IMG/VR virus record: IMGVR_UViG_3300042868_004482
Coordinates: 1 to 27,770 of that record
DNA from: a virus
Length of the DNA stretch: 27,770 nucleotides
Strand: one strand, 5' to 3'
In this document: positions 1 to 27,770 of the stretch, in pieces
Layout of the letters: every line of letters starts with the position of its first letter
Position numbering within the stretch: position 1 is the first letter of the stretch
Notes under the pieces: generated by a model
Databases searched by the model: none
The model's input: only the letters and a program-made list of their open reading frames with translations
What the model was told of the DNA's origin: nothing
Position numbers and translations under genes: made by a program

Positions 1-14
1 GAGAGTTACCCAAA

Positions 15-182
15 ATGACCGCCTCACAAAAAGCTAAACAACTAGGCTGCAAGTCCTTAAAGCAAATCACAGACAAAACAGGAACGTCACTGCAAACGCT
101 AACAAACTGGCACCACAACAAGCCTGATTTGTTTTACGTGGTTTGTGTTGGCGTTGCTGCGTTGCAGTCTGCCGATGTTTGA
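15..182 (+). CDS. small helix-turn-helix-like protein, 55 aa
   Basis: Reads from ATG 15 to TGA 180-182. The frame stays open to the window edge, but ATG 15 follows a GAGAG ribosome-binding motif and gives the usual short size of this kind of protein. Residues 10-35 (beginning LGCKSLKQITDKTGTS) read as a helix-turn-helix, and the following NWHHNKPDLF segment recalls small phage proteins that follow a recognition helix with a Trp/Asn-Lys-Pro motif. A DNA-binding role is inferred from this pattern only. The fold is plausible and the target is unknown. Confidence 0.6.
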   Translation: MTASQKAKQLGCKSLKQITDKTGTSLQTLTNWHHNKPDLFYVVCVGVAALQSADV

Positions 183-215
183 ACTATGCTCACCTTCCGC
201 GCCGCACCTTACATG

Positions 216-249
216 CTACAGAGATGTAGCTCCTTTAACTTTGGAGCTA
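216..249 (+). promoter_or_regulatory. two overlapping hairpins, one covering the ribosome-binding site of the next gene
   Basis: TAGCTCC (227-233) pairs perfectly with GGAGCTA (243-249) across a 9-nt loop. The 3' arm contains the GGAG Shine-Dalgarno sequence for ATG 254. A second perfect hairpin, CTACA (216-220) with TGTAG (225-229) closed by a GAGA loop, shares bases 227-229 with the first, so the two compete at their junction. Translational control of the 254 gene is inferred. Confidence 0.45.
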
Positions 250-253
250 TGAT

Positions 254-691
254 ATGAACAAACCTACTTATGAAGAGCTGTTAAGCCAGCGAGACCATTT
301 CAAAAACGGCATGGCTGAGTTGCAAGATATTATTGACAAAATGCAGCCTGAGCGTGATGCGTTTGCTATCAGACTGGAAGATTCAGAAAGCCAATACAGC
401 GAGTTGCATGATAGAAATTCTGCACTGGCTGCACAGGTTGAATTAATGCGGTCAGCGTTAGAATTGGCGTTTATTAGTGTAAAAACTTGCTATAAGCAAG
501 ACTTGGCACCGTTTAGCGATGTTGTCACTGTAGAGAAAGCCATTAAATTAAAACCAGCGGCATGCTTAGCGCAGGTGAAGGTTGATGTTGTGCATGATTT
601 TGTTAATTATGTTGTTGATAACGATTTATCAAATACTTTAGAAGCCGCAGCCTTTCAGTTCGGCCTTATTAATAAAGGCGACAAACCATGA
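254..691 (+). CDS. coiled-coil phage protein of unknown function, 145 aa
   Basis: ATG 254 follows GGAGC at 243-247 with good spacing. Residues 5-70 are charged and heptad-like (YEELLSQRDHFKNGM onward), as in many early-region phage proteins with an N-terminal coiled coil. The C-terminal half is more globular with hydrophobic patches. The stop overlaps the start of the next gene (ATGA at 688), so the two are translationally coupled. I do not recognise a catalytic motif. It is certainly coding by length, start signal and tight packing. Confidence 0.8.
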   Translation: MNKPTYEELLSQRDHFKNGMAELQDIIDKMQPERDAFAIRLEDSESQYSELHDRNSALAAQVELMRSALELAFISVKTCYKQDLAPFSDVVTVEKAIKLKPAACLAQVKVDVVHDFVNYVVDNDLSNTLEAAAFQFGLINKGDKP

Positions 692-861
692 AAACATACA
701 CAATTGCAGCAACAACCAGAGCAGGCAATTACATTCAAACTCAAACAAGCGCAACCAGCATGAAAGGAGCGATTGAGAATTTTATATACGACTTGGCTAT
801 TGGCCATGCGACGCTAATGGAAGAGGTTGTTGAGTTGGATATTACGGAGATAGTGGAATGA
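688..861 (+). CDS. small hypothetical phage protein, 57 aa
   Basis: ATG 688 lies in an ATGA overlap with the upstream gene, and the stop (859-861) overlaps the next ATG at 858. The protein starts MKTYTIAATTRAGNYIQ and ends in a strongly acidic stretch (EEVVELDITEIVE), suggesting a small alpha/beta fold. No function is recognised. The coupled position inside a run of overlapping genes is the main evidence that it is expressed. Confidence 0.65.
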   Translation: MKTYTIAATTRAGNYIQTQTSATSMKGAIENFIYDLAIGHATLMEEVVELDITEIVE

Positions 862-959
862 AGCCACTACCATATGAAGAAATGATGTTACTGCTAAAGG
901 TTATAGCCGCGTTTTTTATTGTCGCTTTTTGCTTAGTAGCTTGGGTGTTAATATATTAA
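858..959 (+). CDS. single-span membrane peptide, 33 aa
   Basis: Starts at ATG 858 overlapping the previous stop. A short N-terminal cytoplasmic segment (MKPLPYEEMMLLLK) is followed by about 18 hydrophobic residues (VIAAFFIVAFCLVAWVLI), then TAA. It is one transmembrane helix and little else. Function is unknown. Overlap coupling and the clean hydrophobic segment support it as a real gene. Confidence 0.55.
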   Translation: MKPLPYEEMMLLLKVIAAFFIVAFCLVAWVLIY

Positions 960-987
960 TGATATCTACAGAGCGGGAGCGCTACGA

Positions 988-1146
988 ATGAGCAAATCAA
1001 TTTACTGCCCTATCTGCGGAAGAGACATAGAGCCAGAAAACGCTGAAGAGGTTGAGCTTGGCGAGAATGACGGTTATATTTACGTACATGATGATATTCC
1101 GCATGAAGAAGATGATTTAAAATCACTATTTACCGGAATCCAGTAG
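988..1146 (+). CDS. small zinc-ribbon-like protein, 52 aa
   Basis: ATG 988 follows a GGGAG ribosome-binding site at 975-979. The N-terminus carries a CPICG knuckle (residues 8-12), followed by a very acidic body with a YVHDDIPHEEDD segment. Only one CxxC pair is present, with His residues that could complete a metal site, so zinc binding is possible but unproven. The gene ends on the 5' arm of an intrinsic terminator, making it the last gene of its operon. Confidence 0.65.
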   Translation: MSKSIYCPICGRDIEPENAEEVELGENDGYIYVHDDIPHEEDDLKSLFTGIQ

Positions 1147-1168
1147 CCGCCTAACAAGCGGCTTTTTT
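1145..1168 (+). terminator. intrinsic terminator
   Basis: AGCCGC (1145-1150) pairs with GCGGCT (1158-1163) around a 7-nt loop, followed by a run of T to 1168. It separates the small-gene block from the packaging genes. Confidence 0.85.
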
Positions 1169-1183
1169 CATTGCGCAAGATAA

Positions 1184-1191
1184 GCTATACT
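1184..1191 (+). promoter_or_regulatory. probable promoter -10 for the packaging operon
   Basis: GCTATACT at 1184-1191 contains TATACT, a good -10, 18 bp before ATG 1209. The -35 position holds only the T-run of the preceding terminator. GCTA before the -10 recurs at the other inter-block promoters (7533, 9657, 16471). Confidence 0.4.
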
Positions 1192-1208
1192 CAAGCAACC
1201 CAAATAAA

Positions 1209-1664
1209 ATGGCAGTTAACGATTATAACATGACATTTACATCTGAGAGACAGCCAGACCCAGAAGACCGTGCACGCAGAGGCTTAGGCGCGAAAACATT
1301 AATGCTTGACGCTATCGAGTCAGAATGCGGCAGCAAGGATGAGTTCTTTCGCAGAGTTGTGCAGATTGGCCTTGGTGAGAATGGAGCGCCACCAGTGCCA
1401 ATGCTGATAAGTGAAGCATTAAAGCGCGTAGAGCCTCCGCTAAAGCCGTCAGGCGAAAGAATCAAACTAGATATACCAGAAGGCGCAACGCACGAGCAAA
1501 AGGCTCTGGTTGTGTTCCACGGCGTATCTGATGGCAATCTGACGCCAGAGCAGGGGCAAATGCTGATTGGCATGATTAAAGACACCATCACCATCAGCGA
1601 ATCAACCGAATTAATCAAGCGCCTTGATGCGCTGGAGGCTGCGCTTGCGAAGGCTAACAAGTAG
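1209..1664 (+). CDS. terS: terminase small subunit, DUF5681-like
   Basis: A 151-residue protein directly upstream of the large terminase. Its middle (GERIKLDIPEGATHEQKA) and C-terminal part (SDGNLTPEQGQMLIGMIKD, then a helical LEAALAKANK end) resemble small terminase proteins of the DUF5681 type, which bind the packaging start site on concatemeric DNA and hand it to TerL. ATG 1209 is used; the proposed -10 lies 18 bp upstream, so the leader would be short or absent. The 3' end overlaps the likely start of the large subunit. The assignment rests on pattern and position. Confidence 0.7.
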   Translation: MAVNDYNMTFTSERQPDPEDRARRGLGAKTLMLDAIESECGSKDEFFRRVVQIGLGENGAPPVPMLISEALKRVEPPLKPSGERIKLDIPEGATHEQKALVVFHGVSDGNLTPEQGQMLIGMIKDTITISESTELIKRLDALEAALAKANK

Positions 1665-3303
1665 CAAGCTTGAGGCGCTGGAGCAACAGCTTGTTTCAGT
1701 GACTACAGATAAAACATTCAACACCACGTTTGGCATTGTCTGCCCGAAAGATGGTCACATCTACAGCCTAGAGTATCTGAACGGCGAATGGCAGCGAACA
1801 GATAAAAAGCCTGACGTTTTCATAGCCTCAAAGCTTGAGCGCGTCTTACGTACTCACAAGCGCTTTGTTGTGGTCATCGGCGGTAGGGGTTCGGGAAAAT
1901 CGGTACAGCTTATTGATATTGCAATGGCTGGCGTTAAAGATTTATCCGACAAGGTTTACTGCCTTCGGGAGTTTCAAAACTCGCTTGAGGACTCAGTACA
2001 CAGCCTGATAACGTCAGAATATGACCGTCTCGGTATGACTGGCTTCAGCACTCAAAACAACGTCATTCAGCACGAATCAGGCGGGGCTTTTAAGTTTAAA
2101 GGATTGGCGCGTAATCCTGCCAGTATCAAGTCAGCAGCAGGCTTTCGCCGCTTCCTTATCGAAGAAGCGCAAACCATCAGCGCTGAGTCACTGAAAGAGC
2201 TAACACCAACAGCGCGAAACAAAGCCAAGGCAGGCTTGCCGCAGCGCTTTCTAGTTAACACTGAGGAAGAAGAAAACGCAGAGATTGACCAGCTCAACAA
2301 GGTTCAGTTGATATTCATCGGCAACCCTGGCAGCAGTGAAGATCCATTTTCACAGCGCTTCATTGAGCCATTTGCAGATAAGCTCTTGTCAGATGGTTAC
2401 TATGAGGATGATTTACATCTTATCGTGGTGATGAACTACTCAGACAATCCGTGGTTCGAGGACTCAGGCTTGGAGGGTGAAAGGCAGTTCGACTTAACCA
2501 ATCTACCACGCGCACTATACGACCACATCTGGCAAGGTAAGTACAACGACAGCGTGGATAACGCCATTATTCCATCAGAATGGTTCGATGCCTGCATTGA
2601 CGCACACGAGAAACTTAACTTCAAGAAGCGAGGCAGTAAGGTATTGGCGTTCGACCCTGCGGACACTGGACCAGATGCGAAGGGTTACGCATTGCGTCAT
2701 GGTGTTGTGTTCACTGACGTTGGCGAGATTGAGCAACCAGACATAAACACCGCACTAGATGCAGCCGCAGACATGGCAATAACAGAATCGGTTGACCTGT
2801 TTACGTGGGACTGTGATGGCATGGGTGTTGGACTGAAGCGAGAAGTTGATACATGGATGGCGCCGAAGCAGATACAGACAAGGCAGTTCAGGGGCAGCAA
2901 CTCGCCGGATAACAAGGATTCGATTTATCAGCCTGTCGATAATCAGCAGAAGCAGAAAACCAACGGCGAAACATTTAAGAATAAACGCGCACAAAACTAT
3001 TGGTTATTGCGCGACAGGTGCTACAGGACTTACAGAGCGGTAGTTCACGGCGAATACTCTGACCCCGACGATTTGATTAGTTTTAGCTCAAGCATTAAAC
3101 TACTACAGAAATTACGCTCAGAGCTTTGCCGCATACCAAAGAAGCCAAACGGCTCAGGCTTGATACAGATTATGAGCAAACAAGATATGCTGTCATTGCA
3201 CATCAGAAGCCCTAACATGGCAGACAGTGTAATGATGGCGCTAGATAACCCCGAGCTTGCAGAAGCAATCGACTTCTCAGAAGGATTTAAATCATTATGG
3301 TAA
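1627..3303 (+). CDS. terL: terminase large subunit (packaging ATPase and nuclease)
   Basis: The DNA-packaging motor. Counting from ATG 1627 (558 aa), Walker A GGRGSGKS is at residues 85-92 and the Walker B-like FLIEEA at 176-181. The nuclease domain shows candidate metal ligands in VLAFDPADTG (D343, D346), FTWDCDG (about 395-397) and a late Asp in MADSVMMAL (about 533). The start is uncertain: TTG 1624/ATG 1627 overlap terS by about 38 bp and lack a good ribosome-binding site, and GTG 1699 would give a shorter protein of 534 residues that keeps all motifs. The stop overlaps the portal start (ATGGTAA). P22 gp2 is the functional counterpart. Confidence 0.95.
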   Translation: MRWRLRLRRLTSSKLEALEQQLVSVTTDKTFNTTFGIVCPKDGHIYSLEYLNGEWQRTDKKPDVFIASKLERVLRTHKRFVVVIGGRGSGKSVQLIDIAMAGVKDLSDKVYCLREFQNSLEDSVHSLITSEYDRLGMTGFSTQNNVIQHESGGAFKFKGLARNPASIKSAAGFRRFLIEEAQTISAESLKELTPTARNKAKAGLPQRFLVNTEEEENAEIDQLNKVQLIFIGNPGSSEDPFSQRFIEPFADKLLSDGYYEDDLHLIVVMNYSDNPWFEDSGLEGERQFDLTNLPRALYDHIWQGKYNDSVDNAIIPSEWFDACIDAHEKLNFKKRGSKVLAFDPADTGPDAKGYALRHGVVFTDVGEIEQPDINTALDAAADMAITESVDLFTWDCDGMGVGLKREVDTWMAPKQIQTRQFRGSNSPDNKDSIYQPVDNQQKQKTNGETFKNKRAQNYWLLRDRCYRTYRAVVHGEYSDPDDLISFSSSIKLLQKLRSELCRIPKKPNGSGLIQIMSKQDMLSLHIRSPNMADSVMMALDNPELAEAIDFSEGFKSLW

Positions 3304-5306
3304 AAGACTCAACGCAATGCTTAGAACGCTTTGCAAAGACTCAGGGCGAAAACTACGACTACAGAGAGCTGAGCCGCGAAGATGATCGCTTCTGCTTAGA
3401 GAAGGATGGTCAGTGGGAGGATAACGTTGTTCGCAATATGTCGGGACGCCCTCGCTATACCTTCGACAAAACCAACCCAGTCATCGAAGATATTATGTCT
3501 GAGGTTGAGGGCATGGACTTCGGCGCGCGAGTCAGACCAGCAGGCGGCGGAGCTACTAAAGAGCTTGCAGAGACTTACTCGGGCGTTATCCGCTACATCG
3601 AGAACATCAGCAACGCGCCAAACGTGTTACGCGCAGTGACTCGCAGGCAGATTCGCCGCGGTGTTGATTTCATCCGACTTAAAACAGATTGGTCTGGTGA
3701 GTCAGGCTTTCATCAAGATATATTCATTAAAGACGTTAAAGACTCCATCAACCGCGTTTGGTTGGGCTATCACGAAGAACAAGACGGCTCTGATGCTGAT
3801 GAGGGCTGGCAGGTTCACGCCATGCTTCCTGAAGACTTTGAAGAGATGTACGGGCGAAAGTGCAAGTCAATCGGCATTGGCCAAGAGTCGCAGATTGGTG
3901 AGCAGGACTATAAACCTGAATTGGCTTTATACCTTGAATACCTTTACAAAAAGCCATACAAGAAAACTATCGCGTTGATGAGCGACGGCAGCGAGATTGA
4001 GATTACTAAGGAAACATCATCCGTACTGGATGAGCTGATGATGAAGGGCGTCACAGAAGTGCGCCGCAGAACCACGCAGAGCTTCAAGGTTTTTAGTCGC
4101 TTCTTAGATGCTGATGATTGGCTTGGCTCAGAGCTTGAAACGGTTTGGTGTTCAATCCCCATCATTCCTGTTTATGGCAACTTTGAGGTTGTCGAAGGCA
4201 AGGTTATTTGGTCGGGCATCGTTCGCAGGCTGCAAGACCCGCAACGAACATACAATTACGCGCGCAGCAGAGAGATTGAAGAGGGTGCACTAGCCCCACG
4301 CCGCAAGCTGATGATGACTAAGAAGCAAGCAAGCGACAAAGACGTTATGCGCCAACTTCAAAACATGAACACAAGCGCAGACCCTGTGCAATTCTACGTG
4401 CCTGACGAGCAAGCGCCACAGCCATACGAAACGGCAGGACCACAGATTAACCCTAACCTCGCCAACACCGCGCAAGCTGCCGCCAATGACATTGTAGAAA
4501 CGTCAGGTATATTCTCCGCACAACAAGGACAGAACCCGCGCTATCAATCAGGATTTGCAATTGAGCAGATGATTAGCAAGGGCGACGCTAAGACTACTCG
4601 CTGGCTAAACAACACTGCCATTGCTTATCGCCGAGTTATGCTGATGCTGATTAAGGCTATCCCGAAGATTTACGACTCTGAGCGCGTAATCCGTATTGAA
4701 AACAACGACGGAACAGAAGAATCTGTTGAGCTTAACAAGGAAGTGATTGATTCTCAGACTGGCAAGGTGGTCAAGGTTAACGACTTATCGCAAGGCCAGT
4801 ATGCTGTCACGGTTGATTTGGACAGAGCCTACAAGTCCAAGCGCCAAGAGTCAGCAGAAAGGATGGTGCAGTTAGCGGCAGTTGACCCAAGCATTATGAT
4901 TGAAGCGGCGGATATTGTGTATGGCAACTTGGATGTCCCAGGTGCCGAGCAAATCAAAGAACGTAAACGCCTTGCGATGCTCAAAGCTGGTTTGATTCCT
5001 GACAGCCAAATGACTGACGAAGAAAAGCAGGAAGCCGATATTCTAATTCAGCAGCAACAGCAGCAAATGGCAATGCAGCAAGAGCAGCAAGCGCCAGTTA
5101 CTCAAGCGATGGTTGCTAACTATGAATCGATTATCCAAGAGCGTATGGCTAAGCTGATGCAAGAGCAGGAAAAGCTAGACCTGCAAAAGCAGAAACAGAT
5201 TGACGATGTAATGCTGAAGCTTACCGAGCTGGAGCAGAAGTATATGACGCAATTAAACGCTGAGGCTGCGGCAAACCGCCAAATTCTTGACACGCCAATT
5301 AATTGA
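3297..5306 (+). CDS. P22-type portal protein
   Basis: A 669-residue protein of the size and layout of the P22 gp1 portal family, which forms the dodecameric ring at the capsid vertex for DNA entry and exit. Support comes from the N-terminal region (YDYRELSREDDRFCL), the central IPIIPVYGN and QDPQRTYNYARS segments, and SGIFSAQQGQNPRYQSG. The last 120 residues are glutamine-rich and helical (ILIQQQQQQMAMQQEQQ), likely the C-terminal barrel or coiled coil. The gene overlaps terL by 7 bp. Confidence 0.92.
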   Translation: MVKDSTQCLERFAKTQGENYDYRELSREDDRFCLEKDGQWEDNVVRNMSGRPRYTFDKTNPVIEDIMSEVEGMDFGARVRPAGGGATKELAETYSGVIRYIENISNAPNVLRAVTRRQIRRGVDFIRLKTDWSGESGFHQDIFIKDVKDSINRVWLGYHEEQDGSDADEGWQVHAMLPEDFEEMYGRKCKSIGIGQESQIGEQDYKPELALYLEYLYKKPYKKTIALMSDGSEIEITKETSSVLDELMMKGVTEVRRRTTQSFKVFSRFLDADDWLGSELETVWCSIPIIPVYGNFEVVEGKVIWSGIVRRLQDPQRTYNYARSREIEEGALAPRRKLMMTKKQASDKDVMRQLQNMNTSADPVQFYVPDEQAPQPYETAGPQINPNLANTAQAAANDIVETSGIFSAQQGQNPRYQSGFAIEQMISKGDAKTTRWLNNTAIAYRRVMLMLIKAIPKIYDSERVIRIENNDGTEESVELNKEVIDSQTGKVVKVNDLSQGQYAVTVDLDRAYKSKRQESAERMVQLAAVDPSIMIEAADIVYGNLDVPGAEQIKERKRLAMLKAGLIPDSQMTDEEKQEADILIQQQQQQMAMQQEQQAPVTQAMVANYESIIQERMAKLMQEQEKLDLQKQKQIDDVMLKLTELEQKYMTQLNAEAAANRQILDTPIN

Positions 5307-5316
5307 CGCAATAATA

Positions 5317-5349
5317 AGCCAAACGGTACGACAGCGTTAACTGTCGGCT
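5317..5349 (+). promoter_or_regulatory. hairpin in the scaffold leader
   Basis: CGACAG (5329-5334) pairs with CTGTCG (5341-5346) across a 6-nt loop, and an alternative AGCC (5317-5320)/GGCT (5346-5349) helix shares one base. No T-run follows, so it is not a terminator. It sits in the 67-bp gap between portal and scaffold, 24 bp before the scaffold start, where it could influence mRNA stability or translation. The function is inferred. Confidence 0.35.
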
Positions 5350-5373
5350 TCGATAACCCATAAGGTGCTAGAC

Positions 5374-6207
5374 ATGACAGAGCTGCAACAGGATAACGAA
5401 TTCCCATACGACGACGATGTTGGTTTACAGATGGATTCTGAGCAACAAGACGACGAAACGGAAAGCGACAACCTTTCGGATTTCAGCCCCGAATCAGAAC
5501 CGGAAACTGAGACAAATGCCGAAGACCAGCCGCACAAGGCAGGTAATAAGCTGCAAGAGCGTTTAGACAAGCTGACTGCTGAAAAGTATGAAGCCAAACG
5601 CCAAGCGGCAGAGCTTGAAGCCAAGCTGAAAGCATATGAGAGCAAAGCAACGCCGACGGCACTGCCTGACGATTTAGCGCCGCCAGTATTACCCGAAGAT
5701 ACGTGGGATGCTGAGCAGATGCGCGAATATCACAAGCAAATGCTGGATTACAGCCGCAAAGTAGCAGCTTATGAGGCGCGAAACGCACTGAAATCTAACG
5801 AGCAGCAACGCAATCAAGATGCACAGCAACAGGCTAACGCTAAAGTGGTGCAAGGTTTTGCGCAAAGAGCATTGCAAAGCGGTATCAGCATTGAACAGTT
5901 AGAAGCTGCTGGTAACGGCTTGGTCAATGCAGGCTTAGCGCCAGAGCTTCAGATGTTGATTATGGAAGACGAAGCAGGGCCACAGATGGCGATGTACCTA
6001 GCTCGCAATCCAGACTTAGCGGCAGAAGTTTTGAGCCTTTCACCAACTAAAGCGGCAATCAAGCTCGCAACAACAGTTAAGGCTGCTGCCATTGCTGGCA
6101 AAGCCAAAGTAACACAAGCGCCAGACCCAATTCCAACAGGAAAGGCTGGTTCAATGCGGGAACGCGACGCTTTTGAAGCTCGCTATCCAAACGCCAAAAT
6201 AATTTAA
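5374..6207 (+). CDS. scaffolding protein
   Basis: A 277-residue protein between portal and coat, the position of P22 gp8. It has an acidic N-terminus (residues 5-60 rich in D/E), a coiled coil around residues 60-95 (LQERLDKLTAEKYEAKRQAA), an Ala/Gln-rich middle, and a basic C-terminal tail (MRERDAFEARYPNAK) such as scaffolds use to bind coat. ATG 5374 is preferred over GTG 5365 because AAGGTG at 5362-5367 is then a correctly spaced ribosome-binding site. It would guide procapsid assembly and leave before packaging. Confidence 0.85.
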   Translation: MTELQQDNEFPYDDDVGLQMDSEQQDDETESDNLSDFSPESEPETETNAEDQPHKAGNKLQERLDKLTAEKYEAKRQAAELEAKLKAYESKATPTALPDDLAPPVLPEDTWDAEQMREYHKQMLDYSRKVAAYEARNALKSNEQQRNQDAQQQANAKVVQGFAQRALQSGISIEQLEAAGNGLVNAGLAPELQMLIMEDEAGPQMAMYLARNPDLAAEVLSLSPTKAAIKLATTVKAAAIAGKAKVTQAPDPIPTGKAGSMRERDAFEARYPNAKII

Positions 6208-6219
6208 GGAAGTTCTGTC

Positions 6220-7485
6220 ATGCCTAATAACTATCAAGGTAATACCAATAAGAAGCTGCTGAAGTCTTTTACTAAAAACTTTATGGCTGATGTTGTTGTA
6301 GCAAAAACCGTAGAGCGTCAAATCCTTGTCGGTGATTACGACAACTCAACAGGCGGTCAAGTTGCAATGAAGCGCGGCGTACAATACACGCCAATCCGCT
6401 CAAACGACGGTGACTTGTCAGGCGGCACTCGCAACCCAGTGCGCGTTGGTCAGGTAATCGGTGAGGTTGGTCAGTACATCACTGTACTGGTCGAAAACAA
6501 GCACATCGAAGAAGCTTTAGAAACTGACCAGTTAGACCAAATCTTGGCACCTGCTGCTACAGATATGGCTATCGCGTTAGAGTCTGAGTTAGTCGCTCGC
6601 ATGGTTAACAATGCCGCGTTAGTGTCTGGCACTAAAGGCCAGTCAGTGAACAAGTGGTCAGACGTTGCCCGCGCTGGTGCATTGATGAAAGAAGTAGGCG
6701 CACCTGCTGGCGAGCGCTACTCAGTTATCAGTAACTTCGAAGAAGTATCATTAGCTAACGTGCAGTCAGGCTTAGGTAACAACAACAACGCTACCGAAGC
6801 GTGGGACACTGCAACAGTTCGTGAGCGCTTCGCTGGCTTCGACCGCGTGCTGACGTCCAATAACTTGGCTCAGTACACTCAAGGTACAGCAACCGCTGCT
6901 GCCCTGTCTGCTACGCCAATCGCTACTTACACGCAGTATAAAGACAGCTACAAGATGACTCTGGCTCTGTCAGGTGTAACTCCTGCGACTGGCACATTCA
7001 AAGCTGGTCAGCAAATCCAAGTTGCCGCATCGTTACTGGTTAACATGCGCAACCAAAAGATTCTGCGCGAAGGCACGGCAGGCGTGCCAATCACTCTGAC
7101 AGTGCTAGCTGATGCAACTGCTGCTGGTGGTGTAGTTAACTTGCAGGTTTCTGGTGCAGCAATCATCGAAGCTGGCGTTGACTCATCTTACAACACGGTA
7201 AGCCGCGCCTTGGCGTCTGGTGATGCTCTGGTGTTCTTGGGTGCAGCGTCAAGCGTTCAGCGCCCAGGCTTGTTCTATCATAAAGGCTTCTTCGGTTTAG
7301 GCTCAGTCCAACTGCCGAAGCTGCACTCCATTGATAGTAACGTAATCAACGTCGAAGGCTTCTCGATTCGGGTTCATAAGTTCAGCGATGGCATTGGTAA
7401 CAAGCAGTTTTATCGGTTCGATCTGCTCCCTACCTTCGCCTGCTTTAACCCATTCCTCGGCGGTCAGTTACACGGCACAGTGTAA
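6220..7485 (+). CDS. major capsid protein, P22 coat-like
   Basis: 421 residues, close to the 430 of P22 gp5, with GGAAG upstream of ATG 6220. Segments such as MALESELVARMVNNA-like helix (around residues 113-128), RERFAGFDRVLTSNNL (about 205-220) and the C-terminal FACFNPFLGGQ fit the coat family. The Ala/Thr-rich region from about residue 222 to 335 corresponds to the inserted telokin-like I-domain of P22 coat. Codon use is even and biased as expected for a highly expressed gene. It is followed by a strong terminator, so it ends the packaging/head operon. Confidence 0.92.
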   Translation: MPNNYQGNTNKKLLKSFTKNFMADVVVAKTVERQILVGDYDNSTGGQVAMKRGVQYTPIRSNDGDLSGGTRNPVRVGQVIGEVGQYITVLVENKHIEEALETDQLDQILAPAATDMAIALESELVARMVNNAALVSGTKGQSVNKWSDVARAGALMKEVGAPAGERYSVISNFEEVSLANVQSGLGNNNNATEAWDTATVRERFAGFDRVLTSNNLAQYTQGTATAAALSATPIATYTQYKDSYKMTLALSGVTPATGTFKAGQQIQVAASLLVNMRNQKILREGTAGVPITLTVLADATAAGGVVNLQVSGAAIIEAGVDSSYNTVSRALASGDALVFLGAASSVQRPGLFYHKGFFGLGSVQLPKLHSIDSNVINVEGFSIRVHKFSDGIGNKQFYRFDLLPTFACFNPFLGGQLHGTV

Positions 7486-7501
7486 CAACCAGCTAGACTA
7501 C

Positions 7502-7529
7502 AAAGGGGTGCTATATGCGCCCCTTTTTT
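7502..7529 (+). terminator. intrinsic terminator after the coat gene
   Basis: AAAGGGG (7502-7508) pairs with CCCCTTT (7520-7526), extended by TGC/GCG around a 5-nt loop, with T to 7529. A -10 element follows within 6 bp. Confidence 0.88.
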
Positions 7530-7531
7530 AT

Positions 7532-7540
7532 TGCTATACT
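7532..7540 (+). promoter_or_regulatory. extended -10 promoter for the gp4/fibre block
   Basis: TGCTATACT is an extended -10 (TGn plus TATACT), 20 bp before ATG 7561. No good -35 exists because the terminator stem occupies that space, which suits an extended -10 promoter. Confidence 0.5.
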
Positions 7541-7560
7541 GTACAAAACGAGGGCGCACC

Positions 7561-7983
7561 ATGATTACAAAATCTCACATCGTAGACGGCGCATTGCAGC
7601 ACTTAGCTGTTGAGGGCTTACTACTGCAACCAATGGCATCTGACCAGCAATCAGCCATTCAGCATTTAGACGATTTAGCCGCATCATATACAGAAATGGG
7701 TATGGACACTGGCTACATCCAACCGCTAGTGTATGGCTCAAGCTCTGGCGCTGATGATGCTGGTATTAATGCTGGCTTAGCTGGACCATTAAAGGTAATG
7801 CTTGCCGCATACATCGCCACAATGTACGGCAAAGGCTTTAATGCGCAGCTAGTGTCATGGGCTGAACGCATGCTCACACAGCTTACAGTGTCGCCTGTGG
7901 GTGATTCTAGCTATCCATCAACGCTGCCAGTTGGCTCTGGTAATTATGATGGTCCAAACACTGATGTTTTTTATAGGGGCTAA
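7561..7983 (+). CDS. P22 gp4-like head-tail connector (tail accessory factor)
   Basis: A 140-residue protein aligning by eye with P22 gp4 over its length. Shared features are an N-terminal helix region (TKSHIVDGALQHLAVEG), a central DDLAASYTEMGMDTGYI stretch and the C-terminal YPSTLPVGSGN (P22 has YPSRMPTGSGN). gp4 lengthens the portal and binds gp10, holding packaged DNA. ATG 7561 with GAGGG upstream is preferred to a TTG at 7531, which would lie in the promoter. It is shorter than P22 gp4 (166 aa), mostly at the C-terminus. Confidence 0.85.
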   Translation: MITKSHIVDGALQHLAVEGLLLQPMASDQQSAIQHLDDLAASYTEMGMDTGYIQPLVYGSSSGADDAGINAGLAGPLKVMLAAYIATMYGKGFNAQLVSWAERMLTQLTVSPVGDSSYPSTLPVGSGNYDGPNTDVFYRG

Positions 7984-7986
7984 ATC

Positions 7987-9618
7987 ATGCCAACAATAAA
8001 CGCGGGAAGCCGCGCAATAGTTACAGTTCAAGACGGTCAAGCCATTTGGGTGACAGCTACGGGCAATGCTCGCTACACCATTGGGCTACCTGTCCTATCC
8101 GCATCAACATCTATCCCGCGCAACCAAGAAACGCGCATTGGCTACTTAGGCACCACGGCGAATGTTGAGCTTATTTGTGAGAGTGGCACGCTTAGTTATC
8201 AAGACTCGCCTTCGGTGCTTGTGCCGCTTGATGCTGGTAGCTCCATTCAGGAGGTTGCTACTAATGTTAACTCGCTTAAGGACAACATTGGAGCGGTTCA
8301 AAAACTACCTCAAAGCGGCGAGCCGCCAGCGCCAAACTTTGCTGTTTACCCTGAAGCGAACAGCATTGACCCAAACACGCAAGGCTCAAGTATTTGGGGT
8401 GTCGGCTGGACTGTTTTTCCTAACAAAATAGGCGCAGTAGCAAAGCCGCTTGGGCCTGACGGAACAAACGCCGCTGAATGGCAAATCGACACAGGTTACG
8501 CTGCTGCAACTTTAAATGATGCGTCTGTTGCCACCATAACTGGCGGCTATGACCACATCAACAATCAGATTGCAGGCACTATTTCTGGCGGCGGTCATAA
8601 TTACATCCAATATAACAGCGAAGGCCACTCATTGATTGCTGGTGGCTCTTACAATTGGATTGAGGCTGGCAGGGCTACTATTGTGGCAGGCACTAACAAC
8701 AGAGTGTCTGGCGATATTTACAACACAATAGGCGGCGGCTTTACAAACAAGATTTTAGCGGGTGGTCACAACTTAATTGCAGGTGGTGAGTTTAACACCA
8801 TCAATAATCCGCTAAACAAGTATGTTTATGCGTTCGGTCGAAACATCAGCGTAACTGGCACAAGCAAAGACACAACAATATCTGGTCGCGCTCACACAGT
8901 TGCAAACGATGAAGGCTCGGCGATTGTTGGCGGTCAAGGTCACGATTTAAGCAGCACGCTCAAATGCGCCGCGCTTGGCGGAAATGAAATTGATTTAACA
9001 AGCGCCCAATTTTCTGGCGTGCTTGGCGGCGACGACATAACAATGACAGGCTCGCTGTATAGCGCATCTGTCGGCGGTCGTGTCAATGTGCAGACTGGGC
9101 GCAGCTCTTTCATGGCTTGCGCAGAAGAATCGAACGATAATGGCGCAAGAGGTCTTTTTACTGGCCGAAAAGCGCAGGGGCTTGGTGCTCAATTCCAAAT
9201 TACTATCGGGTGCAACCACCCGACTGTTGGCGTCACCTCTCAATCAATGAAGGTTGCGCAAGGCGTGCAGACTACTGGCGCAAACTTGAACGCACCAACT
9301 GAGCAGATGATCACCGTAGGAAATACTGGTCTTACTGTAATTTCAGGCAATGTTTATGTAATTGCAAGAAACATCACGGACAACAAGACGGCTGGATATA
9401 CGGTCAACTTTGTTGGGCAGTGGGACGGCACAACTTATTTCCTGAACGGCGGTACTGCTGACCTAGCCATGAGCGTTATCTACGCAGACGCAACAAGCAA
9501 CATCACAGCACCAACTTTAGCGTTTAGCGCTGGTCAGCTTCGGGTTAGATTCGGTGGCACAGCGTCAAAGACGGTTAATTGGTCTGCTGTTATTGATTGC
9601 TCAGTTATGAAGTTTTAA
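7987..9618 (+). CDS. repeat-rich trimeric fibre, possible head or collar fibre
   Basis: 543 residues with GGGG upstream of ATG 7987. The N-terminal 90 residues form a predicted beta domain (INAGSRAIVTVQDGQAIW) that may be the virion anchor. Residues about 180-370 hold short repeats of GG-x-x-N-x-I type (ISGGGHNYI, IAGGSYNWI, IGGGFTNKI, IAGGEFNTI), the signature of a beta-roll or solenoid like YadA-type adhesin heads. The C-terminal 150 residues look like a terminal beta domain. Its position between gp4 and gp10 homologues is not that of a P22 gene, suggesting an insertion. Head fibre, collar appendage or secondary receptor-binding protein are all possible. Confidence 0.75.
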   Translation: MPTINAGSRAIVTVQDGQAIWVTATGNARYTIGLPVLSASTSIPRNQETRIGYLGTTANVELICESGTLSYQDSPSVLVPLDAGSSIQEVATNVNSLKDNIGAVQKLPQSGEPPAPNFAVYPEANSIDPNTQGSSIWGVGWTVFPNKIGAVAKPLGPDGTNAAEWQIDTGYAAATLNDASVATITGGYDHINNQIAGTISGGGHNYIQYNSEGHSLIAGGSYNWIEAGRATIVAGTNNRVSGDIYNTIGGGFTNKILAGGHNLIAGGEFNTINNPLNKYVYAFGRNISVTGTSKDTTISGRAHTVANDEGSAIVGGQGHDLSSTLKCAALGGNEIDLTSAQFSGVLGGDDITMTGSLYSASVGGRVNVQTGRSSFMACAEESNDNGARGLFTGRKAQGLGAQFQITIGCNHPTVGVTSQSMKVAQGVQTTGANLNAPTEQMITVGNTGLTVISGNVYVIARNITDNKTAGYTVNFVGQWDGTTYFLNGGTADLAMSVIYADATSNITAPTLAFSAGQLRVRFGGTASKTVNWSAVIDCSVMKF

Positions 9619-9635
9619 AGGCTTCCAACCAACAC

Positions 9636-9664
9636 TTGCCAATCCCAACCATCTAGGCTAGGAT
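9636..9664 (+). promoter_or_regulatory. sigma70-type promoter for the intergenic RNA
   Basis: TTGCCA (9636-9641, 5 of 6 consensus) and TAGGAT (9659-9664, 4 of 6) are 17 bp apart. The expected start, 7 nt after the -10, is about 9671, the first base of a perfect hairpin. CAATCC (9640-9645) and GGATTG (9661-9666) followed by TTTT could also act as a weak terminator for the fibre gene, overlapping the promoter. Confidence 0.5.
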
Positions 9665-9670
9665 TGTTTT

Positions 9671-9887
9671 ATCAGAAGGGGTTCTGATGCAACTTACCAC
9701 GCTTGGCCACAATGGCAGATAACACGACCTAGAGCAGCAGACTCCATCTGCTTTTGTGCCTAACGTGTTTGAAATTGTGGCAGTCATAGGTTTACGGCTT
9801 GTCCGGTTTCCCTATTTCCGCAAGTGGCTGATACTTGCGACGACGAATCAGCGAGAGATTGCCACCTTAGCGGGTGGCTTTTTCTTT
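9671..9887 (+). ncRNA. candidate structured noncoding RNA with an H-type pseudoknot
   Basis: The gene-free interval contains these perfect complements. Hairpin ATCAGAA/TTCTGAT (9671-9688, GGGG loop). GCCACAAT (9706-9713) with ATTGTGGC (9774-9781), enclosing AACACG (9721-9726) with CGTGTT (9764-9769), enclosing AGCAGA (9736-9741) with TCTGCT (9747-9752). ATAGG (9786-9790) with CCTAT (9811-9815) around CGG/CCG. A pseudoknot: stem 1 CGCAAG (9819-9824)/CTTGCG (9834-9839), and loop bases GCTGAT (9827-9832) pairing with ATCAGC (9847-9852). A terminator follows. I recognise no known RNA family. Caution: a frame broken by TAA 9720 is otherwise open from ATG 9687 to 9905, so a decayed gene or an 11-codon leader peptide (9687-9722) is an alternative. 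Confidence 0.55.
9861..9887 (+). terminator. strong intrinsic terminator ending the intergenic RNA
   Basis: GCCACC (9861-9866) pairs with GGTGGC (9873-9878) around a 6-nt loop, followed by TTTTTCTTTT. Its 5' arm (TGCCAC 9860-9865) can alternatively pair with GTGGCA at 9777-9782, so terminator formation could be conditional. Confidence 0.85.
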
Positions 9888-9930
9888 TGTGAGAAGCTAA
9901 ACTAAAAATCCCAACGACAGGAGCAAACAC

Positions 9931-10005
9931 ATGGCATCACCAACCCAGAAGCCGCGCCCGCCAAAAGACGGAAAGCCAGAACCAACCAAGAAAGGCAAGA
10001 AGTGA
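9931..10005 (+). CDS. basic proline/lysine-rich peptide, 24 aa
   Basis: ATG 9931 is preceded by ACAGGAGC, a near-perfect ribosome-binding site. The peptide starts MASPTQKPRPPKDGKPEP and ends TKKGKK, is strongly basic and has no hydrophobic residue beyond Ala. Its stop (10003-10005) overlaps the GTG start of the membrane protein at 10002 (GTGA), so it may couple translation of that gene, bind nucleic acid, or simply act as a leader. The strong start signal and the overlap are the evidence for expression. Confidence 0.6.
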   Translation: MASPTQKPRPPKDGKPEPTKKGKK

Positions 10006-10433
10006 ACACTATTGATGCGGTGCTGCTATTTTTGTGGTGCCTGCTGATTTTAAGAAACACAGCGGCTTTATTGCCGCTTTTTATACTGTCACTTGATATT
10101 TTTATGATAAATATTTTTGATACGGATTTCCCACGCTATTGTGTAATAGCATTAGTTTACCTCGAGGCCGCCAAGTTAAATATACATATACCCGCAAAAC
10201 TACGCTATGCTTTTTTAAGCTTCGCGTGCCTTTATTGGGTATCGGCTTTCGATGAAATGCTTTACAATCATGTGGATACATATCAAGGGCATTTTTACGC
10301 TGTCATGCCTTACCTAGTGATAGCACTGAACGCCTACATTGCCGCGGTGCTTCTATTGGATGGAGGGCGTACACTTGTTGGATTTCTTGGCAGATGGCGC
10401 AGCTCTGTTATTAATCGCATTACTTGGTTATAA
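10002..10433 (+). CDS. multi-span membrane protein, 143 aa
   Basis: Starts at GTG 10002 in a GTGA overlap with the 24-residue peptide. Hydrophobic segments lie at about residues 5-38 (IDAVLLFLWCLLILRN then LLPLFILSLDIFMI), 45-60, 66-82 and 98-127, suggesting four or more transmembrane helices, and the protein ends basic (FLGRWRSSVINRITWL). No family is recognised. Multi-span membrane proteins are unusual inside a P22-type virion cluster. A role in envelope modification, exclusion or lysis timing is possible but unproven. Confidence 0.7.
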   Translation: MNTIDAVLLFLWCLLILRNTAALLPLFILSLDIFMINIFDTDFPRYCVIALVYLEAAKLNIHIPAKLRYAFLSFACLYWVSAFDEMLYNHVDTYQGHFYAVMPYLVIALNAYIAAVLLLDGGRTLVGFLGRWRSSVINRITWL

Positions 10434-10530
10434 TTCGTTTACCAAGGTCAGAAACATAGTCAAACAGAATGATCAGCAGAAACGACTTAGCGAACGCAAT
10501 AACAGAGTACAGTCAAACTCTGACAAGTAA
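10375..10530 (+). CDS. small membrane protein with basic coiled tail, 51 aa
   Basis: The best start is TTG 10375, seven nt after GGAGGG (10362-10367); ATG 10360 in the same frame would add five residues. One transmembrane helix (LADGAALLLIALLGYNSF) is followed by a charged helical tail (KVRNIVKQNDQQKRLSERNN). It overlaps the genes on both sides in other frames. The arrangement of one span plus a soluble helix recalls spanin- or holin-accessory proteins, but no family can be named. Confidence 0.55.
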   Translation: MLDFLADGAALLLIALLGYNSFTKVRNIVKQNDQQKRLSERNNRVQSNSDK

Positions 10531-10726
10531 ATTCATAGCCGTTGCTGGTGGCACTTCTGCCATATCGCATACTCCAGCAGGCGACTACATTAGAAGCGCT
10601 GTTGAATGGTGGCAAGGGTGGCCGTGGATGGAAACATTATCCTATGTTGCGATTGTGCTGTTAATTATTGAGCGAGGTTTTATTGTGTGGGCGTGGTATC
10701 GCAAACACAAAAGAGGTGAGATTTAA
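10469..10726 (+). CDS. small membrane protein, possible second holin, 85 aa
   Basis: ATG 10469 lies inside the preceding gene, and its stop overlaps the gp10 start (TAATG at 10724-10728). Residues 8-38 are mildly amphipathic, and a strong transmembrane helix lies at about 55-74 (LSYVAIVLLIIERGFIVWAW), ending in a basic tail (YRKHKRGEI). Size and tail charge fit a holin-like protein. However, the lysis cassette at 21855 already has a better holin, so this is only a suggestion. Confidence 0.6.
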   Translation: MISRNDLANAITEYSQTLTSKFIAVAGGTSAISHTPAGDYIRSAVEWWQGWPWMETLSYVAIVLLIIERGFIVWAWYRKHKRGEI

Positions 10727-12132
10727 TGCCTACTATCCAACTACCTCTTATTGCAGGAAAAGCCGTTGACCAGTCAGCGGATTACCGCGACTTTCTACCT
10801 GTCAACATGATTCCTATTCCTGAAGCCGCCCCGAATGCTCAAGGTTACTTTACTAATCACCCAGGCTTAACACTGAAAACAACGCTTAGCGGCGGCGTTT
10901 CAAGTGGTGGCATCTATAACGCGCAGGATGGTACGCTATACCGCTTAATTGGCAACAAGCTACATGGCAATAACATTGAGCTTGCAACCATTCCTGTAAG
11001 CGGTAGAGCTAGTTTTTCCTACTCGCCAAACTCGACAGCCTTTGCATTGAATGGTAAGGCGTATTACTGGAATGGCACCGCGTTAGCTGAGTTTAAAAAC
11101 TGGCAGACTGGTGAAAACGCTCTTGGTATCACCAATTATCAAATCGACGGCATCATAGACGGCACGCGCAATCTAGGGCGTTACATCTGGCTTACTCCTA
11201 AGTCATTCATCGTTACCGACTTATCAAACGAGCAGCGCCCAGACTTTGTTGCGCCTATCTACTCTGCGGAGTCTGACCCTGACGACAACGTTGCTGTCAT
11301 TGATTGGGCTGATTTTGTTGTTGTGCTTGGTCGTAACTCTACTGAGTTCTTCAGGCTGACTGGAGATCCAGATTTAATCTATACGCCGCAGCGCAGCCTT
11401 GTCGTTCAGTTCGGCTGCATCAGCACGCATGCCAAGTGCAAATTCGCTGGCGGCATTGCTGTTGTAGGCTCTGCGCGTAACGAGCCGCCATCTATTGCAC
11501 TGTTATCGGGTCAAGGCGTGCAGAAGCTATCAACGCCAGAAATCGACAAGGTGCTGCAATCGTACAACGACAGCACACTGCAAAACACTGTACTGGAGAC
11601 GGCAGTGTGGCGCGGCGTCAACTTGCTTTATGTCCACTTGCCACTAGAAACTCTAGTCTATGTCGCTCAATCGCAAACGTGGATTAAATTGAAATCAGGC
11701 TTAGGCTCTGCGCGATGGGTTGGCATCGACATCATCTATAACGCAGCTACAGGTCAAACAGAAGTCGGCGATAAGCGCGGCGGCACCATTGGCACGCTAT
11801 CAAGAGCGATGAGCCAATACAGTGAAGCGCAAGAGTTTTACCTGCAAACGCCACTCGTTAAAGTAGGCAAGGCTTCCCTGTATGATTTAACTCTTGACAC
11901 TGTTTCAGGCTTTGGCTCTGAGCAGGCTTTGCTAGGTATTAGCGCCACTGAAAACGGCTACACGTACAGCAAAGAGCAAACCGTCATGCTGACCAAGCCG
12001 CAAGAATACACAAGCTACCCAATCATCAGCAGAGTTGGTGGCACTAGAGATAAAATCGGCTTTAGGCTGCGCGGTGTTAGCTCTGAAGCTGCCAATATTA
12101 GCGGATTTACAGTGAGGGCTGAAAATGCCTGA
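10726..12132 (+). CDS. P22 gp10-like packaged-DNA stabilisation protein
   Basis: 468 residues, matching P22 gp10 (472 aa) from end to end by eye. The N-terminus (ADYRDFLPVNMIPIPEAAPN against P22 ADYIDYLPVNM) matches, as do the GRYIW, FFRLTGDPDLIYTPQRSLVVQ, VYVAQSQTWIKLKSG and C-terminal RVGGTRDKIGFRLRG segments. gp10 binds below gp4 in the tail and, with the needle, closes the portal channel. Translation is coupled to the upstream membrane protein through TAATG. The stop overlaps the next start. Confidence 0.92.
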   Translation: MPTIQLPLIAGKAVDQSADYRDFLPVNMIPIPEAAPNAQGYFTNHPGLTLKTTLSGGVSSGGIYNAQDGTLYRLIGNKLHGNNIELATIPVSGRASFSYSPNSTAFALNGKAYYWNGTALAEFKNWQTGENALGITNYQIDGIIDGTRNLGRYIWLTPKSFIVTDLSNEQRPDFVAPIYSAESDPDDNVAVIDWADFVVVLGRNSTEFFRLTGDPDLIYTPQRSLVVQFGCISTHAKCKFAGGIAVVGSARNEPPSIALLSGQGVQKLSTPEIDKVLQSYNDSTLQNTVLETAVWRGVNLLYVHLPLETLVYVAQSQTWIKLKSGLGSARWVGIDIIYNAATGQTEVGDKRGGTIGTLSRAMSQYSEAQEFYLQTPLVKVGKASLYDLTLDTVSGFGSEQALLGISATENGYTYSKEQTVMLTKPQEYTSYPIISRVGGTRDKIGFRLRGVSSEAANISGFTVRAENA

Positions 12133-12334
12133 TGCAAGATTGAAAAAGCCACTACAGCTATCGCAGCAGACTCCGCGTGACATTTTGCCAAAGGAGTGGG
12201 CTGATTCATTGAAGCTTGACTACCTTTCAGGCAATGAAGCGCTGACAGAGATAGCTGCAAAAGTTGACCTGATAGGTAAGGCTGTTTATGACTTACAAGT
12301 AGCGGTGGAGGCTATACAAGATGCTTTACCGTGA
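12125..12334 (+). CDS. short protein resembling the N-terminus of the P22 tail needle
   Basis: A 69-residue protein directly after gp10, the P22 gp26 position. By eye it parallels the first 60 residues of gp26. KKPLQLSQQ matches NNPVIQATR, ILPKEWADSLKLDYL matches ILPRNVFSQSYLLYV, and EIAAKVDLIGKAVYDLQ matches NVAGKANEAGQGAYDAQ. In P22 this region inserts into gp10 and plugs the portal. The long trimeric coiled-coil shaft and tip (gp26 is 233 aa) are absent. If homologous, this is a plug without a needle. Similarity is modest and the comparison is from memory. Confidence 0.55.
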   Translation: MPDARLKKPLQLSQQTPRDILPKEWADSLKLDYLSGNEALTEIAAKVDLIGKAVYDLQVAVEAIQDALP

Positions 12335-12788
12335 AGAAATAAGGCAGGCTTTGTTTAGCTTCTTTGGTGAGGTGTATCAGGGCAATCAGTCTGCCATCAT
12401 GCTGGCTGTAACGCTGTTTGACATATCGCAGGCATGGGATGACTTAGTAGACGGCGACAGCATTAGCGCAGATGAAATCAATCAGTGTTTTATGAATTGC
12501 TTGGTTGTTTTACCAACCAACCCAATGGCGCAAGCAATGCCAGAACTACCGCATCACATATACAACGTCTTTCTGAGATGGCGCGACGCTACTTGGCTAG
12601 AGAGCAACGAGCCAACCGACGACAATCTAAATAAATGCTACATGCTACGCGCTGGCTTTTACGATATTTTTGTGCTAATTGCTGCTAAACTATACGGCGA
12701 TGACTATGCGCGGCGTGTTGGTCCGTCAATCAGAAAGTTTTACGGCGAAAAGCTGAACGAATACAAGCAGGAGTTTCAACATGGCTGA
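12321..12788 (+). CDS. virion-region protein in the P22 gp14 position, 155 aa
   Basis: ATG 12321 overlaps the preceding gene by 14 bp, and the stop overlaps the following gp7-like gene. It is mostly helical, with a conserved-looking middle (PMAQAMPELPHHIYNVFLRWRD is typical of its hydrophobic/Trp pattern) and a C-terminal KFYGEKLNEYKQEF helix. Position between the needle and gp7 genes matches P22 gene 14, whose product aids head assembly, but I cannot see clear sequence similarity to it. Confidence 0.6.
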   Translation: MLYREEIRQALFSFFGEVYQGNQSAIMLAVTLFDISQAWDDLVDGDSISADEINQCFMNCLVVLPTNPMAQAMPELPHHIYNVFLRWRDATWLESNEPTDDNLNKCYMLRAGFYDIFVLIAAKLYGDDYARRVGPSIRKFYGEKLNEYKQEFQHG

Positions 12789-13413
12789 TCCAATTACAGC
12801 AGGCATTGCTGGCGGCACGCAACTGGTAGGCGGATTGATAGGCGCTAAGGGTGCATCAAAAGCCGCACGCGCAGAAGAGCAAGCGGCACGCGATGCCATT
12901 GCGTTGCAGAGAGAGTCGCGCGACTTGTCAATGGCTAACCTTCGACCATTCATGGAGACTGGCGCAGGAGGCTTGCAGGGCTTGCAAACTCTAGCAAACA
13001 CACAGCTAGACCCTGACCAGTTTTACAACGATTACTTCAAGTCGAACGAGTACAACCAACTTGCTGAGCAAGGGCGCAGAAACGTCTTAGCTGGCAGCGA
13101 GGCGACAGGCGGATTAAAAACCACATCAACCGCTAACATGCTAGGCTCAATCGCGCCACAGCTTGCGCAGTCAGCCTTCGCACGTCAACAAGCTTTGCAG
13201 GACGCTAACTACAATCGGCAAATTGGGCTTGTAAACGTCGGATTGAACGCAGCAGGCGGCACCAATGCAGCAGTCGGCACAGCGGCTACCAACATGGGCA
13301 ACTTAACCATGCAGCAAGGTCAGGCGCGTGCTGGTCGATTAGCTGCACCATATCAAGCCGCATCTGGCTTGCTTGCTAACTTGTCAGGTCAATACATGGG
13401 CGGTGGCTTCTAA
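12781..13413 (+). CDS. gp7-like DNA ejection protein
   Basis: 210 residues, close to P22 gp7 (229 aa). The N-terminus is Gly/Ala-rich and hydrophobic (ITAGIAGGTQLVGGLIGAKG), followed by an Ala/Glu helix (KAARAEEQAARDAIALQ) and the LRPFMETGAGGLQGL motif common in ejected internal proteins of short-tailed phages. The rest is rich in Gln, Asn and Ala. Such proteins leave the head first and help form the conduit across the envelope. The gene overlaps both neighbours. Confidence 0.82.
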   Translation: MADPITAGIAGGTQLVGGLIGAKGASKAARAEEQAARDAIALQRESRDLSMANLRPFMETGAGGLQGLQTLANTQLDPDQFYNDYFKSNEYNQLAEQGRRNVLAGSEATGGLKTTSTANMLGSIAPQLAQSAFARQQALQDANYNRQIGLVNVGLNAAGGTNAAVGTAATNMGNLTMQQGQARAGRLAAPYQAASGLLANLSGQYMGGGF

Positions 13414-14516
13414 TGGCAATTAACTACTTTGAAAATCTAGGCTTTGGCAACTTCGGTGAGCGCCAACAGGCAGCAGCGCAAAATGCTCAAGCCATGCGCG
13501 GCAACGAGCAAGCCATGCAGATGAATGACCAAGCCTACAAGATGAACGAAAGCAACATGCAGCGCCAAGTGAAAGCTGACGAGCAAGCAATGCTGAAGTT
13601 CCAGAACGACCAACAAAAACAACGCGCTGCTCAAGGTGCAGGCGCATTCTATCAGCGGTTGCAGGCTGGCGACACTCAAGGCGCATTGCAGATTGCTTCG
13701 CAGTATGAGGAAGATATCAACGGACTAGGCGATCCAACTTTCACTACGCAAAGCGTTGCTGAGCTAATGAAAACACCGCAAGGCGTCGAGCAGCTCAAGC
13801 AAATGTCTCTAGGCATGGTTCAGATGGCTGCTGGTCCAGACCAGTTTGCTAGGTTTACTGCGGAGCAGGCTAAGCCGATGGAGCCAGCGAAACCAGCTTC
13901 ATATCAGCAAGGTTCTGGAGATCTGGCTGGTTACGTTTTCAATCCAGAAACTGGCGAATATAAGGCCGCGACAAACGTATTGCAAAAAATAGAGTCAGCA
14001 AGAGCTGCAAAACAAGGCGGCGAAGAAGTTGGGATTAAAGACGTAGCAAGCCTAAATAAAGACATTACAGCTTTAGTAAAAGACACCGACATGATTTACC
14101 GCACAAGCAAAGACATTACAAAGCTCAAGAAGTTAGGAGGCGGACCCGCCTCTATTTCTATTGTTTATAAGTTTATGAAATCATTGGACCCAACATCTGT
14201 GGTTCGGGAAGGCGAATTCGCCACGGCTGCAAACGCTGGCGGCATACCGGAAAACGTACTCAACGTATACAACAGATTGATTGAAGGTGAGAGGCTTCCA
14301 GAGAAAGTAATTGAAGACTTTGAGATTGCAGCAGCGGAATTAGCCAACAGCTCAATAGATGCAACAAGCTCGGCTGTTGATGGATACTTAGAAACATTCG
14401 ACACAAGATTGCCTCCACGACTGAAAGAAAGCCTGAAAGGCAGGGTTCCGCAGCGTATAGAGATTGGAAAGAAAGACAGAAAAGAGGAAGACATTATGAA
14501 GGAGTACGACTTATGA
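13413..14516 (+). CDS. gp20-like DNA ejection protein
   Basis: 367 residues in the gp20 position. The N-terminal 80 residues are a Gln/Asn/Met-rich helix (ERQQAAAQNAQAMRGNEQ), followed by a helical domain and a C-terminal domain with SIVYKFMKSLDPTSVVREGE and NAGGIPENVLNVYNRL, a segment found in many phage structural or ejection proteins. It would be packed in the head and ejected with the DNA. Starts one base after the gp7 stop begins and overlaps the next start (ATGA at 14513). Confidence 0.78.
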   Translation: MAINYFENLGFGNFGERQQAAAQNAQAMRGNEQAMQMNDQAYKMNESNMQRQVKADEQAMLKFQNDQQKQRAAQGAGAFYQRLQAGDTQGALQIASQYEEDINGLGDPTFTTQSVAELMKTPQGVEQLKQMSLGMVQMAAGPDQFARFTAEQAKPMEPAKPASYQQGSGDLAGYVFNPETGEYKAATNVLQKIESARAAKQGGEEVGIKDVASLNKDITALVKDTDMIYRTSKDITKLKKLGGGPASISIVYKFMKSLDPTSVVREGEFATAANAGGIPENVLNVYNRLIEGERLPEKVIEDFEIAAAELANSSIDATSSAVDGYLETFDTRLPPRLKESLKGRVPQRIEIGKKDRKEEDIMKEYDL

Positions 14517-16354
14517 CAGAGGAAAAGTTAAAAGCCGCATTAATTCAGGCGCACAACAAAGGTGATAAGCAAGCTGCTCAATTGTTTGCAAATAAAATTA
14601 AAGAGCTTCGGGCGCAGCAACCTGTGCAGCAAAATAATGTCATCCCAGTCGGTACTGGCGCAAATACGCAGCTTGTTGACATTACACGGCAACCACAGCA
14701 GCAGGCTGATACATCGCTTGGCGAAAAGATTGTTGGTGGTTTGGAAGCTGGGGCAACGCTTGCTACTGGTACAACATCTGGAGCTTTAGGTTATGGCGTT
14801 GGAGCTGTGCGTGGTTTAGCTAATCAGGCTTTTGGCGACTTCTCAGCAGAGCAAGCTAGGCAACTGGCAGAGCAAAGCGCGGCAGAATTAACTTACTCAC
14901 CAAGAACTAGGGCAGGGCAAGAGGCTGTTGGCAATATCGCCGATGTAGCGGCAACGCTCCCGCCTGTTGTGGCTGGGTTTACTCCGCAGCAATTGGCTGG
15001 TGCAGGTCAGTCTGCAAGAGCGTCGGCTCAAGCGGCTCGCGGTGCTCCAGATATGATGCCACAAAGACAGCCGCAAGCTATGGGCGGGCTATCTGTTGGA
15101 GCTGCTGAGGTTCCTGCTGACCAAGTAAGAATAGCGCAATCCCAAGATTTGCCAGTGCCTCTGCCGCTAACAAAAGGCATGGCCTCTCAAGACTTTGCGC
15201 AGCAGCGATTCGAGCGTGAAACAGCAAAAGATCCAGAAATGGGCGCACCAATCAGGGAGCGCATGAATTTACTTAATCAGGGCATTAATCAAAACATTGA
15301 TGAATTTATCAGTGCTACAGGTACGCAGCTACCTGAAACAGCTTGGCGGCTAGAGACTGGCAATAAAGTTATTCAAGCTCTTGATAAAGGCTATCAGGCA
15401 GAAAATAAAAAAGTTAAAGCAGCATATGAAGCGGCTAGAGCTAAAGGTGAGACGCAAGAAGTTATAGACGTGTCTCCGCTTGCTGATTACCTGAACGAGA
15501 GCAGGGTTGATGTTACTGTTGCGCCTGTAGTCGGTGCGATTGCAAGAGAAGCTGAAAGGCTTGGTGTTGGCCAAGGTAAAATCGAGGACGGCACTTTTAG
15601 AATATTACCAATGACCGTTGACCAGTCCGAGACATTGCGGCAGCGTGTAAATGCTTTAACTGACAGTAAAAATGGGCAAGACTTGCGCAGGGCTGGCCAA
15701 ATAAAATCTATTATTGACCAGTCGCAAGAGCAGGCGAGCGGCCAAATTTTTAAATCCGCAAGAAAGCAAAGGCAGCAGCTGGCAAATAAATATGAGAACC
15801 TAGCAATCATCGACCAGCTTTTAGATACGAAAGGTCAATACAATGACCAGCGAATTGCTGCTGAGAACGTGATAAACAAAGCCGTCATAAGTGGCAGTGT
15901 TGAGGATTTAAAAAACCTTCGCCGCGTGCTGTCAACTGCTGGAGAGGGTGGTTTAGAGGCTTTGACGGAGGTTCGAGCTGCTGCTTTGCGTCATATTCGG
16001 GATGAGGCGACTAGGAATGTTGGTAGAGATCCATCAGGTAATCCACTAATAAGCGCTAGCGGCATGGATAGAGCAGTGAAGGCGCTAGACAAAGATGGTA
16101 AACTTAACCTACTATTCGGCAGACAGGAAGCTGCAAAAATTAGGCTGCTTAATGATGTGGCAAAAGATATTTTAGTGTCACAACCGGACGCAGTAAACAG
16201 ATCAAATACGACTTCCGCATTGCTAGCCGCCCTTGATATGGGGATGACCGCATCGGTTGGCATCCCATTGCCAGTGCTTTCTGGTCTGAAAGTTATCAGG
16301 GATAAAGTGAGGACGGCAAAGACTGAGAAAAGAGTAAAGGAGGCTTTAGAATGA
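14513..16354 (+). CDS. gp16-like DNA ejection protein
   Basis: 613 residues, close to P22 gp16 (609 aa) and in the same position. The first 35 residues form a helical hairpin (LKAALIQAHNKGDKQAAQLF) seen at the N-termini of ejection proteins. Residues about 75-175 are Ala/Gly-rich and hydrophobic (AGATLATGTTSGALGYGVGA, NIADVAATLPPVVAGFT), suited to membrane insertion, and the remainder is helical and charged. No lytic transglycosylase motif is visible. It would cross the inner membrane during genome entry. Confidence 0.78.
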   Translation: MTEEKLKAALIQAHNKGDKQAAQLFANKIKELRAQQPVQQNNVIPVGTGANTQLVDITRQPQQQADTSLGEKIVGGLEAGATLATGTTSGALGYGVGAVRGLANQAFGDFSAEQARQLAEQSAAELTYSPRTRAGQEAVGNIADVAATLPPVVAGFTPQQLAGAGQSARASAQAARGAPDMMPQRQPQAMGGLSVGAAEVPADQVRIAQSQDLPVPLPLTKGMASQDFAQQRFERETAKDPEMGAPIRERMNLLNQGINQNIDEFISATGTQLPETAWRLETGNKVIQALDKGYQAENKKVKAAYEAARAKGETQEVIDVSPLADYLNESRVDVTVAPVVGAIAREAERLGVGQGKIEDGTFRILPMTVDQSETLRQRVNALTDSKNGQDLRRAGQIKSIIDQSQEQASGQIFKSARKQRQQLANKYENLAIIDQLLDTKGQYNDQRIAAENVINKAVISGSVEDLKNLRRVLSTAGEGGLEALTEVRAAALRHIRDEATRNVGRDPSGNPLISASGMDRAVKALDKDGKLNLLFGRQEAAKIRLLNDVAKDILVSQPDAVNRSNTTSALLAALDMGMTASVGIPLPVLSGLKVIRDKVRTAKTEKRVKEALE

Positions 16355-16422
16355 GTTTTGCAATGTCGTTTATATGCCTGTGCCTCTTTTGGTATGTCAC
16401 AGGTTTTTTTGAAAAGAAGTAG
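16351..16422 (+). CDS. membrane micropeptide with a perfect ribosome-binding site, 23 aa
   Basis: AAGGAGG (16337-16343) is complementary to the 16S 3' end at ideal spacing from ATG 16351, which overlaps the gp16 stop (ATGA). The peptide (starting MSFAMSFICLCLFWYV, ending FFEKK) is one hydrophobic segment with a basic tail. The gene ends on the terminator stem. The exact ribosome-binding site may alternatively be a fortuitous Lys/Glu codon run in gp16, but the combination favours a real micropeptide. Confidence 0.6.
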   Translation: MSFAMSFICLCLFWYVTGFFEKK

Positions 16423-16441
16423 CCGCTTGTGCGGCTTTTTT
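16421..16441 (+). terminator. intrinsic terminator after the ejection genes
   Basis: AGCCGC (16421-16426) pairs with GCGGCT (16431-16436) around a TTGT loop, with T to 16441. The stem is identical to that of the 1145 terminator. Confidence 0.88.
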
Positions 16442-16449
16442 CTTACTTA

Positions 16450-16478
16450 ATGACAACACACGGCACCAGTGCTAAAAT
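16450..16478 (+). promoter_or_regulatory. promoter for the receptor-binding and lysis genes
   Basis: ATGACA (16450-16455) and TAAAAT (16473-16478) are 17 bp apart, and TGC directly before the -10 makes it an extended -10. The start is predicted near 16485. Three tandem AAACT units (16491-16505) lie in the leader before ATG 16516. Confidence 0.65.
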
Positions 16479-16515
16479 AAATCAGCACCCAAACTAAACT
16501 AAACTAGGGGCAACA

Positions 16516-17739
16516 ATGGCGATTTTACGCAGTGCAGCGGTTTACATTCCAGACTTAAAGTTTGGGCGTCCAATTAGCCTTGGTTCAGTTTATATACTGC
16601 AATCAGGGCTATCAGTCCCATCTAACGCAACGTCCATCACTGGCGGCATGTTAGAGCCAATCTTCTACAATGACGAAGTTGGCTCACAGATTGCTATCAG
16701 CCAGCCACTCAACACGACAAAGGGCGGAGTTTTATACTCTGGCACGCCTGACGTAGTTCGGCAATATTACACGACAGCATCAAGCTACATTGTCGCGGTA
16801 TATAACGCAGGCGGGGCGCTTGAGTATTACGACACTATGTCTGATACCTTCGGCGGCTCTGGTGGCGCTTCTGGCGCGGCTACGATTATTAATGATTGGA
16901 ATCTGGCAATAACCCCAGGCTTCTATCAGGACGCTAGCACAGCATCACTCAATCAGCCTGTCGGCGGACGTCGCTATATCGGATGGGTTGCTAACACCAA
17001 CGAGGCTGGCGACTCAGTTGTTCAGGTGGTTGCAGATGTTACTGTGCCAAACGGCTTTGCTTACATTCGCGTCAAGTCACTTGGTGTTTTAGGTGCTTGG
17101 CGTCAGCAGTGGGATGCGTCAAACTTCACTAGACAGGCATCACCGCTTGACTCTACTGCTGGTGCGGCTTTATTGGTCGGCGCTGGTGGTTTGATTGGCA
17201 ATGCAATCGAATGGGGCAACAGCACCAACGATATTACGTTAACGGCGTTTTATAAGCTTGCTGGAACTGCATCTGATACGCCTGTTGGCGTAACGGTGCT
17301 GGACTCAGCGGTTATTCATGTCAATGTTGACAGCATTACCGCTTATCAAATCTTTATCGAAGCTGGTAACGGCAACTTGTGGACGCGCAGAAAGTCAGGC
17401 ACATGGTCAGGCTGGCGGCGTTCAGGCGCTACTGGGTTAGTGCCAAAAACAGCAAGCTATCAGTTGGAAAGCGTAGACTTCGGCTCGACTGTGCGCTTCT
17501 CAGGTGGCGCGACTGCCACTTGTACGATTGTTGCGGATATTGGCTATGATGGCGGCTTGGTTCAGGTAATCAACCGTAACAGCGGCTCACTGACGATTGC
17601 AGCAACAGGCGTTACTTTGACTTGGTTGCAAGGCGGCTCAACCGCTACAGGTTCGCGCACACTGCTGACAGGCTCAAGCTGTACGCTGATTCGTGTTAGC
17701 TCGACTCAGTACGAAATCACAGGGATTGGCTTAGTATGA
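16516..17739 (+). CDS. tail fibre or adaptor with P22-type head-binding domain
   Basis: 407 residues. The first 108 match the pattern of the P22 tailspike head-binding domain. FGRPISLGSVYI is followed by EPIFYNDEVGSQIAISQPL and then GGVLYSGTPDVV and YIVAVYNAGGALEY. A Gly/Ser linker (about 112-122) follows, then a knob-like domain with PGFYQDASTASLNQP and a tip ending in a beta domain (LTIAATGVTLTWLQGGST). It probably docks on the gp10/portal tail hub. The absence of a beta-helix suggests an adaptor or lectin-like fibre rather than an enzyme. Confidence 0.82.
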   Translation: MAILRSAAVYIPDLKFGRPISLGSVYILQSGLSVPSNATSITGGMLEPIFYNDEVGSQIAISQPLNTTKGGVLYSGTPDVVRQYYTTASSYIVAVYNAGGALEYYDTMSDTFGGSGGASGAATIINDWNLAITPGFYQDASTASLNQPVGGRRYIGWVANTNEAGDSVVQVVADVTVPNGFAYIRVKSLGVLGAWRQQWDASNFTRQASPLDSTAGAALLVGAGGLIGNAIEWGNSTNDITLTAFYKLAGTASDTPVGVTVLDSAVIHVNVDSITAYQIFIEAGNGNLWTRRKSGTWSGWRRSGATGLVPKTASYQLESVDFGSTVRFSGGATATCTIVADIGYDGGLVQVINRNSGSLTIAATGVTLTWLQGGSTATGSRTLLTGSSCTLIRVSSTQYEITGIGLV

Positions 17740-18131
17740 GCCTGTTATTATCTGGTGTTGCAGCTCAAGCTGTTACTGTCAAAAATTTGACGCTTGATGC
17801 TGCCGATTCGTCTGCGCCTGTGACTGCTGATATAACCTTTGGCACTAACGGTGTAGTTTCACACACTGGCGGATCTTATAACTGGTTTGTTGCGCCATTG
17901 CTGAATGTTGGCAATGATTACGAGATTTACGCAGAAGTGACAGCTACGCCAGCGGGTTCTTTCTTCGGCACCCTTGGCGCTTGGCTTCCGCTTACATCAG
18001 CTCAGGCTTGGTCGCTTACTATCATGTCAGGTAACACATCTGGCACGCTGCAAATCAGCATCAGAAAGGCTGGAAGCACGTTAGTTTTAGCGACTGGCTC
18101 AACCGTATTTAACGTAGAGGTCACAACATGA
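17736..18131 (+). CDS. beta-rich tail-associated protein, 131 aa
   Basis: Overlaps the previous gene by 4 bp and the next by 4 bp. The sequence is small-residue-rich with alternating hydrophobics (NWFVAPLLNVGNDYEIYAEV, then AWLPLTSAQAW and LQISIRKAGSTLVLATG), as expected of a jelly-roll or Ig-like beta sandwich. Similar short proteins sit beside fibre genes in other phages. It may be a fibre-tip or connector subunit. No specific function can be named. Confidence 0.65.
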   Translation: MSLLLSGVAAQAVTVKNLTLDAADSSAPVTADITFGTNGVVSHTGGSYNWFVAPLLNVGNDYEIYAEVTATPAGSFFGTLGAWLPLTSAQAWSLTIMSGNTSGTLQISIRKAGSTLVLATGSTVFNVEVTT

Positions 18132-18442
18132 CGCTCTTTTTAAACTTGGCCGCAAAGATAAAGTTAGACGCTCGCTTGCTGAATGGCCAACGCGTTGAAA
18201 CTGATACTTTGGTTGGCGCAGAATACACTTTAAACATGGGCGGCGTCATTATCCGCAAGACGCTTGATAACGGGCTGGCCATCGAGGCTGATGATTCTGG
18301 TGAGGGTTTTTTATATGCCACCTTCGCGCCTAATGAGTTAAACATTGTCGGCACATATCAGCAGCGGTTAACTGTAGCTGGTTGCGATGGTCAAATGTAC
18401 GGCGCTATTGTGCGCCCCGAATTACTTTACGTTAAGGAATAG
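18128..18442 (+). CDS. small beta-sandwich tail protein, 104 aa
   Basis: Overlaps its upstream neighbour (ATGA) and lies 2 bp before the next fibre gene. The pattern of LNGQRVETDTLVGAEYTLNM, a short acidic turn (IEADDSGEGFLYATF) and GTYQQRLTVAGCDGQ resembles an immunoglobulin-like or baseplate-upper-protein N-terminal fold. Likely a structural or adaptor subunit of the receptor-binding complex. This is a fold-level guess from strand pattern. Confidence 0.6.
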   Translation: MTLFLNLAAKIKLDARLLNGQRVETDTLVGAEYTLNMGGVIIRKTLDNGLAIEADDSGEGFLYATFAPNELNIVGTYQQRLTVAGCDGQMYGAIVRPELLYVKE

Positions 18443-18444
18443 CG

Positions 18445-20295
18445 ATGCTGCCTGATATTCTAAATTATGTGCCAGATCCAAATAACGGCAGACCGTTAGC
18501 GGGTGCAAAGGTCTATTTCTTAATTGGTGGCTATACAGCACCAGACCAAGATTCTGACCTAGATTTAAGCAAGATTGCGCCAATCACTGCTGATGGTAAT
18601 GTTGTGCCGCAACCGTTGTTTACTTCTCAAGGCGGCACCATTCGCGTGGGTAGTCAGGTTAACCAGCCTGATTTTGTGCCAAGCGGATTAACTCGGCGCG
18701 TTGCAGTGTATGACAAGTGCGGCAAGCTGGTTTACCAAGTCGGCTACAGCGCAGAGGGCGCGTTTGTGTCATCTGCCGCTCTAGCCGATGAAGACAGCAC
18801 TGTTTTAATCGGCGGCATCACCGCATCAGCGCTTGTGGCGCTGGCTGAGGGCGGTGGCGGTGGAACTGGTGGCGGCGTTGATTATGTCACTACCATGCCA
18901 ACCACAATCACTGAAGGTCAAACGCTGTTTCAACAAAACGCCTATGATTTAGGCTTTTCTATCAACGATGGCGACTCCACACAAATCGTTGAGTTTAGCA
19001 TGATTGACGGCGCTGCTTATTCTTCAGGTGGTGGCGGTGGTTCGGTGACTATCGCAAACGCTGCTGGAACTGGCAACGCATTAGTTAACACGATTTCGCC
19101 AACCTCTTACACATGGAAGCGCATCAAGCAGGGCGCTAACGTAACCATCACTGATGACGGCAACGAGTTAACCATTAACGCATCCGGTGGTGGTGGTGGC
19201 TCTACAACGCTGTCAAACGCTGGTGTTACTGGCCTGCCTTTGGTTTCAACACCTGTTGGCTCTGATTACCCGATTAGACGGATTCAGGCTGGCGCTAACG
19301 TAACCATCACTGACAATGGCACCTACTACACGATTGCAAGCTCTGGCGGTGGCGGTGGCGGCGGTATTACATCACTAGAAAGCATTTCGTCAGGCACAGG
19401 CGCGGACATTTACAAAGACACAATTGCAAACGTCGGGAGATTTAGAAAAGTAAGGTCTTCAGACAGTAGTTTGCTACTCACTTCTGATTTTGATGATGTT
19501 GACTTTACTGTAAACGCTGTTGCTTACACAAAAGTAAACGCAGTGCCAACGGCTCGCTTAATGGGGCGGTCAACTGCTGGCACAGGAGCGTTAGAAGCTA
19601 TTGCGCTAGGCACAAACCTTTCTTTCACCGGAACAACGCTAAACGCAACAGGCGGCGTTTCTGATGGGGACAAGGGCGATATCGTAGTGTCTAGCGGCGG
19701 CACGTCTTGGTCTTTTGATTCTGGCGTAGTAACTGCGTTTGCTCGAACCTTCTTAGATGACGCAACGGCTACGGACGTCAGAACGACTATTGGCGCACAA
19801 GCTTTGGATTCTACACTGACGGCAATCGCTGGTGTTACAACAGCAGCTAACCAAGTGATGTACTCCACAGGTGCAGACGCATTTGCAATGACGTCATTTA
19901 CTGCACTGGCTCGCACGCTTCTTGGCAATAGCACAGTGTCAACAATGCTGGCAACGCTAGGCATTACAGTTACAACCAACGCTGACGGCACATCGATTAG
20001 AATTCCAACATCAACGCCAACTAGCGGCATTCAGATTTGTTTCAAGACTGGCTTGTCAACTGGTGCCATCTCAACGGCTTCTGGCTCTGTATTTGTTGGC
20101 GCTGGCGTTCAGTGGACATTCCCACAAGCGTTTGCAAGCACTCCGGCAGTTACAGAATCGGTGCAATCGGCACACGCTGTATGGATTGGCGGTGGATTAT
20201 CCGCTAACGGCGCTACAGCTTCATATTTTAGGGGTTATTCTGGCATTTCTGGAGTAACGGCAGATGTTAGCCTTATCGCAGTAGGGGTTTATTAA
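18445..20295 (+). CDS. second anchored tail fibre with Gly-linked repeats
   Basis: 616 residues. The N-terminal 105 form a second, divergent head-binding-like domain (NNGRPLAGAKVYFLIGG, VPQPLFTSQGGTIRVG, RRVAVYDKCGKLVYQVGY). Four polyglycine linkers (about residues 136-144, 195-200, 248-253 and 301-307) separate beta modules, two of which repeat GANVTITD. A shaft region follows (DDATATDVRTTIGAQALDST), common in phage fibres. The C-terminus (VQWTFPQAFASTPAVTESVQ) resembles the gp53-like fibre tip. Its anchor makes it able to attach independently of the 16516 protein. Confidence 0.8.
   Translation: MLPDILNYVPDPNNGRPLAGAKVYFLIGGYTAPDQDSDLDLSKIAPITADGNVVPQPLFTSQGGTIRVGSQVNQPDFVPSGLTRRVAVYDKCGKLVYQVGYSAEGAFVSSAALADEDSTVLIGGITASALVALAEGGGGGTGGGVDYVTTMPTTITEGQTLFQQNAYDLGFSINDGDSTQIVEFSMIDGAAYSSGGGGGSVTIANAAGTGNALVNTISPTSYTWKRIKQGANVTITDDGNELTINASGGGGGSTTLSNAGVTGLPLVSTPVGSDYPIRRIQAGANVTITDNGTYYTIASSGGGGGGGITSLESISSGTGADIYKDTIANVGRFRKVRSSDSSLLLTSDFDDVDFTVNAVAYTKVNAVPTARLMGRSTAGTGALEAIALGTNLSFTGTTLNATGGVSDGDKGDIVVSSGGTSWSFDSGVVTAFARTFLDDATATDVRTTIGAQALDSTLTAIAGVTTAANQVMYSTGADAFAMTSFTALARTLLGNSTVSTMLATLGITVTTNADGTSIRIPTSTPTSGIQICFKTGLSTGAISTASGSVFVGAGVQWTFPQAFASTPAVTESVQSAHAVWIGGGLSANGATASYFRGYSGISGVTADVSLIAVGVY
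19132..19313 (+). repeat. direct repeat within the fibre gene
   Basis: A 23-bp sequence beginning GGCGCTAACGTAACC occurs at 19132-19154 and again at 19291-19313, 159 bp (53 codons) apart. It marks duplication of the GANVTITD module. It is a possible site for recombination that changes fibre length. Confidence 0.85.
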
Positions 20296-21845
20296 TGGCA
20301 GATTTTCCAAATCCAGCTACGGTTGGCAATGTCTACAATGTAGGCGGTATTGACTTTCTTTGTACTGGCACAAGACGGTTTAAGCCAATCACTGAAAACG
20401 TGGTTGTTGATAACGTGGCTTTGTTCGCTACTTCAATCGTGCCAGTAAATCACGTTGCAACGGCTAGGCGGTATTACTCAGGCGGTGATTTTGTTGACGG
20501 CCTGCGCTACTTTAGTCGCGGCATTGGCTGGCCAGCGGTTGCAGATAATATAGTTAACTTTGCAGACTCGAAAGGTAACTTTCTTGAGCTGCTAGGTGGT
20601 GCTGAAGTTGATATTCGTCAAGCTGGTGCTGCTGAAAGCTTAGTAAACAACGCGCCAAGAATTAACGCATTACTAACGGCGTTTGCTGGCTCAAAAGTTG
20701 TTGCGCCAGATGGCGTTTATAACATCCAAGCTACTGTAAACGTGCCAGCTAACACCGTCTTTGGTGGCGCTGGTCGCGGCTTTGTGCTGAAAAAGAATTT
20801 TAACGGCGATATGCTTAATTTAGGTAAGCTGTCGCAAATCGAATTTATCAAGTTCGACGGCTCAAGAGCTTCACGCTCTGGTGCTGGTGTCGTTATCAAT
20901 ACTGGCGCAAACACCCCAGTACCATCTGACCAAGGGCATCAGGTTATCCATGATTGCCAGTTTGTTGATATGGCTGATTATCCGATTAAGTATACTGCGA
21001 ATAACTTGGGCTGGATGTCTAAAGTTATCAACTGTCAGTTTACTGACTACAGCAGCACAGCGGCTATTTTGTGGCCTGATGAGCCATCTAACGGCGGTAA
21101 CAGGACCATCCAAAACTGTTACTCTAACTCTCGCCTTGTAAACGTAAACGGCGCGGATAACGGATACATTCACGACAACGTGATTGGTGGAGCTGGCGCG
21201 ATTGATGAGGGTGTATATTTTCCACCTGGGACAACACACAGAGCCAAGAAAGTTCACATAACTAATAACAGATTCGGCATTGCATCAGGAACCGTAAACC
21301 TGCGCGGCGCTGATTTGATATTCAAAGATAACAGCATCTCAGGCAGCTTAACCCTGTACAGCGACGCATCAAACGACGGCTGCGTTGGCTCTGACATTCA
21401 GAATCGGATATTAACTGGTAACTTCTTGGACGCATCAGAAGCGGTTAATTATGTTGATATGAACAGCAGAGGCTTTACTCCTGCTTGGGGCGCTGGTGGT
21501 TCGGCTCCGTCATTCGGTAATGCTGATGTTCGCTGTTCTTACACTCGAAAAGATAACATCGTAACAGCCTACTACTACATTGTTTTTGGCAGCACTACAA
21601 CCTTCGGAACTGGTGGTTGGTTGTTCTCTTTGCCAGTTAATAGGGTTACAGGCGTCAATACCGATTACGTCGGTAACGGTATCGGCAGAAATGCAGGCTT
21701 AACTGTTCGCACTTTGGCTGCGTCTGGATTGCCTAACACTATTCAGGCAAATATTGCTGATGGCACTTTGGTATCTAACACGGTCCCAAGTGCTTGGGCT
21801 TCTGGTGATACTTTGATTATGCGTATCGAGTATGCGATTTTTTAA
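20295..21845 (+). CDS. beta-helix tailspike, likely polysaccharide depolymerase
   Basis: 516 residues. The first 115 form an anchor unlike the P22 head-binding domain. Residues about 118-385 carry a pectate-lyase-like right-handed beta-helix: an opening APDGVYNIQATVNVPANTVF, then turns such as IHDCQFVDM, VINCQFTDY, IQNCYSNSR, IHDNVIGGA, ITNNRFGIA. The last 120 residues are a beta-rich trimerisation or sugar-binding domain (GGWLFSLPVNRVTG). Such spikes cleave surface glycans. Catalytic residues cannot be assigned by eye. The stop precedes the lysis genes by 9 bp. Confidence 0.83.
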   Translation: MADFPNPATVGNVYNVGGIDFLCTGTRRFKPITENVVVDNVALFATSIVPVNHVATARRYYSGGDFVDGLRYFSRGIGWPAVADNIVNFADSKGNFLELLGGAEVDIRQAGAAESLVNNAPRINALLTAFAGSKVVAPDGVYNIQATVNVPANTVFGGAGRGFVLKKNFNGDMLNLGKLSQIEFIKFDGSRASRSGAGVVINTGANTPVPSDQGHQVIHDCQFVDMADYPIKYTANNLGWMSKVINCQFTDYSSTAAILWPDEPSNGGNRTIQNCYSNSRLVNVNGADNGYIHDNVIGGAGAIDEGVYFPPGTTHRAKKVHITNNRFGIASGTVNLRGADLIFKDNSISGSLTLYSDASNDGCVGSDIQNRILTGNFLDASEAVNYVDMNSRGFTPAWGAGGSAPSFGNADVRCSYTRKDNIVTAYYYIVFGSTTTFGTGGWLFSLPVNRVTGVNTDYVGNGIGRNAGLTVRTLAASGLPNTIQANIADGTLVSNTVPSAWASGDTLIMRIEYAIF

Positions 21846-21854
21846 GGGGTAAGT

Positions 21855-22298
21855 ATGAACTATGCTGACTTTAAAGCTCTGTGCGCCGAAGCCCTGCTTG
21901 ATTGGGGTTTACACTCTGACCATTGCGTTGAGTTGTTGGCGATGATTTGCGCTCACGAGTCGCTAGGTGGTAAGCATCGGCGGCAGATTGGCGGCGGTCC
22001 AGCGTTAGGTATATTCCAGATTGAACCAGTTACGCACAACTCAATTTGGGATAACTCCGACACAATTAAAAGTAGGGCTGCAAAATTTGGCATCAAAGAA
22101 GACGTTGCCAACTTAGAATCAAATGACCGTTATAGCATTTGGATTGCTAGGCATTATCTGTTGATGGACAAAAACCCACTACCAAAAACACCTGAAGCAA
22201 TGTCAGTCTACTGCAAGTCGTATTGGAATCGCACAGGCAAGGCAACGCCTGAAAAGTATCTAAACGATTACAGAGCTTGGCAAGATGGACGCCTTTAA
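21855..22298 (+). CDS. endolysin, SLT-like muramidase/transglycosylase
   Basis: 147 residues with AAGGGGT upstream of ATG 21855. The segment MICAHESLGG (candidate catalytic Glu35) and GGGPALGIFQIEPVTH (46-61) reproduce the Glu-Ser plus Gly-x-x-Gln-Ile pattern of transglycosylase/lysozyme folds. No signal peptide is present, so release depends on the downstream holin. It overlaps the holin gene by 14 bp. Confidence 0.8.
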   Translation: MNYADFKALCAEALLDWGLHSDHCVELLAMICAHESLGGKHRRQIGGGPALGIFQIEPVTHNSIWDNSDTIKSRAAKFGIKEDVANLESNDRYSIWIARHYLLMDKNPLPKTPEAMSVYCKSYWNRTGKATPEKYLNDYRAWQDGRL

Positions 22299-22539
22299 TA
22301 AGATGTTTAGCTTTATCTGGTCGCAGCCAATACACGTAACGCTGCGTCAGATGAGGATTGTGCCAGTGGGGTTAATCATAAGCTCTCAATTGCTCCTGTG
22401 GGAGATTGTGCGAAGCCTTAAAGCACTAGATGCCACTCAAGCAGCAATGGCCTTTGGCGCTATCGCAGCGGCTTTAATTGCGGCAATCTGGAAAGGCGTA
22501 GACTCATTGCACAGGAGTAATATAAAAGATGATAACTAG
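22285..22539 (+). CDS. holin, two transmembrane helices
   Basis: 84 residues between endolysin and Rz. Two hydrophobic helices, about residues 26-43 (VPVGLIISSQLLLWEIV) and 53-69 (AAMAFGAIAAALIAAIW), and a charged C-terminal tail (RSNIKDDN) fit a class II holin. It would permeabilise the inner membrane and release the endolysin. No strong ribosome-binding site is seen, which suggests coupling to endolysin translation through the 14-bp overlap. Confidence 0.78.
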   Translation: MDAFNKMFSFIWSQPIHVTLRQMRIVPVGLIISSQLLLWEIVRSLKALDATQAAMAFGAIAAALIAAIWKGVDSLHRSNIKDDN

Positions 22540-23035
22540 AGTTCAAGTTAGAGTTTTAATTTCTGTTTTGTGCATATTATTCTCGGCTTATGCTGGTCAC
22601 TACATAACAAACAGTTATTGGAATGAGCGGTGGGCTGATAGAGATAGCGCAGACGCAAAAGCACAAACGCAGATATACGCCGAAGCGCACGAGAAACAAC
22701 AGAAACTTAATGCGGAGTTGCAGCATGCTTATCAAATCGCAAAAGATATGCAAGACAAGTTCGAATCTGATCGCATTGCTGCTGCTGACACTAGCAAGCG
22801 GCTGCGCGACGAAATTGCCAGATACAAAGCCAGTGCAAGTAATCATTCCTCCACTATCAGCATCAGCGCAAACGCCGCAACCGATAGACTTGTGCTCGTC
22901 AACGTGCTTGAGCGGGCTGACGCAGCAGCGGGAGATTTGGCTGATTATGCTGACAGAAACCGACAAGCAGTGATAAACTGTAACAACGAATATCAAGCCT
23001 TGCGGGATAACTATGCCAAGCAAACTAAGAGATAA
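22529..23035 (+). CDS. Rz: i-spanin (Rz-like)
   Basis: 168 residues with an N-terminal transmembrane anchor (about 7-25, VRVLISVLCILFSAYAGHYI) and a long charged helical periplasmic domain (KQQKLNAELQHAYQIAKDM onward), the architecture of Rz. The o-spanin gene is fully nested in the +1 frame, confirming the assignment. Rz and Rz1 bridge the periplasm and fuse inner and outer membranes at lysis. It overlaps the holin gene by 11 bp. Confidence 0.88.
   Translation: MITRVQVRVLISVLCILFSAYAGHYITNSYWNERWADRDSADAKAQTQIYAEAHEKQQKLNAELQHAYQIAKDMQDKFESDRIAAADTSKRLRDEIARYKASASNHSSTISISANAATDRLVLVNVLERADAAAGDLADYADRNRQAVINCNNEYQALRDNYAKQTKR
22725..22973 (+). CDS. Rz1: o-spanin lipoprotein (Rz1-like), nested in Rz
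   Basis: ATG 22725 follows GGAG (22714-22717) at 7-nt spacing; the in-frame upstream starts lack this. The signal peptide has a basic start (MLIKSQKICK), hydrophobic core and lipobox LASGC, with the lipidated Cys at residue 27. The mature part is Pro/Ser-rich (KPVQVIIPPLSASAQTPQP), typical of Rz1. 82 residues in all, entirely inside Rz. Confidence 0.9.
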   Translation: MLIKSQKICKTSSNLIALLLLTLASGCATKLPDTKPVQVIIPPLSASAQTPQPIDLCSSTCLSGLTQQREIWLIMLTETDKQ

Positions 23036-23111
23036 CACTCCAACTCCGCTATCAGCTAAACAAGCGCTGATTAACGCTAGACGATACGCGCAGCGCTTGC
23101 GCGATAAGTAG
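23013..23111 (+). CDS. small basic ORF after the spanins, 32 aa
   Basis: ATG 23013 overlaps the Rz 3' end and follows CGGGA at usable spacing. The peptide (MPSKLRDNTPTPLSAKQA, ending RRYAQRLRDK) is basic and helical in its second half. It ends on the terminator. Small ORFs at this place occur in other phages, but no function is known. It may be a chance reading frame. Confidence 0.45.
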   Translation: MPSKLRDNTPTPLSAKQALINARRYAQRLRDK

Positions 23112-23127
23112 CCCTCAAGCGAGGGCT
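23110..23127. terminator. bidirectional terminator between converging operons
   Basis: AGCCCTC (23110-23116) pairs with GAGGGCT (23121-23127) around AAGC. Plus-strand lysis genes end at 23111, and the minus-strand gene stop is at 23115-23117, inside the loop. T-runs are short, so efficiency may be moderate. Confidence 0.7.
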
Positions 23128-23531
23128 TTCATCTTCACATAATCACGACTGGACAGCCTGACATTGCGGCAGGCTTCTGTTACTGTCATTCCATCAGACA
23201 CTAGCGAAACCACCATCTGATAACGCTCAGCAAATGACTTGTTGCTGCGCGGTGTTGGCTTTGACAATCCAAGCTTGCGCTTAGTCTGCGCAACTGTTGA
23301 ATAGTTAAAGTCGGTCAGTTGAATAATGCGTTTAACTGTTGCGCCTGAATGAAGCAGGCTAACTATGACCGACTCAATACTGCCACTGTGCGTAAACGGT
23401 ATGGCGTATTGGTCAAGCGTTGCCAGCACTTGCAGTAAAGTCATTTCCATCTTGTCTGCTATAACTTCAATCGGCACATCTTCATCAGCTAATCCGCAAA
23501 TTAGCATGTCATCGTTTGTTTCGTATTTCAT
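23115..23531 (-). CDS. protein of three consecutive helix-turn-helix units, 138 aa
   Basis: Starts at 23531, overlapping the upstream HTH gene by 23 bp. Three helix-turn-helix-like segments can be read: about residues 14-40 (LADEDVPIEVIADKMEMTLL), 62-90 (SGATVKRIIQLTDFNYST) and 112-137 (SDGMTVTEACRNVRLSSRD). The second resembles the second unit of the neighbouring protein. There is no other domain. A DNA-binding regulator of phage genes is likely; the target is unknown. It is last in the minus-strand array. Confidence 0.7.
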   Translation of the reverse strand: MKYETNDDMLICGLADEDVPIEVIADKMEMTLLQVLATLDQYAIPFTHSGSIESVIVSLLHSGATVKRIIQLTDFNYSTVAQTKRKLGLSKPTPRSNKSFAERYQMVVSLVSDGMTVTEACRNVRLSSRDYVKMKALA

Positions 23532-23838
23532 TGTTTGTCATTCCTAATTCCCAACATAATGTTCTGACGTAACGCATTGAACGCCCCGTTCTTTCGACTA
23601 TAGCTTTATAGCTTGCTCCTGATTCGCGCAGCTTTATAATCTCAGGCTTCTTAGAGTTGCAATCGATAATCCCCCGCTCTCTAAGTAGCCGCAACTCTCT
23701 ATCTGCCGTTGACTCGCTGCATCCGACAATCTTAGCTGCATCTGCTGCCGACTTCCCGCTGACTAGCAAATCAACCAGTTGCGCCTTGTTAATTTGACCT
23801 CTTGCGAATGATGGTATGGCGGTGATGATGGCGTTCAT
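23509..23838 (-). CDS. protein of two helix-turn-helix units, 109 aa
   Basis: Starts at 23838 in a CTATGA overlap with the upstream membrane peptide. Two helix-turn-helix segments are visible: about residues 27-52 (SGKSAADAAKIVGCSESTAD) and 70-95 (ESGASYKAIVERTGRSMRYV). Both follow the sequence of a turn preceded by Ser-Gly, as in resolvase/homeodomain-like HTHs. Paired with the adjacent 138-residue protein, it is probably a DNA-binding regulator. Confidence 0.72.
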   Translation of the reverse strand: MNAIITAIPSFARGQINKAQLVDLLVSGKSAADAAKIVGCSESTADRELRLLRERGIIDCNSKKPEIIKLRESGASYKAIVERTGRSMRYVRTLCWELGMTNNEIRNKR

Positions 23839-23963
23839 AGCGAAACCACCAAAGCAATCGCAAAAACCAACACCGCAGCAAGCATCGCATAAGACCTGAT
23901 AAGCTGCCTGTAATATGCCTTGCGCTGCTGTTGTCGAGTAAGCCAGTAATTTGGTCTAATCAT
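23835..23963 (-). CDS. single-span membrane peptide, 42 aa
   Basis: ATG 23963 overlaps the upstream gene end, and TGA 23837-23835 overlaps the next ATG. A basic N-terminus (RPNYWLTRQQQRKAYYRQL) precedes a transmembrane helix (MLAAVLVFAIALVVSL). Overlap coupling at both ends supports expression. Function is unknown. Confidence 0.6.
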   Translation of the reverse strand: MIRPNYWLTRQQQRKAYYRQLIRSYAMLAAVLVFAIALVVSL

Positions 23964-24057
23964 TATTTTTATGCTCCAAGTTATGTATCAACTGCGCCAC
24001 ACCGATGATTGCGGCGATTAGTGCTGCGAAAAGTAGTAGACCTAGCCAGTTGTTCAT
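23956..24057 (-). CDS. single-span membrane peptide, 33 aa
   Basis: ATG 24057 lies in an ATGA overlap with the upstream gene. An N-terminal transmembrane helix (WLGLLLFAALIAAIIGVA) is followed by a polar tail (HNLEHKNND). It is a typical tiny early-region membrane peptide with unknown function. Confidence 0.55.
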   Translation of the reverse strand: MNNWLGLLLFAALIAAIIGVAQLIHNLEHKNND

Positions 24058-24227
24058 GACCAAATCCACCATAAAATATAAGTAGGCCAAGCAACAATCA
24101 AAAAGCAAAACGACAAGACGATGAATAAATCAAACGGGTTGTTTATTCCTTGTCTATCAGACTTAAAAACTCCGCACAAGAAAAACAAAACTGTCAGTGT
24201 TAAATTAATTTTTAACAAAATATCCAT
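24054..24227 (-). CDS. two-span membrane protein, 57 aa
   Basis: ATG 24227 overlaps the preceding stop as TAATG. Two hydrophobic helices (INLTLTVLFFLCGVF and LFIVLSFCFLIVAWPTYILW) are joined by a polar loop with SDRQGINN. It is AT-richer than its neighbours. Function unknown. Confidence 0.6.
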   Translation of the reverse strand: MDILLKINLTLTVLFFLCGVFKSDRQGINNPFDLFIVLSFCFLIVAWPTYILWWIWS

Positions 24228-24412
24228 TACGCTTCCTCCAAAAGTTTTACGACCTTAGCCGCCTTATGGTGAACAAAGTCACCGTTAACCAATGCAAAGC
24301 CATTTGCACAAGGTCTTGCTGCAACTTCTTTCTGCGTCTTCCTAATCCGAATCAGCACAGGCTTAGGCTTGTACGTTGGCTTTATTTCAAATACTGCGTT
24401 AGGGTTAATCAT
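24227..24412 (-). CDS. small basic hypothetical protein, 61 aa
   Basis: ATG 24412 follows GGTGGA at good spacing. A Lys/Arg/Pro-rich first half (KPTYKPKPVLIRIRKTQKE) is followed by a beta-like CANGFALVNGDFVHH segment and a helical end. No family recognised. Gene-dense context supports it. Confidence 0.6.
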   Translation of the reverse strand: MINPNAVFEIKPTYKPKPVLIRIRKTQKEVAARPCANGFALVNGDFVHHKAAKVVKLLEEA

Positions 24413-24413
24413 T

Positions 24414-24596
24414 TTATTCCACCCTCAATACGCTACAAGGCGAATCAACATCAACAATTTCCATATCATCAGGCAGCGCGTTGTGGCGCTCAAGGTCTGC
24501 TCTGACGTCCCAAGTTACGCGCAGCTTTGTTGGTAGCTGCATGTGTGTTAGGGTGTATTCTTCGATGGCTTGGTTTAGGTGGTGTTTGATGTTCAT
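24414..24596 (-). CDS. small hypothetical protein, 60 aa
   Basis: ATG 24596 lies in an ATGA overlap with the upstream gene. The protein begins with a helix (NIKHHLNQAIEEYTLTH), then a strand (KLRVTWDVRADL) and an acidic segment (PDDMEIVDVDS). Function not recognised. Confidence 0.6.
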   Translation of the reverse strand: MNIKHHLNQAIEEYTLTHMQLPTKLRVTWDVRADLERHNALPDDMEIVDVDSPCSVLRVE

Positions 24597-24814
24597 GGTC
24601 TGCCCTTCTTGTTACGCTGGCAATATGGCTTATCATTTACATATTTTGCAGCCATCTCGCTGCGTCGTTGCGCTTTGCGCTTTTGCCGCTTTGCTGTTTT
24701 CTTGTTTGCTGTTGGCTGATAGCCAAGATTTACCGAATCGCTTCGCGTAACTACATTTTCGCTTTGCATGCAAGCTGCTGATACAGCTATCGCCGCTAAT
24801 AATAATTTTTTCAT
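24593..24814 (-). CDS. small exported basic protein, 73 aa
   Basis: ATG 24814 overlaps the upstream stop. The N-terminus MKKLLLAAIAVSAAC is a signal peptide. A Cys follows, but Ser at -3 does not make a standard lipobox, so type I cleavage after VSA is as likely as lipidation. The remainder is very basic (KKTAKRQKRKAQRR) and could bind anionic cell-wall or lipid polymers. Confidence 0.6.
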   Translation of the reverse strand: MKKLLLAAIAVSAACMQSENVVTRSDSVNLGYQPTANKKTAKRQKRKAQRRSEMAAKYVNDKPYCQRNKKGRP

Positions 24815-25140
24815 AACTTAGCTCCAATCTCTGCGGCGGCTCGGACTATTGCGCGGCGGGTTGCGGAGCATGGGCAATCTTTGAATCTCTCTAAAACTGT
24901 CATATCATGGCTATCAACGTGTGTTTTATTGTCATCGATAAAAATATACAGTTCCAATTTAACCGCCAACCTAAACGCATCGCCATCATCATTAAGCGGA
25001 TTAAAAGAATCAATCGGCTTTTGGTGCTCGCTCAATCTGTATGTAAAACCACTGCAATCTTCATATTCATGGTCTAAAACAGTGATTCCCGCAGCCTTCG
25101 CCGCCAACTCAAGCAACTCTTTATCTGTGCGCTGTGTCAT
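24811..25140 (-). CDS. conserved phage protein with a DDGDA motif, 109 aa
   Basis: ATG 25140 is chosen because it overlaps the upstream stop (ATGA); an upstream non-ATG start is possible. The N-terminal helix DKELLELAAKAAGI and central FNPLNDDGDAFRLAVKLEL are hallmarks of a widespread family of uncharacterised phage proteins. The C-terminus ends TRRAIVRAAAEIGAKL. No biochemical role is known to me. Confidence 0.72.
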   Translation of the reverse strand: MTQRTDKELLELAAKAAGITVLDHEYEDCSGFTYRLSEHQKPIDSFNPLNDDGDAFRLAVKLELYIFIDDNKTHVDSHDMTVLERFKDCPCSATRRAIVRAAAEIGAKL

Positions 25141-25364
25141 ACCATCAACTCCCAAGCGTCAATCCGCTTTTGCGCTAGGTTCAAAACTTCTGCAACTGCT
25201 GGCTTTGATTGCGCCATTGCATGCCGCGCGTTTTCGCTGTAGCTCAATTGCATATCAAAGTTAAAGCGCCCCTGCTCGCACATCCAATCTGTTGCCGCGT
25301 AAAGTGCCAAGCGGTCTTGCGCTGCGATTACGCTGGTTTTGGCTTCTAAAAGAAACTTGCTCAT
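25137..25364 (-). CDS. small helical hypothetical protein, 75 aa
   Basis: ATG 25364 is used because it lies in an ATGA overlap with the upstream gene and follows GGTGG; a TTG five codons upstream is the alternative. The sequence is almost all helix, with two Trp (ATDWMCEQGRFNFD and IDAWELMV). No function recognised. Confidence 0.6.
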   Translation of the reverse strand: MSKFLLEAKTSVIAAQDRLALYAATDWMCEQGRFNFDMQLSYSENARHAMAQSKPAVAEVLNLAQKRIDAWELMV

Positions 25365-25462
25365 AACACGCACCACCAAATAAACAGGCTAACAGCAACA
25401 CAGCCAAGCCAGAAGGATGCAAAGGCTAAGCGCTCTGCGGTTGATTTGTCGTCGTATCTCAT
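25361..25462 (-). CDS. single-span membrane peptide with a consensus ribosome-binding site, 33 aa
   Basis: ATG 25462 follows GGAGGT at 5-nt spacing and overlaps the upstream stop. A polar start (MRYDDKSTAERLAFA) precedes one transmembrane helix (FWLGCVAVSLFIWWCVL). The strong start signal is the best evidence that these tiny membrane ORFs are genes. Confidence 0.62.
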   Translation of the reverse strand: MRYDDKSTAERLAFASFWLGCVAVSLFIWWCVL

Positions 25463-25650
25463 AAAACCTCCCTGTAAACGAGCCCAACATACGCGGCAAC
25501 AGTTACCGCAATCATTACGACGTAACAGCCTACAGCTAGCCAGTCGCGCTTTGGTTTTGGTGCTGCGCCGTTAATTTTGCACAGTGGCTTTTCTTGCATT
25601 TCCAGCTCTCCTGATTTTATCCGCTCGCTTGTATAATCAATGTAGTTCAT
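25459..25650 (-). CDS. C-terminally anchored membrane protein, 63 aa
   Basis: ATG 25650 follows GAGG; a GTG two codons upstream is possible. A soluble N-terminal 37 residues (with KPLCKINGAAPKPKRDW) lead to one transmembrane helix (VGCYVVMIAVTVAAYVGLV) and a short tail. It is the first gene after a 46-bp gap following the clamp-like gene. Function unknown. Confidence 0.6.
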   Translation of the reverse strand: MNYIDYTSERIKSGELEMQEKPLCKINGAAPKPKRDWLAVGCYVVMIAVTVAAYVGLVYREVL

Positions 25651-25696
25651 ATGCACCTCGAAAAGTGCCAGACAGCTTACTTGGCTTGATTGATAG

Positions 25697-26254
25697 TTAC
25701 AGCCGCATCGGCATTATGACAACTGTTGAGTCATACTCAACGCTTTGAATGTCAAAAATCAAGTGATTGTCTGCGCCATGCAGCTTTAAGTTGGTGCCGC
25801 CATAACGTTGGTTGCCAACAAGTTTGACCGCCTTATCAAGTAATGAAAGATATGTTGCATTAACTCCGACCTCCGCTGTTGGCTGAGCTAAATCACGTTT
25901 AATGACTTTTTGCCAATTAGGGTATCTGCCATCTTTTAATTTAAAGAACAGGCATCCAATTATTAAACCTAGCGAGCATTCAAAAAAAGCCACCCCAGAT
26001 TGCTTTTCTTCATCAAGTTCAAAATTTATTTTGTACGCCTTCCGCGGAATGGTGCCGATAACGTCAATAATGTAACCCGACTCGCTATCGTGAATTTCGT
26101 AATCAGCGTGGTTTACGAAAAGAGCGTGACCGTTTGTTGCAACGATATTTTCTCGTTCAACCATTACGCCATTTAGATACCATCTAATATCTCTTTTTGC
26201 TGCGAATAACTTTGCCGCCATAAATGGCTTTGCTAACACCGTAAATTTTTTCAT
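25697..26254 (-). CDS. shortened sliding-clamp-like protein (DnaN-related)
   Basis: 185 residues with landmarks of the bacterial DNA polymerase III beta clamp in the correct order. WYLNGV at 25-30 resembles YYLNGM of DnaN. VATNGHAL at 38-45 resembles VATDGHRL. IPRKAY at 69-74 matches a PRK segment. LKDGRYPNWQKVI at 106-118 resembles VDGRFPDYRRVL. VGVNATYLSLLDKAVK at 129-144 resembles GFNVSYVLDVLNALK. The protein ends in VIMPMRL, as DnaN ends in VVMPMRL. It is half the size of a 366-residue clamp, so domain I and part of domain III are missing. It could be a phage processivity factor or a competitor of the host clamp. ATG 26254 overlaps the upstream gene. Confidence 0.65.
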   Translation of the reverse strand: MKKFTVLAKPFMAAKLFAAKRDIRWYLNGVMVERENIVATNGHALFVNHADYEIHDSESGYIIDVIGTIPRKAYKINFELDEEKQSGVAFFECSLGLIIGCLFFKLKDGRYPNWQKVIKRDLAQPTAEVGVNATYLSLLDKAVKLVGNQRYGGTNLKLHGADNHLIFDIQSVEYDSTVVIMPMRL

Positions 26255-26592
26255 TTTGCATCTCCAGTATTGTTTAAACTCTGCACGTGTTGCAGGGCTT
26301 GTGTTAGTTTTTCATCAGTTGCGCAAACACAATGCGATATAGTTGCGTCGCTCATCAGGTGGAATCTGGACAGTTTAACGCCGCCACTGTCGATTTGCAG
26401 CCACATCCATTCAAGACCGTTGGCCGCGTTGAAATATTCAACCTCAAAGCATAACTGAGCCAGCACATCATAAAACGCCGCTGTGCGTCCGTTATGGGCT
26501 AGCACCAGCCACTGCCTGCGCTTAGCTGGCGATAATCGACGGAATGAGCGGTCTGCGATTCCGATTTTGTTGCATAGGTCTTTTTGTTTCAT
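26251..26592 (-). CDS. first gene of the operated minus-strand operon, 113 aa
   Basis: ATG 26592 follows GGAG at 7-nt spacing and lies 33 bp after the promoter -10. The N-terminus (KDLCNKIGIADRSFRRLSPA) could be a short helix-turn-helix. The middle is alpha/beta (NAANGLEWMWLQIDSGGVKL), and the C-terminus is polar. Not recognised. Being promoter-proximal and coupled to the clamp-like gene suggests a linked role in replication or its control, by inference only. Confidence 0.65.
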   Translation of the reverse strand: MKQKDLCNKIGIADRSFRRLSPAKRRQWLVLAHNGRTAAFYDVLAQLCFEVEYFNAANGLEWMWLQIDSGGVKLSRFHLMSDATISHCVCATDEKLTQALQHVQSLNNTGDAK

Positions 26593-26624
26593 TCTGTTCT
26601 CCGGTTTGTTGTTTCGATGGACTT

Positions 26625-26653
26625 AATATAGTGCGGCCATTTCTGGCCGTCAA
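26625..26653 (-). promoter_or_regulatory. strong sigma70 promoter of the minus-strand operon
   Basis: On the minus strand TTGACG (26653-26648) and TATATT (26630-26625) are exactly 17 bp apart, five of six matches each. Transcription is predicted to start near 26618 and read the 26592 gene and those below it. Confidence 0.8.
26634..26649. promoter_or_regulatory. operator-like dyad between -35 and -10
   Basis: CGGCCA (26634-26639) and TGGCCG (26644-26649) form a perfect 6-bp inverted repeat with a 4-bp spacer. It fills most of the promoter spacer and two bases of the -35. A repressor dimer bound here would block RNA polymerase. The cognate protein is not identified. Confidence 0.6.
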
Positions 26654-26683
26654 TATTATTTTCAATTATTTTTTCATAGCCAC

Positions 26684-26706
26684 AAAAAACCCGCCTAAGC
26701 GGGTTT
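26684..26706 (-). terminator. intrinsic terminator upstream of the operator
   Basis: On the minus strand AAACCCGC pairs with GCGGGTTT around TTAG, followed by TTTTTT. It ends transcription of the 27711-26695 genes before the next promoter. The stop of the 26695 gene lies in its loop. Confidence 0.88.
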
Positions 26707-26844
26707 CTTAAATTCTCTACAAATCACAACCACAACATCGCCGATACGCTCATAAGCTCGCATCTTGTCAAATGGCAACTTGCTGCAATCGTCTTTCTTT
26801 TTGACGCATGACATGCACATACTGCCTTTTGGTTGGTGGGTCAT
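26695..26844 (-). CDS. small Cys-rich phage protein, 49 aa
   Basis: ATG 26844 is chosen for its ATGA overlap with the upstream gene. Cysteines at CMSC, DDC and ICREF, with KLPFDKM between, match a common uncharacterised phage protein that probably binds a metal through four cysteines. It ends in the terminator. Metal binding is inferred from Cys spacing. Confidence 0.65.
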   Translation of the reverse strand: MTHQPKGSMCMSCVKKKDDCSKLPFDKMRAYERIGDVVVVICREFKKPA

Positions 26845-27302
26845 TCGCCTAGCTCCTTCGTCAACTCCTCCGCCCACAAGCTCATATAACTAACACCATC
26901 AAGCAAGCTATCCTGGTGCAGTCTATCCGGTGAGCTGTACTGTCTCACAAGCTTTACCATCGCCAGCAGCAAGCAAACATCAGAGCCAGTTAACGACTTG
27001 CCAGTTGCCGCATTAAACGCATCAGCAGCCGCTGCAAAGCTCCTTTCGCCTGTCCCGCTAGCATCGTACTGCTTGCCGCGTTCAGTTTGCACTCTGAGGC
27101 ATTCAGATAGGTATTCTGCGGATGTTTTTGGTGCCAGCTCTGCTAATGTGCTCGGCTGCTTTATTCCGTGAATAGCGCAGCCAGCATTGCCTAATCCGCT
27201 GTTTAGTTTTATTTCTCTTTGTTCGTCGTAATGCAATCCATCACCTCCATTCTGCGCTATAGCGCTGATTCTATCGTCTGTTGGCCAGTCTATCGATTTC
27301 AT
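26841..27302 (-). CDS. DUF6378-type phage protein, 153 aa
   Basis: The C-terminal 85 residues carry ERGKQYDASGTGERSF, DAFNAATGKSLTGSDVCLLL and LHQDSLLDGVSYMSLWAEEL, the conserved blocks of DUF6378 proteins encoded by many phages. The helical GKQYD...D pattern recalls MazG-like nucleotide pyrophosphatases, but this link is my inference. The N-terminal 65 residues are variable. Overlaps neighbours at both ends. Confidence 0.75.
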   Translation of the reverse strand: MKSIDWPTDDRISAIAQNGGDGLHYDEQREIKLNSGLGNAGCAIHGIKQPSTLAELAPKTSAEYLSECLRVQTERGKQYDASGTGERSFAAAADAFNAATGKSLTGSDVCLLLAMVKLVRQYSSPDRLHQDSLLDGVSYMSLWAEELTKELGE

Positions 27303-27523
27303 TCCTCCGCCTTAATCTCTGTCCTGTTAAATTCTCTGATAATTTCACAATGAGCCGCTGTCGCTTCTTTCCAGCACATACTTGCAATATCGCTTCCTTG
27401 CTTGCACCATTCAAATTGCACCACAGCTTTTTCTATCTGCTCTGCGCTGCATCTATACTCATAAACTCGCTCACAACCCGCAATAAATGCAATGGCTGTG
27501 ATTATTGCTGTTTTTGCTTTCAT
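27299..27523 (-). CDS. small lipoprotein, 74 aa
   Basis: ATG 27523 is preferred for its overlap with the upstream stop. The signal MKAKTAIITAIAFIAGC ends in an exact lipobox IAGC, so Cys17 is probably lipidated. The mature part has four more cysteines (YRC, WCKQ, MCWK, HCE), which may form disulfides in the periplasm. A surface role such as exclusion is possible but unsupported. Confidence 0.68.
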   Translation of the reverse strand: MKAKTAIITAIAFIAGCERVYEYRCSAEQIEKAVVQFEWCKQGSDIASMCWKEATAAHCEIIREFNRTEIKAEE

Positions 27524-27711
27524 TCCGCCACCACCCATTTAAACTCAGGAAATTTACCATCTAACCAAAAACCCGTGCCGCTCGGCGCTTTCGGCATATT
27601 CGGCACCACTGCAACGCAGCAATCACAAAGCATCCGATAGCCGCCAAGATGGTCGGTATGCTTCACTGTGTCGCAGCCATCGCACATAAACTCATCGTCG
27701 CTTAATTCCAC
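27520..27711 (-). CDS. small zinc-ribbon protein, 63 aa
   Basis: GTG 27711 is preferred because GGAG lies 6 nt upstream; TTG 27723 and ATG 27687 are in the same frame. Two CxxC pairs (CDGC and CDCC, 19 residues apart) form a likely zinc ribbon, followed by GFWLDGKFPEFKWVV. Function unknown. Confidence 0.62.
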   Translation of the reverse strand: MELSDDEFMCDGCDTVKHTDHLGGYRMLCDCCVAVVPNMPKAPSGTGFWLDGKFPEFKWVVAE

Positions 27712-27721
27712 AAGTAACTCC

Positions 27722-27740
27722 AAAAGCGCCCGAAGGCGCT
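27722..27740 (-). terminator. intrinsic terminator with TTCG tetraloop
   Basis: On the minus strand AGCGCC (27740-27735), loop TTCG, GGCGCT (27730-27725), then TTTT. It overlaps the ribosome-binding region of the 27711 gene, so it may limit read-through into that gene. Confidence 0.75.
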
Positions 27741-27751
27741 AGGTTGATTGA

Positions 27752-27770
27752 TTAAAAGTCAGGCATGTTA
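27752..27770 (-). CDS. possible 3' end of an upstream gene
   Basis: The minus strand reads Asn-Met-Pro-Asp-Phe then TAA (27754-27752) shortly before the terminator. Only a few codons are visible, so identity and even the frame are uncertain. Confidence 0.3.

Follow-up and report, generated by a model that had tools for sequence, protein, structure and literature searches.

A Conserved, Pseudoknotted RNA Probably Encoded by a Free-Standing Gene among the Late Genes of a P22-Like Phage

The Locus and Its Neighbouring Genes

The window, that is, the whole stretch of DNA analysed here, is a 27,770-base virus record (IMGVR_UViG_3300042868_004482) from a short-tailed, P22-like phage whose genes include those for a large terminase, a P22-like portal, an Ad3 adaptor, Hc3 and an ejection protein. 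All features described below lie on its plus strand unless otherwise indicated. Between the stop codon of a fibre-like structural gene (7987-9618) and the start of a mini-ORF at 9931 there is a gap of 312 bp devoid of any plausible protein. Such a gap between the fibre and tail genes had already been noticed in a previous reading of the bare letters (hereafter, the sequence-only reading). The fibre-like gene, which has no match in PHROGs, is named from its position and sequence only.

The 24-aa mini-ORF (9931-10005; MASPTQKPRPPKDGKPEPTKKGKK) has the Shine-Dalgarno sequence GACAGGAG and overlaps the start of the next gene. It is followed by three small membrane-protein genes (10002-10433, 10339-10530 and 10469-10726). 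The lysis genes of the phage form a set of their own, which includes an Rz-like spanin (22529-23035). The tail protein at 18445-20295 matches PF08949 (PRD1 spike protein P5, C-terminal domain) barely above the cut-off (25.8 bits vs 25), and the minus-strand segment 25697-26254 gives a weak, sub-threshold match to PF02767 (DNA polymerase III beta sliding clamp; E 0.0035).

Homologues in Other Viral Genomes

The gap contains an RNA with five homologues in IMG/VR viral contigs, which were scanned with short exact RNA patterns, the candidates being scored by a covariance model. Four copies are full length (L119, L130, L131 and L146) and the fifth, L197, is cut by the contig end. The E values of the full copies range from 2e-64 to 5e-108, and L146 was detected with a model built without it. 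The conserved core spans 201 nt (9690-9890), and its ungapped identity to the window is 99% in L130, 92% in L119, 90.5% in L131 and 81% in L146.

The genes around this core differ between the phages that keep it. The TerL genes of the window and L119 are 69% identical at the nucleotide level, and L130, L131 and L146 have another capsid type than the window phage. The window and L130 are 98.5% identical over 203 nt of the RNA, and beyond that almost nothing aligns, the exceptions being 32 nt ahead of the mini-ORF and 52 nt at the promoter. The copies also contain mosaic parts: the 5′ part of L130 resembles L119 and its tip resembles the window.

The 143-aa membrane protein of the window (10002-10433) has relatives in L119, L130 and L131 that are 26-33% identical (E 1e-7 to 6e-12) and lie downstream of the RNA; in these three carriers a cargo gene sits between the RNA and the membrane-protein gene. 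The cargo family is fast evolving (131-291 aa, beginning MKTLDDVI) and adjoins the RNA on the minus strands (L131:863-1735, L119:5450-6256 and L130:1928-2320). Its distant relatives in Alishewanella and Klebsiella phages give a weak hint of a gammaproteobacterial host. Sets of two or three small membrane proteins, as at 10002-10726, recur downstream of the RNA in relatives, and an 88-aa member of the L119 set matches phrog_13738 (membrane protein, moron/host takeover class). Mini-ORFs of 21-24 aa (window 9931-10005 and L146:2382-2447), lysine- and proline-rich and with a good Shine-Dalgarno sequence, directly precede the membrane-protein genes; their character is conserved more than their letters.

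L146 contains a second, partial copy of the RNA (about L146:2296-2342), comprising the end of the pseudoknot strand and the terminator. Its gene order is RNA, 103-aa cargo gene, RNA 3′ remnant, 21-aa ORF and membrane genes; thus, the counterpart of the window mini-ORF stands directly after the remnant. This order suggests that cargo enters beside the RNA by recombination. The arrangement of the window, in which the RNA is directly followed by the mini-ORF and the membrane genes, would then be the older one.

At the sensitivity used, no RNA homologue was found in cultured phages (blastn of three versions against 50,697 phages) or in plasmids (blastn of one version against 72,556 plasmids), where the matches were terminators or noise only. 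Nor did the covariance model detect a homologue in the cellular genomes sampled (369 of Gammaproteobacteria and 398 of Pseudomonadota): all matches were weak, at 20-29 bits, and the four of these whose alignments were inspected were mainly terminator-based. The RNA is absent from 100 P22-like and reference loci, and protein searches with gp10, coat and fibre found no close kin.

Transcription Signals

A sigma-70-like promoter, TTGCCA (9636-9641)-N17-TAGGAT (9659-9664), is followed by a conserved TGTTTT. The pattern TTGNCR-N17-TANNNT lies upstream of all six copies, with a spacing of 17 in each, and GGCTAGGATTGTTTT in this region is identical in the window, L119, L130 and L146. The predicted start, around 9671, coincides with the beginning of the first hairpin of the RNA in the window and, by inspection, in L131 and L197. 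At the other end, an intrinsic terminator (9861-9887) consists of GCCACCU-UAGC-GGGUGGC (9861-9867/9872-9878) and a T-run; two of its pairs are changed on both sides in L146, and the block conserved with the window stops just after the T-run. The sequence-only reading had proposed this promoter, a 7-bp hairpin at the predicted start (9671-9677/9682-9688) and this GC-rich terminator, and it had placed them exactly. Promoter and terminator patterns alone would prove nothing, and the promoter pattern by itself is at chance level (five sites in the region vs 3.8 expected); what is shown is that the positions of both signals are conserved among the carriers. Judging from these conserved signals, the transcript would start at about 9671, end at 9887 and measure about 215 nt in the window and, owing to longer arms, about 290-410 nt in relatives.

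The signals around the RNA point to an insulated unit. The terminator GGCGGCTTCGGTCGCC-T6 stands directly before the RNA promoter in L131 and L146, and a new promoter follows the RNA terminator directly in L119, L130, L131 and L146. Most carriers therefore have an insulated RNA, on one side or on both. For the window itself, no promoter was recognised from the RNA terminator to the genes for the 24-aa peptide and the membrane proteins; transcription of 9931-10726 may thus depend on read-through, and here the RNA might still serve as a leader.

Fold and Covariation

The segment 9671-9887 folds with -74.6 kcal/mol, compared with -61.3 ± 4.3 for dinucleotide shuffles (z -3.1), and none of the 200 shuffles was as stable. 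The RNA begins at the predicted +1 with the hairpin AUCAGAA-GGGG-UUCUGAU (9671-9688). This hairpin is peripheral, and longer or other hairpins substitute for it in relatives: the 5′ domain is a single hairpin in the window, L131 and L197, and in L119, L130 and L146 it can be as long as about 200 nt. Its stem covaries (GCAGC/GCUGC in L131 vs GCAAC/GUUGC in L197).

The P1 arm (9706-9781) is composed of the helices 9706-9713/9774-9781, 9721-9726/9764-9769, 9730-9732/9760-9762 and 9734-9736/9757-9759 and a tip stem, 9737-9741/9747-9751. The first two, of 8 and 6 bp, are exactly those of the sequence-only reading. Its 6-bp tip helix (9736-9741/9747-9752) stands as a conserved 5-bp stem but loses the pair 9736/9752 in L119 and L131, and 9734-9736/9757-9759 pairs in all copies. 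The tip stem changes from GCAGA/UCUGC to GCGGU/ACCGC in L119 and L131 (A-U to G-C and A-U to U-A), and the loop CUCCA that it closes is invariant. P1 is 8 nt longer in some relatives. Its outer helix is the same in every copy, so that folding supports it and covariation is neutral. A putative kissing contact of the CUCCA loop with a G-rich loop of the 5′ domain (GGGG or AGGAG) is possible.

The P2 arm (9786-9815) is formed by 9786-9790/9811-9815 and 9795-9797/9803-9805, with an A-U to G-C change in L146; its loop is replaced by a hairpin extension of about 45 nt in L119 and L131. It is followed by an H-type pseudoknot (9819-9852), in which S1 has 7 bp (9819-9825/9833-9839), L1 has 1 nt, S2 has 6 bp (9827-9832/9847-9852) and L3 has 7 nt. 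A stem of 7 bp, a first loop of 1 nt, a second stem of 6 bp and a last loop of 7 nt are ordinary geometry for an H-type pseudoknot. In L146 four S1 pairs and two S2 pairs are changed on both sides; S2, for instance, changes from GCUGAU/AUCAGC to GUUGCU/AGCAAC with its pairing fully kept. Thus, the pseudoknot surmised in the sequence-only reading is located and covaries in both stems. A multiloop helix of the MFE fold (9700-9703/9850-9853) was dropped, because it is incompatible with the pseudoknot and does not survive in L146.

Over the six sequences, 99.3% of the cells of 55 pairs are paired and 11 pairs are changed on both sides (2.9 in shuffles, none of 500 reaching 11), although the cells are not independent events, since the alignment comprises five distinct full-length sequences plus L197 and most double changes come from L146. 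When partners were slid, 28-44% of cells paired, with at most one doubly changed pair. An unsupervised scan for helices conserved in the five full copies ranked S1, the terminator, S2 and the P1 tip at the top, in that order. Two of the tests that the sequence-only reading had proposed, folding against shuffled controls and a search for compensatory changes in homologues, favour the helices, and at the level of sequence the fold and its conservation are demonstrated.

The covariation also bears on a DNA-level explanation, in which the block, as a recombination junction or a mobile repeat, has hairpins that count at the level of the DNA and spreads without RNA function. Such an element would account for a block common to phages with unrelated capsid genes, for the mosaic parts and for the second copy of the RNA 3′ end that flanks the cargo gene in L146, but it leaves unexplained that a promoter and a terminator are present in the right order and strand, that S2 of the pseudoknot covaries and that the T-run marks the end of what the copies share with the window. 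We consider it very unlikely.

The protein-coding reading was rejected, since no reading frame survives in the homologues. An intact homologous frame across 9687-9905, which the sequence-only reading had set against an RNA gene, is absent from L119, L130, L131 and L146 owing to stops or indels; the frame-breaking indels are of 1, 8 and 42/43 nt. The comparison of the copies thus demonstrates the non-coding character of the locus as well.

A Leader or a Free RNA

The sequence-only reading had left the choice between a free RNA and a conditional leader of the membrane-protein genes. As a leader (attenuator or riboswitch) of the mini-ORF and these genes, the RNA would switch by pairing 9777-9785 (GUGGCAGUC) with 9857-9865 (GAUUGCCAC), which breaks the terminator and is exclusive with P1. 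No other possible helix in 9619-9900 scores as high as this 9-bp one, which would rival P1 as well as the terminator; however, none of its pairs is changed on both sides, L131 and L146 break it, and L119 does so in part. The helix scan found no notable conserved antiterminator that competes with the terminator in all copies, and it is such an antiterminator, exclusive with the terminator, that characterizes terminator-type riboswitches and attenuators. A leader of this type would also share its promoter with the downstream gene that it regulates, and here the carriers differ. In the window and after the L146 remnant, the mini-ORF and the membrane genes come directly behind the terminator with no promoter recognised between them, but in L119, L130, L131 and L146 the RNA is followed by other genes with a promoter of their own. 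The leader is thus weakened by the want of a conserved antiterminator and by the separate downstream promoter in four carriers, and we regard it as improbable; the RNA gene is better read as free-standing than as a leader or riboswitch.

Proposed Mode of Action

The explanation that we favour, and consider likely, is that a structured, non-coding phage RNA has a free-standing gene here, which is carried in a moron-like manner among late genes, and that this RNA would act in trans through its fold. Host RNA polymerase would start around 9671 from the sigma-70-type promoter and stop at the terminator (9861-9887). The 5′ hairpin probably protects the 5′ end, and the remainder would fold into the long P1 arm, the P2 arm and the H-type pseudoknot. 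We infer that the folded RNA acts in trans on a partner, which its invariant core most likely binds and which may be a protein of the host or of the phage, or the ribosome, since the core tolerates little change and the arm tips vary freely. Binding of this kind is more likely than base pairing, because the invariance is spread over the junctions and the pseudoknot. The locus itself probably behaves as a self-contained unit, lodged among late genes and moved by recombination.

As a special case of the free RNA, the P1 loop CUCCA, complementary to a GGAG Shine-Dalgarno sequence, could make it an antisense or Shine-Dalgarno-targeting small RNA. The loop is invariant while the tip stem beneath it changes by compensation, and the mini-ORF downstream of the RNA does use GACAGGAG, but the loop has only 5 nt and most of the invariant positions lie outside it. 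Besides, when both strands of the rest of the window and of the L131 phage are compared with the RNA, the longest matching runs reach 11-12 nt and point to no consistent target. Such targeting appears unlikely.

Returning to the structured RNA that acts through its core, a bolder version is offered tentatively, as something that may well not hold: the family might represent a new class of RNA machine, in which a small pseudoknotted RNA, spread by recombination from one virion type to another, unrelated one, captures a host factor during infection or decoys it, be it RNA polymerase, the ribosome, a nuclease or a defence protein. In genomes packed as tightly as those of phages, an autonomous RNA gene with a core kept at 81-99% across differing virion genes probably pays its way.

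Comparison with Known RNAs and Phage Elements

None of the 4227 families of Rfam 15 (including 6S, RNase P, SRP, tmRNA, pRNA, GOLLD, ROOL, OLE, riboswitches and self-cleaving ribozymes) matched at or above the gathering threshold in scans of three family members; the sub-threshold matches were weak and mostly on the terminator region. The claim of a new structured RNA gene of no known class is supported by these scans and by the 11 doubly changed pairs. The RNA family is new and belongs to no known family; its broad kind, the free-standing structured phage RNA exemplified by GOLLD and ROOL, is already known.

Like the phi29 pRNA, which joins the portal to a gp16-type packaging ATPase, the window RNA is small and structured and is encoded by a short-tailed phage. 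However, it does not match the pRNA model, its phage has a P22-like portal and the usual large terminase, and the RNA family also occurs with another capsid type. We found no support for a role in packaging.

P22 sar, lambda OOP and PreS are likewise discrete phage-encoded small RNAs, to which the excerpt of PMC12197685 considered here ascribes regulatory roles. Phage small RNAs described in that excerpt act mainly by base pairing, several of them with Hfq, and for none of them does it mention a conserved pseudoknotted core such as that of the window RNA. Of the features of Hfq-dependent trans-acting small RNAs, which bind Hfq and pair with mRNAs, the promoter and the terminator with its T-run are seen in the window RNA.

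Morons have the layout promoter-gene-terminator. The window locus resembles phage morons, which are autonomously expressed accessory loci (PMC7067206), in being an autonomous transcription unit inserted between late genes and mosaic in relatives; judged by its sequence signals, it has its own promoter and terminator and is variably present. It differs from them in that its product is an RNA without a surviving reading frame. Lysogenic expression, which goes with morons, is not implied here, because no tyrosine integrase (PF00589) was found in the six carrier records, which are possibly fragments.

The window RNA shares with GOLLD and ROOL (PMC12286853) that it is phage-encoded, elaborately structured and of unknown function. 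These RNAs are of about 600-800 nt or more, often lie near tRNA islands and have their own Rfam models, whereas the window RNA has about 215 nt, matches neither model and lies in a window without tRNA. Structured phage RNAs are easily missed, since annotation looks for proteins. The family described here bears on the role of those without known function, and it offers a compact, covariation-supported fold of about 215 nt that is open to probing, structure solution and deletion in one phage.

Follow-up and report, generated by a model that had tools for sequence, protein, structure and literature searches.

A conserved pseudoknot as the probable 3′ domain of an accessory structured noncoding RNA in several tailed phages

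Phage T4 encodes the stable noncoding RNAs C and D. DicF, AsxR and c4 are likewise described as regulatory phage sRNAs (PMC12197685). Phages and prophages also carry GOLLD and ROOL, structured noncoding RNAs with unknown function that often lie near tRNA islands; multiple pseudoknots are described for ROOL, while GOLLD combines a conserved 3′ part with a variable 5′ part and many of its members exceed 800 nt (PMC12286853). Among bacterial leaders, the rnk leader of Pseudomonas (RF01772) is a structured element with an intrinsic terminator close behind (PMC2965389).

Here we describe a predicted RNA in a 27,770-nt stretch of viral DNA (IMG/VR record IMGVR_UViG_3300042868_004482; hereafter, the window), a P22-type phage fragment encoding terminase, portal, coat and stabilisation protein. 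From its sequence signals, the RNA looks like a unit of about 200–220 nt (~9671–9890; all features named below lie on the + strand). GOLLD and ROOL are the closest described kind, sharing with the present RNA a structured noncoding nature and, in the case of ROOL, the presence of pseudoknots. In contrast to many GOLLD members of >800 nt, however, the RNA measures ~200 nt, and it matches neither the GOLLD nor the ROOL model of Rfam. As to siting at tRNA islands, a tRNA-like array is clear only in the locus L041; in the remaining members examined with ARAGORN, no tRNA was called. Like the rnk leader, the RNA folds closely 5′ of an intrinsic terminator, but it carries an extra conserved rod domain, lacks a conserved antiterminator and is followed by phage genes rather than rnk. 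int-alpA (RF02996) is also a small phage RNA gene, yet differs in sequence and location, and the RNA has no match to its model. T4 RNAs C and D, DicF, AsxR and c4 resemble it as phage noncoding RNAs acting apart from protein products, but no sequence match to them was found.

Searches against Rfam 15 returned no family at its cut-off for the RNA, either in the window or in seven loci carrying it; matches among those seven loci (int-alpA in L096 and tRNA in L041) both fall outside the RNA. Below its curated cut-off of 55 bits, rnk_pseudo (RF01772) scored 16.7 bits in the window and 14.5 bits in L086, c-di-GMP-I-GGC scored 23.1 bits (cut-off 59) on the minus strand of L041, in a match spanning its pseudoknot and terminator, and other weak matches fall over the terminator part. 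The int-alpA RNA of L096 (9318–9383, 40.5 bits) is also annotated in Shewanella phage ZP9. A limited search of the phage noncoding RNA literature revealed no description of this RNA in the available portions of PMC12197685, PMC12286853, PMC2864571, PMC2965389 and PMC9964418. The family seems new, of a kind (structured phage noncoding RNA, like GOLLD and ROOL) that is already known.

The RNA contains an H-type pseudoknot at 9819–9852, which an initial annotation had called with near-ideal geometry. Its four strands are present as it gave them, namely CGCAAG (9819–9824), GCTGAT (9827–9832), CTTGCG (9834–9839) and ATCAGC (9847–9852), as is its placement 8 nt 5′ of the terminator stem, which begins at 9861. 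The H-type assignment and near-ideal geometry stand, but not the dimensions attached to them (a 6-bp stem 1 and loops of 2, 1 and 7 nt): T9825 and A9833 also pair, so that stem 1 comprises 7 bp (9819–9825 with 9833–9839) and the loops measure 1, 0 and 7 nt. Stem 2 joins 9827–9832 to 9847–9852 over 6 bp, and loop 3 (ACGACGA, 9840–9846) is of a CGA-containing type common to the members of the family.

Eleven viral loci carry the RNA, ten of them in full and one (L024) cut by the contig end. The exact pseudoknot pattern recurs in three other IMG/VR contigs (L002, L003 and L004), in which the similarity extends over a much longer stretch; L008, L024 and L041 were retrieved via two conserved upstream words, among many unrelated matches, and L068 via a looser word pattern. 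A covariance model (R1) built on the 84-nt core was run on 80 contigs related to the window by terminase, the best of 149, and matched six of them, namely three known contigs and the more distant, new L096, L083 and L086; a second model (R2) matched the same six. Applied to 57 other sources, R2 recovered the eight known loci and nothing else convincing, the next candidate being L021 (19.3 bits, E 0.036). Five isolate phages with a related terminase contained no convincing R2 match, the best (18 bits, E 0.03, over 32 nt) being taken as chance. Comparison with named phages and plasmids at the level of DNA similarity yielded only short, low-score phage matches to the window region, short or chance matches to the L041 and L008 versions, none to the L086 version, and, in plasmids, a single 29-nt match to the terminator. 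Many loci retrieved by short patterns were discarded as false positives, as were both matches from a scan of genome contigs with one exact pattern, which by eye lay within protein-coding genes of Bacteroidota.

A scan with set loop ranges identified the pseudoknot as the sole H-type element with 6+6 Watson-Crick pairs on either strand of the window. In 200 dinucleotide shuffles (one strand, overlapping registers counted separately) there were 35 matches, and ~0.2 such pseudoknots per strand are expected by chance in DNA of this size. One occurrence in 27.8 kb is therefore not improbable, so that the sequence taken singly is no proof and the comparative evidence is decisive. For the window's 43-nt pseudoknot stretch, 1 of 2000 shuffles was as good; the corresponding numbers per 2000 were 7 for L008, 75 for L068, 5 for L096, 21 for L083 and 4 for L086. 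L041 has no pseudoknot under the strict scan rules, its stem 2 forming six of seven pairs with one A-G mismatch. All ten full members can form two interleaved stems with loops 1 and 2 short and a loop 3 that spans stem 1, the one mismatch being that of L041. The initial annotation had named lost complementarity in relatives among the observations that would speak against the pseudoknot; instead, pairing is kept in all ten full members with seven different sequences, in a small set whose members, apart from the window, were selected for their similarity and of which four (window, L002, L003 and L004) have an identical pseudoknot sequence, the other six having different stems. Judged by this comparison, the predicted pseudoknot is a real, conserved feature and lies where it had been placed. 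Chance complementarity within a noncoding gap, for which the expectation of ~0.2 per strand might speak, is already refuted by this retention and is hardly credible.

The 5′ portion of the RNA begins with a hairpin (ATCAGAA-GGGG-TTCTGAT, 9671–9688) that belongs to a variable part and is absent or different in other members. It is followed by a rod-like hairpin (core domain A, 9699–9781), the part modelled as R1 and R2. At its base, P1 pairs 9706–9713 with 9774–9781, and one of its pairs appears as CG, AU, GC or UA among members. Between P1 and P2 lies an asymmetric internal loop, the same in 10 of 10 aligned members, in which GGCNGAU (9714–9720) stands opposite an invariant UGAA (9770–9773). 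With its 3-nt excess, possible tandem G-A pairs and a fit by eye, this loop could be kink-turn-like, a kink-turn having two helices that flank a 3-nt bulge and tandem sheared G-A/A-G pairs. P2 (AACACG, 9721–9726, with CGUGUU, 9764–9769) is replaced by GCAGAG/CUCUGU in L083 and by GCAAGG/CCUUGU in L086; one P2 pair is G-U on this strand in four of ten members, and such strand-specific pairs fit an RNA of the + strand. The upper rod (9730–9762) comprises a short stem (UAG.GCA/UGC.CUA, 9730–9736 with 9757–9762), P3 (GCAGA/UCUGC, 9737–9741 with 9747–9751), whose pairs change on both sides, and the apical loop CUCCA (9742–9746) closed by P3. In distant members this loop reads CUUCCU or CCUUCCU, and the upper loop is incompletely conserved (L041: CUCUCGAA). 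A possible second pseudoknot in the rod (GGCA/UGCC) is kept in all seven aligned sequences; it was set aside, as a nested alternative takes the same 3′ strand and most of its pairs are invariant.

The rod is followed by P4 (9786–9815), a hairpin with an outer stem AUAGG/CCUAU (9786–9790 with 9811–9815), a U-rich internal loop and an inner stem CGG/CCG (9795–9797 with 9803–9805), whose arms differ in sequence between members while remaining paired in 10 of 10. In L002 and L004 the P4 loop is enlarged by a further insertion of ~45 nt, which may fold into a separate hairpin. For domain A, 95.7% of cells were paired in an alignment of ten sequences, against 80.8% in shuffles, with changes on both sides in 10 of 19 pairs and none of 500 shuffles as high by any measure; this alignment was fitted to the covariance model and is thus biased towards it. 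An independent MAFFT alignment of seven closer sequences gave 95.0% paired cells and double changes in 3 of 23 pairs. Taken at the level of aligned sequences, covariation strongly supports the rod domain. The predicted fold of 9671–9890 is also unusually stable (z −2.99; 0 of 200 shuffles as stable).

Upstream of the RNA, a σ70-like promoter (TTGCCA-17-TAGGAT, 9636–9664) is the sole promoter-like site in 9550–9960. The pattern TTG[AC]NN-17-TANNNT is found ahead of the core in nine of the 11 members, as compared with 1–6% of shuffled upstream stretches; L096 has TTTGCA-16-TATAAT instead, and in L041, whose RNA is the last element of a longer array, no promoter pattern was seen within 260 nt upstream. 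In L068, L083 and L086 the –10 box ends 14–15 nt before the core, a spacing that suggests the transcription start, which in the window we infer at ~9671. At the other end, an intrinsic terminator (9861–9888; stem 9861–9878, then a U-rich tail) is present in 10 of 10 full members. It follows the pseudoknot after 3–8 nt in nine of them and after 25 nt in L041, and the two overlap in none, so neither need exclude the other. Both marks of an sRNA gene, a promoter of its own and an intrinsic terminator, are hence in place as sequence features. A protein-coding reading of the region, raised by a 62-aa ORF spanning the RNA in L003, was rejected, being countered by 1-nt indels between members and by compensatory stem changes.

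The RNA sits between a late gene and, usually, a gene for a small predicted membrane protein (10002–10433 in the window) plus a holin-like ORF, a label that rests on size and position; for one such ORF, in L002, the PHROGs label is moron membrane protein. A profile search, with a profile built from six of the eight carriers it returned, located the membrane-protein family within ~2 kb downstream in eight of the nine members with enough sequence (window, L002, L003, L004, L008, L041, L068 and L096) but not in L086. The first gene after the RNA varies, being a 24-codon Lys/Pro-rich ORF in the window, an Ead-like ORF (labelled by eye) in L003, L004, L041, L083 and L096, with a short ORF coming first in L002, a gp49/66-family ORF in L008 and a head-tail adaptor homolog in L086. 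The 24-codon ORF (9931–10005, read by eye) lies 3′ of the terminator and outside the RNA; it has a good ribosome-binding site, and similar short ORFs occupy the same place in L008 (second piece, see below) and L068. Carriers include phages with the P22-type coat and phages with Mu-gpT-like/Phage_capsid_4 capsids, the capsid of L003, L004, L008 and L024 differing from that of the window. Conversely, the membrane gene is present in L091, L092 and L093, yet searches of these contigs with the RNA model, even unfiltered, gave no convincing match; in L091, 106 nt separate the tail gene from the membrane gene, with no RNA between them. Changing neighbours, differing capsids and relatives with the same flanking cassette but lacking the RNA mark it as an optional, movable unit.

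We consider it probable that the pseudoknot forms the 3′ domain of an autonomous, accessory structured noncoding RNA present in several tailed phages. Comparison of the loci shows a conserved fold, a promoter-like site of its own, a gene neighbourhood that varies, and relatives in which the same cassette lacks the RNA, and this evidence favours an autonomous, "moron"-like noncoding RNA over a sensing attenuator. The latter would be a cis-acting leader or riboswitch that senses a ligand or protein and gates read-through into the membrane-protein/holin-like cassette, and the initial annotation had similarly regarded the position before the terminator as typical of a ligand- or protein-sensing module. 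An own promoter, an elaborate fold, a pseudoknot directly 5′ of an intrinsic terminator and the weak architectural likeness to rnk_pseudo noted above are in keeping with such a leader, as is a candidate antiterminator in which the P1 3′ strand region (9777–9784) pairs with the terminator 5′ arm (9859–9866) over 8 bp including G-U. However, this sole candidate pairing was rejected as unconserved, since it occurs in the window and L002 and is missing at that place in the other eight of ten members. Without overlap of pseudoknot and terminator in any member, with no conserved antiterminator and with a varying next gene (24-aa, Ead-like, gp49/66 or head-tail adaptor), the attenuator reading is weakened, and the sensing module finds no support in an RNA that has its own promoter. 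L002, L004 and L096 moreover contain a promoter 3′ of the RNA's terminator, and L091–L093 retain the membrane gene without a detectable RNA. What keeps a leader function alive is the frequent membrane-protein neighbour, which in eight of nine members could mean a link in cis and thus counts against autonomy; overall, we regard it as rather unlikely.

A connection to tRNA genes could be drawn from L041, where the RNA ends an array of tRNA-like genes (3857–4010) that in part resembles the tRNA-Met/Ser region of T5-like phages. One gene of this array, a cloverleaf with a 6-nt anticodon loop, scores 30.1 against an Rfam tRNA cut-off of 29, and a second resembles tRNA-Met once thresholds are lowered; ARAGORN, run with its defaults, calls neither. 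In addition, a short element (GACAAGTTnCCGCAnnCGCGGT) lies within the 5′ part of the RNA at L041 3643–3664, L002 6901–6922 and L008 1649–1670; it is also present in L079–L082 and adjoins tRNA or tRNA-like genes in other viral contigs, with tRNA genes in L080 and L081. These observations would suit a tRNA-island-like module, i.e. a tRNA-derived or tRNA-linked RNA that either counters tRNA-directed defences of the host or assists the phage in translation. Yet ARAGORN at default settings called no tRNA in the eight loci scanned (window, L002, L003, L004, L008, L024, L041 and L068), the RNA core gave neither a cloverleaf in ARAGORN nor a match to the Rfam tRNA model, P2 encloses P3 in a manner unlike a cloverleaf, and no tRNA-like array adjoins the RNA in the window, L068, L083, L086 or L096, as far as these were read; we therefore hold this reading to be unlikely. 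A bolder reading, in which an accessory, independently transcribed RNA represents a new class of phage ribonucleoprotein RNA, recruits a host protein or ribosome component through its kink-turn-like loop and 3′ pseudoknot and, travelling with tRNA-like genes, serves as a portable module for translation takeover or protection, is a quite doubtful conjecture. Finally, the inverted repeats might be kept as DNA, at a recombination hotspot or module boundary. Downstream of its gp49/66 ORF, L008 contains a second piece (~2296–2384) that matches the 3′ end of the RNA in the window, comprising the stem-2 strand, the terminator and the region up to the short Lys/Pro-rich ORF, as if, judging from the sequences, modules had been exchanged within the element. 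One-strand G-U pairs, the promoter and RNA terminator, the motifs in loops and a pseudoknot that would be superfluous in DNA all stand against this proposal and render it very improbable. An integron attC site, considered by eye, was dropped as no matching partner site was seen.

As for the mode of action of an autonomous noncoding RNA, host σ70 RNA polymerase would transcribe it, release would occur at its own terminator, and the product would act in trans, most likely as a regulatory RNA that is stable and bound by protein. Structural or protein-binding roles might fall to the invariant internal loop and to the pseudoknot, both of which would help to shield the 3′ end, the pseudoknot presumably being a folding module rather than a switch. 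The pyrimidine-rich apical loop (CUCCA) may pair with purine-rich sites, e.g. the Shine-Dalgarno regions of mRNAs from phage or host. Strongly covarying, pseudoknotted and absent from Rfam 15, the family would join the few free-standing phage noncoding RNAs. Its compact size and clear ends, together with natural stem swaps and relatives lacking the RNA, ease probing, deletion and pull-down. Like GOLLD and ROOL, it is relevant to the question of why phages maintain elaborate noncoding RNAs, in some cases next to tRNA genes. As a minor observation, the locus L060 of Alishewanella phage Slickus01 contains a tRNA-Phe annotated as pseudo (1044–1129), with an ORF related to the Ead-like one ~3 kb away.
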